The position numbers and the translations under genes are program-made. The notes below the pieces were generated by a model. The model was not told the origin of the DNA, searched no databases, and worked only from the letters and a program-made list of their open reading frames with translations. Below, one piece after another: positions 1 to 64,000 of a DNA stretch of 64,000 nucleotides (positions are counted from its first letter, which is position 1; the number at the start of each line of letters is the position of its first letter). The DNA comes from Candidatus Zixiibacteriota bacterium (lineage in GTDB: Bacteria; Zixibacteria; MSB-5A5; GN15; FEB-12), in assembly GCA_022571985.1 (NCBI GenBank), contig JACZWU010000002.1:186001-250000 (forward strand). Direction: 5' to 3'.

Positions 1-909
1 ATTTGTATTGGGATCATTTAAGTCTATTCGAGCGAATATATTAAGAGTATGAAACAGAGAATTTTCGTCTGTCATGTCCATAAAATATAGCGTGCCATGT
101 ACTGAAAGCCCGCTTTGCGAGAAGTCATTTGCAAACGGTCCCTGTCCCAAGGTATACCAGTTTAAGTCAGCTCCGATATCAAAAGTATTACGATAAGCCA
201 GCAATCCTCCGACAGAAATAAGCTGGCGTTTGTAATCAGAAGCTTCAACTAAGTTCGAGATAATGATATTCTGGGTGCCATAATAAAATTGGGCGAGTAT
301 CGCGGTACGTTTTAAATCGTCATTTTCACGGAATGGGTTCAATCGTCCATAGGCATTAAAGTCTTTCTGACTGTTTTTTTCACCCAGTGCCTTATATGAC
401 GTACCATTGAATAAAGCTGCGGTAATTTGTCCTAATTTTCCCTCTGTACCGAGAGCTACATTGGCCGACAAACCCAAATCTGAAGTTGTCAGGTATTTGT
501 TTAAGTCGGCGATTGTTTTGGAGAGATAGCGCCTGCCCCAGAGTTTGTTCTGATAAGCTATATATGGCGTTGGCTGTAAACCGAATCTGATATTAAGAGA
601 GTTTTTACCAAAGGCCGGTCTCCAGTCAATATAGCCGTACTTGAGAATAATGTTGTACTGCGTGTCGCCGTCGGCGTCTTCTGCTTGGCGCAGGTCTGTC
701 GTAATTCTCAAGCTGGTAAATTCTGAGAGTTGGGACTTTATAGTCAGATAAGCTCGCCCCAGTCCAAATTCGTTGGCGCTAGCGCTGCCATCGGTTAAGT
801 CCATACCCCAGTAAGAAAATAATCTTCCGCTGATTTTTGTATCATCTGACTGAACAACTGAAGGAGCGGCCAACAAGCAAGCCAATATTGTCAGAATAAA
901 GTTTTTCAA
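1..909 (-). CDS. Outer-membrane porin-like beta-barrel protein (partial, C-terminus outside window)
   Basis: An open frame of 303 codons runs off the left edge of the window. It begins with a TTG at 909-907, preceded by GAGG with 9 nt spacing. The first 20 or so residues form a signal peptide (LKNFILTILACLLAAPSVV), followed by alternating polar/aromatic strands such as GRLFSYWG, FGLGRAYLTI, YGYIDWRPAFG and RFGLQPTPYIAYQ. These resemble phosphate-selective or general porins (the O/P family pattern), so an outer-membrane diffusion channel is likely. The frame has no internal stop. The substrate cannot be told, and the C-terminal strand that would confirm membrane insertion lies outside the window. 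Confidence 0.65.
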   Translation of the reverse strand, partial: MKNFILTILACLLAAPSVVQSDDTKISGRLFSYWGMDLTDGSASANEFGLGRAYLTIKSQLSEFTSLRITTDLRQAEDADGDTQYNIILKYGYIDWRPAFGKNSLNIRFGLQPTPYIAYQNKLWGRRYLSKTIADLNKYLTTSDLGLSANVALGTEGKLGQITAALFNGTSYKALGEKNSQKDFNAYGRLNPFRENDDLKRTAILAQFYYGTQNIIISNLVEASDYKRQLISVGGLLAYRNTFDIGADLNWYTLGQGPFANDFSQSGLSVHGTLYFMDMTDENSLFHTLNIFARIDLNDPNTN

Positions 910-1057
910 ATCATTTTACCTCTTTAGTATTATCAAAATCATCTCTTTTGTTCATCGACTAATAAGAAATCTTTTCAAAAAATGTGGCGCAACTATAAAT
1001 TTATAAAATTATTTAAGTGCATCTGATAAAATATCATTATAAAAAAACTCGCCGATT

Positions 1058-2275
1058 TTAATGAATTGAAATAAGCGACGACTTTACCACGGGAGAGTCA
1101 CCAACATCGGTCCAGGCTATTATAACGCCATCAGACGTGATTCCCATTCTGGCGAAACCACTTGAGCGGCTGGGCAATGTTTCGGCTACTGTAACAACTT
1201 CGGAAAGTGTTCCGTCTGAACCAACTGTGCGGGCGGCGATGCGTGTTTTGTTTTCGACAGTTTCCAGCCAGCTGACTAAAGCAATATTTTCGTTAATAAA
1301 TATAATATCCACCCGCCCTAATGGTTCACCGGTGTCAATGCGAATGGGGGAATTAAAAGATTTTCCGAAATCATTTGAAAAAGCGCAAAGAACTCTGGCT
1401 TTGCTGTCAGCGCCCATAGTAAACCAGGAGGCCGCGACCTGAGATTTGCTGGCAGACAGAGCCGGGCCATTAACCGGACAGCCAGCTATAAGCCAGCCAT
1501 CGTTTGATATTGAAACAGGATTGCTCCAGACAGAATCGGCAAAGCGCACTATCGACATATCTCTGATTTCTTCTTCAGAACGATCGCGATAAGCAACCAG
1601 CAGAGAGCCATCACCGGCTATAGTCATCGATGTCTGGCAACAGTCGCAAACTCTATTATCGAGCAGCGCCTGGTTTGTAACTTCACCTGCTGCATTGAAT
1701 GTTGCAAAGCGGAGCGTCATCGGGCCGTCTTCGACCATTTCTCGGCCATCAAGCCAGGAGACGGCAAAGTTTCCATTACTTAACGGCTGCATTGATACAA
1801 AGCCATGTTCAGTAGGCGTCTTATCGTCGTGAGGCGAAAATGGCTCCGACCAAATTTTGCCGCCATCGTTTGAATACGCCAGGGTAACATCGTAGGCGTA
1901 GGTGGCTGCGGCAGATTTTACCAGCCAGCTGGCCAGAAGTCGCCCGTTTTCTTGAACGGCTACCGCCGGAAAGTCGGCCCAGTTGACAAACCAGTCGCTG
2001 CCTTGGGCAATAGTTTTGGCTTCGCTCCAGCTGTTGTTTTGCCAGTTAGAATATTTTAGCGTGGAAATTTTGTTTGTTGTATCTTTTTCAACCCAGGAAA
2101 GCAGAGCTCCGCCTTCCGGCGTGGTGCAGATATTTGGTTCGCCCGCTGGCGCCGAAGCCGGAGTTGCTATGGGGGTGATGCCTGCAATTTTAATGCTTAA
2201 TGTTTTTTCAGTGCAGCCGGCTGCAAAAAGCATCAGCGCAACAAGTGAGATAGTTATAAACTGTTTTTGTTTCAT
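1058..2275 (-). CDS. Sialidase/BNR-repeat-like lipoprotein
   Basis: A 405-residue protein with a lipoprotein signal (hydrophobic stretch ending LFAAGC, lipidation Cys at about 21). The rest is beta-rich with Asp-box-like segments (SNDGGKIWSEPF, SNDFGKSFNSPI), as in six-bladed exo-alpha-sialidase/BNR propellers. A cysteine cluster CDCCQTSM sits near residue 211, a feature I recall in a subset of these sialidase-annotated lipoproteins. No Arg triad or catalytic Tyr of true sialidases could be assigned, so a glycosidase activity is not claimed; a periplasmic or surface binding propeller is equally possible. It lies alone on the minus strand, 148 nt from the porin gene. Confidence 0.7.
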   Translation of the reverse strand: MKQKQFITISLVALMLFAAGCTEKTLSIKIAGITPIATPASAPAGEPNICTTPEGGALLSWVEKDTTNKISTLKYSNWQNNSWSEAKTIAQGSDWFVNWADFPAVAVQENGRLLASWLVKSAAATYAYDVTLAYSNDGGKIWSEPFSPHDDKTPTEHGFVSMQPLSNGNFAVSWLDGREMVEDGPMTLRFATFNAAGEVTNQALLDNRVCDCCQTSMTIAGDGSLLVAYRDRSEEEIRDMSIVRFADSVWSNPVSISNDGWLIAGCPVNGPALSASKSQVAASWFTMGADSKARVLCAFSNDFGKSFNSPIRIDTGEPLGRVDIIFINENIALVSWLETVENKTRIAARTVGSDGTLSEVVTVAETLPSRSSGFARMGITSDGVIIAWTDVGDSPVVKSSLISIH

Positions 2276-2392
2276 TGTGCCAAGCTAAGGGAAAATAAGA
2301 ACGAGGTCAATTGTAAACAAAAGAATAGCCCCAGTATTGGCCGAGGCTATATCAAATGAATGCGTTTGGAAAGACAGGAAACTTGAGGTTTT

Positions 2393-2791
2393 CTATTTTA
2401 TCACGGGACAGACAAAGGACGGTCCCATGCCTCCAAAGGCCAAGTCTCCGCTGGACATGAAACTCTGCACTTCTTCCCAGCTGGTCAGCTCATGGTCAAT
2501 AGCAGAGGCATCAACGACGTCTATCACATAGACTTGCCATCTGCCGCCATTATAGTCGAGGTCACCGGGTTTTGATTCGGCAACAGGGCGTTGCCCGGCC
2601 AAATCGGGAATTACATATAAGCCATCTTTAGGGCCATTGTCAGGCAAATTATTGCCGGTTAGAATCGTACGATAGAGGGTTCCGTCAGCCCACAAAAAGT
2701 TCGGAATAGGCGGTCCGGCCGATAAGACGGCGGCAGTCGTAATCAAAGCCGTTACGAGCAAGGCAACCAAGATTGTCCTGGATGTTTTCAT
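2393..2791 (-). CDS. Small secreted protein of unknown function
   Basis: 132 residues with a clear signal peptide (MKTSRTILVALLVTALITTAA, cleavage near residue 25). The mature part is about 105 residues, rich in Gly, Pro and Asp, with no family I recognise. The ATG at 2791 has a strong ribosome-binding site (AAGGAG, 7 nt away). It is divergent from the ECF sigma gene at 2984, and both carry the same bipartite promoter motif, which makes it a likely target of that sigma factor. The protein ends in FVCPVIK with a single Cys. Confidence 0.65.
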   Translation of the reverse strand: MKTSRTILVALLVTALITTAAVLSAGPPIPNFLWADGTLYRTILTGNNLPDNGPKDGLYVIPDLAGQRPVAESKPGDLDYNGGRWQVYVIDVVDASAIDHELTSWEEVQSFMSSGDLAFGGMGPSFVCPVIK

Positions 2792-2845
2792 AAATATCTC
2801 CTTTTTAGAGTTTTGCAGGTTTAAGCGATTTGTTTTAGTTCATTA

Positions 2846-2875
2846 GTAAATACGAAGTGAAAGCAGAATTGGATC
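2846..2875 (-). promoter_or_regulatory. Candidate ECF-type promoter of the secreted-protein gene
   Basis: Read on the minus strand this is GATC, 13 nt, then ACTTCGTATTTAC. The same arrangement, with GATC at exactly the same distance and 12 of 13 bases of the second box identical, lies in front of the divergent sigma gene. The spacing (about 21 nt from the GATC box to CGTA) fits the -35/-10 geometry of ECF sigma factors. The predicted transcript would start near 2844 and have a leader of about 50 nt. Confidence 0.5.
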
Positions 2876-2937
2876 AGATAGCTCCTCAAATTAGCTTGAA
2901 AAAGAGCAAATAGCAGAGTAGCTTGGAAAATCAATGA

Positions 2938-2967
2938 GATCGGATAATAAAATTACTTCGTATATAC
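2938..2967 (+). promoter_or_regulatory. Candidate ECF-type autoregulatory promoter of the sigma gene
   Basis: GATC at 2938-2941, 13 nt, then ACTTCGTATATAC at 2955-2967. This matches the minus-strand element at 2846-2875. The box ends 16 nt before the ATG at 2984, so the leader would be very short, and no good ribosome-binding site is visible there. Autoregulation of ECF operons is common, so the match supports sigma-factor recognition more than a repressor site, but both are possible. Confidence 0.5.
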
Positions 2968-2983
2968 TTATAGAAATTAATGT

Positions 2984-3589
2984 ATGAATAGCGGCGCCGA
3001 AAGCAGCCAGATGGCGGCCCAGAAAGACATGCGTCTTTTTGAACGTATCCGTCAGGGAGACCAGCGGGCGCTGGCTGATATATATGACCATCGCAGTAGC
3101 TTGGTTTATAGTCTGGTTATTAGCATAGTTGGTAATGTTGCCGATGCAGAGGAAGTTACCCAGGAAGTATTTTTAAGAGTGTGGCGCAAATCGGAATTAT
3201 TTGATCCAAAAAGAGGCAGCGCCCTGGCCTGGATAGTTACCATGACACGCCGGCTGGCCATTGACCGAACCCGTTCAAAAGGTTATAAATCTCAAAGCAG
3301 AAATGTTGAACTTTCTGTGCAGGTCGATGAAGCCGTTTCATCAAGAGACTATAGCAACCCAACTGATGAAATGCTGTTACGGCTACAATCTGGAGAAGTT
3401 AAAAGCGCTCTGGCGAATTTAAACGAGAAGCATCTTGAGGTAATTAACCTGTCATATTATAAAAATATGTCGCACTCCGAAATTGCTGCACAGCTGGAAT
3501 CTCCTTTGGGAACTGTCAAGAGCAGGTTGCGGGAAGCTGTAAACCATCTTCGAAATTCACTGAATGCTAAGGTTGGCACCGATGATTGA
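2984..3589 (+). CDS. ECF-family RNA polymerase sigma factor (SigK-like)
   Basis: 201 residues. Region 2 (about 25-95) includes DAEEVTQEVFLRVWR and the region 2.4-like segment ALAWIVTMTRRLAIDRTRS. Region 4 (about 135-190) includes the helix-turn-helix MSHSEIAAQLESPLGTVKSR. This two-domain layout without regions 1 and 3 defines ECF sigma factors. The gene overlaps the next one by 8 nt (ATGATTGA), which pairs it with an RskA-type anti-sigma factor, the arrangement of SigK/RskA systems. The ATG at 2984 lacks a clear ribosome-binding site; a start at codon 10 or 16 is possible. Confidence 0.9.
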   Translation: MNSGAESSQMAAQKDMRLFERIRQGDQRALADIYDHRSSLVYSLVISIVGNVADAEEVTQEVFLRVWRKSELFDPKRGSALAWIVTMTRRLAIDRTRSKGYKSQSRNVELSVQVDEAVSSRDYSNPTDEMLLRLQSGEVKSALANLNEKHLEVINLSYYKNMSHSEIAAQLESPLGTVKSRLREAVNHLRNSLNAKVGTDD

Positions 3590-4382
3590 ACATAAAATAG
3601 CATACGAGTTGATCGAAGAATTTGTTTTTGGCACTCTGAGTCATGAAGAGCATGATCAGGTGCAAGCGCATCTGGATAGCGGCTGTACGCAATGTACTGC
3701 CAGATATCGCGAAGTAAGCGAATTATCTGTGCAGCTGGCCCAGGCAGTCTCTCAACAAACACCGGCTTCTGATGTAAAAGAAACTCTGTTAAAGCAGATT
3801 AAAAGCGACAGCAAATTTGATTCAAAAGAAGTCTCGTCAAATACAATCTGGCCCTGGGTTAGTGCCGTCAGCATTGCGGCTTCGCTTCTTCTTTTATTCT
3901 GGGCTAATTCTCTGCGTAACGAACTTTCGACGGTTCGAGATGAACTACAGCAGTCACGAGTTCGAATCGCCCGTTTAATTCAAGATGGTTCTGTTCAAAA
4001 AGATGCCGCTTATTTGCTTGGTTTACCCTGTTCCTGGCTGGTAGATTTGAAAGGCGTAGCGCCGAACCAGGACGCCTTCGCAAAAATTGTTCTAAATCCT
4101 AAAATTGATTATGCTGTAGCCTATGTTTATCGCATGCCGCCACCTCCTGACGATAAAGAATACCAGCTCTGGATAGAGCTCGATGGTCAGCCGGTGAGTA
4201 TTGGTCTGTTCAAAGTCGGTGAAGACGGACAGGCACTTCTGAAATTGCAGTCAATTTCGGATCCGATGTCAATCCAGTCTTTCCAGGTGACTATTGAGCC
4301 TAAAGGCGGTTTGACTAAACCTTCAGGAATGCAGTATCTCACGGGCATGAATGCCATGCCGCCTATGCCATCTATGCACTGA
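3582..4382 (+). CDS. RskA-like anti-sigma factor (membrane-anchored)
   Basis: With the ATG at 3582, overlapping the sigma stop codon, the protein has 266 residues. The cytoplasmic N-terminus has a zinc-finger-like H-x4-C-x2-C motif (His30, Cys35, Cys38), close to the ZAS motif of anti-sigma factors. One transmembrane helix follows at about 90-111, then an extracytoplasmic domain with the YQLWIELDGQPVSIGLF segment typical of the RskA C-terminal (anti-sigma-K) domain. It should hold the ECF sigma at the membrane and release it on an envelope signal. The C-terminus is Met/Pro-rich (MNAMPPMPSMH), which is unusual and could bind metal. Confidence 0.85.
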   Translation: MIEHKIAYELIEEFVFGTLSHEEHDQVQAHLDSGCTQCTARYREVSELSVQLAQAVSQQTPASDVKETLLKQIKSDSKFDSKEVSSNTIWPWVSAVSIAASLLLLFWANSLRNELSTVRDELQQSRVRIARLIQDGSVQKDAAYLLGLPCSWLVDLKGVAPNQDAFAKIVLNPKIDYAVAYVYRMPPPPDDKEYQLWIELDGQPVSIGLFKVGEDGQALLKLQSISDPMSIQSFQVTIEPKGGLTKPSGMQYLTGMNAMPPMPSMH

Positions 4383-4445
4383 GCAGGTTTGGCAAATTTT
4401 ATTCCAAAGCGAGTCGCAGTTATATTAGCTTAACTCGTGATAGCA

Positions 4446-5564
4446 ATGAAATTTTCCCTCTCGAATAAAAAATTATTAGTTATCTTGTTCACTTTAGTAA
4501 TGATATCTGTGGCGTTGCTAGTCTTCCGAGTTGGTGACGAGGAAGTCGGCGGTAGTGCCTCGGGGGAACGTCTTGAGCGGATAAAGAAGTCCCCGAATTT
4601 CGACGGTAGCAATTTTGTAAATGCCGAACCAACAGAGCATCTTGCCCAGGGTAGTTATTGGAATGTAATCAGAGATTATTTGTTTTCCCGAAGGGACAGG
4701 AGACCATCAGAAATAATTGCTACAAAATCCGCAGACTTAACCAATTTTGATATAACCTGCGGTCTACAGCTATTCTGGCTGGGTCATTCGACTGTTTTAG
4801 TTAATATCGACAGCATAACAATTTTAATAGATCCGGTATTCGATGAGCGGGTAGCTGTTATAGTCGGCAGTACTGAACGCTTTCAACCAAATGTGATAAA
4901 CCGAGGAAGTTTGCCAAAAGTCGATGCGGTAATTATTTCTCATGACCACTATGATCATCTCGAAAAAAACTCAATAGATTTTTTTGCTCGGACCGGTACC
5001 AAGTTTTTTGTGCCTCTGGGTGTCGGTGCACATCTAAGAGCATGGCAGGTACCGGACAGCCAGATAGTAGAGCTTGATTGGTGGGAATCAAAAGATTTTG
5101 GGTCTGTGAAAATTGTCTGCACTCCGGCCCGCCATTTTTCAGGCCGCTCGCTCTTGAGATTTGACGAAACTCTCTGGGCTTCCTGGGTGGTCATTGGTTC
5201 TGCTCGCAGGATATATTATGGGGGTGATACGGGATACGGTGATCAATTTGAAAATATCGGTGACCGCTTTGGCCCCTTTGATATTACTCTGCTTCCAATC
5301 GGAGCCTACAGCGAATACTGGCCGGATATTCATTTGAATCCCGAAGAAGCAGTGACAGCTCATCTGGCGTTAAAAGGGCGGCTCCTAATCCCCGTACACT
5401 GGGGAACCTTCGACGTTGCGCTTCACGCCTGGGATGAACCGATAGAACGGTTAATACAAGCGGCCAAAAAACAAGAAGTACAAATTGCTGCGCCTCAGCC
5501 GGGTGAAAGAATTAAATTAGAATCACTCGCAATTGAGCAAAGATGGTGGCAAGAATCATATTGA
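4446..5564 (+). CDS. Metallo-beta-lactamase-fold hydrolase (UlaG/NAPE-PLD-like), membrane-anchored
   Basis: 372 residues from the ATG at 4446; a GTG three codons upstream is an alternative start. A hydrophobic N-terminal helix (about 8-27) anchors or exports it. The domain carries the metal motif H-x-H-x-D-H (His166, His168, Asp170, His171), followed by PARHFSG, YYGGDTGYG and PVHWGTF, which supply the other metal ligands. WLGHSTVLVNID and IDPVFDER are the opening strands seen in the branch that includes N-acylphosphatidylethanolamine phospholipase D and UlaG. The substrate is unknown; a lipid or sugar phosphodiester is a guess from the family. It stands alone between the anti-sigma gene and a kinase gene. 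Confidence 0.8.
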   Translation: MKFSLSNKKLLVILFTLVMISVALLVFRVGDEEVGGSASGERLERIKKSPNFDGSNFVNAEPTEHLAQGSYWNVIRDYLFSRRDRRPSEIIATKSADLTNFDITCGLQLFWLGHSTVLVNIDSITILIDPVFDERVAVIVGSTERFQPNVINRGSLPKVDAVIISHDHYDHLEKNSIDFFARTGTKFFVPLGVGAHLRAWQVPDSQIVELDWWESKDFGSVKIVCTPARHFSGRSLLRFDETLWASWVVIGSARRIYYGGDTGYGDQFENIGDRFGPFDITLLPIGAYSEYWPDIHLNPEEAVTAHLALKGRLLIPVHWGTFDVALHAWDEPIERLIQAAKKQEVQIAAPQPGERIKLESLAIEQRWWQESY

Positions 5565-5677
5565 GATTTTTCAGTAATCAAGGATAAGTCTTAAAATTCT
5601 GGACTGGACAATTTCTCAAATATCTCTTATTTTATATTCTGTAATTAGTCATTATGTTAACACTCCGATAGGGGGAA

Positions 5678-7984
5678 TTGACTTTGTCTGATTCTGAAAA
5701 AGATAAAAGTAACGACTCACAGCACAAACCCGGTTCTGTCCCAGAAGATAAAACGCATACGTTTCATGTGAGTGCAGGCGAGGGTAAGCTCTCTGCCAAT
5801 CACCCCAGGCAGATAGGCCCTTATACTATAAAGCGGGTGATAGCTTCTGGTGGTATGGGCACAGTCTTCGAAGCGCTTCAGGAAAATCCCCGCCGTCCGG
5901 TGGCTCTCAAAGTTATCAAGAGCAACCTGGCCAGTGAAAGCGCTATTTTGCGGCTTGAGCAGGAAGCTCAGATGCTGGCACGATTGCGTCATCCCGGTAT
6001 CGCGCAGATTTATGCTGCAGGTACCTACGATGACAGTGGTTCACAGACTCCGTATTTTGCAATGGAGTATATTCCTAACGCCAAAGGCATCACAGAATAT
6101 GCTAAAGACAAAAATCTCAATATTCGAGAAAAATTGGTTTTGTTTCTTCAGGTTGGCGATGCCGTACATCACGGGCATCAGCGCGGTATCGTACATCGTG
6201 ATCTCAAACCCTCGAACATACTCGTCGATTCAAACGGACATGTGAAAATAATAGATTTTGGAGTCGCCCGTGCCACCGATGCCGATATGAAACAAGTAGC
6301 TGCCCAGACCGACGTCGGGCAGATTCTTGGCACAGTACAATATATGAGTCCGGAACAGTTCGATGCCGATCCGCATGATATTGATACCCGCAGCGATGTC
6401 TATACTCTCGGATTAATTTTGTATGAATTGCTCTCTGGTTCTATGCCGTATGCTGTTGACTCTGACAAGATTTTTGATTTTGCAACCGAAGTGCGTGAAG
6501 GCAGGACAACGTCTCTCGGATCAAAAGACAGTTCGCTCAAAGGAGAACTTGAGTCGATCGTACACAAGGCTATACAAAGGGACCGGGAACTTCGTTATCA
6601 GTCGGCCTATGGACTGGCAGAAGATATCCGGCGGTATCTGGCAGGTGACGCAGTTGTCGCACGCCCTCCCGGATTGTCTTATCAGGTACAAGTATTTGCA
6701 CGAAAAAACAAACTGGTCATTGGTCTGATCGCCAGTGCCTTTGTCTTGCTAGTTGCCGGGGTTATTGTTACAACTTCGTTGCTATTTCAAGTGGACGAGG
6801 AACGCCAGAAAGCCGAACTCGCTTCGCAAAAAGCAACAGAAGGCCAGCAATTTCTCTCTGACGTGCTTACTGCATCCTTTCCGTATGGATACGGAGACAA
6901 AGTCACAGTACTGAACATATTAGAAAGAGCCAGCCAGAAGCTAAATGGAGCCTTTGCGGACGACCCCGAAATAGAGGCAGAACTTAGAAGATCATTGGGA
7001 CTTGCCTATGGCAAGATCGGACATTACCAAGAAGCTAAGCGGGAGTTTTTAACTGGTCTGGCCCTATGCAGAAAAAAATTCGGAGATACCCATGACCAGA
7101 CTCTGGAATTATTGGAGGAAATATCTCGCATTTATAGTGTTATTGGCGACAAAAAAGAGAAGTTAAGTGTTACAGAAGAAATCTATGGCGTATACTTGAA
7201 ACGCTATGGTGAAACAGATAGCAGGACATTGGAGCAAAAAGGCTATTTAGCTGGGGCTTTGGAGTTGAATGCTAATATTTCTAGTGCCAGACAAGCTTCA
7301 GAAGAAGCCTGGAGCGGACTAAAGCAAAATTTAGGAGCTGATTCTTCTGAGACGATATACGCACAATCACGGTATGCCTGGATATTGTTGAGATCCGGAT
7401 GGACCGACCAAGCCAGCGAGGTGGCCGGAGATGCATTGGCCAGTGCCGTCCGAGTATACGAAGATGATAATTGGGTAGTAATGAATGCTAAGAGCAGTCT
7501 TGCTGCTGTTTATATTGTACAAAATAAATTTGACTCGGCAAAAGCTATCTACGACAATCAGAAAATTCCCGATAAATTCGGAATAGAGCGCGTCTTTCAG
7601 GGAAGTTTTGACTTGGACAGCAAGCCTTTTCAATTACTCGTCTTTTTTGAAACATGGTGTCCGTTTTCACGCCAAACTATGGCGGACCTTGGCAAAGTGG
7701 ATCGCCAATACAACCAGCTTGGACTTAACATAACCGGCATGACGCAAGTGAATAAAAGTGCAATGGATGAAGGCGTCAATCCGTATCTTGATGAACTTGG
7801 GATAAAATTTGCAGTACTTAAAGAGAACGGTCGTTCCTGGAACTATTTCAATTGCGAGGGTACTCCTTCTTTGAGGCTTATCTACGACGACTACTTAATC
7901 TGGGAAGAGGGTTGGTTTACTTCACTTTCAACTCAAATGCTTGAGGCCATGGCTGAGGCGCAGAGCAGCGGGATTGATCACTGA
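5678..7984 (+). CDS. Ser/Thr protein kinase fused to TPR repeats and a thioredoxin-like domain
   Basis: 768 residues from a TTG at 5678 (GGGGG ribosome-binding site nearby). The Hanks-type kinase domain spans about 50-320: glycine loop ASGGMGTVFEAL, Lys78, HRD at 173-175, DFG at 193-195 and YMSPEQ in the activation segment. One transmembrane helix follows at 346-369, then TPR-like helices (about 400-620). The last 120 residues look like a thioredoxin/TlpA fold: FFETWCPFSR with Cys661 and Ser664, and a GTPS segment at the cis-proline position. The resolving cysteine of CxxC is Ser, so a disulfide-isomerase-like or sensing role is more likely than a reductase. This fusion is unusual. Confidence 0.85.
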   Translation: MTLSDSEKDKSNDSQHKPGSVPEDKTHTFHVSAGEGKLSANHPRQIGPYTIKRVIASGGMGTVFEALQENPRRPVALKVIKSNLASESAILRLEQEAQMLARLRHPGIAQIYAAGTYDDSGSQTPYFAMEYIPNAKGITEYAKDKNLNIREKLVLFLQVGDAVHHGHQRGIVHRDLKPSNILVDSNGHVKIIDFGVARATDADMKQVAAQTDVGQILGTVQYMSPEQFDADPHDIDTRSDVYTLGLILYELLSGSMPYAVDSDKIFDFATEVREGRTTSLGSKDSSLKGELESIVHKAIQRDRELRYQSAYGLAEDIRRYLAGDAVVARPPGLSYQVQVFARKNKLVIGLIASAFVLLVAGVIVTTSLLFQVDEERQKAELASQKATEGQQFLSDVLTASFPYGYGDKVTVLNILERASQKLNGAFADDPEIEAELRRSLGLAYGKIGHYQEAKREFLTGLALCRKKFGDTHDQTLELLEEISRIYSVIGDKKEKLSVTEEIYGVYLKRYGETDSRTLEQKGYLAGALELNANISSARQASEEAWSGLKQNLGADSSETIYAQSRYAWILLRSGWTDQASEVAGDALASAVRVYEDDNWVVMNAKSSLAAVYIVQNKFDSAKAIYDNQKIPDKFGIERVFQGSFDLDSKPFQLLVFFETWCPFSRQTMADLGKVDRQYNQLGLNITGMTQVNKSAMDEGVNPYLDELGIKFAVLKENGRSWNYFNCEGTPSLRLIYDDYLIWEEGWFTSLSTQMLEAMAEAQSSGIDH

Positions 7985-8037
7985 GGTTTCAGGCTATAGT
8001 GGCAAAATACTACGTGTATTAGTCATTAATGAAACCT
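7984..8037. terminator. Possible hairpin between convergent genes
   Basis: AGGTTTCA (7984-7991) can pair with TGAAACCT (8030-8037), and AATAC/GTATT forms a smaller nested hairpin inside. The element lies between the kinase gene and the convergent ada gene, where a shared terminator would be expected. It lacks a T-run, and the outer loop is long, so confidence is low. Confidence 0.3.
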
Positions 8038-8052
8038 AATTACTAAAGTACT

Positions 8053-9105
8053 CTATTTAATTGGCTGGCCGTTTTCTAAGGCCAGCAGTCTTTTCTTTCT
8101 CCAGAGCCCGCCGCCATAGCCTACCAGTTTACCGTCAGCTCCTATAACTCTATGACAGGGGATGATAATTGCAATTTTGTTGGCGCCATTGGCGCTAGCT
8201 ACTGCTCGGACTGCTGCGGGTCGACCAAGCGCTTTGGCCTGCTCTTTGTAGGAACGGGTTGTTCCGTAGAGAATCTTCTGTAGCCCTTTCCAGACTGTTT
8301 GTTGAAATTTCGAACCGGGTGTAAAAAGCGGCAGCTCGAACTTTTTTCTTTTGCCGCAAAAGTACTGCTCCAATTGTAATTTTAGTTCTCTGAAATGCGG
8401 ACCCGGTGAAGTCACCAGCGGCGCGTTCAGACGTTTACTAAGGTCTTTTAGCTCTGTCTCCAACATTTTTCTATCTATGAATTCCAAAAGACAAATACCC
8501 TGCTTGACCGAAGCCGCCATCATCGGACCAAGTGGTGTCAGAAGTTGATAGATATGGATAATTTCTTTGCCGCTGCTTTTTGAAGGAACCACACCAATTG
8601 TTTTCTTGAATGCATGCACGAATCCGCTTAAAGAATCGTAGCCGTTGTCAAAAGCTGTGCTGATAACTTTCTTACCGTTTGACAGATGGCCAAAAGCAGT
8701 TCCCAATCGCAGCGATCTCAAATAGGACTGAAAAGTCATGCCGTGATTCTGCTTGAACCAGCGTCTGAGCCGGTTTGGGTCTACTCCCAAATCACGAATC
8801 TCCTGGTCGCTAAACCGTTGACTGCCATTGCTGTTTATTTCATCAAGAATAACTTTGACCCACTCAGGAGACTCGCCTTTGGGAGCCAGCGGGGTGCAGA
8901 TTTTGCAGGGACGGTAGCCACGCAGCAGGGCTTCTTTGGCAGAGTGAAAAAACTCTACATTTTCTCTTTTTGGCTTTCTGGCCCGGCAAGTCGGACGGCA
9001 AAATATGCCGGTTGTTTTAACGGCTACAAAGAATATCCCCTCAAAAGAATCATCTCTCTTAAGCAGCGCAGTGTACATCTGATTTTCAGTTAAATTTAAT
9101 TGCAT
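8053..9105 (-). CDS. ada: Bifunctional Ada: DNA methylphosphotriester repair/AraC regulator fused to O6-methylguanine methyltransferase
   Basis: 350 residues with all three Ada parts. The N-terminal zinc domain has Cys36, Cys40, Cys67 and Cys70 (FCRPTC and PCKIC), where the first Cys accepts the methyl from phosphotriesters. An AraC-type helix-turn-helix covers about 80-180 (DQEIRDLGVDPNRLRRWF, GYDSLSGFVHAF). The C-terminal methyltransferase has the active site IPCHRVIGADG with Cys317. The protein repairs alkylated DNA irreversibly and, once methylated, activates transcription of the response. It has its own promoter region and is convergent with the kinase gene. The length matches E. coli Ada (about 354). 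Confidence 0.93.
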   Translation of the reverse strand: MQLNLTENQMYTALLKRDDSFEGIFFVAVKTTGIFCRPTCRARKPKRENVEFFHSAKEALLRGYRPCKICTPLAPKGESPEWVKVILDEINSNGSQRFSDQEIRDLGVDPNRLRRWFKQNHGMTFQSYLRSLRLGTAFGHLSNGKKVISTAFDNGYDSLSGFVHAFKKTIGVVPSKSSGKEIIHIYQLLTPLGPMMAASVKQGICLLEFIDRKMLETELKDLSKRLNAPLVTSPGPHFRELKLQLEQYFCGKRKKFELPLFTPGSKFQQTVWKGLQKILYGTTRSYKEQAKALGRPAAVRAVASANGANKIAIIIPCHRVIGADGKLVGYGGGLWRKKRLLALENGQPIK

Positions 9106-9262
9106 AGTTCCAATCTATCCAAAATGAGATACCTCTCAACCGATAATTTAACAACCATTTCAGATTTATCCAAATTCCTGCAAAGAAATATCATAGTCAG
9201 CCCATAATGTCTGCCAGATTCCTGAAGTTTGAGTTTGATTTTACGGTCGCAACAGGAGATTA

Positions 9263-10996
9263 TTGATACAATTATGGAAACGGTACTTGAATATGCATGA
9301 GTTAACGTATCTCCGCGATCTGCTGGTCATCCTGGGCTTTGCCGTAATTATTGTGACTTTGTTTCACAGATTTAAGCTGCCGGCCATAGCAGGTTTTATT
9401 TTGTCGGGAGTGATTGTCGGCCCCCAGGGATTGGCGCTAATTGATGACGTAGAGAAAGTCGAATTACTGGCCGAAGTCGGCGTGGCTTTGCTTCTATTCG
9501 CGATAGGTCTGGAGCTCTCGTTAGAAAAGCTCAAGAGAATCTGGAAACTGGTCGTGATTGGCGGCTCAGTTCAAGTTGGCTTAAGTATCATAGTCACTAT
9601 TGTAGTTTCGATTCTATTTGGACTGCCTGCAAATACTGCCGTTTTTATTGGCTTCCTGGTGGCGCTTTCGAGTACCGCTATTGTCTTGCGCGGATTACAA
9701 CAGCGCGGCGAACTGGACGCACCTCATGGCCATTTGATAATGGGCATTCTTGTTTTTCAGGATTTTAGCGTGGTGCCAATGATGCTGGCAATTCCGATTT
9801 TGGTGGGGACCAGTCTGCCGGCAGAAATGCTGATATTCGCTCTACTGCAATCACTAATCATAATAGTTGTGATTCTCTTGGCAGCGCTTTTGATAGTGCC
9901 GCGAATCTTAAATCTGGTAGCCAAAACCAGACAAAGACAATTGTTTATTTTAACGGTTTTTTTAATATGTATTGGCACGGCCTGGCTTATTACAAGTTCG
10001 GGAGCGTCGCTGGCAATCGGTGCCTTCTTAGCCGGGTTAGTTGTGGCGGGCAGCGAATACAGACATCAGGCGCTGGCGGATCTGATTTCATTTAAGGAAG
10101 TTTTTGCCAGCCTTTTTTTCGTTTCAGTCGGGATGCTTCTGGCGCCTTCTATATTAGCCGATAACGTCGTTTTGATTTTTATGCTATTAGGCGCCATACT
10201 TGTGGGCAAGTCCGCTATTGTATTTGCGACCGCTTTAATTATGCGGATGCCCTTAAGAGTTGCCCTGATGACGGCAGTTGCACTGGCACAGGTGGGAGAG
10301 TTTTCATTCGTTCTGCTTTTTTCAATTCAGGGAGAGGGCTTGATTGAAAAGAATCTAGAGAGCAGCTTGATAGCGGCCTTTATTCTATCAATGTTTTTGA
10401 CGCCGTTTGCCTTGTCTTTTGGCCCCAGGCTGGCGGCCAGAATGGGGAAATTTGCTCCTCTCAAGAAATTATTTGAAGTTGTCGCGGTCGCAGACACCTC
10501 AAGAGAAACCAGCAGACTATCTGACCATGTCATTGTCGGCGGCTACGGTTTTGCCGGAAGAGAACTTTCCGGGGCTCTCAAAAGCTGCGGCATTCCCTAT
10601 GTGGTGGTTGACTTAAATGTTGAAAATGTAAGAAGAGCTACCCAGGACGGTGTTGATGCTTTTTTCGGAGACGTTACCAATCACGAAATGTTACTGAAAC
10701 TGCGTGTGAAACAGGCCAAAGAATTAGTTCTGCTGGTAAATGATCCGACAGCCGCCGAGCAGGCCCTGCGGGTTGCCCGCAAACTTGCTCCTGAACTTTT
10801 TATAGTGGTGCGCACACATTACCTGTTGGATGTAGAGTCGATTCTGGCGGCAGGCGCTGATGAAGTAATTCCGTCTGAGCGCGAAGCTGCTGTGGAAGTA
10901 ACCGCCAGAGTGTTGGGCAGACATGAAATAAATAGAAATCAAATTACTGTTCAATGTCTGGATATCCGGACGCATACCGAAACAGAGAACTCATAA
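9263..10996 (+). CDS. CPA2-family monovalent cation:proton antiporter with RCK (TrkA-N) domain
   Basis: 577 residues. The first 400 or so hold about 12 hydrophobic helices, with typical CPA2 stretches such as IAGFILSGVIVGPQGLALI, FLVALSSTAIVLRGL and GHLIMGILVFQDFSVVPMM. A cytoplasmic Rossmann domain begins near residue 422 (HVIVGGYGFAGREL, the NAD-binding GxGxxG), as in KefB/KefC and YbaL. It would exchange K+ or Na+ for H+ under nucleotide or redox control. The start chosen is TTG 9263, with AGGAG four bases upstream; ATG 9293 is the alternative. No KefF/KefG-type partner gene is nearby. Confidence 0.9.
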   Translation: MIQLWKRYLNMHELTYLRDLLVILGFAVIIVTLFHRFKLPAIAGFILSGVIVGPQGLALIDDVEKVELLAEVGVALLLFAIGLELSLEKLKRIWKLVVIGGSVQVGLSIIVTIVVSILFGLPANTAVFIGFLVALSSTAIVLRGLQQRGELDAPHGHLIMGILVFQDFSVVPMMLAIPILVGTSLPAEMLIFALLQSLIIIVVILLAALLIVPRILNLVAKTRQRQLFILTVFLICIGTAWLITSSGASLAIGAFLAGLVVAGSEYRHQALADLISFKEVFASLFFVSVGMLLAPSILADNVVLIFMLLGAILVGKSAIVFATALIMRMPLRVALMTAVALAQVGEFSFVLLFSIQGEGLIEKNLESSLIAAFILSMFLTPFALSFGPRLAARMGKFAPLKKLFEVVAVADTSRETSRLSDHVIVGGYGFAGRELSGALKSCGIPYVVVDLNVENVRRATQDGVDAFFGDVTNHEMLLKLRVKQAKELVLLVNDPTAAEQALRVARKLAPELFIVVRTHYLLDVESILAAGADEVIPSEREAAVEVTARVLGRHEINRNQITVQCLDIRTHTETENS

Positions 10997-11096
10997 AGTT
11001 CATTGCCGCTGAAATTTGTGATAATAGACAGCTAATTATATAGTTACTATTTGTTCCTGTTTTGCATGATTTTGTTTCAAACAAAAAGAGAAGGCA

Positions 11097-11656
11097 ATGG
11101 TCTCAATTCTGTCTTTATGGCTGCCGATTCTGGTGTCGGCCGTGTTTGTTTTCATAGTCAGTACCATAATCCACATGTTTTTGGGCTACCATAAGTCTGA
11201 TTTTGGCAAAGTGTCAAATGAAGACGAGGTGATGGAGACGCTCCGACGAAGAAGTATTAAACCCGGTGATTATTATGTTCCGCATGCTGGAAGTATGAAA
11301 GCAATGAGTTCGCCTGAGTATATCGAAAAGACGACGGCAGGTCCTGTAGCAATTATGTCGGTCATGCCCAGCGGACCACCCAATATGACCAAAATCTGAT
11401 ACAGTGGTTTCTTTACAGCATAGTAGTCAGCATAATAGCAGCATATGTAGCCGGGAGAGCACTTGGACCGGGATCTGCGTTTCTTGAAGTGTTTCGTTTT
11501 GCAGGTATAACTGCTTTTGTCGGTTATTCAATAGGGCTGCTTCAAAACTCTATCTGGTGGGGGCGGTCATGGTGTACGACATTCAAATCAATGTTTGACG
11601 GCTTACTTTATGCGCTGGTGACCGCTGGTGCTTTTGGCTGGCTGTGGCCGGCTTAA
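11097..11656 (+). pseudogene. Conserved inner-membrane protein split by a -1 frameshift
   Basis: The first 100 codons (ATG 11097) encode an N-terminal membrane helix and a soluble stretch ending in [11 protein letters not shown] before TGA 11397. Another frame, entered by adding one A to the AAAA run at 11391-11394, continues without a stop to TAA 11654-11656. It encodes [35 protein letters not shown] and [12 protein letters not shown]. Joined, the two parts give a protein of about 186 residues with about four membrane helices, which matches a family of uncharacterised bacterial membrane proteins I recall with the same order of motifs. A homopolymer slip explains everything: a sequencing error, a recent inactivation, or programmed slippage. 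Confidence 0.75.
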
Positions 11657-11761
11657 ATTTTAGTGAGTAGTTGTTCCCTCATATAGCTTGGTAAAGACGC
11701 TGTCGACCGCTTCCTATAGTTCAATCTTGTATCAGTCTGCGTCTAAAAGAGAATACTAATT

Positions 11762-11803
11762 TAAGAAGGAATTTGGAACCAAATTTCTTAGATGTGATAT
11801 AAT
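11762..11803 (+). promoter_or_regulatory. Extended -10 promoter overlapped by an inverted repeat (candidate operator)
   Basis: TGATATAAT at 11795-11803 is an extended -10 element with a perfect TATAAT. Just upstream, AATTTGG (11770-11776) and CCAAATT (11779-11785) form a 7-bp inverted repeat separated by AA, flanked by TAAGA/TCTTA. It occupies the place where a -35 box would sit, as expected for a repressor operator or an activator site. The predicted leader to the ATG at 11839 is about 30 nt. Confidence 0.55.
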
Positions 11804-11838
11804 CCACAGGGAACATATTAAATGAACAGGTAGGAATC

Positions 11839-12528
11839 ATGCAAAAGCATTCTATTGTGTGGATTTTTCAAGTATTGACAATTGCGGTTTTTGGGCTTGG
11901 CTGTACAACTCAGAAATTTGTGACCGAAAATGATAAGATCCCTGTGAGCTATGTTGATGCCGATGGTTCAAATAAATCCACCAAAGCCGACACACTTTGT
12001 AATCCCTTTCCGCATTTATTGATGGCCGATGGTCGCATTACGCTAAACGATCGTTGTCCAGTCCGCAAGGCAATTCTCAATAAGCGCTTGCCTGCTTTTT
12101 TCGTCAATGGTCGACCGCTGGGGTTTTGCTGAACGCCATGCCAGAAGGTCTTCGTGCAAGACCCAGCCAGATACATAAATGAGCTTGGAGTCAAACTAAC
12201 AGATTGCGTTGACCCTTCACGCTCGGCTATAGTCGACAGCAACTATATGGTAATGATTGGCTTTGAGACTTTCTTTTTTGCTGATTCAGCTAATATCTCA
12301 AGATTTCTGAACAATATTCCCCGCTACTCTGGCGGTATTACGGATCCAGTCTCAAAGGAGCGTTTTCTCCCCAACAGTAACTCCCCTAAATCTGAGTTTA
12401 TGGGCAGCACCTTCATATTTGCTTCAGAGTCAACACATGGAACTTTTGATGAAATGCCCTCAATGTATTATCTGCCAAACTATAAGATGCTGCCGAAAGA
12501 TTCCACAGCAGAAGAACCCATTTCTTAG
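11839..12528 (+). CDS. Candidate selenoprotein: lipoprotein with three YHS-like modules and an in-frame UGA
   Basis: One reading frame of 230 codons is interrupted only by TGA at 12130-12132 (codon 98). It starts with a lipoprotein signal (VFGLGC, Cys near 22). The first module has RCPVRKAI, then NGRPLGFC, TGA, TPCQKVFVQDPARYI. YHS-type domains have FCCxxC here, so the TGA replaces exactly the second Cys and gives a UxxC motif. Two further modules follow without cysteines (FETFFFAD...PRY and GSTFIFAS...PSMYY). Coding quality and family pattern continue intact after the TGA. A SECIS-like hairpin follows it. The alternative is a recent TGC/TGT-to-TGA nonsense mutation. The role is probably periplasmic metal or redox binding. 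SD AGGA precedes the ATG. Confidence 0.6.
12133..12158 (+). promoter_or_regulatory. Bacterial SECIS-like hairpin downstream of UGA
   Basis: TGC (12139-12141) pairs with GCA (12156-12158) and GAA (12144-12146) with TTC (12151-12153), enclosing a GGTC tetraloop at 12147-12150. E. coli fdhF SECIS has the same GGUC apical loop on a 3-bp upper stem. Here the loop starts 14 nt after the UGA (18 in fdhF), slightly nearer than the usual range. The internal CA/GU mismatch makes the stem modest. Confidence 0.5.
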
Positions 12529-12669
12529 TAAGCTATCTCTGGGAATCAAATAATTATTGGCTTGCCAGTTACAGCATATTTATTATATTAAAAAATAGAG
12601 ACTCCTATATAAATTTTCCTTATCATAGTAGGGTCCTAAGTTCTCGCAATTAGCCGCAATGTTGGTTTC

Positions 12670-14208
12670 ATGGATTTTAGAATTATAAATATTGTCGCCT
12701 TATCTGCATTTTTTTCTATTTCGGGAAGTAGTGCGCAGGAAACCTTTCAAATAACTTTTGGAGGCACGGGAGTAGACTATGGCTATGCGGTCAAGCAAAC
12801 ATCGGATAGCGGCTATATCGTGGCCGGGTATACGACTAGTTTTGGAGCAGGCAACCGGGATGTATATTTAATTCGCACAGACAAAAGTGGCAAGAAGCTA
12901 TGGTCAAAGACATATGGCGCGGGTAACATTGATTACGCCTGGACAATAGATCTTGCCGTTGATGGCGGTTTCATGATCGGTGCCCATTCCGGAAGTTTCG
13001 GAGCAGGCAGTCACGATATATATCTCATAAAGTGTGATTCCTTAGGGCTGGTAGATTGGACGAAGGTCTATGGAGGCGGTTCAGCAGACGGAGCATATTC
13101 TCTAGAGCAAACAACTGACGGAGGTTATATAGTGTCAGCTCATACCAGCAGCTTCGGAGCAGGCCAGCACGATGTTTATTTAATCAAAATCAATAATTCT
13201 GGTGATACGCTATGGACAAGGGCCTACGGTGGAACAAGCGGTGATTACCTGCGAGCTGTGCACCAGACGGATGACGGCGGATATATATTAGTTGCGGAAA
13301 CATTTAGTTTTGGTGCAGGATCAGCTGATGTTTATCTAATCAAAACAGATAGCATTGGCAAGGTGATGTGGACAAAAACTTACGGGGGAAGCTTTTCAGA
13401 TTACGGATACTCTGTTAAGCAGACTGTTGACGGGGGATTTATCATTGCCGGTTATACCAGTAGCTTCGGCGCCGGGCAATTCGATTTGTATGTAATAAAA
13501 ACGGATATGAACGGTAACGTGATCTGGTCTAAAACCTATGGGGGTACTTCATCAGATTACGGGCATTCTGTAATACAAACATTAGACAGCGGTTATGTTA
13601 TTTGTGGCTACACGCTCAGTTCTGGTATGGCAGCTCAAGTTTATTTAGTGAAGCTCGACTCAGACGGTAATCTGCTCTGGAGCAAGAGCTATGGCGGCTC
13701 GGGCAACGATTTTGGCTGGTCAGTTGAGCAGACAACGGACTCCGGTTTTGTTATTACCGGAAATACCGATAGTTTTGGGCGTGGCAACAGAGATGTTTAC
13801 TTAATAAAAACAGACAGATTTGGTAACAGTGGCTGCCATGAAGCGATCGCTGCTACTATCGTATCCGATGCGGCTACGATCACGGGCTCCACTCAAACGC
13901 TGGTTGATTCCGGCGCTTTTGTCAACAGCACGGCGACTATTATCGAAGACGTAGTTGCTGCCGACAGCTTATTACTGTGCGATAACTCAGTCTGCCTGAA
14001 TTGTGTGAGAGGGGACACCAATAATGACAATAATTTTAATATTTTAGATCTTACTTTTTTGGTAGATTTCATATTCCGGGGCGGACTGAAACCGGCATGC
14101 AGCAAAGAAGCTGATGTAAATAGTGATGAGATCCCTTCCAACATTCTCGATTTGACATTCATTGTTGATTTTATTTTCAGGGGCGGTCAAACACCGGCAC
14201 CGTGCTAG
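12670..14208 (+). CDS. Secreted seven-repeat propeller-like protein with C-terminal dockerin
   Basis: 512 residues with a short signal peptide (cleavage after about 22, GSSAQ). Seven tandem repeats of about 52 residues follow (about 30-395), each with the pattern YGG-x3-DYG-x2-V, QT-D-GGYI, SFGAG, DVYLIK, W-KTYG. Seven such units suggest one seven-bladed beta-propeller. The C-terminus is a type I dockerin: two calcium-loop segments, GDTNNDNNFNILDLTFLV and ADVNSDEIPSNILDLTFIV, each followed by DFIFRGG. Dockerins bind cohesins; none is in this window, so the partner is elsewhere or the domain acts as a surface-attachment module. The dockerin style is the main taxonomic clue of the window. Confidence 0.85.
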   Translation: MDFRIINIVALSAFFSISGSSAQETFQITFGGTGVDYGYAVKQTSDSGYIVAGYTTSFGAGNRDVYLIRTDKSGKKLWSKTYGAGNIDYAWTIDLAVDGGFMIGAHSGSFGAGSHDIYLIKCDSLGLVDWTKVYGGGSADGAYSLEQTTDGGYIVSAHTSSFGAGQHDVYLIKINNSGDTLWTRAYGGTSGDYLRAVHQTDDGGYILVAETFSFGAGSADVYLIKTDSIGKVMWTKTYGGSFSDYGYSVKQTVDGGFIIAGYTSSFGAGQFDLYVIKTDMNGNVIWSKTYGGTSSDYGHSVIQTLDSGYVICGYTLSSGMAAQVYLVKLDSDGNLLWSKSYGGSGNDFGWSVEQTTDSGFVITGNTDSFGRGNRDVYLIKTDRFGNSGCHEAIAATIVSDAATITGSTQTLVDSGAFVNSTATIIEDVVAADSLLLCDNSVCLNCVRGDTNNDNNFNILDLTFLVDFIFRGGLKPACSKEADVNSDEIPSNILDLTFIVDFIFRGGQTPAPC

Positions 14209-14347
14209 CGGTCGATAATCTTCTCTAAAACTACATAATAATGTCAAAATGATGCTACAAGATTTCAATTCAGAATTTATTAAATTGCATAAGTCCGGGC
14301 TAATTGGCAAGAGACTCCAAGGCATCAAAAAGCCTGATGAAATAAAG

Positions 14348-14376
14348 TTGCCCGTTGCAAAGCTGTGGGCTATAAT
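14348..14376 (+). promoter_or_regulatory. Sigma-70-type promoter of the DUF1801 gene
   Basis: TTGCCC at 14348-14353, a 17-nt spacer and a perfect TATAAT at 14371-14376. Transcription would start near 14383, leaving a leader of about 20 nt that contains the ribosome-binding site AGGA. Confidence 0.5.
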
Positions 14377-14401
14377 ATAGAAATTTTAAAAGGAATATAA
14401 A

Positions 14402-14773
14402 TTGGCTGAACTCAAAACAAATGAAACTAAGCTCTCAGTTACAAAATTTATCGGCAAGGTGGAAAACGACCAGAAACGTCAGGACTCACAAGCGATCTTG
14501 AAGCTCATGAAGCAGGTAACCAAAGAAGAACCGAAGATGTGGGGAGGCAGCATGGTCGGTTTTGGCCATTTTCATTACAAATCTGATAGTGGTCGTGAAG
14601 GAGATTGGTTTTTAACAGGATTTTCACCTCGGAAACAAAACCTGACTATTTATATTACACCAGGGTTTGACAAATATGAATCGTTGATGAAGCAGTTGGG
14701 TAAGCATAAAACTAGCAAGGGCTGTCTTTATATTAAGAAACTTGAAGATGTAGACATGAAAGTCTTAAAATAG
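14402..14773 (+). CDS. DUF1801 (YdhG-like) domain protein
   Basis: 123 residues from a TTG at 14402 with AAAAGGA upstream. The sequence follows the DUF1801 pattern: an N-terminal helix with FIGKVENDQKRQDSQAIL, the core EEPKMWGGSMVGFGHFHYK, then SPRKQNLTIYI and a C-terminal TSKGCLYIKKLEDVD. This small alpha/beta fold is related to frataxin-like/YdhG proteins; its biochemical role is unsettled. The gene has its own promoter and is followed by a strong bidirectional terminator shared with the convergent RRM gene. The assignment is firm at family level only. Confidence 0.8.
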   Translation: MAELKTNETKLSVTKFIGKVENDQKRQDSQAILKLMKQVTKEEPKMWGGSMVGFGHFHYKSDSGREGDWFLTGFSPRKQNLTIYITPGFDKYESLMKQLGKHKTSKGCLYIKKLEDVDMKVLK

Positions 14774-14848
14774 CTCATCAAACAGTCTTATCAAGATATG
14801 AAGAAAAAGTACAAGTAATACTAGCAAGAATCACGATTGTCCGCAAAA

Positions 14849-14877
14849 AAAAAGACCGGCGTTTAAGCCGGTCTTTT
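14849..14877. terminator. Bidirectional rho-independent terminator
   Basis: GACCGGC (14854-14860), loop GTTTAA, GCCGGTC (14867-14873), flanked by an A-run on the left and a T-run on the right, so it works for both the DUF1801 gene (+) and the convergent RRM gene (-). Confidence 0.9.
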
Positions 14878-14916
14878 TATTATTTTTTGCCGCTATATAA
14901 GGGCAAAAAAACGCGA

Positions 14917-15207
14917 TTAGTAGCGTCCGCGACCACCACCACCACCGCGACCGCCGCCACCCTCTGTACGGGGACGGGCCACGTTAACCTTTATGGTACG
15001 ACCGTCAAAGTCGGTACCATTGAGACCATCGATGGCCGCCTGGCCTTCTTCGTCGCTGGTCATTTCGACAAAGCCAAAGCCTTTAGGCCGGCCTGAGTCT
15101 CTGTCAGTTATCATGTTAACGCTGGTGGTTTCGCCAAAGTTTTCAAAAGCCTGACGAATCTGATCTTCTGTCGTGTTGTACGACACATTGCCAATGTAGA
15201 TTTTCAT
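14917..15207 (-). CDS. Glycine-rich RNA-binding protein with one RRM domain
   Basis: 96 residues from the ATG at 15207, which has GGAG six bases upstream; the frame is open further upstream, but that part has no ribosome-binding site and no family match. RNP2 (KIYIGNVS, residues 2-9) and RNP1 (GRPKGFGFVEM, about 40-50) define an RRM of about 80 residues, followed by a short Gly/Arg tail (GGGGRGGGGGRGRY). Proteins of this shape occur in cyanobacteria and many other bacteria and bind single-stranded RNA, often in cold adaptation. The leader region before it is long. Termination uses the bidirectional hairpin at 14849-14877. Confidence 0.93.
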   Translation of the reverse strand: MKIYIGNVSYNTTEDQIRQAFENFGETTSVNMITDRDSGRPKGFGFVEMTSDEEGQAAIDGLNGTDFDGRTIKVNVARPRTEGGGGRGGGGGRGRY

Positions 15208-15832
15208 TCTACACTCCAAATTTGAGCCTCCCGAGCCAAAAAATTCCATCAAATGATATTATTTAGTTTTCGAGATAAACTCGTTCTTGCGCACTATTGC
15301 GCTTTGGTCCCCGAGATTCAGCTAATCCAAAGATTTGTCAGGTAAATACGAAACAAAGTTTTGAGCAAAGCAGAGCGGAAACGATTTTCTTACGTGTAAA
15401 TATATCGGTAAAACTACATTTGTCAACACTATATATTAGAACAATATTTATACTGTTTGAGCTATGACAATGTTGAGTGAGTAAGGTAAATCATTGTGGT
15501 ACTTGCTGTTAGGGTGCATTATCCAATGGTTGCTTGAAAAGAGGAAAGCTCAGGATATCTATTTTTGCCTGGATTGAGCAGTTTTTGGGGTAGAATTTGG
15601 TGGAATCAAGAGAGATGGTACTGGTAAAGTAGGGAGAGCCAGAATATTAGGGACGACGGAAATTGCTTGGATTTACCGATTATGTCGCATTTCATAAAAT
15701 ATAGTCGGTTTTTCCATGGCAGATACTGTTGTGAAACTTTGAAACAAAAAAGATATAGAATACATATTGAAAACTTGGCATGATAGTTAGGAAAGAGGCC
15801 CTCTTTTGCTCAAGTTATTCACAAGATTCTAC
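15208..15832. other. Long intergenic region without a recognisable gene
   Basis: About 625 nt between the RRM gene and the possible small RNA. I see no open frame with coding character, no tRNA and no clear pseudogene on either strand. The part next to the RRM start (about 15210-15420) probably holds that gene's promoter and leader. A GTTTCGTATTTAC match on the minus strand at 15342-15354 resembles the ECF box near 2960 but lacks the upstream GATC part. The base composition is AT-rich. Confidence 0.5.
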
Positions 15833-15932
15833 TTGACTAAAGTGTGTGGTTTTCCGATATTATATAAAAGATATACATCCTAGGAGTCTTCGTATTCCTA
15901 GGTGCTCGGAGCGAGACTCCGAGCTTTTTTTT
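15833..15932 (+). ncRNA. Candidate small RNA: promoter, two hairpins and terminator
   Basis: TTGACT at 15833-15838 with a TATTAT/TATATAAA region at 15858-15868 could be a promoter, though the spacer is long (19 nt). Downstream is a hairpin CCTAGGA (15879-15885)/TCCTAGG (15896-15902). It is followed at once by a strong terminator, GCTCGGAG (15904-15911)/CTCCGAGC (15917-15924), with eight T residues (15925-15932). No gene upstream within 600 nt on this strand needs a terminator, so the unit may be an independent transcript of about 60 nt. It ends 64 nt before the NYN gene. The terminator alone is secure. Confidence 0.45.
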
Positions 15933-15996
15933 GCTTTAAAAAGACCTTTTTATTATCATAAAGAATAATCTATAAAATGAGTTCAGGGATTAGATA

Positions 15997-16680
15997 ATGA
16001 TCAAAGAAAATCAGCGCATTAGAGTTGCTGCGTTTATCGACGGCTTTAATGTTTATTACTTGCTAAATAAACCTAATCTAAGAAAATACAAATGGCTAAA
16101 CTATAGTTCTTTGGCAGCTCGTTTCCTGCCTCGAGGGGGAGAGCTAGTATCAGTACAATACTTTACCGCAAAGGCGACCTGGGATGAAAGGAAAGCTCGA
16201 AGGCATGATCTATACATGCGTGCGTTGAGGCACTTTGGGGTAGAATGTGTCGTAGGTCGATTTAAGAAACTTAAGAAAAAAGTTGTCATTTATAACGAAG
16301 CAAGCTGGAAAAGCTATACAACAGTAGACGGTAAAATAACGGGCTCTCTCTTTTATGGGTATACTTTTGAGGAGAAAAAAACCGATGTAAACATTGCTAG
16401 TGAAATGATCACCAAAGCCGCAACTAATGCTTGTGATTATCTATTGCTAGTGTCTGGAGATACTGATTTTGAGCCAGCCATAAAAATTGTCCAAGAAGTA
16501 TTTAAAAAATCGATAATCGTGGCTGTGCCTAACAAAAGGATTTCAGGATCAATTAAGGCAATAGTTCCAAAGGGCAATTGTGTTTCAATCAGAGAAAAGG
16601 ACTTTGCGGGTTCACTTTTGCCGAGCAGTATAAAATTGAGCAATGGACTAACAATAGAATGTCCACAAGAGTGGCGTTAG
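15997..16680 (+). CDS. NYN-domain (LabA/DUF88-like) putative ribonuclease
   Basis: 227 residues. The PIN-like NYN fold shows its acidic residues: AAFIDGFNVYYLL near residue 10, KKTDVNIASEMITKA near 128 and YLLLVSGDTDFEPAI near 150, the last with the D-x-D pair. NYN proteins are metal-dependent RNases or tRNA/rRNA-processing-like enzymes, and some sit in defence or mobile regions. Here the gene is isolated, AT-richer than its neighbours and flanked by a long empty region, which is compatible with transfer. The ATG at 15997 has only a weak ribosome-binding site. About 40 C-terminal residues lie outside the core domain. Confidence 0.85.
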   Translation: MIKENQRIRVAAFIDGFNVYYLLNKPNLRKYKWLNYSSLAARFLPRGGELVSVQYFTAKATWDERKARRHDLYMRALRHFGVECVVGRFKKLKKKVVIYNEASWKSYTTVDGKITGSLFYGYTFEEKKTDVNIASEMITKAATNACDYLLLVSGDTDFEPAIKIVQEVFKKSIIVAVPNKRISGSIKAIVPKGNCVSIREKDFAGSLLPSSIKLSNGLTIECPQEWR

Positions 16681-16833
16681 ATTATATTAGCTTCAATCGC
16701 AATGTCAGAATTCAACTTGGTATAGGCAGACCACTCCTGAGCAAGCTCGCGAGGGTACTGCCCTACATAATTTATAACAACTATTCATAAAGGGCAGATG
16801 GGGACATCTGCCGCCCACTCAATTATTCTATTC

Positions 16834-18567
16834 TCAATCGGCCATAGAAATTGTCACGCCCCAGTTCATCTGGTCGCGCGGGGGTGAAGCGTTCCAGCGT
16901 CCAAATGAATGTGAGCCATCGGACTCATAAACAACTTCGTACTCTCCCGGTCCAAGTTTGATATCATCTCTGATCATTCTGTTTTTATTAGCGCCGCCGG
17001 CATGGTCGGACCTGCGGTAGCGCATCTCCCAGACATCGCGGCCGGATTCTAAATCTACAATATAAGCGTAGTCATACATATTACCGCTCTGGCCTTCGCC
17101 GAGTGCATAAATACTTATTCTTGTCTTTTTATCCAAGCTGAAGCGAACCCGCCGGCGTTCGCTGTTACCAACCCGGGTGATTCTGGCTAAGATATTGGTG
17201 TTGTCGGCCAGTTCTCTTTCACTGACAAGTTTAATACTGCCGGTTTTGCCGACTGCATAAATAGACAGGCCATACTGGTCGGGTTCAAAGGGGGCCGAGG
17301 AATTCCAGTTGCGAAAGGCATGAGAGTCGTCGGTGAGGTAATAGGCGGTGTAGGTGCCGGCCGAAAGGGTTATGATATCATCGAACATTCTATTTTTGCT
17401 GGCGCCTCCGGCATGCTCGGTATTGCGGTAAGTCATTTCCCAGACAACCTTACCGGTGGCTACGTCAACTATTGTTCCGTAATCTGCGAATTCCCGGCGG
17501 CTATTTGACATCTCTCCGATAGCATAAATATGAAGTTTGGTTTTTGATTTAATCTCAAACGATTGCTCCTGGAAATCGTTGTTGCGGGCTCTGGCCAGTT
17601 CTATAACAGCATCACCGCGCCCCGGAACTTCGATTATTGAAAACGAAGATTTATCAAATCCCTGGCCGGGCAGAATTGTTATTCCCCAGTTGATGGGATC
17701 GTAGGGAGGGCTGGCATTAAATTCCTCATAAGAATGAGAGCCGTCGGTCACAACATATAAAACATACTTTCCTTTTTCGAACTTTACTTCGTCGTTAAAC
17801 AGCTGGTTTTTTTCAGAGCCGCCGGCATAATCGGCGTCCCATTTATCAATTTCCCAGACTCTTTCACGCGTCTCCATATTTATAATCCAGGCGTGGTCTA
17901 CGGGAACTTCATTTCTGCCGGGCTGCTCTATTAAACAGTAAATCTTGAGTTTTCCGGACTGGCTGAGCTGGAATCCGGTTTTGATAAATTCAGAGTCACC
18001 CAGCTGAGTATGCTTTATGAGTGCATCGGCATGGCCGCCGTCAATTTCGAACCGTTCAATGTCCGCGGCTTGTAATTCGTCTGAAGTCAGCTTTACATAA
18101 CATTCTCTGATATCACGTTTGCGCAGCCGGCGATCATCATCGTCATCAAATAAGTTAGAGAGCTCATAAAGAAAGTCACCGTTGAAGCTGTTCCAGCCCC
18201 AATACTCACGCTTTCGGACTGAATAATAAAGCTCGTAGCTGCCGGCTTTTAAATATTCTACAGTGTTCTTTTTTCTCAAGAGGCTGTTTTTCTTAAATCT
18301 GTTGGTGCGCCGACTTTCCAGCTCCCAGACAAGTTCACGAGTGTCTGAGTCAATTATCCAGGCGTAAGCCAGCATCGAGCGATTGTTTGGCGCCTTGATA
18401 GCGACAATGTCAATATCAATATCCGCACCTTTTTTAAGGGTAAAGCCGACAGATTCGAGATCTCCGGAGCGGAGATTTTTTATTTCGGCAACAGTCAGGC
18501 CCAGAACTGAAGAACCCAGAAACAGGCTGGTTATAGCGGTTAAGAGTGAAATTTTTAAGGATTTCAT
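16834..18567 (-). CDS. Secreted protein with four tandem beta-rich repeats, function unknown
   Basis: 577 residues with a signal peptide (LLTAITSLFLGSSVLGLT). The rest is four repeats of about 125 residues. Copies 2-4 share strands ending in IYAIGE, then IVDLESGRDVWEM, a loop HAGGASKNRM, GTYTAYYLTDDSHAF and the signature WNASPP-D-x2-NWGI. Copy 1 is the most divergent: it keeps AWIIDSDTRELVWEL but has lost the AGG loop. The repeats look like beta-sandwich domains. I do not recognise a named family. It is transcribed alone, converging on the NYN gene. Confidence 0.75.
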   Translation of the reverse strand: MKSLKISLLTAITSLFLGSSVLGLTVAEIKNLRSGDLESVGFTLKKGADIDIDIVAIKAPNNRSMLAYAWIIDSDTRELVWELESRRTNRFKKNSLLRKKNTVEYLKAGSYELYYSVRKREYWGWNSFNGDFLYELSNLFDDDDDRRLRKRDIRECYVKLTSDELQAADIERFEIDGGHADALIKHTQLGDSEFIKTGFQLSQSGKLKIYCLIEQPGRNEVPVDHAWIINMETRERVWEIDKWDADYAGGSEKNQLFNDEVKFEKGKYVLYVVTDGSHSYEEFNASPPYDPINWGITILPGQGFDKSSFSIIEVPGRGDAVIELARARNNDFQEQSFEIKSKTKLHIYAIGEMSNSRREFADYGTIVDVATGKVVWEMTYRNTEHAGGASKNRMFDDIITLSAGTYTAYYLTDDSHAFRNWNSSAPFEPDQYGLSIYAVGKTGSIKLVSERELADNTNILARITRVGNSERRRVRFSLDKKTRISIYALGEGQSGNMYDYAYIVDLESGRDVWEMRYRRSDHAGGANKNRMIRDDIKLGPGEYEVVYESDGSHSFGRWNASPPRDQMNWGVTISMAD

Positions 18568-18657
18568 AGTTTTTTTCCCATCATGTTAATTTTTTGTCTA
18601 TAAATGATACTACGGGAGAGAAGAGGGGATGTTTCAGCAAATCCAGGAAATGGTTGA

Positions 18658-18837
18658 GCGCTGGCCGAATCTGGACTTTCGACCGCTGAAGTTCTAAGCG
18701 AGCTTTACTCAAAAAGAGAATTCTGGATTTCTGATACAAGACTTAAGAACAAAATCCCTGTCCTGAGAGCCTGTATTAGCTCATTTGGGACAGACGAAAA
18801 TGCGGTTAGAGCACTGGAAAGCACTTCCGGAACTTAA
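18658..18837 (+). pseudogene. C-terminal remnant of a PLP-dependent (group II-like) decarboxylase
   Basis: A 59-codon open stretch without a start codon, ending at TAA 18835-18837. It contains VLSELYSKREFWISDTRL, then KNKIPVLRACISSFGTDENA, which resembles the last strands of aromatic-L-amino-acid/glutamate-type decarboxylases (pattern S-T-x-L-x-G-x-x-x-LRACI-x-x-x-T-x-E). The upstream frame is closed by TGA 18655-18657. This looks like the end of a deleted gene. The resemblance is from memory and short. Confidence 0.45.
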
Positions 18838-19086
18838 ACCGTACTTATTATCCAGCCTTTTCTGGCCTGGATGTCTTTGGCCAGCTCGAACTATCAGCTT
18901 GTAAGAAACTGGATTTATAAGTAACTTATAAGTCTATAGGGAATGCCCATAAGCTAAAGACTAACATTTTGAAGAGTCTAAAATAAGCAGCCAATAATAT
19001 GTAAATTGGTCGGTCCACAATACGATTATGGATATTTGGATTTTATTATTAGTTTCAACCAACCTAATCTCAGCTAAAGTGTACTT
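18838..19086. other. Intergenic region upstream of the second ECF sigma gene
   Basis: About 250 nt with no gene. It contains a perfect 10-bp palindrome ACTTATAAGT next to a second ATAAGT copy around 18920-18935, which might be regulatory. The promoter of the sigma gene should lie here, but no consensus could be fixed. Confidence 0.35.
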
Positions 19087-19635
19087 GTGGTAGATATAGC
19101 AGATAGTAAACTTGTAGATCGTTGTTTAAACGGTGAAAAGGAGGCTTTTGGGGCATTGGTAGAAAAATACCAGAAGCCCATATTTAACGCGGCTCTTAGA
19201 GTTGTAGCGGATTGGGACTTGGCCAAGGATGTAACACAGAACGTATTTATTAAAGCTTACGAGAAGTTACACACCTATGATAGTCAGTTTAAGTTTTTTA
19301 GCTGGATCTACCGCATGGCCATAAACGAAGCTATTAACTCGCTCAGACAGCAGAGAGGCAAAGTAAATTTCGAGGATTGTGAAATTGAGGCCAAAGGGAA
19401 TCCGGAGGAAACGTTTCACAACAGGCAGGTGGAGAAAGTCGTAGAAAATGCGGTAGGTAATCTTCCTCTGGATTTCCGCCTGGTAACAGTTTTGTACTAT
19501 TTCGCGAACCTGCCCTATGAAGAAATAAGTTATGTATTGGATATTCCTGAAAGCAGAGTTAAATCCAGGCTCTATTCCGCCCGTCAGTTGCTTTGCCAGG
19601 AGGTTTCCTTAAAGGAGTTAACTGGTAATGATTGA
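19087..19635 (+). CDS. ECF-family RNA polymerase sigma factor
   Basis: 182 residues from a GTG at 19087. Region 2 (about 10-85) has EAFGALVEKYQKPIFNAALR, DLAKDVTQNVFIKAYEKL and FFSWIYRMAINEAINSLR. Region 4 (about 120-175) has LPLDFRLVTVLYYFANLPYEEISYVLDIPESRVKSRLYSAR. The layout and length match RpoE-type ECF factors. It overlaps the following putative anti-sigma gene by 8 nt with the same ATGATTGA junction as the first sigma pair. No Shine-Dalgarno sequence is obvious before the GTG, so the exact start is uncertain by a few codons. Confidence 0.9.
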   Translation: MVDIADSKLVDRCLNGEKEAFGALVEKYQKPIFNAALRVVADWDLAKDVTQNVFIKAYEKLHTYDSQFKFFSWIYRMAINEAINSLRQQRGKVNFEDCEIEAKGNPEETFHNRQVEKVVENAVGNLPLDFRLVTVLYYFANLPYEEISYVLDIPESRVKSRLYSARQLLCQEVSLKELTGND

Positions 19636-20401
19636 TAAAAGAATTGTTGAACTAATAAATTGCGACCTCGACAGTACCATTTCCAGAAACGAAAAAGATG
19701 AACTTACCAACGCTCTAAAGATAAACGCTGAAGCCAAAGAATTGTATTTAAAAATGACAAGTCTGACAGAGGGACTAAAGGCGGTAAAAGCTGTTGAGCC
19801 TCCGGTTGAGCTCAAAGAAAATATAATGCAGATGCTGCCGGATGTCCGGGTTAGGACATTTAAGAAGCCTGGCATAATTGAATCAATCAGTAGCTACTTT
19901 GAGGAAGTGCCAAAATTCCAGCTGGCCGGTTCATTTTCGTTCGGATTTGCTGCAGCCCTGGTGCTTATGATGCTTATAATTAGTCCAGAGAGAGGTGATT
20001 TGGTTTCGCCCAACGCCACTATGGGGTCGATCGCTTTGAATGAAACAGAAGGGGAGTTTATAGAGATTGCCTCCGTAGAGGTTCAGATTAATGATAATTC
20101 GATTTCAATCTCTTCCAGCCGGTCCGGCTCTAAGATAAAATTAGTATTGGGCTTAAAAGAAGTCCCCTCAGATGAAATAAGAATCAAAGCGGGCAATGAA
20201 ACATTAGGCTTTATTTCATTTGAGCGACTATCTGGCTCGGCGGCCACATTTGAAAGCGCAGATAACTATGTTGAAATTAAGACAATTTCCTCAGGAGAGT
20301 GGAAAGTTATGTTTGAAGAGCAGTCCGGTAATAATAGAGAAATGATAGTATATATTGAAAATAACGGTTCATTAATTTCAGAAAATATTGCTATTAAATA
20401 G
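19628..20401 (+). CDS. Putative membrane-anchored anti-sigma factor
   Basis: 257 residues, overlapping the sigma gene stop. The N-terminal 75 residues form a helical cytoplasmic domain (RIVELINCDLDSTISRNEKD...) with the general shape of anti-sigma domains but without the zinc Cys/His set. A single transmembrane helix lies at about 98-119 (LAGSFSFGFAAALVLMMLII). The remaining 135 residues are extracytoplasmic and beta-rich (VEVQINDNSISISSS...). Position and topology make it the regulator of the preceding sigma factor; no sequence family is claimed. Confidence 0.7.
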   Translation: MIDKRIVELINCDLDSTISRNEKDELTNALKINAEAKELYLKMTSLTEGLKAVKAVEPPVELKENIMQMLPDVRVRTFKKPGIIESISSYFEEVPKFQLAGSFSFGFAAALVLMMLIISPERGDLVSPNATMGSIALNETEGEFIEIASVEVQINDNSISISSSRSGSKIKLVLGLKEVPSDEIRIKAGNETLGFISFERLSGSAATFESADNYVEIKTISSGEWKVMFEEQSGNNREMIVYIENNGSLISENIAIK

Positions 20402-20428
20402 CTTCAATAGGGCTAAAGAAATGAAACT

Positions 20429-20456
20429 TTGACAAACTTTTAATAACGAATATTGT
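20429..20456 (+). promoter_or_regulatory. Housekeeping-type promoter of the repeat-protein gene
   Basis: TTGACA at 20429-20434, a 16-nt spacer and TATTGT at 20451-20456. It lies just after the anti-sigma stop, so the repeat-protein gene may be expressed separately from the sigma operon. The ribosome-binding site GGGAGG lies just before ATG 20532. Confidence 0.5.
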
Positions 20457-20531
20457 ATTTTTAGTAAAGAGACAATGCTAAGTAAACAAATAGAAAGTAA
20501 TTTAACCCCGAAAGTGAATGGGAGGTAAACC

Positions 20532-22058
20532 ATGTCTTTCACATCAAATCAAAGTAACGGAATCGGAAAAGCGGGTTGGACCATTATAGGATCGCTGGCG
20601 ATAGTCGCATTAATCGCCGGTGTCTACTATTACGGTGCCTACCCTCCAAGCGCTGACTCCACCGGCGCCATCGGCGCGGCCAAGAAGTATCAGGCCGAAC
20701 AGATCACCGACGCCGATGTCAAGCTTGATAACCCGGAGCTTCAGGCGCTGCTGCAGGATGACAAAATCCTGGCGCTTTTAGAAGACAAAGAATTTCAGGA
20801 AGCCATGCAGGATGAGAATTTCCGTGCTATCCTGGCAGATGACGGCCTAAGGCGCGCACTATCATCTCATGATGTTGTAGACGCCATGGCCGATGACGCC
20901 TTTAGACAGTTTATAGCTGACCCGGCCATGGCCAGATTGTTCAAAGTTGAACAATTTAGGACAATAGTGAACGATGACGCCTTAAGGCAGTTATTGGCTG
21001 ACCCGGCAGTGGCCAGATTGTTCAAAGTTGAACAGTTTAGAACTATCATGGGCGATGACGCCTTAAGACAGCTCTTGGCTGACCCGGCAGTGGCCAGATT
21101 GTTTAAAGTTGAACAGTTTAGAACTATCATGGGCGATGAGGCCTTAAGACAGCTTTTGGCTGACCCGGCAGTGGCCAGACTGTTCAAAGTTGAACAGTTT
21201 AGAACTATTATTGGCGATGAGGCCTTGAGACAGTTTATAGCTGACCCGGCGGTGGCCAGATTGTTTAAAGTTGAACAGTTTAGAACTATCATGGGCGATG
21301 ATGTCTTAAGACAGTTCTTGGCTGACCCGGCAGTGGCCAGATTGTTCAAAGTTGAACAGTTCAGGACCATAATGGCGGATGATGTCCTTAGGAATTATTT
21401 GGTCAACGAGGAAAATTCCAGATTATTCAAAGTTGAAAAGTTCCGGACAATAATAACGGATGACGTTCTTAGGAATTATTTGGTCAGCGCGGAAATGTCC
21501 AGATTGTTCAAGGTTGAACAGTTCAGAACAATCTTGGGGGATGACGTTCTCAGGAATTATTTGGTGAGCGCTGAAATGTCCAGATTGTTCAAGGTTGAAC
21601 AATTCCGGACAATACTAGCGGATGACGTCCTTAGGAATTATTTGTTAAACTATGACATGACCAGATTGTTCAAGGTTGAACAGTTCCGGACAATACTGGC
21701 GGATGACGTCCTTAGGAATTATTTGTTAAACTATGACATGACCAGATTGTTCAAGGTTGAACAGTTCAGGACAATACTGGCGGATGACGTTCTTAGGAAT
21801 TATTTGTTAAACTATGACATGACCAGATTGTTTAAGGTTGAACAGTTCAGGACAATAGTAGCTACTGATGCCTTTAGGCAATTTATAGCTGATCCGGCGA
21901 TGTCGAGATTGTTCAAAGTGGAGCAGTTTAGAGCTATCTTAGGCAGCCCTGCACTCGAGAGAGCTGCCAATACCGAAGTATTTCACAAGGCATTAGCCAG
22001 TGACCAGTTCCGTACCGCCGCTATGAGTGGCGATCTGGCCAGAGCTTATACAGAATAG
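20532..22058 (+). CDS. Membrane-anchored helical tandem-repeat protein (27-residue units)
   Basis: 508 residues. An N-terminal membrane helix (about 15-35, WTIIGSLAIVALIAGVYYYG) is followed by 13 units of 27 residues built on ARLFKVEQFRTI and DDALRQLLADPAV (about residues 134-484). Each unit itself splits into three 9-residue pieces of shared pattern (xxx-h-R-x-h-h-x), and the same 9-residue rhythm runs back through the N-terminal segment (KEFQEAMQD, ENFRAILAD). The solenoid would be almost all short helices exposed in the periplasm. No enzyme motif is present. It follows the second sigma/anti-sigma pair. The start ATG has a strong GGGAGG. Confidence 0.8.
   Translation: MSFTSNQSNGIGKAGWTIIGSLAIVALIAGVYYYGAYPPSADSTGAIGAAKKYQAEQITDADVKLDNPELQALLQDDKILALLEDKEFQEAMQDENFRAILADDGLRRALSSHDVVDAMADDAFRQFIADPAMARLFKVEQFRTIVNDDALRQLLADPAVARLFKVEQFRTIMGDDALRQLLADPAVARLFKVEQFRTIMGDEALRQLLADPAVARLFKVEQFRTIIGDEALRQFIADPAVARLFKVEQFRTIMGDDVLRQFLADPAVARLFKVEQFRTIMADDVLRNYLVNEENSRLFKVEKFRTIITDDVLRNYLVSAEMSRLFKVEQFRTILGDDVLRNYLVSAEMSRLFKVEQFRTILADDVLRNYLLNYDMTRLFKVEQFRTILADDVLRNYLLNYDMTRLFKVEQFRTILADDVLRNYLLNYDMTRLFKVEQFRTIVATDAFRQFIADPAMSRLFKVEQFRAILGSPALERAANTEVFHKALASDQFRTAAMSGDLARAYTE
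20931..21983 (+). repeat. Thirteen tandem 81-bp coding repeats
   Basis: In-frame 81-bp units beginning GCC AGA TTG TTC. Units 1-5 form one subfamily (RQLLADPAV), units 6-11 another (RNYLxxxxM), and units 12-13 return to the first type. Units 9-11 are nearly identical at DNA level, which shows recent expansion. The region is prone to copy-number change and to assembly collapse. Confidence 0.95.
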
Positions 22059-22086
22059 AATTCCACATTCCGCCTGTCATTCGGAA

Positions 22087-22122
22087 AAGCGGAGAAGTTG
22101 CCAGTTGGTGACTTCTCCGCTT
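22087..22122 (+). terminator. Strong hairpin, probable terminator
   Basis: AAGCGGAGAAGT (22087-22098) pairs with ACTTCTCCGCTT (22111-22122), a 12-bp perfect stem 28 nt after the repeat-protein stop. The following TGTAGTTT is only partly T-rich, so termination is likely but not certain. Confidence 0.65.
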
Positions 22123-22244
22123 GTAGTTTAATCGATAATTCGCAGTCTTTCCTAAAGTCTGAGGTTTACAGTTTGATTACCATTTGCTATACTCCAAGTA
22201 TTCAGATAAGTGCTATAATTAATTCATAGTCATAGGGGAAGTTT

Positions 22245-25190
22245 ATGCGAGCAAAGATGGCCACATCTCTAATTTTTTTGATAACTGCTGTCATTACATT
22301 ATCTATGGCCGGCACAGCTCATTCACAACTTTATCGTTATGAAACGGACAGGTTGAGACTTCTTTATTTTGGCAAAGCTTATGCCTATTTGATTCCACAT
22401 GTTGTGGCCTGCTACGAAAATGCGCTTAACTATCATCAGGAATTATTTGATTTTGAGCCGTCGGAGAAAATTACGCTTTTTCTTCACGACTTCAATGATT
22501 ACAACAATGCCGGGGCCAGTACGGCTCCGTTCAATAAAATTTCGCTGGCAGTGGCGCCTGCCAGTTATGTTTTCGAAACAACTCCAGCCAACGAAAGAAT
22601 AAACGCCACCATGAACCACGAGCTGGTTCATATTGTAGCCGCCGATAAGCCATCGGGACGGGACAAATTTTTCCGGGCAATATTCTGGGGAAAGGTAAAG
22701 GAGACATCGGATAATCCTCTTACAATTCTGTACAGCTATCTGACAACCCCGCGCCGGTCGGCATCGCGTTGGTACCACGAGGGCATTGCTGTCTTTATGG
22801 AGACCTGGATGGCGGGCGGTTATGGACGTGCTCAGGGACCCTGGGATGAAATGGTTTTTAGAACCAAAGTCCGCGACTCCAGCCGCATTTATGATCTGGT
22901 AGGGCTTGAGTCAGAGGCCAGCAAAGTTGATTTTCAGGTTGGCGCCAATGCTTATCTGTACGGCACCAGATTCATGAGCTACTTAACTTATGAATATGGT
23001 CCTGAAAAGTTAATTGACTGGATCAACCGTTCTCCTGGAAGCAGGGCATATTTTAGCTCTCAGTTTAAGAAAGTATATGAAATCTCCATGGGTGATGCCT
23101 GGCACAACTGGATCGACTGGGAGCATATTTTCCAGGAAAAGAACCTGAATTTTATCAGGGAGTATCCGCTGACAAGTTCACGGCCGCTGGCAAAAAAAGG
23201 GATGGGCTCGGTCTCTCAGGCGTTTTACGACAAAGAAATGGGAGAACTCATTTTAGCTGTAAATTATCCGGGTCAGATTCCGCACATTGCGGCCATCAGT
23301 CTGGATACACAAAAGAGCAGAAAGCTGACAGGTGTTAAAGGGCCGGCTTTATATTTTGTGACTTCAACAGCGTTTGACAAAAATTCCAAGACACTCTTTT
23401 ATACGACTGATAATAACGGCTGGCGGGATATTGTTTCTCTGGATGTGACAAGCGGCAAGAAAAAAATGCTCTTAAAAGATGCCAGAATAGGCGACCTTTC
23501 TTATTGCGCCGCCGATTCATCCCTGTGGGGCGTGCGTCATTCGTTCGGCATTTCCGCTATTGTCAGAATCCCGCATCCCTATGAGAAATGGAATCTGGTC
23601 TATGCCTGGCCGTATGGTTACGATGTCTATGACATAGACATTTCGTCCGATGGCAAGCTATTAACCTCGGGACTGGCAGAGATTAGCGGCAGACAAAGTT
23701 TGATTATGATGGATGTAGATTCTCTCCTGGCAGGAGACACCAGCTATTCAACTCTGTTTGATTTCGGTAATAGTATTGCTGCAAATTTTATTTTCTCCGA
23801 CGACAACAGCTATCTCTATGGTTCATCGTACTATACCGGTGTCTCCAATATATACAGGTATGATCTGGCCAATGATTCGATGGAAGCATTATCAAATTGT
23901 GAAAGCGGATATTTCCGGCCGACACTGTATAAAAAAGATTCCCTAATTGTGCTCGAATATACCGGCGACGGTTTTTTGCCGGTTGTTATCGAAGAAAAAG
24001 TTATAGAAGATATCAACCCGGTAAGTTACCTGGGGCATGAACTATCAGAAATGTATCCGCTGCTTAAAGAGTGGATCCTAAAGCCGCCTTCGGTGGTCGA
24101 TATCGATACAATTAAAGCAGATACTTCAGCATATCACAGTTTCTGGCATATTAGTCTGGCCTCGGCTTACCCGATTATCGAAGGTTACGGAGATTATATT
24201 GCCTGGGGAGCGAGAATAAATTTTCAGTCGCCGGCCAATTTGCACGGCACAAACTTTACTGTGTCCTATACTCCCGACAAATTGCTGGCTGAAAAAGAGC
24301 GATTACATTTAAACTGGAATTATCGCTTTTCGAGCTGGGAAATAAATTTCAATTATAATGGTGCCGACTTTTATGATCTTTTTGGTCCGACCAAAACCAG
24401 TCGTAAAGGAAACTCGCTGGGACTGACTTATACCAAGACGCTGGTTTACGACACACCCAGGAAAATTAACCTAAAATTCTCTCTTAATGGTTTTAATAAT
24501 CTTGAAGTTCTTCCGGATTTTCAGAATGTCTTAGCATCGTTTGATAAATTCTTAGTAGGATCTATCAGCCTCAACTATGACAGAAAAGAAGCCTCATTGG
24601 GAGCCGTTGATTACGAAAAAGGCATCAGCTTTCAGCTGGTTACTTCTCATACCTATGTTTCAGACAAATGGTTTCCACGCGTCTTTGGCAATCTTCATCT
24701 GGGCTTTCCGCTGCCTTTAAACCATTCATCAATCTGGCTCAGGTCTTCGGCTGGCTATGCCGATGGCGACCGCTTCGAGCCTTTCGCAAACTTTTACTTC
24801 GGAGGTTTTGGCAATAATTATGTCGATCATCAAAAGGTCAAACGCTACAGGTCGAATTTGAGTTTTCCGGGTCTGGAGATAAATGAAATCGACGGAAATA
24901 ATTATTTCAAAACATTATTAGAATGGTCTTTGCCGCCTATGCGGTTCCGCAGTCTGGGCTCGCCGTCATTATATGCTTCCTGGCTGAGATTGGCATTTTT
25001 CACCAGTGGTCTTTATACGAATTTCGATAATGCTGCATACGAAAGCAAGGTAGCTAATGTCGGTACCCAGCTTGATCTCAGGTTAAACATGCTGTCGCGA
25101 CTTCCCATAACTGTTTCGATCGGCTATGCCAGAGCTTTTGAAAAAGGTTATAGACCTGCCGAAGAATTCATGGTTTCTGTTAAATTATAG
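22245..25190 (+). CDS. Secreted metallopeptidase (peptidase MA-like) with beta-propeller and outer-membrane barrel
   Basis: 981 residues with a signal peptide (about 1-28). The N-terminal domain carries a zinc motif, NHELVH (His125, Glu126, His129), with WYHEGIAVFME about 60 residues on as the third-ligand helix, the layout of gluzincins of the peptidase MA type. The middle (about 320-580) has TolB/WD-like repeats (LDVTSGKKKMLL, DISSDGKLL). The last 350 residues are alternating strands (WNYRFSSWEINFNYNG, SISLNYDRKEASLG) ending in a typical barrel terminus (EEFMVSVKL). It should anchor in the outer membrane and cleave proteins at the surface or in the periplasm. The stop overlaps the start of the next gene. 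Confidence 0.85.
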   Translation: MRAKMATSLIFLITAVITLSMAGTAHSQLYRYETDRLRLLYFGKAYAYLIPHVVACYENALNYHQELFDFEPSEKITLFLHDFNDYNNAGASTAPFNKISLAVAPASYVFETTPANERINATMNHELVHIVAADKPSGRDKFFRAIFWGKVKETSDNPLTILYSYLTTPRRSASRWYHEGIAVFMETWMAGGYGRAQGPWDEMVFRTKVRDSSRIYDLVGLESEASKVDFQVGANAYLYGTRFMSYLTYEYGPEKLIDWINRSPGSRAYFSSQFKKVYEISMGDAWHNWIDWEHIFQEKNLNFIREYPLTSSRPLAKKGMGSVSQAFYDKEMGELILAVNYPGQIPHIAAISLDTQKSRKLTGVKGPALYFVTSTAFDKNSKTLFYTTDNNGWRDIVSLDVTSGKKKMLLKDARIGDLSYCAADSSLWGVRHSFGISAIVRIPHPYEKWNLVYAWPYGYDVYDIDISSDGKLLTSGLAEISGRQSLIMMDVDSLLAGDTSYSTLFDFGNSIAANFIFSDDNSYLYGSSYYTGVSNIYRYDLANDSMEALSNCESGYFRPTLYKKDSLIVLEYTGDGFLPVVIEEKVIEDINPVSYLGHELSEMYPLLKEWILKPPSVVDIDTIKADTSAYHSFWHISLASAYPIIEGYGDYIAWGARINFQSPANLHGTNFTVSYTPDKLLAEKERLHLNWNYRFSSWEINFNYNGADFYDLFGPTKTSRKGNSLGLTYTKTLVYDTPRKINLKFSLNGFNNLEVLPDFQNVLASFDKFLVGSISLNYDRKEASLGAVDYEKGISFQLVTSHTYVSDKWFPRVFGNLHLGFPLPLNHSSIWLRSSAGYADGDRFEPFANFYFGGFGNNYVDHQKVKRYRSNLSFPGLEINEIDGNNYFKTLLEWSLPPMRFRSLGSPSLYASWLRLAFFTSGLYTNFDNAAYESKVANVGTQLDLRLNMLSRLPITVSIGYARAFEKGYRPAEEFMVSVKL

Positions 25191-26194
25191 TGGAGATGTT
25201 TCTTAAAGCTTCACTCGGCCTTCTGCCGGTTCTGGCATTTCTAATTGTCTTAATAATTCTGGACAGTTTTAAGTTAGTAAAAATGAAATTTATTCTATCG
25301 GCTATCGGCGTCGGTGCTGCTTGTGCGCTAATTGGTTTGTTTATAAATCCTCTTATCTTAAAAGCACTGGCCATTGACTTTTTATCTTTTGCCAGGTATG
25401 TGGCTCCGTTTACAGAAGAGCTTTTGAAAATCATTCTCATCGTCTATCTGATTCGGACTCATCGGGTGGGGTTTTTGGTAGACTCGGCCATAGCAGGCTT
25501 TGCCGTGGGGGCCGGTTTTGCTTTAGTTGAAAATGTTTATTATCTGCAAAGTTTGCCCGACTCTGATATTTTTCTCTGGATAGTTCGCGGTTTTGGGACT
25601 GCCGCCATGCACGGCGGTACAACAGCGATGGCTGCGATGATCGGCAAATATTTTTCCGACAAACACAATAAATTTTCTCTTACTATTTTGCCCGGTCTGC
25701 TGGCGGCATCGATTATACATTCGATGTACAATCATTTTTTCCTGCCGCCGCTGATTTCTACCGCGCTTCTCTTACTACTACAGCCGCTTATTTTGGTCTT
25801 GATATTTATGCGAAGTGAAAAAGCCACCGAAAACTGGTTAGGGGAGGGGCTGGACTCTGACCTCAAGACTTATGAAGCAATAACCAGAGGCAAGATACTT
25901 GAGACAAAAATTGGTAAATACTTAGAATCTTTAAATGACCACTTCTCTTATAATGTAGTGGCCGATATGTTTGAATATATCAAAAACCATCTGGAGCTTT
26001 CTATGCAGGCCAAGGGCATACTTCTGGCTCGAAAGCTCGGTGTAAAAACCCAGCCGGACCCTCGAGTGAATGAGATGTTTGAACAATTGAAAGTCCTGGA
26101 GGGACGAATCGGACCGACCGGCAGGCTGGCCATCAAGCCATTTGTCAGAAAAAGTGGCCGCGATCTCTGGGAAATTCATATGCTTTCTCGTTAA
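25190..26194 (+). CDS. PrsW-like glutamic intramembrane protease
   Basis: 334 residues from the GTG at 25190, which shares its G with the TAG of the preceding peptidase gene; an ATG two codons on (25196) is an alternative. About seven or eight hydrophobic helices cover residues 5-215. The PrsW signature is visible: FTEELLKI (Glu76, Glu77), GFAVGAGFALVENVYY, a conserved HGGTTAMAAM and IHSMYNHFF. PrsW-type proteases cut membrane proteins such as anti-sigma factors. The C-terminal 120 residues are soluble helices not needed for catalysis. Tight coupling to a secreted peptidase, close to a sigma/anti-sigma pair, suggests but does not prove a shared pathway. Confidence 0.8.
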   Translation: MEMFLKASLGLLPVLAFLIVLIILDSFKLVKMKFILSAIGVGAACALIGLFINPLILKALAIDFLSFARYVAPFTEELLKIILIVYLIRTHRVGFLVDSAIAGFAVGAGFALVENVYYLQSLPDSDIFLWIVRGFGTAAMHGGTTAMAAMIGKYFSDKHNKFSLTILPGLLAASIIHSMYNHFFLPPLISTALLLLLQPLILVLIFMRSEKATENWLGEGLDSDLKTYEAITRGKILETKIGKYLESLNDHFSYNVVADMFEYIKNHLELSMQAKGILLARKLGVKTQPDPRVNEMFEQLKVLEGRIGPTGRLAIKPFVRKSGRDLWEIHMLSR

Positions 26195-26277
26195 AATCCG
26201 GAAATCCTCAAAAAAGCTACAGCATCGCCGTTTCTGGCCGATAATCAAAAGATTAGCTTATAGCTCATACGTAAAAT

Positions 26278-26688
26278 ATGTATAAATTTGAAAAACAAGA
26301 CTATGGCCTGAAATTGAATATTTCTGGTGATTTGACAGAGCAAGAGATTTCGGGAATGACAGTTGAGCTCAAATCACTCGTAGGTTCGATAAGTCAGCCT
26401 TTTTCCATCATTGTCGATGCCAGAGAGGTGATGACTTTGGATCAATCTGTATTTCATCTGTTAGCTGAATGTCAGAGAATTCTCAAAGATGCCGGGCGAC
26501 AGTCGGCGGCAATTGTGATAAATTCACCGGTTCTTAAAAATCAGGGTCAAAGAATAACATTAGAAACTGGAAGTACAGAAGCAGTCAGGTTCATATATTC
26601 TGATAAGACCGAAGATTGGGAAAGAGTCGCCATGGACTGGATACTAAACGGTATTGAGCCTGACCCGCAGCTTGCTATCAGTAAATAG
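26278..26688 (+). CDS. Small STAS/SpoIIAA-like protein, function unknown
   Basis: 136 residues, no signal peptide. The alternation LNISGDLTEQEISGMTVELKSL, FSIIVDAREVMTLDQSVFHLLAECQRIL, SAAIVINSPVLKNQ fits the beta-alpha-beta order of STAS-like domains, with a C-terminal extension DWERVAMDWIL. No phosphorylatable Ser is identified, so an anti-anti-sigma role is only a possibility. It lies 84 nt after the PrsW-like gene on the same strand and may be in the same transcript. No ribosome-binding site is evident before ATG 26278. Confidence 0.6.
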   Translation: MYKFEKQDYGLKLNISGDLTEQEISGMTVELKSLVGSISQPFSIIVDAREVMTLDQSVFHLLAECQRILKDAGRQSAAIVINSPVLKNQGQRITLETGSTEAVRFIYSDKTEDWERVAMDWILNGIEPDPQLAISK

Positions 26689-26766
26689 CAATCGGTGGCT
26701 TCCTCTTTTGTCACATAATTTTATGTTTTTTCAAGCAGCTCTTAACAATATTTTTTGTCTATAAAA

Positions 26767-27855
26767 ATGTTCAAACTACTTGTTAAATATCTTATTCTTC
26801 TATCAGCATCGATCACGCTCGTTGCTCTTTTTACTTCGGCGCGAGTTGAGGCTGCAGCCTGTACCTACTGCCACCAGGAAATAGTTAACAGCGGTATAAC
26901 GGTTGAAGGGGAACCGTTTCATGTCGAGCATTTTATGTGCGCTAACTGTCTCAAGCCGATTGGTGAAGAAGATTTCTACAAAGATAATGGCCGGTATTTT
27001 GATCGAAACTGCTACGAGAATTTCATAACTGACAAATGTAAATATTGCATCGAACCGATTATCGGTAAGTATATTATTTTTGAATCAGAAATTTACCACC
27101 TGGCTTGCTTTGATGACCATATTGACAAAAAGTGCCTTGTCTGTAATGAATCGGCAGTTGGCGGCGGTTACATTGATATCAGAAAAAACGCAGTCTGCCG
27201 CAGGCACCTTGACGATGTTCTGGATTGTCATTCCTGTTTCAGTTATGTGTCGCCAGCTCTGGATGATGGCAGCAGACGTTACTCTGACGGCAGGGTGGTT
27301 TGCAGTAAATGTCTGGAGACAGCAGTCGAAGATGACAGCCAAGCTTTGACAATCATGGAAGAAGTAAAAGCAAAACTCGCAGGCGCAGGACTTGTAATTG
27401 ACCGGGAGTTCAAAATAACATTCGTTTCCATCCAGGAGCTTTCAAAACTAAGCTCGAGTTATCAGAGAGATCAATTGGGCGTAACCAGATTCAGAAAAAC
27501 CGAGATGCTGGCCGGACTTGTTTCTTTTCAGGATTTCGAGATTTTTATTTTATCAGGTCTGCCCCTGCCTCAGCTTAAAGCCGTACTGGCACATGAGCTG
27601 ATGCATGTCTGGCAGTTTGCTAATGCACCGAACCCACAGGATCTGCAGCTGTGCGAGGGGAGCTGCCAATACGCCGCATATTTTGTTCTTATGGACGACA
27701 ACTCCGAGGAAGGTCAGTTTTTTTCAAAGTTCATAGAACAGCACAAGGACTCCAACTATGGTGATGGCTTTAGATTTGTATTAGAAGAAGTAAACAGACG
27801 GGGTTTTAAACTCTGGCTCGAATACCTAAAGGAAAACAAAAACCCGCCCTGGTGA
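26767..27855 (+). CDS. Secreted LIM-domain/DA1-like zinc metallopeptidase
   Basis: 362 residues from ATG 26767 (a TTG four codons upstream is possible). Signal peptide about 1-28. Residues 30-200 are packed with Cys/His pairs: CTYC...FHVEHFMCANC, CKYC...YHLAC, CLVC, and a final CHSC...DGRVVCSKC, the LIM zinc-finger succession. The first LIM has His in place of one usual Cys. The C-terminal half has the peptidase motif AHELMHVWQ (His276, Glu277, His280) followed by LCEGSCQYAAYF. This order (LIM, linker, HExxH, EG-C) is that of plant DA1, a ubiquitin-activated peptidase. A secreted bacterial form must have another role. Confidence 0.85.
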   Translation: MFKLLVKYLILLSASITLVALFTSARVEAAACTYCHQEIVNSGITVEGEPFHVEHFMCANCLKPIGEEDFYKDNGRYFDRNCYENFITDKCKYCIEPIIGKYIIFESEIYHLACFDDHIDKKCLVCNESAVGGGYIDIRKNAVCRRHLDDVLDCHSCFSYVSPALDDGSRRYSDGRVVCSKCLETAVEDDSQALTIMEEVKAKLAGAGLVIDREFKITFVSIQELSKLSSSYQRDQLGVTRFRKTEMLAGLVSFQDFEIFILSGLPLPQLKAVLAHELMHVWQFANAPNPQDLQLCEGSCQYAAYFVLMDDNSEEGQFFSKFIEQHKDSNYGDGFRFVLEEVNRRGFKLWLEYLKENKNPPW

Positions 27856-28050
27856 TTGGTGACAGATCCTGTCGTCAACACAATCGTTAATTATTATCAA
27901 TTCTCAAATTTACTCTCTCAAACATCTCAAACAATAGCTTCTTTCTAAAAGCATTGACTCTTCTTTATAAGTTGATTTGCTCTTTTCTCAAGGGTACCTT
28001 TACTGTGTAGGAGCAACTAAGTCGAAGATGTGCCTTAATAGGTCGGTATT

Positions 28051-30702
28051 ATGAGCAGCGATATTCCAGAAAACGACAATACCAGGACCCATGTTGTCCT
28101 GACCAAAGGGACAATGGTAGCCCACTACCGGATATCCGAGAAAATTGGCGCCGGTGGCATGGGCGAGGTCTATCTGGCCGAGGATACAGAACTGGGTCGC
28201 CGGGTAGCGCTCAAATTTTTGCCGCTGAATCTTGCCGCCGAAAATGAGCACAGAGCGCGATTCAAAAGAGAAGCTCAGGCAGCGGCTAAGCTTAACCACC
28301 CAAACATCGTAACTATTCATGAAGTAAGCGAATTTAATGGCCGGCCATATATCGTGATGGAGCATGTCGAGGGCCGGTCGTTACATCATTTCTGCCACGA
28401 TGAGCAATTACCTACCAACAAAATTATCGATACAGCTATTCAGATATGTGATGGCCTGTCCAAGGCTCACCAAGCCGGAATTGTTCACCGTGATATTAAA
28501 TCTTCGAACATTGTAGTCGACAGTGACGGCCGCCCTAAGATACTGGATTTCGGGCTGGCGACTTTTAAGGGCAGCGAAGAAGTCACCAAAGCCGGCTCGA
28601 CAATCGGTACCGTGGCCTATATGTCGCCGGAGCAGGCGCAGGGTCAGAAAATTGACCACCGCTCGGATTTATTCTCATTTGGCATTGTCTTATATGAATT
28701 GATTGCTGGTCGTACGCCGTTCAAGCGTGACAGCGATGCCGCCACTCTCAAATCAATAGTAAATGACACAGCCGAGCCCTTAACAAGATATCGCGCCGAA
28801 GTCCCCGATGAACTGCAGCGCATAGTAAATAAGCTGCTTCAGCGTGACCCGTCGCTACGCTATCAGAACGCCGCTGATATTACTGCCGATTTGAAACTTC
28901 TGGCAATCAGCGGAAGTTCGCCGGCAGTACCGGCCTATCAGAAAAAATCAAATTCAAAGATTATGTTTATGGGAGCAGCTGGACTGGCTCTGGCAGCAAC
29001 TATTATTGTTTATATGATGATGCCGTTTGGGCAAAGTTCGACTGATTCCGGCACGCCAATGCTGGTAGTGCTGCCGTTTGAAAATCTTGGTGCAGCCGAA
29101 GATGCCTATTTTGCAAGGGGCATTACCGATGAAATAACCTCCCGACTGGCCAGCATGGCAGGAATCGGTGTAATTTCGCGCACCAGCGCTCTCAAGTATA
29201 GAGACGGCACCAAGACGGTCAAAGAGATAGGTAAAGAACTTGGAGTTGACTTCGTATTAGAAGGCACTATCCGCTGGGACAAAAGCGGCGACACTGATAG
29301 GGTCAGAATAACACCTCAGCTTATCAGAGTGTCAGATGACCGCCATCTTTGGAGCGAAAATTACGAGCGGGCGCTGACTCAGATTTTCGTTGTCCAGGCA
29401 GATATTGCTGTAAGTATTGCAAGAGCTCTGGATATTACATTTGCCGACTCTGAAGAAGCTTCATTACCAGCTGCTACCCAGACCACAACCAATATGGAGG
29501 CCTATGACTTCTACCTGCGGGGTAAAGATTATGATCAAAATGGTACGAGTGAAAAAGATCGAGAACTTTCGATTCAAATGTTTGAAAAGGCGGTAGAGCT
29601 GGATTCAACTTTTTTTCAGGCAAATAATCAGTTGGCCAGAATTCTTTCCCACAAGTACTTCAGTTTTAGAGCTGGTTCTGATATTCTGGTGAAAGCCAAA
29701 AATGCAGCGGATGCCGCAATGAGATTTGCGGGGGGCGCGCCGGAGGGCCATTTGGCTATGGGATATTATTATTATTACGGCAGCCGGGATTATGAGCGCG
29801 CTCTGGAAATGTTTCAGACCGCACTGGAAAAACAACCTAATAACAGCGATTTACTGGTAGCGATAGGTTATGTCTTAAGGCGGCAGGGGAAGCTAAGGGA
29901 AGCTGCTGACCATCAATTACGAGGAATTGAGCTTGATCCTCACTCCGCAAACAAAGTCTTTGAAACGATGGGCACTCTTTCTTACTTGAGAAGATATGAG
30001 GATGTAATAGAGATGGCAGAGCGCCAGCGCTCGCTCCGGCCGGATAACGGGGGTGTTTACACGATTCTCTACTATGTCACATTATCCCAAACCGGCTCCA
30101 TAGAGGAGGCACACAAACGGATAGTACAATCTGCTGAGTACGTCGATGCAGCAAATCCGCAAATTAGAGAGATACAACAGACTCATTACCAAATCTCGCG
30201 CGATTTTGAAGCGGCGCTGAAGCATCTTAGCTTACCAAAGAATGCTTCGAGTGAAGACAGCGTCGATTACTATTTGGGCTGCGCAGGAAACTATTACTTC
30301 CTTAAGAACAAAGTTCAAAATCAAATATATGCCGACTCTGCGCGCCTGATTCTGGAAAGAAATATTGTGGCGAGTCTTCCTAATCCGGGGAATCACCTTC
30401 AGCTAGGGACTGCCTACGCTTATCTTGACAGAAAAGATGATGCCAGGGCTCAGTCAGAAAAGGCAACGCAAATGCTGCCGATTTCTCGTGATTACTTTCA
30501 AGGTATTCTGGTAGTCCTCGAAGCAGCGGATTTATCAATTTTGATCGGCGATTATGAAAAAGCGCTGGATGGAATTGAATTTTACATGAACCATCCGTCC
30601 TATGAAAACGCTAACGTTCTAAAGCTTTGGCCACCGCTTGATCCTCTCCGTGACCACCCGCGCTTTAAGGCTATTTTGGAGAAATACGATAAGCCATCAT
30701 GA
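28051..30702 (+). CDS. Receptor-type Ser/Thr kinase with TolB-like and TPR domains (copy 1)
   Basis: 883 residues. Kinase domain about 27-285: GAGGMGEVYLAED loop, ALKFL Lys, HRD at 146-148, DFGLA and YMSPEQA. A membrane helix follows near 304-327. Next is a domain of about 130 residues starting MLVVLPFENLG and including GITDEITSRLAS, VISRTSA and VLEGTIRWDKSGDTDRVRI, as seen in adenylate-cyclase/TolB-like sensor proteins. The rest (about 480-880) is TPR repeats. Kinase inside, TolB/TPR outside is the expected topology. The stop overlaps the next kinase gene (ATGA). It is the first of three tandem paralogues. Confidence 0.9.
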   Translation: MSSDIPENDNTRTHVVLTKGTMVAHYRISEKIGAGGMGEVYLAEDTELGRRVALKFLPLNLAAENEHRARFKREAQAAAKLNHPNIVTIHEVSEFNGRPYIVMEHVEGRSLHHFCHDEQLPTNKIIDTAIQICDGLSKAHQAGIVHRDIKSSNIVVDSDGRPKILDFGLATFKGSEEVTKAGSTIGTVAYMSPEQAQGQKIDHRSDLFSFGIVLYELIAGRTPFKRDSDAATLKSIVNDTAEPLTRYRAEVPDELQRIVNKLLQRDPSLRYQNAADITADLKLLAISGSSPAVPAYQKKSNSKIMFMGAAGLALAATIIVYMMMPFGQSSTDSGTPMLVVLPFENLGAAEDAYFARGITDEITSRLASMAGIGVISRTSALKYRDGTKTVKEIGKELGVDFVLEGTIRWDKSGDTDRVRITPQLIRVSDDRHLWSENYERALTQIFVVQADIAVSIARALDITFADSEEASLPAATQTTTNMEAYDFYLRGKDYDQNGTSEKDRELSIQMFEKAVELDSTFFQANNQLARILSHKYFSFRAGSDILVKAKNAADAAMRFAGGAPEGHLAMGYYYYYGSRDYERALEMFQTALEKQPNNSDLLVAIGYVLRRQGKLREAADHQLRGIELDPHSANKVFETMGTLSYLRRYEDVIEMAERQRSLRPDNGGVYTILYYVTLSQTGSIEEAHKRIVQSAEYVDAANPQIREIQQTHYQISRDFEAALKHLSLPKNASSEDSVDYYLGCAGNYYFLKNKVQNQIYADSARLILERNIVASLPNPGNHLQLGTAYAYLDRKDDARAQSEKATQMLPISRDYFQGILVVLEAADLSILIGDYEKALDGIEFYMNHPSYENANVLKLWPPLDPLRDHPRFKAILEKYDKPS

Positions 30703-33338
30703 GCGAAGAACAAAACGACAGAACCCAGACGCACGTAGTGCTTACCAAGGGCACGATGATAGGCCACTACCGGATAACCGAGAAAATCGGCGCCGGCGGA
30801 ATGGGCGAGGTCTATCTGGCCGAAGATACCAAGCTGAACCGTCAGGCAGCCTTAAAATTCCTGCCGTCACATTTGACATCAGATGAACGTGCCAAAGCCA
30901 GGTTTACCCGCGAAGCGCAGGCAGCCGCCAAATTGAGTCATCCCAATATTGTCCATATTTACGAAGTTGGTGAGCATTCAGGCCGGCCATTTTTTGCGAT
31001 GGAGCACATTGAGGGGAGCGCTCTGAATGATTATGTTAAGGAGAAGAAATCTGATATTGATGAAATCATAAAATTGACCATCCAGATATGTGAAGGCCTG
31101 GAGGAGGCTCATTCGGCGGGCGTAATTCATCGCGATATCAAGCCCTCTAATATAGTGGTCGATAAGAAGGGCCGTCCGCATCTGGTGGATTTTGGCCTGG
31201 CAACAATCAGCGGCACCGAGCATCTGACTAAAACCGGCTCAACTCTGGGCACGGTCGGTTATATGTCGCCCGAGCAGATTAAAGGCAAGGAGGTTGATGG
31301 CCGCTCTGATCTGTTTTCTTTAGGCGTTATTTTGTACGAGCTTTTGGCTCAGAAGCGGCCGTTTACCGGTGAATCTGAAGCGGAAGTATTAAACGCCATT
31401 CAAGTCAAATCAGCCGAACCTTTGGCCAGATATAAAGCCGATGTGCCCGATGAATTACAGCGGACAGTTTCTAAACTCTTAGAAAAAGACCGGTCTCTGC
31501 GGTATCAGACAGCTGCCGGCGTGGTTAGTGATTTGAAGCGTCTGATAGTCAGCGAAAGTTCGTCTGAGATAGCGGCGCAGTCGTCCGGCAGTAAAAGGCT
31601 TATGGCAATAGCTGCTATGGCGGCACTAGTACTCGTTGTCGGAGCTGTTTGGTTTTTCAAATTTTCGGGTTCAGCTCCACAGAAAGCCGGTTCAGACAGG
31701 AAGATGCTTGTAGTTCTGCCGTTTGAAAATCTCGGCTCGGCTGAAGACGAATATTTTGCCGACGGCATTACCGATGAGATCACCTCGCGTCTGGCCTCAG
31801 TTTCGGGTCTGGGCGTAATTTCTCGTACCAGCGCTATACAATACAAAAACAGCAAGAAAAGTCTGCCGGAAATCGCCAGGGAACTGGGTGTTGATTACGT
31901 TCTTGAAGGCACAATCCGCTGGGACAAAAGCGGCGATACCGACCGGGTGCGAATCACGCCGCAGCTTATAGATGTTTCCGACAATACTCATCTATGGGCG
32001 CACAACTATGAACGTGCGCTGACGCAGATTTTTGCGGTGCAGGAGGAAATTGCCACTCACATCTCTGATGCTCTCGATTTAACTCTAAATGCAGCCGAGC
32101 GGAAAGCTATTGAATCAGTTCCGACTAAAAATATGCAGGCCTACGATTATTATCTCAGGGGTCTTGAATATTTCAATCGCATGGACCCTTTTGCTGAACA
32201 AATGCTTAAGAAGGCGGTAGAATTGGATTCCACCTTTGTGCCGGCATTAGCCAGACTTTCGCATTTTCACTCTATCAAGTACTGGATAATGGGTGATCGT
32301 ACTGCTGAACGTATCAGGCAGATCAAAATCAATGCGGACAAGGCGCTGGAATTAGATCCTGATTATTACAATGCGCACATGGCCCTTGGATACTATTACT
32401 ATTACGTTGGACGACACTATGACAAGGCCATAGAGGAATTTGAGATAGGGCTGGCTCTGAAACCAAATGATCCTTATCTGCTGTCATCGGTTGGTTATAT
32501 CAAGCGCCGGCAGGGGAAGTGGCAAGAGGCATACTCGTTACTTAAGCAAAGCCTTGTACTTGACCCGCTTTCTGCATCTACTTCGATTTCCTTTATCGCC
32601 ACCTGCCATTATATGAATCTATATGATGAAGGAATTGAAGAAGCAAAGCGTGCGGTATCACTGCACCCTGATATGCCTTTAATATATGTACACTGGGCTT
32701 CTATCATTTATGCAAGCACGGGGGACGCAGAAAAGGCGCTAAAGTTGCTGGAGGAGGCTCAGAGCAAAACTGATATGAGCAGAGTTAAGTGGGCGTTGGT
32801 GAATTTTGCAATTGCGTCGCGGGATTTTGACAAGGCTCTTAGGCTGCAAAAGGAATCGCTTGCTGAGGCTCAGAATTTATCTGACACCTGTCAATATTAT
32901 AATGTCACAGGTGATATTTATAACCTGATGGGTAAGAATTCTAAAAGCAAAATGTATTTTGATTCGGCCCTAAGCTGCAATGAATCTGTAATTGGCACCA
33001 ATGTATCGGCTGACGATTCCGCAATGACAATCATGTCAAAAGCTCAGGCCTATGCCGGTCTGGGACGCAAGGATGAAGCTATCAGGTTTGGTGAAGAGGC
33101 ATATAGTCAGATTCCTATCGAAAGAGATGCCTTAGTCGGAATGGAATTAACAGACAATCTTGCGTGGATTTATCTCAGGGTTGGTGAAAAGAACAAAGCC
33201 CTGGATTTGATAGAAGTAATACTTTCAAAACCGAGCGTTTTTTCGGTTATGACTTTAAAAACTCATCCCTATGCGGATCCACTCCGTGACCACCCGCGGT
33301 ATAAGGCGCTGATTGAAAAATTTGAGACTACAAAATGA
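30699..33338 (+). CDS. Receptor-type Ser/Thr kinase with TolB-like and TPR domains (copy 2)
   Basis: 879 residues with the same plan as the gene before it: kinase (GAGGMGEVYLAED, HRDIKPSNIVV, DFGLA, YMSPEQ), one membrane helix near 301-324 (LMAIAAMAALVLVVGAVWFF), the MLVVLPFENLG sensor-like domain and TPRs. The N-terminus MSEEQNDRTQTHVVLTKGT is almost identical to that of copy 3, and its C-terminus (DPLRDHPRYKALIEKF) mirrors that of copy 1 (DPLRDHPRFKAILEKY), so the set arose by tandem duplication. It overlaps both neighbours by 4 nt (ATGA), which implies coupled translation and similar amounts. Catalytic residues are all present. Confidence 0.9.
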   Translation: MSEEQNDRTQTHVVLTKGTMIGHYRITEKIGAGGMGEVYLAEDTKLNRQAALKFLPSHLTSDERAKARFTREAQAAAKLSHPNIVHIYEVGEHSGRPFFAMEHIEGSALNDYVKEKKSDIDEIIKLTIQICEGLEEAHSAGVIHRDIKPSNIVVDKKGRPHLVDFGLATISGTEHLTKTGSTLGTVGYMSPEQIKGKEVDGRSDLFSLGVILYELLAQKRPFTGESEAEVLNAIQVKSAEPLARYKADVPDELQRTVSKLLEKDRSLRYQTAAGVVSDLKRLIVSESSSEIAAQSSGSKRLMAIAAMAALVLVVGAVWFFKFSGSAPQKAGSDRKMLVVLPFENLGSAEDEYFADGITDEITSRLASVSGLGVISRTSAIQYKNSKKSLPEIARELGVDYVLEGTIRWDKSGDTDRVRITPQLIDVSDNTHLWAHNYERALTQIFAVQEEIATHISDALDLTLNAAERKAIESVPTKNMQAYDYYLRGLEYFNRMDPFAEQMLKKAVELDSTFVPALARLSHFHSIKYWIMGDRTAERIRQIKINADKALELDPDYYNAHMALGYYYYYVGRHYDKAIEEFEIGLALKPNDPYLLSSVGYIKRRQGKWQEAYSLLKQSLVLDPLSASTSISFIATCHYMNLYDEGIEEAKRAVSLHPDMPLIYVHWASIIYASTGDAEKALKLLEEAQSKTDMSRVKWALVNFAIASRDFDKALRLQKESLAEAQNLSDTCQYYNVTGDIYNLMGKNSKSKMYFDSALSCNESVIGTNVSADDSAMTIMSKAQAYAGLGRKDEAIRFGEEAYSQIPIERDALVGMELTDNLAWIYLRVGEKNKALDLIEVILSKPSVFSVMTLKTHPYADPLRDHPRYKALIEKFETTK

Positions 33339-36322
33339 GTGAAGAGCAAAACGACAGAACCCAGACTCATGTTGTCCTGACCAAAGGCACGAAAATATCG
33401 CAGTATCGCATCATAGAGCGCATTGGCGTCGGCGGCATGGGCGAAGTATATCTGGCCGAGGACAGTAAGCTCGACAGAAAAGTAGCGCTGAAATTTCTCT
33501 CGTTTCAACACAGCCAGAACGAAGCATTAAAAGTGCGCTTTAGGCGCGAGGCTCAGGCGGTGGCCAAGCTCAGCCACCCGAACATTGTTCATATCTACGA
33601 AGTGGGTGAATATCAGAACAGACCATATTTTGCCATGGAACACATTGAAGGGGAATCGCTGCACCATTATGCGCACGATGAGACCTTGTCAGTAGGCGAA
33701 ATTATTACGATCGCAATCGAAATCGCAGAAGGCTTAAACAAAGCCCACCAGCTGGGGATTGTCCATCGCGATATCAAAACTTCAAATATAGTGCTCGACA
33801 GTGACGGCCACCCCAAGATTCTTGATTTCGGTCTGGCAACCATTGCCGGGCAGGAAAAGTTAACCAAAGAAGGTTCGACCATAGGTACCGTGGCCTATAT
33901 GTCTCCCGAAAGAGCCGAGGGCAGGAAATCCGACCATCGCTCGGATCTGTTCTCGTTTGGCGTTGTTCTTTATGAACTTATTGCCGGTCGTACGCCGTTT
34001 AGAAGAGACTCAGAAGCCGCTACCATGAATGCCATTGTCAATGATATTCCTGAGCCGATGGCGCGCTACCGCTCAGGCGTTCCCGACGGCATTCAGCAGA
34101 TAATAGATAAGCTGCTGGAAAAAGACGCCCGCACCCGCTATCAGACAGCCGCCGACGTCGGGGCAGATTTGATACGGGAAAAACGAATGCTCGACTCCGG
34201 TGATATTAGCTCTGCCTCCCGTTCTATCTCAGGCTTTCGCCGAACTCAGAAATCTGGCTTGAAAAAATGGATTCTATCGGGAACATCGCTGGCGCTTATC
34301 ATCACTCTGGTTCTGGTATTAAAGCCCTGGAAATTTACAGTAGAATCTACAGATGAAGCAGTCGCGGCTGAAAACCGTCTGGCCGTGATGTATTTTGATA
34401 ACCTGGTAGACCCCACAGACTCAACCCGCTTAGGTGAAATCGTAACAAACTTACTCATTACTGATTTGTCAGAGTCAAAACATCTTAGAGTAGTGTCAAG
34501 TCAGCGCATGTTTGACATTTTGAGACAGCTCGGAAAAGAAGGCAGCCGCAATATCGACCGGGAAACAGCCTCGCAGGTGGCGCAGAAAGCCGGAGCAACC
34601 TGGATGCTGACCGGTACAATTTTGCAAATGCAGCCGAAGGTGGTAATCACGGCACAGATTATTAATGTTAGAAGCGGTCAGATTGAGGCCTCACAGCGCT
34701 CGGCAGCGGTGGACAACGAGGACATTTTTGCTCAGGTGGATAAATTGTCTGCTGAAATAAGAAACGATCTTGATATCCCTGAGCTGGCCGGTGAATCGAC
34801 GGATAAGAATTTGACTGAAGTGACTACCAAATCACCTGAGGCCTACCGGTATTATCTGGAGGGCATGGACTATATCAGAAAACTCTATAGGCGAGAGGGG
34901 CGAGAAAGTTTAAAAAAGGCTTTGGAGTATGATTCAACTTTTGCCATGGCCTACTATCAACTGGCCTTCTCATGGATAGGAAGCGCCAGACACAAAGCGT
35001 TAGATTACATACGAAAGGCAGTCAGATATTCAAATAATACTACGCGACTTCAGAGAATGCATATACTTGCCTCTTCTGACGCATTTTCCGGGGATATAGA
35101 AAGTGCAGTGGCTATGTTAAAGGAAATAGTAATAGAATTTCCAGACAACAAGGAAGCTTATGAAACACTATCGAATATTCATATTAATGTAAAAGGGGAT
35201 TTAGAAAAAGGGATTTATTATCTTAATGAAGCCCTCAAAATTGATCCCGGTGACAAGATTCTCTACAATCTGCTGGCCTATGCTTATAAGGATAGGCGTG
35301 AATATGATAAAGCCATAGATGCCCTGGATAAATATATAGCCATAGCTCCCAACGAACCAAATCCCTATGACTCACGCGGGGAAATATATGCGGCAGCGGG
35401 TAAATTCGATCTGGCGGTGGCATCTTACCGGCAGGCGTTGGCAAAGGATCCGGGATTTGTAGGCTCGCTTAAAGCACTTGTTTTGATATTTACGCATTTG
35501 AGAGACTACGAAAGAGCAGACAGTTGCGCCCAAGCTCTTATCAATGACAAAGAAAAACAAGCTCGTTCGGCTGGAAGACTTTATTTATTTTACAGTAAAT
35601 TGCATCAAGGCAAATTTGAGCAGGCACTTCAAATTCTGGACGAGGGCATCGCGGCTGATGGTTTGGATAATTCTAAAGGATTCCCACGTTACTTCAAGTA
35701 CATCATTAGAGGATTTATTAATGCCGATTTGGGGCGATACAATGAGGCTCTTGATAATATAAGAGAAGGTCGTCTTCTCATTGTACAAACAGGATCCGGG
35801 GACCAAAATGATTTTGTTCTTGCCTACGCTTACGTTCTGGCACAATCGGGCAATATTTCACAGGCAATTAGTGTTTTGGATGAGGCCATGCCCTCAGTTC
35901 TGAAGACAAAGGATAAATGGGATGAGGCCATGATTCAGATAGGTTACGGACAAATTGAAATTACTCGCAACAATTATGAAAAAGCTATAGAGTACTATAC
36001 AAAAGCTATCCCTATTCATAAAAGATTTGTTAGACCGGTAGTTGAGTATTTTCTTGCTATTGCGTACATAAAAAATTCACAACCGGAAAAGGCTGTTCCT
36101 CTTCTTGAAAGATATGCAACTCAAATAGAGAGCTTAGGATTATGGATGCGTTATCTTGGGGTATTGGCACACTATCATCTGGGAACAGCTTATGAAGCGA
36201 TGGGGGAAAAAGCAAAAGCAGTCCAGCAATACGAAACTTTCTTAGATATCTGGAAAGATGCAGACACCGAACTTGATGAAATGAAAGACGCCAAGAAACG
36301 ACTGGCTAAACTTAAGAGCTGA
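33335..36322 (+). CDS. Receptor-type Ser/Thr kinase with a different sensor domain and TPRs (copy 3)
   Basis: 995 residues. The kinase (GVGGMGEVYLAED, HRDIKTSNIVL, DFGLA, YMSPERA) is close to the two upstream copies. After the membrane helix (about 310-330, WILSGTSLALIITLVLVL) the sensor part differs: NRLAVMYFDNLVD, IVTNLLITDLSES, VVSSQRMFDILRQLG, GATWMLTGTILQMQPKVVITAQI, a TolB/FlgO/CsgG-like arrangement. The TPR region is longer (about 490-985). So the kinase was duplicated but the extracellular half was exchanged or diverged strongly. Nothing follows for 439 nt, so it ends the operon. Confidence 0.9.
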   Translation: MSEEQNDRTQTHVVLTKGTKISQYRIIERIGVGGMGEVYLAEDSKLDRKVALKFLSFQHSQNEALKVRFRREAQAVAKLSHPNIVHIYEVGEYQNRPYFAMEHIEGESLHHYAHDETLSVGEIITIAIEIAEGLNKAHQLGIVHRDIKTSNIVLDSDGHPKILDFGLATIAGQEKLTKEGSTIGTVAYMSPERAEGRKSDHRSDLFSFGVVLYELIAGRTPFRRDSEAATMNAIVNDIPEPMARYRSGVPDGIQQIIDKLLEKDARTRYQTAADVGADLIREKRMLDSGDISSASRSISGFRRTQKSGLKKWILSGTSLALIITLVLVLKPWKFTVESTDEAVAAENRLAVMYFDNLVDPTDSTRLGEIVTNLLITDLSESKHLRVVSSQRMFDILRQLGKEGSRNIDRETASQVAQKAGATWMLTGTILQMQPKVVITAQIINVRSGQIEASQRSAAVDNEDIFAQVDKLSAEIRNDLDIPELAGESTDKNLTEVTTKSPEAYRYYLEGMDYIRKLYRREGRESLKKALEYDSTFAMAYYQLAFSWIGSARHKALDYIRKAVRYSNNTTRLQRMHILASSDAFSGDIESAVAMLKEIVIEFPDNKEAYETLSNIHINVKGDLEKGIYYLNEALKIDPGDKILYNLLAYAYKDRREYDKAIDALDKYIAIAPNEPNPYDSRGEIYAAAGKFDLAVASYRQALAKDPGFVGSLKALVLIFTHLRDYERADSCAQALINDKEKQARSAGRLYLFYSKLHQGKFEQALQILDEGIAADGLDNSKGFPRYFKYIIRGFINADLGRYNEALDNIREGRLLIVQTGSGDQNDFVLAYAYVLAQSGNISQAISVLDEAMPSVLKTKDKWDEAMIQIGYGQIEITRNNYEKAIEYYTKAIPIHKRFVRPVVEYFLAIAYIKNSQPEKAVPLLERYATQIESLGLWMRYLGVLAHYHLGTAYEAMGEKAKAVQQYETFLDIWKDADTELDEMKDAKKRLAKLKS

Positions 36323-36761
36323 CAGCAGGACGGAATGGTTGGCACACATGATTTCAACACTTGTGGCGGCAAGCATTCTGATTCATTGAAGACACAACGT
36401 TAAGTAACTCACACAGGTCGGCTTTTTAACTGAGTTGCTTTGGAAAAGTTTTCTTAGTATATATAAACTGTCAACGATGTTCGTCATCGAAAGAAATTTT
36501 TGATGGTGTTTAAGGCACGAAGCTCTTTTTTAGATCAAGGTGGTTGACGCGTTTGGCAAAGAAAATGCATCGCTTGAATTAAAATAAATTGGAATATCTT
36601 TGATTATTGACAAGTTTAAGAACTTTTTTTAATTTGACATGACTTTCAACAATGATGGATATTTGTCTGAAATGAATAACTATGCAATAAGCAACGCAAA
36701 CTCCGGACGGTCACTCAACGCGTGTATTGTCCGGAACAACCACTATTAAGGAGGCTCTGTT
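36323..36761 (+). promoter_or_regulatory. Long leader/promoter region of the histone H1-like gene
   Basis: 439 nt without a gene. Two TTGACA boxes are visible: 36634-36639 with GATATT at 36658-36663 (18-nt spacer), and 36607-36612 with TAATTT at 36630-36635 (17-nt spacer). A hairpin TCCGGAC (36702-36708)/GTCCGGA (36729-36735) with a 20-nt loop lies in the leader. A perfect Shine-Dalgarno AAGGAGG (36749-36755) precedes the ATG. The first 250 nt show nothing beyond small imperfect hairpins. Confidence 0.5.
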
Positions 36762-37184
36762 ATGGCAAGAGCAAAAAGGAAAGCGAAGGCTAAGCCAAGA
36801 AAGAAAAAAGCCGCCAAGACCAGAAAAGGTGCGAAAGTCTGGACAGCTGCGGATGTGGCGACGCTGCGCAAGATGTACAAGACTTCGACCAACAAATCAA
36901 TTGCCCGTACATTGAGACGGACTGTTGGTTCGGTCGCGGCCAAGGCCCGCTCACTAAAACTTCGTAAACCGAAAGTAAAAAAGAAAGCTGCTCCAAAGAA
37001 AGCCGCCAAGAGAAGAGTAGCCAAGAGAAAACCGGCCAAGCGCAAAGCAGCTAAAAGAAAACCAGCTAAGCGCAAAGCAGCCAAGAGAAAACCGGCCAAG
37101 CGCAAAGCAGCTAAAAGAAAACCAGCTAAGCGCAAAGCTTCAGCGCGTAAACGTCCGAAAGCTCGTTCACGCAAGAAAAGATAA
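36762..37184 (+). CDS. Histone H1-like Lys/Ala/Arg-rich DNA-binding protein with HTH-like core
   Basis: 140 residues. A basic N-terminus (ARAKRKAKAKPRKKKAAKTRK) is followed by a folded segment, about 25-65, VWTAADVATLRKMYKTSTNK, SIARTLRRTVGSVAAKARSL, which reads as a SANT/Myb-like or GcrA-like helix-turn-helix. The C-terminal 75 residues are a tail of KRKPA/KRKAA decads, as in eukaryotic H1 tails, chlamydial Hc1 and AlgP. It should coat or compact DNA without strong sequence preference, perhaps guided by the core. The very strong ribosome-binding site suggests abundant synthesis. A long antisense frame over it is a codon artefact. Confidence 0.85.
   Translation: MARAKRKAKAKPRKKKAAKTRKGAKVWTAADVATLRKMYKTSTNKSIARTLRRTVGSVAAKARSLKLRKPKVKKKAAPKKAAKRRVAKRKPAKRKAAKRKPAKRKAAKRKPAKRKAAKRKPAKRKASARKRPKARSRKKR
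37021..37142 (+). repeat. Perfect 60-bp duplication inside the H1-like tail
   Basis: Bases 37021-37078 recur exactly at 37081-37138. Each 60-bp block is itself two 30-bp units encoding KRKPAKRKAA with different synonymous codons, so the dimer was copied recently. The tail length is probably variable between strains. Confidence 0.95.
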
Positions 37185-37205
37185 TCATCTGATTATTTGA
37201 TTAAA

Positions 37206-37231
37206 GCCCGCCTATCCGGCGGGCTTTTTTT
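37206..37231 (+). terminator. Rho-independent terminator of the H1-like gene
   Basis: GCCCGCC (37206-37212), loop TATCC, GGCGGGC (37218-37224), then seven T residues, 22 nt after the stop codon. Confidence 0.92.
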
Positions 37232-37387
37232 ATTGGGGGAGACAGCTGTCGTCACGGCCTGATTAAAAATCAGCTATTTTGGCCGTAATTGAATTATTGA
37301 CGGCAATTTCCATTATGCTTATCTTTCTATTGACTGGCTCATCGGTCAGCATCAAATAAGCACAAGTTGAGGAGTAGGGATTTGAAA

Positions 37388-39334
37388 ATGTTTTCCCGGT
37401 CGTTGAGAGTCATCGCTGTTGCTTTCACATTAGTATTATTTGCGGCAAGTGCTACAATGTCACAGCCAGGCTGGCTGAAGCAGGCGATGTCCGTTGCTGA
37501 TACGCTCAAATTTGATAACGATGCTCCGGCAGTCATTATTGTCAATAATTCCTCAATAAAGGTTGATAAAAGCGGCAATGCCACCAGCAAAATACGTAAA
37601 GCCTACAAGGTTTTGAATCATAATGGGGGAGTTAGAACTATCCTGAGTGTCGCTCAGGACCCGCTGCGATCTGTCAAAAGCCTCAAAGGCTGGCGAGTTC
37701 GGCCAGACGGTTCAACCCAAAAATTAAAAAAAGAATACATAGTTGAAATAGGACTACAGGAAGCAGCAGGTTACTATGACGATCAAAAAATTCTGGTGGC
37801 GACGTTTCCGGAGATTGAGACAGGTGATGTGATTGCCTATGAGTACAATTTCAAGGAGAAATCTGGTTGGGAGGGGTATTTTCAGGAATTCGTTTTTCAA
37901 ACTGATTTACCTGTCATTTCGTCTTCATTCAAAATTGAAATTCCAAAAGGCTGGGAGTTGGGAAGTTCGAAGCAATATCTCAAGCCGGTAACGAAGAAGG
38001 TAGAAGCAAACAACCATGTCTGGACAGCAGGTTTCTTAAGTTATCGACCGGATGAGCCGTATATGTCAGACTGGTCATTCTTGAGTCGTCGCCTGATTGT
38101 CAGCTGTTTCGAAAATGATGCGGATAAAAAAAGAGGTTTCAAAGAGTGGAAAGACGTCGCGGCTTGGGCTGAATCGCATCATAAAGGTCTCTTAAGAATG
38201 AATGAAGGGATGAAGTTTGTTTTATCTGAAATTTCAAAGAAAGATTCCACGAAAATTGGACGTATTGCGGAAGTAGCACGATGGGTACAGGAAAATGTTC
38301 GTTATGTCGCCCTTGAGCTGGGGGTGGGCAGGTTTCAGCCCAGATTAGCGGCAGTTACTTTTAAGAACAAGTATGGAGATTGTAAAGATAAGGCCACTTT
38401 GATGAGAGCAATGGTGGCAGCCTTAGATATCCGGTCGCAGCCTGTTCTTGCAAGCATCGGCAGCCACGTTGATGCCAATTTCCCTTCGCCGGGGCAGTTT
38501 AATCACGAAATCCTTTGCATTGCTCTTGATAGTTCTGAAGTGTCGCCCGAGTTCGAGAATGCCTGGGTAAACGGCTGGCTTTATTTCGACCCCACAGACC
38601 CGGCCACAATTATTGGAAACCTGCCGACGTCGCTTGGAGGGACCAGAGTTTTAAAAATATCGGAAACCGACTCAACTTTAGTGAAACTTCCGGAACTAAA
38701 GCCAGAGCAGCGCCGCAGATTATACTCTGCCAGAGCAGAGATTCTGCCAGATTATTCTTTGAAAGCAAAAATAACGATTAAGGATTATCAAAATTCGGCA
38801 GCAGAGAGTCGCTACCGCTGGCGTTCAACTACCATTGACGAACAAATTGATAAGTTGCAAAAGAAGTTTTCTGAGTCAATGCAAAATACAAAAATAACAG
38901 ATTTCGCAAGGATTGAAAGTGATGATTCTGCATGGGTTACGTTCACTCTCAGCGGAGATAGTTATCTGGATATTTCCGGGGACATTTTATTATTGAAAGC
39001 AGATTTCTTTCACCCGGACAGAAAAAATCGACTGACCAAAAGGAATCGGGTTCATCCGATTTTTTTCTCGGGTACCAGGATGATAGATTGTGAGATTGAG
39101 TGGGTTTTTCCAGAAGGACTCGAAGTTAGCGGTAAACTGGATTCAATTGCAACCAGCTTCGAAAATGTTTCTGTCACATGTGCGCCCGAAATCATTGATG
39201 GCGGCCTGATTTTTAGATCACAGGTTGTTTATGATGGCCATGCCATGGCTGCTGAAGACTACAAACTGGCACAAACATTTGAAAAAGACCTGAAATCCGT
39301 AAATCGCTTAAGGATATTTTTGGTTAAGAAATAA
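37388..39334 (+). CDS. DUF3857/transglutaminase-like secreted protein (active-site residues present)
   Basis: 648 residues from ATG 37388 (AGGGA 7 nt upstream; TTG 37382 is an alternative). Signal peptide about 1-26. An N-terminal DUF3857 beta domain (about 40-260) includes KVLNHNGGVRTILSV and IETGDVIAYEYNF. The transglutaminase-like domain has RYVALELGVGRFQPR, then KYGDCKDKATLMRAM with Cys332, His373 in FNHEI and an Asp in YFDPTDP, so the papain-like triad is complete. A beta-rich C-terminal domain follows. Such proteins are usual in Bacteroidetes and relatives and act in the periplasm on unknown peptides. It forms an operon with the related gene 11 nt downstream. Confidence 0.85.
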   Translation: MFSRSLRVIAVAFTLVLFAASATMSQPGWLKQAMSVADTLKFDNDAPAVIIVNNSSIKVDKSGNATSKIRKAYKVLNHNGGVRTILSVAQDPLRSVKSLKGWRVRPDGSTQKLKKEYIVEIGLQEAAGYYDDQKILVATFPEIETGDVIAYEYNFKEKSGWEGYFQEFVFQTDLPVISSSFKIEIPKGWELGSSKQYLKPVTKKVEANNHVWTAGFLSYRPDEPYMSDWSFLSRRLIVSCFENDADKKRGFKEWKDVAAWAESHHKGLLRMNEGMKFVLSEISKKDSTKIGRIAEVARWVQENVRYVALELGVGRFQPRLAAVTFKNKYGDCKDKATLMRAMVAALDIRSQPVLASIGSHVDANFPSPGQFNHEILCIALDSSEVSPEFENAWVNGWLYFDPTDPATIIGNLPTSLGGTRVLKISETDSTLVKLPELKPEQRRRLYSARAEILPDYSLKAKITIKDYQNSAAESRYRWRSTTIDEQIDKLQKKFSESMQNTKITDFARIESDDSAWVTFTLSGDSYLDISGDILLLKADFFHPDRKNRLTKRNRVHPIFFSGTRMIDCEIEWVFPEGLEVSGKLDSIATSFENVSVTCAPEIIDGGLIFRSQVVYDGHAMAAEDYKLAQTFEKDLKSVNRLRIFLVKK

Positions 39335-39345
39335 GACGAGGTGCT

Positions 39346-41361
39346 ATGATTAATGCAAAAGTAATATCGTTGGTTTTGTGTTTAATATCTTTTCTATTTA
39401 TGCCGGTTGCATTCTCTAAACCTGAGACAATCGAGTGGGAAGATATTACTGACGCTGATTGGTCAGTTTCCACCGATTCCTCCTATGAAGGGCATAGCGC
39501 TGTTATGATTTTTGAAAAAATTCTGGCCGATGATAAAAAGATGGAAAATAACAAGTGTTATCGTACAATTTATAGGCGGGTAAGGATCTTTGGGTATGAA
39601 GGGCGAAAGCAGGCTGATGTTGAGGCCCCATTTTTCTATCTCAATCAGAAAATAGAATTGGTTAAAGGACGCACTATTTTGAGAGACGGCACCATAGTCG
39701 AATTGCAGAAAAGTCAGATAATTGAGAAGGAAGTGATAAAGACCAGGAAAAATAAATACAAGCAGCTATCTTTCTCTATTCCGGGTGTCAGCGAGGATTG
39801 TATAATAGAATATATTTTGCAATACCGTCTTCGAAGAAATCCCCATGTTTGGACGGTTCAAAAAGATATCCCGCTAATTTCAGGTGAAATGCGCTGGATT
39901 TTTGGTCGGTTCAGCGCACCGAAGTTCCTTGAAGAATTCTTAATCAGCTGGGTGACTCCAAACTATCTCTGGCTGCATCATTATTCTCGACCCAGTATCA
40001 AGCACATTCCCAATCTTAAAGAGGCAACAGAACTGCTGTTTAAAATCGATAACGTGCCTGCCTTTGAGACAGAGCCTTATACTCTGCCGGAAGCATCACT
40101 AAAGACAAGATTGATCTGCTACTATGGCTCTAATGAACCGCCCATCACTTTTTGGGGAGGACGGGGTACCGCGATCGCCAAAAGGTATACCAGGTTTTCA
40201 AAAAAGAACAAAAAGCTTAAAAAAGTGATAAAATCATTCGAAGATTTACAAGCAAACCACGAGAAGATTGCCGCTGCCTATAAATGGGTTCAGGAGAATT
40301 TAATCAACATAGATTATGTGGATGCCACAAAGATTGATAAGTCTGGCAAGAAAAAAGAAATAAAGTTAAGAGAGCATAGATCAATTGATGACGTCATTAA
40401 AAGAGGCTACGCTGACAAAGAAATGATACATCTTGTTTTTTGTGACATGTTGAGGGAAATGGGAATAGACGCAAGACTTTCTTACTTAAAAAACCGCATT
40501 AATGGTATGTTCGAGGAGAAAGCCAAATACAGTCAATTTAATGAATCAATGGTTGCAGTCGTGGATGAATTGAAAAATTACGAATTTTATGCTCCTGGTT
40601 TTCCTTATTTGAACATCGGAGAAATACCCTGGTATTGTGAAGGTGTCAGGGCGTTAGTCGCAAACGCAGATGACATTTTTGTGACTGTGACGTTTTCTAA
40701 AGCCACCGACAATGTAACCAGCTATAAATATCAATTTGATATATCCGATGAACTTGAAATCAGCGGACAGCAGAGTGCAAGTTATAGCGGTCATCAGGCC
40801 AGAAAAATGCGTATGGAAGTGCTGAATAAAGATACGGCGGATTTTAAAGCGATTCTTCTGGAGGTATTCGAAGAAGATCAATCTAAAGCTGAGAGAAGCG
40901 GCTTAGAGTTTAATAATTTAACGAAACAGCAGGAGAACCTGGAGTTAAGCTGCCAAGTTGAATTTCCTGCTCTGGCGGTGATGGGCAGCAGGTTGATTTT
41001 CAAACCTTTCGATTATATGTCCGAAGTAAGTAACCCGTTTCATGCCACTGATCGCAGGCGTCCCTTGCTGTTTGACTATGCCTATCAATTGTCTGAAGAA
41101 GCAATTTTTACATTGCCTGAAGGCTGGCAGATTGATGCTTTGCCGGATTCTAAAGAGTTTGAAACTCAGGCCGGAAGCTGCCGAGTGAGTATATCGTACT
41201 CAGAAAACATACTTTCAGTCCACCGCGAATTTGTGTTGATACAGCCATTTTGGGGCGCAGATGCCTATTCTTTGATAAAAGACCTGTTTCAACAACGCCA
41301 GAATATGTCGGGGTCAAGCATTATCCTGTCAAAAAAGACGAACGTTTCCGAAGCGGATTAA
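39346..41361 (+). CDS. DUF3857/transglutaminase-like protein with lost catalytic triad
   Basis: 671 residues, signal peptide about 1-24 (LVLCLISFLFMPVAFS). It is a distant paralogue of the preceding gene: DUF3857-like N-terminus (YRTIYRRVRIFGYEGRKQ), then a transglutaminase-like fold. At the active site GDCKDKA is replaced by GYADKEM (Ala356 for Cys), FNHEI by FNESM (no His) and YFDPTDP by FYAPGFP (no Asp), while surrounding residues (NIGEIPWYCEG) still align. It is therefore probably a non-catalytic partner or binding protein. Co-transcription with an intact enzyme fits a regulatory pair. Twelve or fewer bases separate the two genes. Confidence 0.8.
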   Translation: MINAKVISLVLCLISFLFMPVAFSKPETIEWEDITDADWSVSTDSSYEGHSAVMIFEKILADDKKMENNKCYRTIYRRVRIFGYEGRKQADVEAPFFYLNQKIELVKGRTILRDGTIVELQKSQIIEKEVIKTRKNKYKQLSFSIPGVSEDCIIEYILQYRLRRNPHVWTVQKDIPLISGEMRWIFGRFSAPKFLEEFLISWVTPNYLWLHHYSRPSIKHIPNLKEATELLFKIDNVPAFETEPYTLPEASLKTRLICYYGSNEPPITFWGGRGTAIAKRYTRFSKKNKKLKKVIKSFEDLQANHEKIAAAYKWVQENLINIDYVDATKIDKSGKKKEIKLREHRSIDDVIKRGYADKEMIHLVFCDMLREMGIDARLSYLKNRINGMFEEKAKYSQFNESMVAVVDELKNYEFYAPGFPYLNIGEIPWYCEGVRALVANADDIFVTVTFSKATDNVTSYKYQFDISDELEISGQQSASYSGHQARKMRMEVLNKDTADFKAILLEVFEEDQSKAERSGLEFNNLTKQQENLELSCQVEFPALAVMGSRLIFKPFDYMSEVSNPFHATDRRRPLLFDYAYQLSEEAIFTLPEGWQIDALPDSKEFETQAGSCRVSISYSENILSVHREFVLIQPFWGADAYSLIKDLFQQRQNMSGSSIILSKKTNVSEAD

Positions 41362-41399
41362 TGAGCAGCCTAATAGCTGCGGTTAGTGTTTCAGGCAGA

Positions 41400-42059
41400 T
41401 CAATATTTATACTTCGGCTCCCAGCCCTCGGGACCATTCCCCAGCATATCAAACATATGCCAGATCGAACAAAAATCATCGCCCGGTCCAAAGAAGGCGC
41501 TTGAGACTCTTTTGATTTTTCCGTTCTTGCCTTTGCGAAAAGTCGACATGCCCGGCCAGGGGTCGCCTTTTTCGCTCTGGAAACCCATATCTTTGGTGAA
41601 GTCGCTGCCATCGTTTGAAAGATACTTGTAATTCCAATCACGCGAGGCCGCAAATTCTTTAAGCAGAGCCGGTCGGTCATGCGAGACTAAAGCAAAGCCG
41701 GCACGGTTTTCCAGATGTTTGGTAAAGCCGGTGAAGCCATCCGCCCAGAGAGTACAAAAGCTGCAGGACTTTCCCATATTGTGGATAATAATCAGGTCAT
41801 CTTTTTTACCGAACAAACTGGAAAGTTTGACAGGCTTTCCATCAGGGTCTTTGAGCGTGTAGTCGCTGACAGTTTTGGAGCTGACTTTCCGCCGCAGCCC
41901 GGCTACTTTAGCGCGGCTGACCATCAGCTGTTTTTCTGCTTTGGCCAGTTGTTTTATCAAATCTGTTTTCTTGCCGGTGCTGGTCGTTTTCTTCTTTGCT
42001 GTGGCTTTCTTTTTAAGAGCGGCAGTTTTTTTTAAACCGGTTTTCTTTTTTGTGGCCAT
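41400..42059 (-). CDS. DUF899-type thioredoxin-fold protein with lysine-rich N-terminal tail
   Basis: 219 residues. Residues 1-45 are a Lys/Ala/Thr tail (MATKKKTGLKKTAALKKKAT...) like those of histone-type proteins. Residues 46-65 form a helix (KQLAKAEKQLMVSRAKVAGL), then comes a thioredoxin-like domain: VSDYTLKDPDGKPVKLSSLF, IIIHNMGKSCSFCTLWADGF (a Cys-x-x-Cys pair), HDRPALLKEFAASRDW and GPGDDFCSIWHMFDML, the DUF899 pattern. DUF899 proteins are predicted redox proteins. The basic tail suggests nucleic-acid or surface binding and is unusual for this family. It converges on the DUF3857 genes. Confidence 0.8.
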   Translation of the reverse strand: MATKKKTGLKKTAALKKKATAKKKTTSTGKKTDLIKQLAKAEKQLMVSRAKVAGLRRKVSSKTVSDYTLKDPDGKPVKLSSLFGKKDDLIIIHNMGKSCSFCTLWADGFTGFTKHLENRAGFALVSHDRPALLKEFAASRDWNYKYLSNDGSDFTKDMGFQSEKGDPWPGMSTFRKGKNGKIKRVSSAFFGPGDDFCSIWHMFDMLGNGPEGWEPKYKY

Positions 42060-42334
42060 TGTCTGGTCCTTTCGTTCAATCTAATTTTCAGTAGTTGTGC
42101 TGTTGTACGAAGGGGCTGTCTCAAATGTTTCTAAGTGTTGTATTCGTTAATTTATCTGGGTGAGCAATCTTTGGCAAGACAGCCAATGGTCGTAAGTGAT
42201 ATAATGTGATGTCTGAATATCTTCTATTTCAATTCTCAAAGAAAGCGCTTGATATTGAAAAAGGCTGACTATAATTTAGATTTTCTGGCAGGCTTAACCG
42301 AATGGCCGGCCAAAACTTATAAGAAAGCGGGCCG

Positions 42335-43135
42335 ATGGCTTACACAGACACATTAAAGCGAAGCAGTTTCGGGCAGTCTGAGAGGCAGGACAACTGGTGG
42401 ATTCAGCCGCTGGCCATTTTTCTCGGGTTTTCAGCTTTTATTGTCTATTCCACCTGGGCGGCCTTTCAGGGAGATAACTATCATTTTGGCCCATATCTCT
42501 CGCCTTTTTACTCACCTGAGATTTTTGGAGATTCGATCCATTCTCTTTTTGGCCCTAAACCGGGCTGGTGGCCGCTCTGGCTGCCTTTTTCGCCGGCATT
42601 TTTGATATTATGGGCGCCGGGAGGATTTCGCTTTACCTGCTACTATTATAGAGGAGCTTATTACAAAGCTTTTTGGAGTGACCCGCCATCTTGTGCGGTC
42701 GGTGAACCACGTCAGAAGTATCGCGGTGAAGCTTCATTTCCGCTGATTATGCAGAATATTCACAGATACTTTCTCTATTTAGCTTTGATGTTTATTGTTT
42801 TTCTGACCTATGATGTCTGGAACGCTCTCTGGTTTGTTGATCCGGCAACCGGAGAGAAAAGTTTCGGCTTAGGTGTCGGGACGTTAGTACTGGCCGCCAA
42901 CGTTATTCTTCTCAGCTGCTATACCCTCGGCTGTCATTCGCTCCGTCATTTGGTAGGCGGATTTCTTGACAAATTTTCCGGTTCACCTGTCAGGTTTAAA
43001 ACTTACCAGTGTGTCAGTTGCTTAAACAAAAGACATATGTTCTGGGCCTGGATGAGCCTGTTTATGGTCGGGCTTTCTGATGTATATATCCGTCTTTGCG
43101 CCATGGGCATCTGGACAGACTGGAGAATTTTATAA
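42335..43135 (+). CDS. Succinate dehydrogenase/fumarate reductase membrane-anchor-like protein
   Basis: 266 residues with about five membrane helices (WWIQPLAIFLGFSAFIVY, FSPAFLILWAPGGF, YFLYLALMFIVFLTYDVW, GTLVLAANVILLSCYTLG, WAWMSLFMVGLSDVYI). It lies directly before the flavoprotein gene with no gap, which identifies it as the anchor of the complex. It is not close to classical SdhC/SdhD but, as I recall, resembles single anchor subunits used with SdhAB in Acidobacteria-like and FCB bacteria. His residues such as IHRYFLY and CHSLRHL could ligate heme. No second anchor gene is present. Confidence 0.75.
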   Translation: MAYTDTLKRSSFGQSERQDNWWIQPLAIFLGFSAFIVYSTWAAFQGDNYHFGPYLSPFYSPEIFGDSIHSLFGPKPGWWPLWLPFSPAFLILWAPGGFRFTCYYYRGAYYKAFWSDPPSCAVGEPRQKYRGEASFPLIMQNIHRYFLYLALMFIVFLTYDVWNALWFVDPATGEKSFGLGVGTLVLAANVILLSCYTLGCHSLRHLVGGFLDKFSGSPVRFKTYQCVSCLNKRHMFWAWMSLFMVGLSDVYIRLCAMGIWTDWRIL

Positions 43136-44956
43136 ATGCCCAATGTTAAAAGACATATATATGATGTGCTCATAATTGGCGCCGGAGGAGCAGGACTTCG
43201 CGCTGCTATTGAAGCTTCAGGTGAGGGCATCAAAGTAGGCGTCGTCTGCAAATCTCTACTGGGCAAAGCCCACACTGTTATGGCCGAAGGCGGCGCGGCG
43301 GCGGCAATCGGTAATGTAGATGAAAAAGATAACTGGAAAGTTCATTTTGCAGATACAATGCGCGGCGGACAGTATTTAAATAACCCCCTGATGGCTGAAA
43401 TTCACGCCAAGGAGTCGCCGGCCAGAATTTTTGAACTGGAAGCCTGGGGAGCCCTCTTTGACCGCACCAAAGATGGGAAAATTTTACAGCGTCACTTTGG
43501 CGGACACCGCTATCGAAGATTAGCGCATGTCGGTGACAGAACCGGTTTAGAGATGATACGCACGCTGCAGGACCATGGCATCCATCAGGGCATAGACTTC
43601 CATATGGAGTGCACAGTTCTAAACTTACTTAAAGACGGCGACAGAATAGCCGGTGCTTTTGGCTACGACCGCGAAAAAGGTCGTTTCATAGTTTTTGAAG
43701 CAAGGGCGGTTGTCCTGGCAACCGGCGGCATCGGCCGGGCTTTTAAAGTGACTTCTAACAGCTGGGAATATACCGGCGATGGCCAGACATTGGCCTATGA
43801 CTGCGGCGCCGAACTTATTGATATGGAATTTGTGCAGTTTCATCCGACCGGTATGGTCTGGCCTCCGAGCGTCAAAGGAATTTTAGTCACCGAAGGTGTT
43901 CGCGGTGAAGGCGGCGTCTTGCGCAACAGCGAAGGCAGGCGCTTTATGTTTGATGATATTCCCGAAGCTTACAAAAGCTCTACCGCTGATAGCGAAGAAG
44001 AAGCCTGGCAGTACACCATAGGCAACACCGAGGCGCGGCGTCCTCCGGAATTATTAACCCGCGACCACGTTGCCCGCTGTATAGTAAGAGAAATAAAAGA
44101 GGGGCGCGGATCTCCCCATGGCGGTGTCTATCTTGATATTGCCTGGATAAAAGAAAAACTGCCAAATGCCGCCGAGCATATCAAGCGCAAACTACCCAGT
44201 ATGTATCATCAGTTTAAAGAGCTGGCAGAAATCGATATAACCTCCGAGGTGATGGAAGTAGGCCCGACCACCCATTATATCATGGGCGGAGTAAAAGTTA
44301 ACGCAGAAACGCAGATGACTAACGTGCCGGGACTCTTTGCAGCTGGCGAAGTGGCAGCCGGTCTCCACGGTGCCAATCGCTTGGGCGGAAATTCGCTTTC
44401 AGACTTGCTGGTTTTCGGACGCCGCTCAGGAGAATTCGCGGCAAAATTTTCCAAAGAAAACGGCAAAGCAGCCATCGACGACAGACAAGTTCAGTCTGCC
44501 ACCAGAGCGGCGCTGGCTCCGTTTGAACGTGCCGGTGGCTCAGGTGGCAGCGGGGTCTATCAGGTGCAACAGGAACTTCAGGATTCTATGCAGAGACTGG
44601 TCGGTATTGTTCGTACTGAGAGTGAAATCGAAGAAGGTCTTAAAGTAATAGGCAGACTCAATGAACAGTTGGCGGTTATTGGTGTCGAAGGAAACCGTGA
44701 GTACAATCCCGGCTGGCATACTGCATTGGATCTTCATAATTTGTTGATAATATCCGAAGCAATTGCCTGTTGCGCACTCATGCGCAGGGAAAGTCGCGGG
44801 GCGCATTTCAGGCTGGATTTCACCGGGAAGAGCCAAGAATTAGCCAGAGTAAATATGGTCGTCAGAAAAGACACCGACGGTCGGATGCAGGTCAGTAGTG
44901 AAGCGATAGTGCCTTTGACCGAAGAACATAAGCAGATCATAGAAGATAATAAGTAG
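43136..44956 (+). CDS. sdhA: Succinate dehydrogenase/fumarate reductase flavoprotein subunit
   Basis: 606 residues. The FAD-binding Rossmann motif is at the N-terminus (VLIIGAGGAGLRAAIEASGEG). The covalent-FAD His is in KAHTVMAEGGAAAAIG. Further family motifs are EFVQFHPTGM, THYIMGGVKVN, and LHGANRLGGNSLSDLLVFGRR near the FAD and substrate. It oxidises succinate to fumarate (or the reverse) and passes electrons to the iron-sulfur subunit encoded downstream. It starts at the ATG immediately after the stop of the anchor gene. The length is typical (about 590-640). Direction of catalysis cannot be read from sequence. Confidence 0.95.
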   Translation: MPNVKRHIYDVLIIGAGGAGLRAAIEASGEGIKVGVVCKSLLGKAHTVMAEGGAAAAIGNVDEKDNWKVHFADTMRGGQYLNNPLMAEIHAKESPARIFELEAWGALFDRTKDGKILQRHFGGHRYRRLAHVGDRTGLEMIRTLQDHGIHQGIDFHMECTVLNLLKDGDRIAGAFGYDREKGRFIVFEARAVVLATGGIGRAFKVTSNSWEYTGDGQTLAYDCGAELIDMEFVQFHPTGMVWPPSVKGILVTEGVRGEGGVLRNSEGRRFMFDDIPEAYKSSTADSEEEAWQYTIGNTEARRPPELLTRDHVARCIVREIKEGRGSPHGGVYLDIAWIKEKLPNAAEHIKRKLPSMYHQFKELAEIDITSEVMEVGPTTHYIMGGVKVNAETQMTNVPGLFAAGEVAAGLHGANRLGGNSLSDLLVFGRRSGEFAAKFSKENGKAAIDDRQVQSATRAALAPFERAGGSGGSGVYQVQQELQDSMQRLVGIVRTESEIEEGLKVIGRLNEQLAVIGVEGNREYNPGWHTALDLHNLLIISEAIACCALMRRESRGAHFRLDFTGKSQELARVNMVVRKDTDGRMQVSSEAIVPLTEEHKQIIEDNK

Positions 44957-44980
44957 CAGAAATTACAGGATAAAGCTTAA

Positions 44981-45727
44981 ATGGCATCAGTAACATTTAA
45001 AGTATGGCGCGGCAACAAAGAGGGAGGCGAGTTCAAAGAGTACAGTACTGATATTACCGAAGGCATGGTTGTGCTTGATGCCCTCTTTCAGATTCAGGCC
45101 GATTCGGCCAATGATCTGGCTATTCGCTGGAACTGCAAAGCCGGCAAATGCGGCTCCTGCTCAGCCGAAGTCAACGGCTATCCGCGGCTGATGTGCATGA
45201 CCAGGATGAGTTCTTTGCCGCAGGACAGACCTGTAAAAATTGAACCGATGAAATCTTTTCCGGTGATTAAAGATCTGGTCTGTGATGTCTCCTGGAATTA
45301 TGAGGCCAAGCGACGAATCAAAAAGTTTAAACCCAGAAAGCCAGACGCCGCAGACGGCACCTGGAGGATGCAGCAGGAAGATGTTGACCGGGTTCAGGAA
45401 TTCCGCAAATGTATCGAGTGTTTTTTATGTCAGGATGTCTGCCATGTCTTAAGAGAACATCACCTGCATGAACATTTTATCGGTCCCAGTCTGCTGGTTT
45501 ATACGGCCGCCTTAGAGATGCATCCGCTCGATGTCGAAGACCGGACTGAAGATTTAAGAAAACATCAGGGCATCGGCTACTGCAATATTACCAAGTGCTG
45601 CACCCACGTCTGCCCGGAAAATATTACAATTACAGACAATGCTATCATCCCTCTAAAAGAACGGTTAGTAGATAAATTTTACGACCCGCTCAAGAAGATA
45701 TTGAATCTCTTTTCCGGCAAGTCCTGA
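44981..45727 (+). CDS. sdhB: Succinate dehydrogenase/fumarate reductase iron-sulfur subunit
   Basis: 248 residues. The 2Fe-2S site is CKAGKCGSC with the fourth Cys in PRLMC. The C-terminal ferredoxin part has CIECFLCQDVC and CNITKCCTHVCP, ligands for the 4Fe-4S and 3Fe-4S clusters. It carries electrons from the flavoprotein to the quinone site at the membrane anchor. It is the last gene of the three-gene operon, 24 nt after the flavoprotein stop. The N-terminal half has a normal plant-type ferredoxin fold start (ASVTFKVWRGNKEGG). Confidence 0.95.
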   Translation: MASVTFKVWRGNKEGGEFKEYSTDITEGMVVLDALFQIQADSANDLAIRWNCKAGKCGSCSAEVNGYPRLMCMTRMSSLPQDRPVKIEPMKSFPVIKDLVCDVSWNYEAKRRIKKFKPRKPDAADGTWRMQQEDVDRVQEFRKCIECFLCQDVCHVLREHHLHEHFIGPSLLVYTAALEMHPLDVEDRTEDLRKHQGIGYCNITKCCTHVCPENITITDNAIIPLKERLVDKFYDPLKKILNLFSGKS

Positions 45728-45819
45728 CTCAGTTTCTTATTGCCATTTATTATTCTAACAGCTATTTTTTGCCAGTTTCGATATTCTATTATTCTATATC
45801 TAAAATTGAGGAATGCATT

Positions 45820-46269
45820 TTGATAAATTCATCAATGCTTACAAAGCTGGCCCTGGCGGGCATACTTGTTTTTTCTGTCAGTTGTATAGAGAAAATAGAC
45901 AGAGCCGCTCAGGTCGAATTAGACAGTACTATAGTTGAAGCCGAAGATGCGCCGACTGAAATGGCCGAGTACTTCGTTGTATTATTAAAGCACGGACCAA
46001 AATGGACCGCCGAAATAACTCCGGAAATTGAAAAAGTCTTAGAAGGTCATTTTGCAAATATCAAAAAACTGACAGCTGAAGGAAAGCTGGCTGTGGCCGG
46101 GCCGTTTTTTGGACAGGAAGGCGAAGGAGCGCTGGCCGGATTGTTCATTTTCAAAGTAGACTCAATTGAAGAAGCTATTCGTCTGGCCGAGCAGGACCCC
46201 GGGGTTCAGGCCGGCAGGTTTACTTTCGAAGCAATAACCTGGTACGGACCCAAAGGTCTGACTTACTAA
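45820..46269 (+). CDS. YCII-like domain lipoprotein
   Basis: 149 residues from TTG 45820, which has GAGGA 7 nt upstream; starts further upstream lack this. The N-terminus is a lipoprotein signal (MLTKLALAGILVFSVSC). After a short acidic linker comes a YCII/YciI-like ferredoxin fold: EYFVVLLKHGPKW, HFANIKKLTAEGKLAVAGPFFG, GLFIFKVDSIEEAIRLAEQDPGVQAGRFTFEAITWYG. YciI-type domains are small dimeric proteins of unclear activity, and exported lipidated forms occur. It follows the sdh operon but with its own start region. Confidence 0.75.
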   Translation: MINSSMLTKLALAGILVFSVSCIEKIDRAAQVELDSTIVEAEDAPTEMAEYFVVLLKHGPKWTAEITPEIEKVLEGHFANIKKLTAEGKLAVAGPFFGQEGEGALAGLFIFKVDSIEEAIRLAEQDPGVQAGRFTFEAITWYGPKGLTY

Positions 46270-46280
46270 GCGAATCGATT

Positions 46281-46562
46281 TTATTCGATAATTTCGACGC
46301 CTTTCCAAAAGGCTACATAGTCTTTGATATTTAAGGCCTTCTCTTTTGGCTCAGGGTAAAACCAGGCCGCATCTTTGTTTAAGTCATCGCCGACCTTTAT
46401 GGTGCAGTAACTGGCCTCACCTTTCCAGCAGCAGTCGCTGTGTGTATCGCTTGGCTCAATGAATTCTTTCTTGACAGAATCCGCAGGGAAGTAGTGGTTA
46501 TCTTCAACTACAATCGTTTCGTTGGACTCGGCTATTATTTCATCTTTCCAGATAGCTTTCAT
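46281..46562 (-). CDS. DUF427 domain protein
   Basis: 93 residues, a single domain of the DUF427 family: MKAIWKDEIIAESNETIVVEDNHYFP, HSDCCWKGEASYCTIKVG, AWFYPEPKEKALNIKDYVAFWKGVEI. The fold is a small beta barrel of unknown biochemical role that is widespread in bacteria. It converges on the YCII lipoprotein gene, with 11 nt between the stops. The ATG at 46562 is preceded by GGAGCAGCCA on the minus strand, an adequate ribosome-binding site. Confidence 0.88.
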   Translation of the reverse strand: MKAIWKDEIIAESNETIVVEDNHYFPADSVKKEFIEPSDTHSDCCWKGEASYCTIKVGDDLNKDAAWFYPEPKEKALNIKDYVAFWKGVEIIE

Positions 46563-46733
46563 TGGCTGCTCCTATTAATCTCAAGTAAGATATTCTGAGG
46601 GATAATTCTCTTTTGATAGTAACAGAGTCAAGTCAAAAAATGTTCAGCATAAACTCGAATCTGGTCATTTCGGTTGCTTTGAGCAGGACTTGTATTTATA
46701 TAGAGTGCCGCTTGATTTGAAAGGCAATTTATA

Positions 46734-47711
46734 ATGAAAAAGATATTAGTAACCGGTGCAGTCGGTCAAATTGGCTCAGAATTGACCTTTGCGCTGCGTC
46801 AGAAATACGGCCAAAATAATGTAATTGCTACCGATATCAGAATGCCATCGGACAGGGACCTGCGGGATTCCGGCCCTTTTGAGTTTTTAGACTGTCTCGA
46901 CCCGCATCATATTACCAGAGTAATGCAGATTCACAAAGCTGATACGATTTTTCATTTGGCGGCGGTTCTTTCGGCAATCGGCGAGAGTAAACCAAACCAA
47001 GCCTGGCAGGTTAATGTCAACGGCCTGTACAATATTCTCGAAGCTGCCCGTCAGTATCACTGTGCTCTGTTTTTCCCCAGTTCAATCGGTGTCTTTGGAA
47101 ATTCTACTCCCAAGAAAAATACGCCGCAGGAAACTATTCAGCGCCCTTTAACTATTTACGGAGTCACCAAAGTTACCGGTGAGCTTATCTGCGACTACTA
47201 TCACAAGAAATTCGGCCTTGACAGTCGCGGGCTAAGATTTCCCGGACTGATTTCATACGAAACCGAACCGGGCGGCGGCACTACAGACTATGCTGTCGAA
47301 ATATTTTTTGATGCTATTAAGCATAAATCCTACACCTGTTACCTGGAAAAAGACTGCTCGCTGGACATGATGTATATGCCCGATGCTATCAGGGCTATGA
47401 TTGAACTTATGGAAGCAGACCCGGATAAATTAGAACATCGCAACGCTTATAATATTACTGCCACTAATTTTACCCCGGCCAAAATATCAGAAAAAATAAA
47501 AAAACTTATTCCGGAGTTCGAGATTTCATATCAAATTGATCCGGCCAGACAGGCCATAGCCGATTCCTGGCCGGACTCTGTCGATGATTCCTGCGCCCGA
47601 GACGAGTGGGGCTGGAATCATAAATATGGCATTGAATCCATGACCAAAGATATGCTCGAAAAAATATCTGCTAAAATCGCCAGAGTAGAACAGTCGCAGT
47701 CAAATTTATAA
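46734..47711 (+). CDS. tdh: L-threonine 3-dehydrogenase, short-chain (epimerase-like) type
   Basis: 325 residues. The NAD-binding motif GAVGQIG is at residues 8-14, and the catalytic YGVTK near 143 is followed by VTGELICDYYHKKFGLDSRG and LRFPGLIS, which is characteristic of the SDR-type threonine dehydrogenases rather than of sugar epimerases. It oxidises L-threonine to 2-amino-3-ketobutyrate. The next gene, 12 nt downstream, encodes the CoA-dependent lyase that uses this product, which confirms the assignment. Ribosome-binding is weak (AAAGG). Confidence 0.92.
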   Translation: MKKILVTGAVGQIGSELTFALRQKYGQNNVIATDIRMPSDRDLRDSGPFEFLDCLDPHHITRVMQIHKADTIFHLAAVLSAIGESKPNQAWQVNVNGLYNILEAARQYHCALFFPSSIGVFGNSTPKKNTPQETIQRPLTIYGVTKVTGELICDYYHKKFGLDSRGLRFPGLISYETEPGGGTTDYAVEIFFDAIKHKSYTCYLEKDCSLDMMYMPDAIRAMIELMEADPDKLEHRNAYNITATNFTPAKISEKIKKLIPEFEISYQIDPARQAIADSWPDSVDDSCARDEWGWNHKYGIESMTKDMLEKISAKIARVEQSQSNL

Positions 47712-47723
47712 AAAGGAATTTAA

Positions 47724-48953
47724 ATGCCTCTTTCAAACTTTGTTAAGTTCATAAATGAACAGCTAAGTGAGCTTAAGTCCAGCGGTACAGCCAAAGGAGC
47801 TGAATTAGTTGTAACAGCTGTGTCCAAAGCAGAGGGAAATCGAGGTCCGAGATTTTTCTTAGATGGTTATAGTGACAAAGAATTTATTCGGATGAATTCC
47901 AATTCATATCTAGGCCTGCAGCTAAGTGAAGATTTGAAAATTGCTGAAGAAAAAGCGTCCGAAGAGTTTGGAACCGGCCCCGGCGCGGTCCGTTTTATCA
48001 GCGGTTCATATAAGTTGCATCTGGAACTTGAAGAGGCGCTGGCAGAGTTCCATGGCCGCTCTGGCTGTATGATAACAAGCTCGGCCTATACTGCGGTTCT
48101 GGGAGTGATTGCCACGCTGACAACTCCGGAAACTATACTCATAAGTGACGAGCTAAATCATAATTGCATAATAAACGCCATGAAACTGGCTCGCCCAAAA
48201 GGAAAAAAGATTTTTAAGCATCTTGATATGGCTGAACTGGAAAAGTGTATTACCGAATCAATCGGACAATGTGATCACCTTATTGTAGTAACCGACGGAG
48301 TTTTCAGCATGCGCGGCGACTATGCTCCGCTTGATAAAATAAATGATATTGTTAAAAAGCATAACGACTCTTTCGCAAAAGACATAATCTTAATAGTCGA
48401 TGACTCCCACGGCGTCGGCGCTCTGGGTCAGACCGGCCGAGGCACCGAAGAGCTGACAGCAGCCGGTAAAGTTGATATATTAATCGCAACTTTAGGCAAA
48501 GCCTTTGCTGTCAACGGCGGTTATATAGTAACTGACAAAGTAATTACAGAATATTTGAGAGAGAAAAATCCGTTTTATATTTATACCAATCCCATAACAC
48601 CATCGGAGGCTGCGGCTGCACGAAAATCGATAGAAATTTTAGAGTCAGACCAGGGCAAAAAACTGCTGGGACATCTTAGAACAATGACCAAAAAGTTCGA
48701 AGACGGTTTAGTAAGTCTCGGCTATGAAACGATTCCCAGCGAACATCCGATAGTGCCGCTGATGGTACGTGACACTGAAAAAACAGCGGAGCTGGTTCTA
48801 TATTTAAGGGAAAACGGAGTGCTCGCCACCGGACTAAACTTTCCGGTAGTGCCCAAAGGCGACCAGTTAATACGTTTCCAGGTCTGTGCCGGCCACACCG
48901 CAGCTGATATTGATTTTGTTTTAGGTGTTTTGGAAAAGTATAAGAATCAATAG
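47724..48953 (+). CDS. kbl: Glycine C-acetyltransferase (2-amino-3-ketobutyrate CoA ligase)
   Basis: 409 residues of the alpha-oxoamine synthase family. It has NSNSYLGLQLSEDLK near the start, GTGPGAVRFISGSYKLHLELE (substrate loop), IVDDSHGVGALGQTGRGT and the PLP lysine in IATLGKAFAVNGGY (Lys259). It splits 2-amino-3-ketobutyrate with CoA into glycine and acetyl-CoA, completing threonine catabolism with the dehydrogenase upstream. The ribosome-binding site AAAGGAA precedes ATG 47724. The length matches the family (about 395-410). Related enzymes (BioF, HemA) share the motifs; the neighbour decides. Confidence 0.92.
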   Translation: MPLSNFVKFINEQLSELKSSGTAKGAELVVTAVSKAEGNRGPRFFLDGYSDKEFIRMNSNSYLGLQLSEDLKIAEEKASEEFGTGPGAVRFISGSYKLHLELEEALAEFHGRSGCMITSSAYTAVLGVIATLTTPETILISDELNHNCIINAMKLARPKGKKIFKHLDMAELEKCITESIGQCDHLIVVTDGVFSMRGDYAPLDKINDIVKKHNDSFAKDIILIVDDSHGVGALGQTGRGTEELTAAGKVDILIATLGKAFAVNGGYIVTDKVITEYLREKNPFYIYTNPITPSEAAAARKSIEILESDQGKKLLGHLRTMTKKFEDGLVSLGYETIPSEHPIVPLMVRDTEKTAELVLYLRENGVLATGLNFPVVPKGDQLIRFQVCAGHTAADIDFVLGVLEKYKNQ

Positions 48954-48977
48954 CTAATAAATAAAGGGGTAGAGATC

Positions 48978-50369
48978 GTGGCTATTTCAAAAGAGTTTGA
49001 CGGCATAGTAATTGGTTCAGGCCAGTCCGGTGGACCACTATCCGGGGCATTCGCACGGGCGGGCTGGAAAATGGCTCTGATAGAAAAATCTGAAGTTGGC
49101 GGAACTTGCGTTAATGTTGGCTGTACACCCACCAAAACAATGGTTGCCAGCGCCAGAGTAGCCTATGTTGTCAGCCGTGCTAAAGAGTACGGCGTGAACA
49201 TTTCAGCTGTCTCAGTAAACCTTAACAAAGTCAGAGATCGTAAACGAAAAATAGTAAATATGTTTCGTTCAGGCGGCGAGCGAGGTATTGCCAATGCAAA
49301 AGTCGAACTGTTTCGTGGAAGAGCTTCGTTTATCGACTCTAAAAAGATTGAGATTGAACTCAGCAACGGCAGCAAGCAAACTCTGAGCGCTAAAAAGATT
49401 TTTATTAATACCGGCACCAGAAATTTTAGACCGAACATAGCAGGCCTCGACCAGGTGAAATATCTGGACTCGACTTCTATAATGGAGCTAAACAAAGTGC
49501 CCGAACATTTGATAGTTGTTGGCGGCGGTTACATAGGTCTAGAATTCGGTCAGATGTTTCGGAGGTTCGGCAGCAAGGTTACGATTCTACATAGGGGAGA
49601 GCAGCTCTTAGATCGTGAGGACAGCGATATAGCAGAAGAAGTTGCCAAAATATTAGAAGGCGAAGGCATAACAATTCAGCTTAATGCGTCAGTAAAAAAA
49701 GTACTAAAGCTATCTCAAGATAAAATCAAAGTAGCGGCAATAATAGACGGCAAAACAAAAACATTTACAGGTAGCCATCTGCTTATTGCCACCGGCCGCG
49801 TTCCTGAATCAGATGAACTAAATCTGAAAGCTGCCGCTGTCAAAACCAACCCGCGAGGCTTTATAAAAGTAAACTCAAGACTTGAGACAACTGCCAAAAA
49901 TATTTATGCAATAGGCGATGTCAACGGCGGCCCGGCTTTTACTCATATTTCTTACGATGATTTTAGAATTCTGCGAACTAACTTATTAAACAATGGCTCG
50001 GCAAATACCAATGGCCGCCTGGTACCGTATACAGTGTTCATTGATCCCCAGCTAGGCCGGGTTGGCATAAGTGAAAAAGAAGCGAAAAAGCAGGGACTGA
50101 ATTATAGAGTCGGTAAACTTCCGATGACCCATGTCGCCCGCGCTCTGGAGATGGACGAAACAAGAGGGTTTATGAAAGTTATTGTCGATGCCAAAACAGA
50201 GCAAATTCTCGGCTGTGCGATTTTAGGCATCGAGGGAGGCGAAGTCATGTCTGTATTGCAGATGGCTATGCTGGGCAAAATCAAATACTCAAAAATACGC
50301 GATGGCATTTTTGCTCATCCGCTATTATCTGAGTCATTAAACAATCTGTTTATGGCCATGGACCGCTAA
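48978..50369 (+). CDS. FAD-dependent pyridine nucleotide-disulfide oxidoreductase (mercuric-reductase-like)
   Basis: 463 residues from GTG 48978 (AAAGGGG upstream). FAD site GSGQSGGPLSGAFARAG, redox pair GGTCVNVGCTPTK (Cys44 and Cys49), NAD(P) site VVGGGYIGLEFGQMF, second FAD motif NIYAIGDVNG and the C-terminal dimer-interface segment FAHPLLSESLNNLF. The group resembles mercuric reductase and dihydrolipoamide dehydrogenase, but there is no N-terminal heavy-metal domain and no C-terminal vicinal Cys pair, so mercury reduction is unlikely. The substrate is unknown. It follows the threonine genes by 24 nt and may share their transcript. Confidence 0.88.
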   Translation: MAISKEFDGIVIGSGQSGGPLSGAFARAGWKMALIEKSEVGGTCVNVGCTPTKTMVASARVAYVVSRAKEYGVNISAVSVNLNKVRDRKRKIVNMFRSGGERGIANAKVELFRGRASFIDSKKIEIELSNGSKQTLSAKKIFINTGTRNFRPNIAGLDQVKYLDSTSIMELNKVPEHLIVVGGGYIGLEFGQMFRRFGSKVTILHRGEQLLDREDSDIAEEVAKILEGEGITIQLNASVKKVLKLSQDKIKVAAIIDGKTKTFTGSHLLIATGRVPESDELNLKAAAVKTNPRGFIKVNSRLETTAKNIYAIGDVNGGPAFTHISYDDFRILRTNLLNNGSANTNGRLVPYTVFIDPQLGRVGISEKEAKKQGLNYRVGKLPMTHVARALEMDETRGFMKVIVDAKTEQILGCAILGIEGGEVMSVLQMAMLGKIKYSKIRDGIFAHPLLSESLNNLFMAMDR

Positions 50370-50399
50370 AAATTTCAGGAACAGATAGGAACCTGCAAA

Positions 50400-50963
50400 A
50401 TGACAAACTGGCGAGTCAAAAAATCTAAATACATCTTAAAGCACAAATACATGACTATCAGAGAAGATATCTGTGAAACTTCTGATGGTGCTATAATTGA
50501 CCCGTATTTTGTGCTGGAATTTCCTACCTGGGTACAGGTGCTGGCTTTTAATTCTGACAATAAAATACTGGTGACCCGTCAATACCGACACGGTGTACAG
50601 CAAGTTATCTACGGTCTGCCGACAGGTTATACAGAGACAGAAGATATATCAGACGAAGAGTCGATCAGGCGTGAACTGCTTGAAGAAACAGGCTATACGT
50701 CAGAAAAATTTATCAGCGTCGGCCAGCTTCAGCCCAATCCGGCTACCCAGAATAATATCGTTCATTGTTTTGCTGCCTTTGATATCAAAAAAACGGAGGA
50801 GCCAGCTGACGACCCCAGCGAGAGAATCACAACTGAATTTGTTTCTGTCGAAAAGCTGCTGAAACTAATCAGCAATGGCGAGTTCGCACATGCCCTGCAT
50901 GTGGCCGGAGTGTTTCTGGCGCTGTCCAAGCTCGAACTGTTAAAGCTGAAATCTGACCGGTAA
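50400..50963 (+). CDS. Nudix hydrolase (ADP-ribose pyrophosphatase-like)
   Basis: 187 residues. The N-terminal strands WRVKKSKYILKHKYMTIREDI and VQVLAFNSDNKILVTRQYRHG are typical of ADP-ribose/nucleoside-diphosphate-sugar hydrolases. The Nudix box is recognisable (GYTETEDISDEESIRRELLE continuing ETGY), with REL-x-EE-x-G intact but the Gly-to-Arg spacing one residue longer than the consensus. It would hydrolyse a nucleoside diphosphate linked to another group. It lies 30 nt after the flavoprotein gene in the same direction and may be part of that operon. Confidence 0.88.
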   Translation: MTNWRVKKSKYILKHKYMTIREDICETSDGAIIDPYFVLEFPTWVQVLAFNSDNKILVTRQYRHGVQQVIYGLPTGYTETEDISDEESIRRELLEETGYTSEKFISVGQLQPNPATQNNIVHCFAAFDIKKTEEPADDPSERITTEFVSVEKLLKLISNGEFAHALHVAGVFLALSKLELLKLKSDR

Positions 50964-50970
50964 TAAACTG

Positions 50971-52386
50971 CTAACGCAGTTCTATTATCAGATACATCAT
51001 TTCGCCTTTTCTTTCTATCTGAACTATAACAGGTTCATTGTGGGCGTAAAGTGAAAGCACTCGCCTGAGACCTGACAGACCTGCTATAGTAGTCTGGTTA
51101 AGAGTATGAATAATATCACCGGCTCTGAAACTATCGCCTCGGTATGATTGATTCTTGGCGCGCGCGGCAACCAAAACTCCGGATTCCCGACGAACAGATG
51201 GAAGCATTTTCAAGATATCTTCATTTATTTCGAGGGCCAGAATGCCAAACTGGTCAATGAGGTTTTCTTCGGGAGTGACAAACTGAATAAATTTGCTGTA
51301 ATCATCAGCGCGCTCTTCTACCTTAACTGTCACAGTCATTTTCTTGTCGGCTCTGAGAATTTCGAGCACGACAGTGTCGTTAATATCCCGCGAATACAAA
51401 TTTACATCAAACTGCCGGCCGTTTTCCATCCGTTTACCGTCCAGGCTGAGGATAATATCTCCTATCTTTAGTCCGGCCTTGTCTGCCGGACTCTCAGGCG
51501 AGACATCGCCAATCAGTACCCCCCAGTCCTGCGAAAGATTTAAGCCTCTGGCGATTTCCGGTCTGATTGTCTGGGCGTTTACGCCTATTATTCCGCGCCG
51601 CACACGGCCGTGGTTTTTTATCTGACGATAGACATTGGAAACAATGTTGCTCGGCGCTGCAAAACCAAGACCTTCACTGCCGCCGGATTTTGAAAATATC
51701 ATGGTGTTTATACCGACCACGTAGCCCTCGCTGTTGACCAGCGGTCCGCCGCTGTTGCCGGGGTTAATGGCGGCGTCGGTCTGAATATAAATCATGGGGT
51801 CGTCGGCTGATAATTGCCTGGCTACCGAGCTGACCACTCCCATCGTTACCGAATTTTGTAAGCCCAAAGGAGATCCAAAAGCAAAGACCAGCTGTCCCTG
51901 CCGTAAGTCGTCCGAGTCCGCCAGTTTGAGATACGACAGGCCTGTTCGCGGAATCTTCAGCACAGCCAGATCTGTTTCCGAATCAAGGCCTACTAAAACT
52001 GCTTCAACAATATCCCCTTTTGGTTTCAGGATTGATTTCCACTCCGAGCCACTCTGACGAGGCGGAGCTAAGATGACGTCAATTGAGTGGGCGCCTTCAA
52101 TTACATGGGCATTGGTAATGATATATCCGTTGGCGTCTAAAATCACACCGGAGCCGGTATACTGGCGCTTGGACAGAAGCGAAGCGGACATCTCGTCCGT
52201 CGGGCCTGTCCAGCCAGTGGCGATGATGTGTACTACTGCCGGAACAATACTGTCAGAAAGTTGCTGGAAAGACTGAGAGATACTCTTAAGAGTAACGTTG
52301 CTATTATCCCTTGGATAGATACTGGCAGAGCTCACAAGAATTAGAAGAAAAATTATAAATACAAATGACGCTCTAAATTGTTTCAT
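50971..52386 (-). CDS. HtrA/DegP-like periplasmic serine protease with PDZ domains
   Basis: 471 residues from ATG 52386; the frame is open 50 codons upstream, but those residues lack signal-peptide character while MKQFRASFVFIIFLLILVSS is one. The trypsin-like domain has His94 (TNAHVIEG), Asp139 (ETDLAVLK) and Ser212 (NPGNSGGPL). Two PDZ-like segments follow: VLIGDVSPESPADKAGLKIG and the one containing SYRGDSFRAGDIIHTL. It should degrade or refold damaged envelope proteins. It is a lone gene, divergent from the membrane-protein operon at 52609, and converges on the Nudix gene with 7 nt between stops. Confidence 0.92.
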   Translation of the reverse strand: MKQFRASFVFIIFLLILVSSASIYPRDNSNVTLKSISQSFQQLSDSIVPAVVHIIATGWTGPTDEMSASLLSKRQYTGSGVILDANGYIITNAHVIEGAHSIDVILAPPRQSGSEWKSILKPKGDIVEAVLVGLDSETDLAVLKIPRTGLSYLKLADSDDLRQGQLVFAFGSPLGLQNSVTMGVVSSVARQLSADDPMIYIQTDAAINPGNSGGPLVNSEGYVVGINTMIFSKSGGSEGLGFAAPSNIVSNVYRQIKNHGRVRRGIIGVNAQTIRPEIARGLNLSQDWGVLIGDVSPESPADKAGLKIGDIILSLDGKRMENGRQFDVNLYSRDINDTVVLEILRADKKMTVTVKVEERADDYSKFIQFVTPEENLIDQFGILALEINEDILKMLPSVRRESGVLVAARAKNQSYRGDSFRAGDIIHTLNQTTIAGLSGLRRVLSLYAHNEPVIVQIERKGEMMYLIIELR

Positions 52387-52608
52387 AACATTCATATCAT
52401 GCATCGCAATTGATTCTCTGGTTGTCGCTTTCCTAACAGTCTGCAAGGGCAAATAAAGCTTCCCAGGAGCCGGATGTAAAGCCGTTTTTGACAGCCGGTT
52501 AAAACATAAAAAAGCACTCTTAAATAGTAGTAACACAAGAAATCTCTTGACCTTTGAGCCACTTGGGGCAACTTTAGGACGGCTTTCAAATAAAGGTTAA
52601 TTTAGAAT

Positions 52609-53484
52609 TTGATAAAACATACACCTCGGATTTCAGCAAAGCTATTTTCACTATTATTATCCCTGCCGCTATTTATGCCGGAATCTGTTTTTGGCCAGGA
52701 GGGGGAATCTTTATTCCGTTATGACCGGATAAATGCGCTGGTGGCAGTTGTCATTTTTTCGTTCGCAATTTTGTTGTTTACCAAATGGGCCAAAGAGGGC
52801 AAGCCGCTTTTTTTGCGCAAAATCCCCGGACTTGAAGCTATCGAAGAAGCAGTCGGCCGCGCTACCGAAATGGGGCGCCCGGTGCTGTTTATTCCGGGCA
52901 TAGCCGAGCTTGATGAAATAGATACGATAGCCGGAATATCAATACTTGGCCGTGTAGCTCAGATTACAGCCCAGTATGAGACTCCCTTATATGTGCCGGT
53001 CAGGTATCCGCTTGTTTTGGCCGCCGGACAGGAAGTTGTCGAGCAGGCTTATATAAAAGCAGGCAAGCCGGAACTCTATGACGAAGATATAGTGCGCTAT
53101 GTTGCCGGCGAGCAGTTTTCTTTTACAGCCACCGTAAACGGTTATATGATGCGCGTTCGTCCGGCCACAAATATCTATATGGGGGCGTTTTTTGCAGAAT
53201 CACTATTACTGGCAGAAACCGGCAATGCCGCCGGTTCGATCCAAATAGCCGGCACTGCCCGCCCCGAACAGCTGCCGTTTTTCATTGCCGCCTGCGACTA
53301 CACCTTGATGGGTGAAGAGCTCTATGCCGCTTCGGCCTATCTTTCGCATGAGCCAATTATGATGGGTGGACTCAAAGGGCAGGACTTTATGAAAATCCTG
53401 ATAATCATATTAATTATTATCGGAATCGTCCTGGTTCTTTTTGACTCAGCCGAAACTTATTTAAGCTGGTTTGAGGAAAATTGA
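52609..53484 (+). CDS. Conserved membrane protein (DUF6754-like), first of a four-gene operon
   Basis: 291 residues from TTG 52609. It has an N-terminal signal or first helix (LFSLLLSLPLFMPESVFG), a second helix (INALVAVVIFSFAILLFTKWA), a soluble domain of about 180 residues (VGRATEMGRPVLFIPGIAEL, QITAQYETPLYVPVRYPLVLA, ARPEQLPFFIAACDYTLMGEE) and a C-terminal helix (ILIIILIIIGIVLVLF). I recall this pattern as DUF6754, but that name is from memory. The repeated mention-like motifs GRPVLF and LYVPVRYPLVLAAGQEV suggest a substrate- or partner-binding alpha/beta domain. Its stop overlaps the next gene (ATGA). Confidence 0.7.
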   Translation: MIKHTPRISAKLFSLLLSLPLFMPESVFGQEGESLFRYDRINALVAVVIFSFAILLFTKWAKEGKPLFLRKIPGLEAIEEAVGRATEMGRPVLFIPGIAELDEIDTIAGISILGRVAQITAQYETPLYVPVRYPLVLAAGQEVVEQAYIKAGKPELYDEDIVRYVAGEQFSFTATVNGYMMRVRPATNIYMGAFFAESLLLAETGNAAGSIQIAGTARPEQLPFFIAACDYTLMGEELYAASAYLSHEPIMMGGLKGQDFMKILIIILIIIGIVLVLFDSAETYLSWFEEN

Positions 53485-54146
53485 TGAGAACGACGCTTCC
53501 ATTGGCAGTTGCATTTATTACCGGTGTTGTCTTTGTCATAACTTTCTTTCTTAACGAAGAATCAGCTATAGTCGGCGGCATTTCAAAGCAGCTTTTGGAT
53601 TGGCTTATCATTATTGGCGGCTTCACTCTGCTTTTAGGTGTTGTTTCAATACTTCGGGTAAGCTGGCAGTCTGTAGAGCGTCGCAAAGAAGACTGGATTT
53701 ACAAACTAATTACTATTCTGTCAGTTTTGGTGATGGCTATTCCGGGGCTGCTGCCGGAGTCGTGGTCGTCGTTATTTGGCAGGCAGGAAGGTTCGATATA
53801 CGACTGGCTGTTTTTAAATTTGCAGGCGCCAATGATGGCGACCATGTTTGCCACTCTGGCCTTTTATATCGCTTCGGCCGCTTACAGAGCTTTTCGAGCC
53901 CGTACTGCCGAAGCTACCATTCTGTTAGTAACCGCCACTCTGGTTATGCTCTGGCGGGTACCGATGGGCGAAGCCTTTCTCAATCTGTTTTCAGAAGAAA
54001 TACCCGGGCTGATAAACAGATATATCATGGGCGGTGTTAACTTAGCTGTGCAGAGAGGCATTATAATCGGTGCGGCCTTAGGTGCAGCGGCCATGTCTCT
54101 GCGCATTATTCTGGGTATAGAACGAACCTATATGGGTAAAAGCTAA
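53481..54146 (+). CDS. Integral membrane protein of the four-gene operon (second gene)
   Basis: 221 residues with about six hydrophobic helices: TLPLAVAFITGVVFVITFFL, WLIIIGGFTLLLGVVSIL, LITILSVLVMAIPGLLP, MMATMFATLAFYIASAAYRA, ATILLVTATLVMLWRVPMG and IIIGAALGAAAMSLRIILG. A polar turn of basic residues (SWQSVERRKEDWIY) lies between helices 2 and 3. No transporter or enzyme family is recognised. It overlaps the gene before it by 4 nt and is separated from the next by 2 nt, so the four products are probably made in fixed ratio and form one membrane complex. Confidence 0.7.
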   Translation: MMRTTLPLAVAFITGVVFVITFFLNEESAIVGGISKQLLDWLIIIGGFTLLLGVVSILRVSWQSVERRKEDWIYKLITILSVLVMAIPGLLPESWSSLFGRQEGSIYDWLFLNLQAPMMATMFATLAFYIASAAYRAFRARTAEATILLVTATLVMLWRVPMGEAFLNLFSEEIPGLINRYIMGGVNLAVQRGIIIGAALGAAAMSLRIILGIERTYMGKS

Positions 54147-54148
54147 TC

Positions 54149-54985
54149 ATGACTATCTGGGAACGCTTTGATAATATGGACAGACGCTGGGTCTACCTGA
54201 TGGTCGCACTGGCTGTCATAATCCCTTTCTTAGTTCCCATGAAATTTGATATCAGCATTACGCCAGAAGTGCAGTCGTTTTATGATGCAGTCGATAATCT
54301 GCCTGATTCATGCACCGTCATGCTGGTCTTTGACTACTACCCCTCGACAGCGGCCGAGTGCGAACCGATGGCCATAGTAGCAGCGCATCATCTGTTTCGA
54401 AAAGACTGCAAAATAATCACGTTGAGTAATATCCCTTATGGCGGACCATCGATGGCTGAGACTGTCACCAGAGCGATTGCCAAAGAATATGACAAAAAGT
54501 ACGGTGAAGATTTTGTTAACCTTGGATTCAAATATGGTCCTATCGCTGTCTTAAAAGGAATGGGCATATCCATAGAATCAATTTTCCCCACAGATAACAG
54601 CGGCACACCGCTGGCCGAGTTACCGATGATGGATTCGGTCACCAACTACGAGCAGGTTAGTTTCATTTTCGAAATCGCAGACAACGCCACTGCTGATTAC
54701 TGGATTTCGATTGTTAACGCCGGCTACGGGGTACCTATGGGAGTGGGCTGCACGGCCGTAATGGCACCTAAATTCTATGCTTTCCTGGGAGCGAATCAGA
54801 TAGTGGGACTATTAGGCGGTATGAAAGGCGCTGCTGAATATGAAATTTTGATAGGTAAGCCGGGCACTGCCTATCGGGGGATGGATGTCCAGTCAATGGT
54901 GCACTTTGTAATAATTGCTTTAGTGATTATTGGTAATATCGGCTTCTTCGTAACCAAAAGACGAAACAGAAAGAAAAGCGCGTGA
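54149..54985 (+). CDS. Membrane-anchored alpha/beta domain protein of the four-gene operon (third gene)
   Basis: 278 residues. An N-terminal helix (about 15-31, VYLMVALAVIIPFLVPM) and a C-terminal helix (about 254-271, VHFVIIALVIIGNIGFFV) bracket an extracytoplasmic domain of about 215 residues. That domain alternates strands and helices (SCTVMLVFDYYPSTAAECEP, KDCKIITLSNIPYGGPSMAE, NLGFKYGPIAVLKGMGISIE). The C-terminus is basic (TKRRNRKKSA), so it faces the cytoplasm. The fold hints at a Rossmann-like binding domain; no function is known to me. It overlaps the following gene by 4 nt (GTGA). Confidence 0.7.
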   Translation: MTIWERFDNMDRRWVYLMVALAVIIPFLVPMKFDISITPEVQSFYDAVDNLPDSCTVMLVFDYYPSTAAECEPMAIVAAHHLFRKDCKIITLSNIPYGGPSMAETVTRAIAKEYDKKYGEDFVNLGFKYGPIAVLKGMGISIESIFPTDNSGTPLAELPMMDSVTNYEQVSFIFEIADNATADYWISIVNAGYGVPMGVGCTAVMAPKFYAFLGANQIVGLLGGMKGAAEYEILIGKPGTAYRGMDVQSMVHFVIIALVIIGNIGFFVTKRRNRKKSA

Positions 54986-55617
54986 GCGGCATAGAAATTC
55001 TGCAAATTTGGATAATTGCCTTTTTTACGCTGGCGCTTTTCTCTTTTCTGTATAAAGACAATCCCTTTTACAGACTTGCAGAAAATATTTTTGCCGGACT
55101 TACCACCGGTTATCAGGTTAGTCTTATCTGGGATACTGTCATAATTCAAAAACTCTGGGACCCTATGATGGGCGGCCAGTGGTGGTTGTTTTTGCCGGGG
55201 TTGCTGGGACTTATGATGTTCTCGCGTTTTTCTCCCAAAATATCCTGGATGTCCCGGGTGCCGCTGGCAGTAGTGATGGGCATAACCGCCGGGATATTCT
55301 TAACAACTCAGCTGCATGGTTTTGTGCTGCCGCAGATGCAGGCTACTATGAATACTTTCGTGACTGCCAAAGGTTTCGCTGATTATTTCTTAGCATCACT
55401 GATAGCGGTGGGTGTTATTTCTACTATGATATATTTTTATTTCTCTCACGAGCATGTCGGAGTTTTGGGCGTAACCGCCAAGCTTGGTATCTGGTTTATT
55501 ATGATTTCGTTTGGCGCCCATTTTGGCTACACGGTTATGGGCCGGGTTTCGCTTTTGATCGGCCGGACCCAGTTTCTGATTGAAGACTGGATCGGAACTT
55601 TTTCCTACATATTATAA
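54982..55617 (+). CDS. Integral membrane protein of the four-gene operon (fourth gene)
   Basis: 211 residues from a GTG that overlaps the previous stop. About five or six helices: ILQIWIIAFFTLALFSFLY, WWLFLPGLLGLMMFSRF, VPLAVVMGITAGIFLTT, FADYFLASLIAVGVISTMIY and KLGIWFIMISFGAHFGYTV. The short soluble links contain SPKISWMSR and YFSHEHVGVLG. No family is recognised. With the second and third genes it completes a set rich in helices and one periplasmic domain, which resembles an uncharacterised export or sensing complex. The operon ends here; 89 nt separate it from the nucleotidyltransferase gene. Confidence 0.7.
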   Translation: MSGIEILQIWIIAFFTLALFSFLYKDNPFYRLAENIFAGLTTGYQVSLIWDTVIIQKLWDPMMGGQWWLFLPGLLGLMMFSRFSPKISWMSRVPLAVVMGITAGIFLTTQLHGFVLPQMQATMNTFVTAKGFADYFLASLIAVGVISTMIYFYFSHEHVGVLGVTAKLGIWFIMISFGAHFGYTVMGRVSLLIGRTQFLIEDWIGTFSYIL

Positions 55618-55706
55618 GCTATTTTCATCATTTCCATTGTCTATCTTTGCTCTTGTCAAAGTGTCATTCTTTAGCTAAGATAACAGCCTAAACTGAAAGG
55701 AAGCGG

Positions 55707-56693
55707 TTGAAAGTTGTCATTCCCGTCGCAGGTGAAGGTAGGCGTCTGCGGCCTCATACAAATACAGTTCCCAAGCCACTTTTAGAGGTCGCCGGCAAGC
55801 CGATTCTGGCTCATATCTTAGATCCGCTCGCGCAGCTTGATATCGACGAAATAATATTTGTCACAGGCTATTTGGGCAGCCAGATCAAAGAATTCGTCAG
55901 CAAAAGCTATTCGTTTAAGTCATCATTTGTGAACCAGGACAGACTTTTGGGGTTAGGGTATGCTGTGAGCTTAGCCTTAGACAATATAGAAGAGAGTGAT
56001 CTGCTGATTATTCTCGGTGACACCATAGCCGAATGCGACCTGGCTGCATTCACTAACAAATCCGATTATGTTCTCGGAGTAAAGCAGGTCGATGACCCCC
56101 AGAGATTCGGTATCGCGGATGTAAAAGATGGAATCGTAACCAAATTAGTGGAAAAACCAAAAGATCCGCCCGGGAATTTGGCTTTGATTGGCCTTTATTA
56201 TTTCAAAGAAATAGCAATGCTCAAAAGTGAACTAGCCAAACTAATTAAATCTGATAAGAAAACCAGCGGGGAAATTCAACTTACTGATGCTTTACAGGGG
56301 ATGATAGAAAGCGGCACAAAATTCAAAGCCAGCGAAGTCGAGAGCTGGCACGACTGCGGTAAGAAAGAGACAATCCTGCAGTCAAATCAACATTTTCTAA
56401 AAACGATGAATTCATCAAATAGTAATAACGGCTCAAAAATCGTGCCGCCGGTATATATTTCAGAAACTGCTGATATTTCAAAATCTACCATAGGTCCCAA
56501 TGTTTCGATTGCAGAGTCTGTCTCGATATCAGATTCTGTCATAGCAAATTCAATTATAGGGGAGAGCTCAACTGTAAAAAACGCTGATTTAAAAAATTCT
56601 TTGATAGGCAAAAGCGTTTTAGTAAGCAATTATAAAGGAACCCTTAATGTTGGCGATAACTCTATTATTGAGGGGAGCTGGTACAGCAAGTGA
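55707..56693 (+). CDS. Sugar-1-phosphate nucleotidyltransferase with left-handed beta-helix tail
   Basis: 328 residues from TTG 55707 (GGAAGCGG upstream). The nucleotidyltransferase signature is intact: VVIPVAGEGRRLRPHTNTVPKPLLEVAGKPIL, here read as VAGEGRRLRP and PKPLLEVAGKPI, then LLIILGDTIAE and the Lys in LVEKPKDPPG. Residues 255-328 form a hexapeptide-like helix (ISKSTIGPNVSIAESVSISD...). It activates a sugar phosphate to an NDP-sugar for cell-surface glycans; the sugar cannot be told. The acyltransferase-like tail is probably structural. It precedes metK by 32 nt and may share a transcript. Confidence 0.88.
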   Translation: MKVVIPVAGEGRRLRPHTNTVPKPLLEVAGKPILAHILDPLAQLDIDEIIFVTGYLGSQIKEFVSKSYSFKSSFVNQDRLLGLGYAVSLALDNIEESDLLIILGDTIAECDLAAFTNKSDYVLGVKQVDDPQRFGIADVKDGIVTKLVEKPKDPPGNLALIGLYYFKEIAMLKSELAKLIKSDKKTSGEIQLTDALQGMIESGTKFKASEVESWHDCGKKETILQSNQHFLKTMNSSNSNNGSKIVPPVYISETADISKSTIGPNVSIAESVSISDSVIANSIIGESSTVKNADLKNSLIGKSVLVSNYKGTLNVGDNSIIEGSWYSK

Positions 56694-56725
56694 ATTACAG
56701 CAAATTATATCCGGAGAAAATCTAA

Positions 56726-57889
56726 GTGCCCAATAAAGACTATCTATTTACCTCGGAGTCTGTTACCGAAGGTCACCCCGACAAAATTTGCGACCGCATT
56801 TCTGACGAAGTTTTAGATGCTGTACTTCGCCAGGATAAGACCAGCCGAGTCGCCTGCGAAACTTTTATAACCGTGGGCATGGTCATTGTCGGCGGCGAAA
56901 TAACTACCAAAGCTAAAATCGATGTTCAGGATATTGTCCGCCGGGCTGTCAAAGATATCGGTTATACCGACCACCGTTTTGGGTTCGACTACGACACCTG
57001 TTCGGTTCTCAATGCCATTGGCACACAGTCGCCGGATATTGCCCAGGGAGTAGATACCGGCGGTGCCGGCGACCAGGGACTTATGGTTGGTTACGCCTGC
57101 CGCGAGACCAAAGAGCTGATGCCGATGCCGATTATGCTGGCTCAAAAGCTGGCCAGAAAACTTGGCGATGTCCGCAAGAAAGACATACTGCCGTATCTTG
57201 GACCTGACGGTAAATCGCAGGTTACATTGGAATACAAAGACGGTCAACCATACCGGGCAGATACGATTGTTATTTCAACTCAGCACACTATAGAGATTCT
57301 TGATAAAACCGGAAAGAAGATTACAAAAAAGTCCAGAGAAGAGATAATTGAAAAAGTAATTTTGGCGGTGGTTCCTAAAAAGATGATTGATAATAAAACA
57401 AGATTTTTAGTAAATCCTACTGGCAAATTTGTAGTTGGCGGCCCGCAATCTGATACCGGCATGACCGGCAGGAAAATTATTGTCGATACTTATGGCGGCA
57501 CCACGCCCCATGGCGGCGGCGCTTTCTCCGGCAAAGACCCGACCAAAGTTGACCGCTCGGCTACATATATGGCCCGTTATGTGGCCAAAAACGTGGTGGC
57601 CTCTGGCCTGGCCGATATCTGCACTCTGCAATTAGCTTATGCCATCGGAGTGGCAGAGCCGGTTTCGGTTATGGTTGATACCGGCGGCACCGGAAAAATT
57701 CCTGACACACAAATTGCCAGACTTATTCGTAAACATTTTGATCTGACCCCGCGAGGCATTATAAAACATCTTAATTTGAGAAGACCTATTTATGCTATTA
57801 CTGCTGCCTACGGTCATTTTGGAAGAACCGAAAAAACTTTCACCTGGGAAAAAATTGACAAAGCTAACAAACTAAAGAAGGACGCTTAA
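56726..57889 (+). CDS. metK: S-adenosylmethionine synthetase
   Basis: 387 residues from GTG 56726 (GGAGA upstream). The family signatures are clear: [20 protein letters not shown] at the ATP/methionine site, [12 protein letters not shown], and the glycine-rich [18 protein letters not shown]-loop-like motif. It makes SAM from methionine and ATP. It is directly followed, 4 nt after its stop, by the hydrolase for the SAM by-product, so the pair forms an activated-methyl-cycle operon. The length is typical (about 383-400). Confidence 0.97.
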
Positions 57890-57893
57890 AAAA

Positions 57894-59153
57894 ATGCCTC
57901 TAAAATTTGATATCAAAGATAAGAAACTTGCTAAAGCCGGCGTAAGAAAAATCGAATGGGCCGAGCGCAGTATGCCGGTACTGAGACTAATTCGTGAAAG
58001 ATTCAAAAAAGAAAAACCCTTACGAGGCATTAATATCGCGGCCTGTCTGCATGTTACCACCGAAACGGCTAACTTAATGCGCACACTCAAAGCCGGCGGC
58101 GCCAATACGTCCTTATGCGCCTCCAATCCTCTTTCAACACAGGACGAAACCGCCGCGGCTTTAGTAAGTGAATACGGTATCAGCGTCTTTGCTATCAGAG
58201 GTGAAAACACAAAAACTTACTACAAGCATATTCATCAGGCTCTGGACTTTAAGCCGCATATCACGATGGACGATGGCGCCGATTTAGTCAGCAGTATCCA
58301 TAGTGACAGAAAAGAATTGATAAAAGGGATCATGGCCGGAACCGAAGAAACCACTACCGGTGTTATCAGACTTAAGGCGATGGAAAAAGATAAGGCTCTT
58401 ATGTTTCCGGTAGTAGCCGTAAACGAGTCCAAGACAAAACACTTTTTTGATAACCGCTATGGCACCGGGCAGTCTACCTTAGACGGCATTCTGCGGGCGA
58501 CCAATCTGCTGATTGCCGGCTCTACATTTGTAATAATCGGTTATGGCTGGTGCGGTCGCGGTCTGGCTACCCGCGCCAAAGGAATGGGCGCCAATGTTAT
58601 CGTTGTCGAAGTCGATCCGGTCAAAGGTATCGAAGCTGTCATGGACGGCTTTCAGGTGATGCCGCTTAACAAAGCGGCCGCTATCGGTGACGTCTTTGTA
58701 ACAGTTACCGGCAACCTCCACGCTATCGGACTTAGTCACCTCAAGCGCATGAAAGACGGCGCTATCGTGGCCAACTCCGGGCATTTCAATGTCGAAATTG
58801 ATTTAGACGGCTTAAATAAAGCAGCTTCGAAAAAACGCGAAGTTCGCCCGGAAGTGGTCGAGTATACTTTGAGCAAAAAAAGAATAATGATTCTCAGCGA
58901 GGGCCGCTTGATTAATCTGGCCGCCGCCGAAGGTCACCCGGCTATGGTGATGGATATGTCGTTTGCCAATCAGGCGCTGGCGGCCGAGTATGTGGTCAAA
59001 AACCACAAAAAGTTTGAGAACAAGGTCTATGTCGTACCTGAAAAGATAGATGCCAAAATAGCGTCCTTAAAGCTCAAATCAATGGGCGTTTCGATAGATA
59101 AACTGACCCCGGAGCAGGTAAAATATCTGGCCTCCTGGGAGATGGGAACCTAA
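57894..59153 (+). CDS. ahcY: Adenosylhomocysteinase (S-adenosylhomocysteine hydrolase)
   Basis: 419 residues. It has [20 protein letters not shown] near the start (substrate region), the catalytic Asp/Glu stretch [10 protein letters not shown]-like [11 protein letters not shown], the NAD-binding site [14 protein letters not shown] and [20 protein letters not shown]-type segments ([18 protein letters not shown]). It splits S-adenosylhomocysteine into homocysteine and adenosine with bound NAD+. The C-terminus ends in [13 protein letters not shown], the short form used by many bacteria and archaea (no KPDHYRY ending), so the C-terminal Lys/Tyr dimer contact is absent. It is co-transcribed with metK. 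Confidence 0.96.
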
Positions 59154-59202
59154 GATATCAATTTTTTTGTTTGATTTCCGATATAAGGACAATGTTACTT
59201 AC

Positions 59203-59231
59203 TTGCAAAATCCATATCAATTTGGTATACT
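59203..59231 (+). promoter_or_regulatory. Strong sigma-70 promoter of the AT-rich PIN cassette
   Basis: TTGCAA at 59203-59208, a 17-nt spacer and TATACT at 59226-59231. The GTG start at 59254 lies 23 nt downstream. No operator is obvious. Confidence 0.7.
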
Positions 59232-59253
59232 TTAATACCTTGGGGATTAATGT

Positions 59254-59901
59254 GTGAGCTATCCGAAATTAAACCTTAAGAAGAACTACTGTACTCGCTT
59301 TCTGCTGGAACTCACGGGTTTCTTAGATAATAAACTATATTCATCTTTGCTGAGTTCAGGGATTTTTACGAACTTTAAGGAAGGTGAAACAAATATTTTG
59401 ATAAGAAACTATAAACTTGAAAGTGGAAACCAAAGCCTCGTTTATTCTTCTTATTGGCCCAAGAAAAAGGGGAAAAAACGACTAATGATAAATAGGTTCG
59501 AATATAGGGAAGGTCATGGTAAACTTAAAGGTACAACACCAGTAAAGCTTGATTTTGGTAAACTCTATAAGTTTTTTGAGAAAAATGAATTCCAAAAGGT
59601 GGGATTTGCATTCGCTGCATTTGAATTTCCTTTGAAGAGATTTAGCCCGATAATTGACCTACCTTATTCAAGAGAAAAGCTGCCTATTAAGAAACAAATT
59701 ACAATCTGTGGGGTTGATCTAATGGTAGAATCTGAAAAAGGAAATTATCGGCAAAGCATTAGTTTGGAAAAAGAATCAATTGACCAAACCGTTAGAATAA
59801 TGAAATTGAAAGATAATTTATCACCAAAGTTGATCAAGAGCACTTATGACGATTGTTGCGAATTTTCAGAAGCTCTCCTTAGAAAAAAAAGGGGCAAATA
59901 G
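59254..59901 (+). CDS. Unknown protein, first gene of the AT-rich three-gene cassette
   Basis: 215 residues from GTG 59254. No family is recognised. The sequence mixes beta strands and Lys/Ser-rich loops: KNYCTRFLLELTGFLDNKLYS, NILIRNYKLESGNQSLVYSS, KKKGKKRLMINRFEYREGHG, ending in a basic LLRKKRGK. It has no signal or membrane helix, so it is cytosolic. Codon use is far more AT-rich than that of metK/ahcY, which suggests transfer. The stop shares its last G with the GTG of the next gene (TAGTG), so translation is coupled. Cassette mates suggest a toxin-antitoxin or defence context. Confidence 0.65.
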   Translation: MSYPKLNLKKNYCTRFLLELTGFLDNKLYSSLLSSGIFTNFKEGETNILIRNYKLESGNQSLVYSSYWPKKKGKKRLMINRFEYREGHGKLKGTTPVKLDFGKLYKFFEKNEFQKVGFAFAAFEFPLKRFSPIIDLPYSREKLPIKKQITICGVDLMVESEKGNYRQSISLEKESIDQTVRIMKLKDNLSPKLIKSTYDDCCEFSEALLRKKRGK

Positions 59902-60335
59902 TGGAAACTTCACGAAATAGAATTGAGCATTTGTTCTCGTCAAGCGAAATCCCATTTTCTTCTGAAAGATTATACTCGACAAAAGAAAAAGACATGTTGA
60001 AAAATGTTGATTTATATGAAATTGACTTTCAAGAAGAAGAATCCGATGTCATTTCAGGATATCTTGAATTAATTCTAAACTCTCTGGTTGGCAGTATGTC
60101 TAGGGAGCAAGAATCATCGCGTGAAGAGATTGAGCTACTAAGAAAAAGACTTGAAGAAGTTGAAAAAAAACTCAATAATATTAATGAATTAGTAAAAATG
60201 GAGTATGAATTAGATGCCAAGCTCCAATCAGAAATAGAAGAGATGGAAAGTATTAAAATTGATCCTTTGAAACTTGATCCAAAAGAGTGGGCGCCATCAA
60301 TCGAAGATTTAAAAGAGTATCTGGATGATGAATAG
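59901..60335 (+). CDS. Acidic coiled-coil protein, second gene of the cassette (antitoxin candidate)
   Basis: 144 residues from GTG 59901. The middle (about 70-120) is a coiled coil rich in Glu, Lys and Leu (REQESSREEIELLRKRLEEV, EKKLNNINELVKMEYELDAK), and the whole is acidic, ending in LKEYLDDE. An acidic helical protein encoded just before a PIN protein is a common antitoxin arrangement, although it has no recognisable DNA-binding fold here. It shares TAGTG junctions with both neighbours. No known family is claimed. Confidence 0.6.
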   Translation: METSRNRIEHLFSSSEIPFSSERLYSTKEKDMLKNVDLYEIDFQEEESDVISGYLELILNSLVGSMSREQESSREEIELLRKRLEEVEKKLNNINELVKMEYELDAKLQSEIEEMESIKIDPLKLDPKEWAPSIEDLKEYLDDE

Positions 60336-60928
60336 TGGCAACGGTTAGAATACCTCAACGATGCTATCTAGATACAAATTATGTTCTATTGCTTCTCTCG
60401 TTCTCTCATAGCCCAGGGCATCCTAAATCAATAAAGTGTAAACAGTTTTATGACAAGTGTGTACAAAATAATTCCACGCTAATAACATCATTGCTTACCT
60501 ACGAGGAGTGTATTTTCAAATTATTCTACAAAGACAAGTTAATTCCAAAATGTATTGAATACTGGCAAGCAAGGGGAAACCCAATGAATAAATTCTATCT
60601 TAAAAAATTCATCAAGAGGTACAAATCACAATACGACAGGATTTACTCGGATTATCTCCATATTCCTGTAGGATTTCATAGGCATTTAGGTGCATTGGGA
60701 ATTAAAATGAAGACGCCAAGATTCATTAGCCCGGGAATTGATATATCTACCAGGCTTGCAAAATATGCGCTAGCAATAATAAAAAAATTCAATACATTGG
60801 AGCCAATGGATTGTATGCATATAGCTACGGCGAGATGTCTCAATATTGATACCATAATAACTTCTGATAAATCCTTCAAATTAGTATCACATATTAAAGT
60901 GATAGACCCACTTACAGATAGCTTCTAG
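60335..60928 (+). CDS. PIN-domain putative ribonuclease (VapC-like), third gene of the cassette
   Basis: 197 residues from GTG 60335. The four acidic residues of PIN nucleases are visible: Asp in RCYLDTNYVLLLL, Glu in SLLTYEECIFKLFY, Asp in LEPMDCMHIATARCL and Asp in TIITSDKSFKLV. The core is longer than typical VapC (about 130), with an extra 60 residues (YWQARGNPMNKFYLKKFIKR...) between the second and third acids. It probably cuts RNA. It is convergent with the small gene at 60925, overlapping its stop by 4 nt. Confidence 0.82.
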   Translation: MATVRIPQRCYLDTNYVLLLLSFSHSPGHPKSIKCKQFYDKCVQNNSTLITSLLTYEECIFKLFYKDKLIPKCIEYWQARGNPMNKFYLKKFIKRYKSQYDRIYSDYLHIPVGFHRHLGALGIKMKTPRFISPGIDISTRLAKYALAIIKKFNTLEPMDCMHIATARCLNIDTIITSDKSFKLVSHIKVIDPLTDSF

Positions 60929-61071
60929 TTATTTCCTCGCCTGATAGACATCAGCAGCGGATAAGGTGTCGGACCTCCCGAAGGATACCAGTATCTGTCT
61001 TTATCCGAATACCAGTCTTTATCAACCTGATTCCATGACGCACGGTTTTTTTTATGATCGGGGTGGGGCAT
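60925..61071 (-). CDS. Small 48-residue protein coupled to the LptG-type permease gene
   Basis: A short frame starting at ATG 61071-61069, whose A is the last base of the permease TAA (TAATG junction). Such an overlap points to translational coupling. The product begins MPHPDHKKNRASWNQVDKDW and is rich in Trp, Tyr, Asp and Pro (YSDKDRYWYP), ending in IRRGNN. It has no membrane helix and no family I recognise. It ends at TAG 60927-60925, overlapping the convergent PIN gene end. Too short for most gene finders, so it may not be annotated elsewhere. Confidence 0.5.
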   Translation of the reverse strand: MPHPDHKKNRASWNQVDKDWYSDKDRYWYPSGGPTPYPLLMSIRRGNN

Positions 61072-62153
61072 TATTTTCTGGCGCCAATCATAGTCGAAAC
61101 GCCAATTACAAAAAAGAGAATATTTATGCCCCAGACTGCCAAGTCCTCAGGTATTTTTTCATTATACCCGGCCGACTGCAGCACTCTGAAAAGAACAAAA
61201 TATGTCAAAGAAATAAGCCCGCCGATAGCAAAGGAGAAAGCAATGCCGCCGCGCTTGGGGTTGGCGGCAAAAGGGATGCTCAATAGTACCACCATGACAG
61301 ATGTCAGGGGATAGGCTATTTTGATTTTGAGATCTATTGACTCCCGCAGATAGGGACCGCCGGTTCGTTTCATAATGTCGATATAATCTTTGAGCTCGGC
61401 GTAGCTCATGTCTTCCGGTTTGCCTATTCGTCTGGCAAGATCTTCGGGTTTATCCTGTATCTCCGGCAGACGCATTTTGTCAAATTCATAATATGATTCG
61501 CTGGCCGTATCTTCAAACAGCCGCACATAACCGTCAACAGCAACCCAGTAATGATCTTCAAAAGTGATTCTTTTGGCGCTGATCAAACTAGCCAGCTTGT
61601 TGTTTCTTTTTTGATAAACATTCAGGTTTTCGCCTTGGCGGCGTTTTATGTTAAAGCTGCCGATTGTATAAAAATGCCCCGGCGATATCTGACGGTAGAT
61701 ATTTTTAATATGTGTCTGATTACGAATGGCCCTTTTTTTAATAGTATACTCTTTTATCTCAACCCGCCGTTTATTGGCATCAACATAGAGCACTTCGTTG
61801 TAGTAAATATGCCCGACAGCAAGTAACAGCGCAGCCAGAACCAGCGGCAGTGCCAGGCGGTAGAGCGAAAACCCAAGCGACTTAAGGGCTAGAAATTCGT
61901 TTCTACGGGCCAGAAGAGATACCGAAAAAAGAGTAGCTAACAAGACGAACATCGGCAAAAACTGTTTCAAAACCCAGCCGGCAAAATAGAAATAGTATTC
62001 TAAAATTATCATAATGGGCACATCGTTATCGACGAAAAACCGGAGCTGGTCGATTATATTTATAATGATAATAGTAAAGCCGACTGCCACCGCCGTTACC
62101 AGCAGCGCCGCAAAGAATTTCTTGAGCAGGTAGATATCGATAATTTTTATCAA
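61071..62153 (-). CDS. LptF/LptG family lipopolysaccharide export permease (second copy)
   Basis: 360 residues of the YjgP/YjgQ family. It has three N-terminal helices (LLVTAVAVGFTIIIINII, FAGWVLKQFLPMFVLLATLFSV and LYRLALPLVLAALLLAVGHI), a periplasmic beta domain of about 150 residues, and three C-terminal helices (AYPLTSVMVVLLSIPFAANP, IAFSFAIGGLISLTYFVLF, LAVWGINILFFVIGVSTMIG). The pair with the upstream gene should form the membrane part of the LPS transporter that works with LptB ATPase, which is not in the window. It overlaps the upstream gene by 4 nt. Confidence 0.9.
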   Translation of the reverse strand: MIKIIDIYLLKKFFAALLVTAVAVGFTIIIINIIDQLRFFVDNDVPIMIILEYYFYFAGWVLKQFLPMFVLLATLFSVSLLARRNEFLALKSLGFSLYRLALPLVLAALLLAVGHIYYNEVLYVDANKRRVEIKEYTIKKRAIRNQTHIKNIYRQISPGHFYTIGSFNIKRRQGENLNVYQKRNNKLASLISAKRITFEDHYWVAVDGYVRLFEDTASESYYEFDKMRLPEIQDKPEDLARRIGKPEDMSYAELKDYIDIMKRTGGPYLRESIDLKIKIAYPLTSVMVVLLSIPFAANPKRGGIAFSFAIGGLISLTYFVLFRVLQSAGYNEKIPEDLAVWGINILFFVIGVSTMIGARK

Positions 62154-63487
62154 GGCTGTTCCTGTCTGGGCTTTCTAAAAAAAGACATAAAAGGTTTTTC
62201 AGTTACAGCCATATAGAGCAGGTAAGAGCCGGCTGCAGCTATCAATATATTGGCGCTCCACATGGCTATGACAGGATGAATAATACCTCTGTCGGCCAGA
62301 TCTTCGCCGCCTATCAAAAATGCCCAGTAGACAATAAACATAAAAAGTGAGATTGCAATAGCCAGTCCCATGCCGCCTTTTCTGGACAGCATAGCCATCG
62401 GTGCCCCGAAGAGAATAAACGAAAGCGAAGCTATCGGAATGGCGTATTTTTTATGAATTTCAATAGAGAATTTATTGACCTGTCTTTTTTGCGACATAAC
62501 CTGTTTACGGTTTTTTTCCACGTGGCGTTTCATAACATTGGCGTCGCTCTTTATATACGAAAGCGCAGTAGCGTATGAGACAGTGTCGACTCCTTTGTAC
62601 TGGAAACTGTCTGAAAAAAGATAGCTGAATTTTCCGTTTAAGTATTTATTTATCTGTTCCCTGAAAGGCGTTATCGATTCCCCGGCCTGCCGGACTTTCT
62701 CCTCCATTTCATCAATACCCATCTCGCGGTCGGTGCGGTATTTTGTGTCGGTGCGGACAAGTTCCGAGCCAACGTCGGCAATTGTTATTATCTGATTACT
62801 AAATTCAACTTTGCGGTAGTTGGTCGGCTCCAGTAAATCGAGCGAATGTATCTCACCATTATAGAGATCAAATTTCAAATTGCGTCCGCCTGCGGTCATC
62901 TCAAGATAGCCGGAGTCGGCCACTATTATGCGCGGTTGATTGGGGGTTTTAGTATCGGTGATACTGACACCTTTTACCTGTGAAGTGGTATGGTCGATTT
63001 TGTCAATCATGACCAGATAGCCGGGGATATCAGAGATAAAAATTCCCGATTTAAAAGTCAGGGTCGGGCGCATTGAAGAAATATCGCCTCTGAGATGACG
63101 GGCTTCCTTGTTTAAATCCGGAAGAATTTTATCATTGAACCAGATCATGCCGGCGGCCACTACCGCCCCGGCGCCAAGCACCGGCAGAATAATTCTGACC
63201 ACATTAATACCGGTTGATTTTATAGCGGTGATTTCAAAATCAGAGCTGAAGCGCCCGAAAGCCATCAGAGTCGCGACCAGAACAGACATCGGCACAGATA
63301 GCGCCAGCATCCAGGCCAGATTCAGAGCGATCAGCTCCAGAACCACCCAGATAGAAATATCTTTGTCAATGACCAGGTCAATTATTTTGGGCACAAAATC
63401 AATCAACAAGAGGAATGTGATAGTCCCCAGAGCAAAGATAAAGGGAACAATGTGTTCCTTAAGTATATAGCGGGAAAGAATATTCAT
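62150..63487 (-). CDS. LptF/LptG family lipopolysaccharide export permease (first copy)
   Basis: 445 residues, same family as its neighbour. N-terminal helices are HIVPFIFALGTITFLLLIDF, LIALNLAWMLALSVPMSVLVA and ILPVLGAGAVVAAGMIWF. The periplasmic part (about 130-340) is longer than in the second copy and includes FKSGIFISDIPGYLVMIDKI and a helical insertion VEKNRKQVMSQKRQVNKFSI. The C-terminus has YAIPIASLSFILFGAPMAML and two more helices. It lies first in the transcript, starting at ATG 63487, divergent from the exoribonuclease gene. Which of the two is LptF and which LptG cannot be settled by eye. Confidence 0.9.
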   Translation of the reverse strand: MNILSRYILKEHIVPFIFALGTITFLLLIDFVPKIIDLVIDKDISIWVVLELIALNLAWMLALSVPMSVLVATLMAFGRFSSDFEITAIKSTGINVVRIILPVLGAGAVVAAGMIWFNDKILPDLNKEARHLRGDISSMRPTLTFKSGIFISDIPGYLVMIDKIDHTTSQVKGVSITDTKTPNQPRIIVADSGYLEMTAGGRNLKFDLYNGEIHSLDLLEPTNYRKVEFSNQIITIADVGSELVRTDTKYRTDREMGIDEMEEKVRQAGESITPFREQINKYLNGKFSYLFSDSFQYKGVDTVSYATALSYIKSDANVMKRHVEKNRKQVMSQKRQVNKFSIEIHKKYAIPIASLSFILFGAPMAMLSRKGGMGLAIAISLFMFIVYWAFLIGGEDLADRGIIHPVIAMWSANILIAAAGSYLLYMAVTEKPFMSFFRKPRQEQP

Positions 63488-63590
63488 AAGTGCGCTCCAA
63501 TATATGACTTATACAACTCTCTGCCAGTTAAAACTCTCTCAATAACAGGTCTCTTGGCAGGGCCGGCTATTCCTGTTATATTTAAGAGCA

Positions 63591-64000
63591 ATGTCTGAGT
63601 ACGCCAAGAAAATTAAAGACTTTGAAGTAGAAGATATTATCACCGGTTTTTTTGCCGTGCGCCGTAAGGATGTCCGGGATTTTGCGCGCGGGCAGTTTGT
63701 TTCGATGGAGTTAGGCGACTCGACCGGGCGTATTGCGGCTGTCATGTGGGAGCCGGACCAGTTTGCCTTAGCAGAGCTTGAGACCGGACTGGTTGTCAAA
63801 GCCAAAGGAGTCATCACCGAATATAACAACAAGAAGCAATTCAAAGTTGACCGCCTCAGGTTGGCTCAAAAAGATGAATACACCATTGAAGATATTCTGG
63901 CGCATTCTTCTCAGCCTATTGAAGAGCGCCGGGCCAGAATTTTAGCACTGACAGAAAAAATTCAGAACAGCTATATCAAAAATTTAACAGAGTCGTTCTG
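63591..64000 (+). CDS. YhaM-like 3'-5' exoribonuclease, OB-fold N-terminus (partial)
   Basis: The open frame runs 136 codons from ATG 63591 (AAGAG upstream) to the window edge. The visible part is an OB-fold nucleic-acid-binding domain: DIITGFFAVRRKDVRDFARG, VSMELGDSTGRIAAVMWEPD, VVKAKGVITEYNNKKQFKVD, followed by the linker EDILAHSSQPIEERRARIL. In YhaM-type enzymes an HD phosphohydrolase-like domain follows; it would lie beyond the window. The protein trims RNA or DNA 3' ends. The gene is divergent from the permease operon, with about 100 nt of shared upstream region. Confidence 0.8.
   Translation, partial: MSEYAKKIKDFEVEDIITGFFAVRRKDVRDFARGQFVSMELGDSTGRIAAVMWEPDQFALAELETGLVVKAKGVITEYNNKKQFKVDRLRLAQKDEYTIEDILAHSSQPIEERRARILALTEKIQNSYIKNLTESF

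Follow-up and report, generated by a model that had tools for sequence, protein, structure and literature searches.

A probable selenoprotein family with selenocysteine in a YHS-type module, read from a Zixiibacteriota genome and found in at least seven phyla

We report a gene in a 64-kb stretch of DNA, called the window here, that very probably (about 95% by our estimate) encodes a genuine selenoprotein of the YHS type, with an in-frame UGA decoded as selenocysteine (Sec). This reading is supported by the Sec machinery of the host genome, by TGA at the same position in 29/29 homologues, by Cys at that position in YHS relatives, by a covarying hairpin and by a structural model with three modules. 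It is also probable, in our judgment, that the gene belongs to an undescribed Sec-only family that spans at least seven phyla and has its Sec inside a YHS/TRASH metal site (C-x23-C-U-x2-C), and that the hairpin dictates residues 103/109 and 104/108 as complementary codons. The features of the gene are as follows.

11839-12528 (+): predicted selenoprotein gene, 229 residues plus stop; signal peptide/lipobox, then three YHS-like modules
11839-11904 (+): predicted signal peptide with lipoprotein-type Cys22 (G-L-G-C, a weak box), from sequence reading
12046-12174 (+): YHS module 1, residues about 70-112, with N70, C73, C97, U98 and C101
12130-12132 (+): predicted Sec98 (UxxC), in-frame TGA, TGA in 29/29 homologues
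12147-12163 (+): putative SECIS hairpin GGUCUU-CGUGC-AAGACC, conserved and covarying
12147-12152, 12153-12157 and 12158-12163 (+): its stem GGUCUU, loop CGUGC and stem AAGACC
12226-12336 (+): YHS-like module 2, residues about 130-166, without ligand Cys
12337-12468 (+): YHS module 3, residues 167-210, Pfam YHS match, without ligand Cys

By sequence reading, the frame runs for 230 codons from the ATG at 11839 to a TAG at 12526-12528, preceded by AGGTAGGAATC, which resembles a ribosome-binding site, and its product is MQKHS...GFC-U-TPCQKVFVQDPARY...EEPIS. An earlier sequence-only reading of this DNA had placed a TGA at codon 98 within a frame that stays open beyond it, and this is what we found: the sole in-frame TGA lies at 12130-12132, with the expected family pattern GF-C-U-T-P-C-QKVFVQDPARY around it, although the codons that follow number 131 and not 132 as stated there. 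An ordinary ORF listing breaks the gene in two (11839-12132 and 12154-12528). In the window, at least 60 codons are likewise open on each side of five further TGA codons, at 27085 (-), 52055 (+), 55380 (+), 48947 (-) and 10327 (-); the codon-98 TGA has the longest open pair (97/131 codons), and this length alone is not extraordinary and does not decide the matter. What raises the codon above chance is its conservation, with TGA in all 29 homologues and protein similarity on both sides.

Elsewhere in the window, the region just upstream of the gene (11097-11660, +) contains an ORF at 11097-11399 that stops early and an adjacent frame that runs to about 11655, carries a membrane segment and looks conserved; it looks like a small membrane protein with a frameshift near 11390-11400, and its first part gave no Pfam match. 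A secreted repeat protein at 12670-14208 (+), also without a Pfam match, shows propeller-like repeats and, by eye, two C-terminal dockerin-like repeats. At 5678-7984 (+) lies a Ser/Thr protein kinase with TPRs, the C-terminal part of which is thioredoxin-like by look (FFETWCPFS), with no such domain found by Pfam. When the neighborhoods of the homologues were compared by all-against-all BLASTP, no conserved neighbor genes were detected within about 6-7 kb, the large clusters consisting only of the gene's own fragments or its antisense frames.

A search of 98 related genomes returned seven full-length matches, the window's own among them, with exactly one in-frame TGA in each. The seven-row alignment was then used to scan about 85,000 species genomes, yielding 24 loci, all with TGA at the codon-98 position, and a sample of 392 Planctomycetota genomes added two further homologues, again with TGA. 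The 29 distinct homologues come from Zixiibacteriota, Krumholzibacteriota, Planctomycetota, Eisenbacteria, Gemmatimonadota, Acidobacteriota and Deltaproteobacteria/Myxococcota. Because the two peptide patterns of the large scan either left out the Sec position or matched only Cys versions, the scan was not biased against Cys orthologues; nevertheless, no full-length Cys orthologue was found in the approximately 85,000 species genomes or in the 132 genomes of the window's phylum and the 392 of Planctomycetota, and since no close relative carries Cys, the family is Sec-only at the sensitivity of these searches. (In our protein alignments A1 and A4, C is written where U stands.) Exchange between Sec and Cys was seen only at the level of the domain: YHS proteins from Zixiibacteria and Planctomycetota that match module 1 alone read CPV...FCCxxC, and one Cys of this motif falls precisely where the family has Sec. 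The proposal that the UGA replaces the second Cys of FCCxxC is thus borne out by these smaller proteins at the domain level.

The family is rare and patchy, with carriers in 7/132 genomes of the window's phylum and 5/392 Planctomycetota, and neither plasmids nor phages gave a match to it. In the maximum-likelihood tree, Planctomycetota were grouped (100/99) and the rest was partly resolved. Since the phylum labels require 8 changes against a minimum of 7, the family looks old within its groups, with little indication of recent transfer; the exception is a near-identical pair from Eisenbacteria and Gemmatimonadota (L053/L055), which may be a matter of naming or binning.

The host genome (2.93 Mb, 97.6% complete, with Candidatus Zixiibacteriota as nearest named relatives) was searched for the genes of Sec insertion, and selA, selB, tRNA-Sec (selC) and selD were all present. 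SelB scored 342 bits against a cut-off of 242; the 458-residue gene directly upstream of selB we take to be selA from its sequence and position; tRNA-Sec scored 71 bits and has the anticodon TCA. SelD scored 390 bits and contains its own in-frame UGA within CAGUASK (L103, G000:C10:144517-145437), so that selD, as its sequence indicates, is itself a selenoprotein. Altogether, SelB, selA, tRNA-Sec and a UGA-containing selD indicate by sequence that Sec decoding is in use in this organism. Among carrier genomes, selB or a probable selB fragment was found in 20/25 and a high-scoring tRNA-Sec in 22/27; those without are mostly fragmented drafts, where absence means little. Across the 132 genomes of the phylum and the 392 Planctomycetota, presence of the family showed no contrast in Sec machinery between carriers and non-carriers, because nearly all genomes of the phylum have SelB (above cut-off in 113/132) and tRNA-Sec occurs in 57% of the Planctomycetota sampled (223/392, compared to 4/5 Planctomycetota carriers).

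We examined the RNA downstream of the UGA in an alignment of 27 sequences anchored six bases 5' of this codon. A common hairpin was found with its stem in columns 22-29/35-42 and the loop CGUGC, and 85.6% of the cells in the paired columns are able to pair. Its covariation score was 0.390 compared to a shuffled mean of 0.212, reached by 0/500 shuffles, and at most 0.116 in a slid-partner control; the shuffles leave relatedness in and the slid control keeps it, with the gap still large. Changes on both sides were present in 6/8 pairs, and RNAalifold independently predicted the inner six. Folding energy was unremarkable (z -0.33) and is not used as evidence. In the window, the stem begins 14 nt and the loop 20 nt from the UGA, which fits the bSECIS model as quoted in PMC13188914; there, the first or second loop position is a G, frequently with another G or a U after it, and the distance is 16-37 nt. 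The sequence-only reading had named a different hairpin, said to begin 7 nt past the UGA and to have GGUC as its apical loop. Its bases pair in part in the window; in the 27 sequences it showed no pair with changes on both sides and covariation equal to the shuffled level, and it was rejected in favor of 12147-12163.

Because the conserved hairpin sits in the coding frame, the residues that it encodes covary as well. Residues 104 and 108 change as complementary codons, namely V104/D108 (GTC/GAC), T/G (ACC/GGT) and A/S (GCT/AGC), and residues 103 and 109 occur as D103/V109 (GAC/GTN) or as K or G with P; the permutation tests applied to this covariation ignore phylogeny. The Phe105 codon is TTC in 29/29 homologues, for which the chance is about 1e-4 from own-gene usage.

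The protein was further analyzed by structure prediction and profile searches. An AlphaFold2 model built from 27 sequences (mean pLDDT 89.2, pTM 0.80) shows three strand-strand-helix-helix repeats (87-116, 137-164 and 184-210). Pfam YHS (PF04945) matches the window protein at 36.6 bits, above the gathering cut-off of 30.3, and 21/27 homologues at E 0.01. C73, C97, U98 and C101 are invariant in the 27-row alignment and are retained by module 1 alone among the three modules. In Foldseek/VIA-align comparisons with the PDB, nothing was found at E <= 0.001; the best rows, weak at Z 3-5 and mostly over module 3, were methane/toluene monooxygenase hydroxylases and ribosomal L24e-type chains, and toluene-4-monooxygenase contains a YHS domain (PMC4626032). 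A sequence search of the PDB matched the C-terminal part only, in a low-complexity-like manner. Inspection of the 27 N-termini by eye revealed, in 23, a hydrophobic stretch and then a Cys with G/A/S/T just before it, as in lipoproteins, the rest having by look a plain signal peptide or membrane anchor; by the criterion used ([LVI]-x-[GAS]-C after a hydrophobic stretch), the G-L-G-C box of the window protein is weak. Thus, of the earlier picture of Sec in a lipidated three-module YHS protein, Sec is upheld by the conserved TGA, the sel genes and the hairpin, and the three modules by the AlphaFold model, and lipidation is only probable.

We propose that the ribosome, with SelB and tRNA-Sec, would read the UGA at 12130-12132 as Sec, insertion being directed by the hairpin at 12147-12163, and that the product would be exported and probably lipid-anchored in the membrane. 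Of its three tandem modules, the first alone would hold the chalcogen ligands C73, C97, Sec98 and C101, with Sec98, the second residue of the FCCxxC form, as an additional group beside the ligand positions C73/C97/C101. On the basis of ligand conservation and predicted export, the likeliest role is that of an exported lipoprotein that would use C73/C97/Sec98/C101 to bind or redox-cycle a soft metal in the cell envelope. The metal might be Cu(I) or Hg(II), and Sec98 might tune the affinity or form a selenenyl-sulfide switch with Cys101, a proposal for which we consider the chances evenly balanced.

The main rival to this soft-metal role accepts the same selenoprotein and takes Sec as a purely redox center, a UxxC selenenyl-sulfide at a helix start of the thioredoxin type, with no metal and the YHS fold as scaffold. 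UxxC does sit just before helix 99-107 in the AlphaFold model, the ligands are lost from modules 2 and 3, and redox proteins make up most of the known selenoproteins (PMC13188914). However, C73 and C97 are also invariant in 27/27 aligned proteins, and a simple UxxC center would not need both. We regard a metal-free center as a real possibility, though one that we would not favor.

Other explanations dispute the decoding itself. From one genome alone, an error of sequencing, or decay of the gene through a nonsense mutation, could not have been told from a Sec codon; with the UGA common to 29 distinct homologues from independent assemblies, and with protein and RNA conserved on both sides of it, that reading is refuted. 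Decoding as an amino acid other than Sec, by general recoding or a suppressor tRNA, would also leave the frame open, as any residue would. Yet 11/27 of the homologous genes examined (about 40%) themselves stop at TGA, so UGA is still a stop in those genomes and wholesale recoding is excluded, as had been claimed from the window; in addition, the YHS relatives have Cys at this position and the host combines a full Sec machinery with a covarying SECIS-type hairpin, leaving non-Sec decoding exceedingly improbable. It is very unlikely, too, that the UGA serves as a regulated stop, the functional product being a truncated protein of 97 residues or two separate peptides. A candidate GTG start does lie past the UGA at 12154, and its position within the loop and stem of the conserved hairpin accounts for its conservation; moreover, conservation in frame continues beyond the UGA through C101 and modules 2 and 3, and truncation would lose the invariant C101. 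The reading as a Sec-containing YHS protein would extend by one family the 2026 list of prokaryotic selenoproteins, which has 119 families and subfamilies (PMC13188914). In this added family, Sec would sit next to the ligand positions of a YHS/TRASH metal site, and no Cys orthologue was found in the genomes searched; Cys homologues are said to exist for nearly all selenoproteins (PMC13188914). Annotation pipelines will split or truncate such genes at the UGA. The covariation of complementary codons clearly exemplifies a SECIS constraining the protein that it encodes, and with this family the contribution of selenium to the handling of metals in the cell envelope can be tested directly.

Among known systems, the SECIS of E. 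coli fdhF is a hairpin near the UGA with G-U in its apical loop. The window hairpin resembles it in lying soon after the UGA and in the G-U of the loop, but differs in stem and loop sequence (CGUGC) and in the 20 nt between UGA and loop, and the fdhF-like GGUC loop proposed earlier is not conserved in the family. NCBIfam release 20 (June 2026) holds one YHS selenoprotein family, NF041384 (YHS_seleno_dom), which likewise combines a YHS domain with Sec. The similarity is weak: the window protein (P0001) scores 13.8 bits, far under the 70-bit cut-off, the best E value among 27 members of the window family is 1.2e-5, and the match of the window protein lies in module 3 (residues 181-215), away from Sec. 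The Sec motifs also differ, GxU in NF041384 (PMC13188914) compared to FCUxPC here. None of the 119 listed families has the window motif together with this domain (PMC13188914), the FCUTPC motif was not found in the literature covered, and no passage there on YHS domains and selenoproteins describes it; since papers outside it could describe the family, we consider it likely, not certain, that it was undescribed until now. The small YHS proteins of Zixiibacteria (e.g., L027 and L029) align with module 1 over about 50-70 residues, with Cys at the Sec site, and are without the three-module, Sec-only architecture. The domain itself is held in common with YHS/TRASH proteins (PF04945) such as the YHS domains of Cu-ATPases, the Mycobacterium phlei adenylyl cyclase and ribosomal L24e. 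The proposed ligands of the cyclase are D178, C181, C204 and C208 (PMC4626032), and C73-x23-C97-x3-C101 of the window protein matches its D-x2-C-x22-C-x3-C; from this spacing, we read C73, C97 and C101 as probably the three Cys ligand positions of YHS/TRASH. Compared to these proteins, the window family has three tandem modules, two of them ligand-free, with N70 in place of the Asp and Sec directly after the second ligand Cys.
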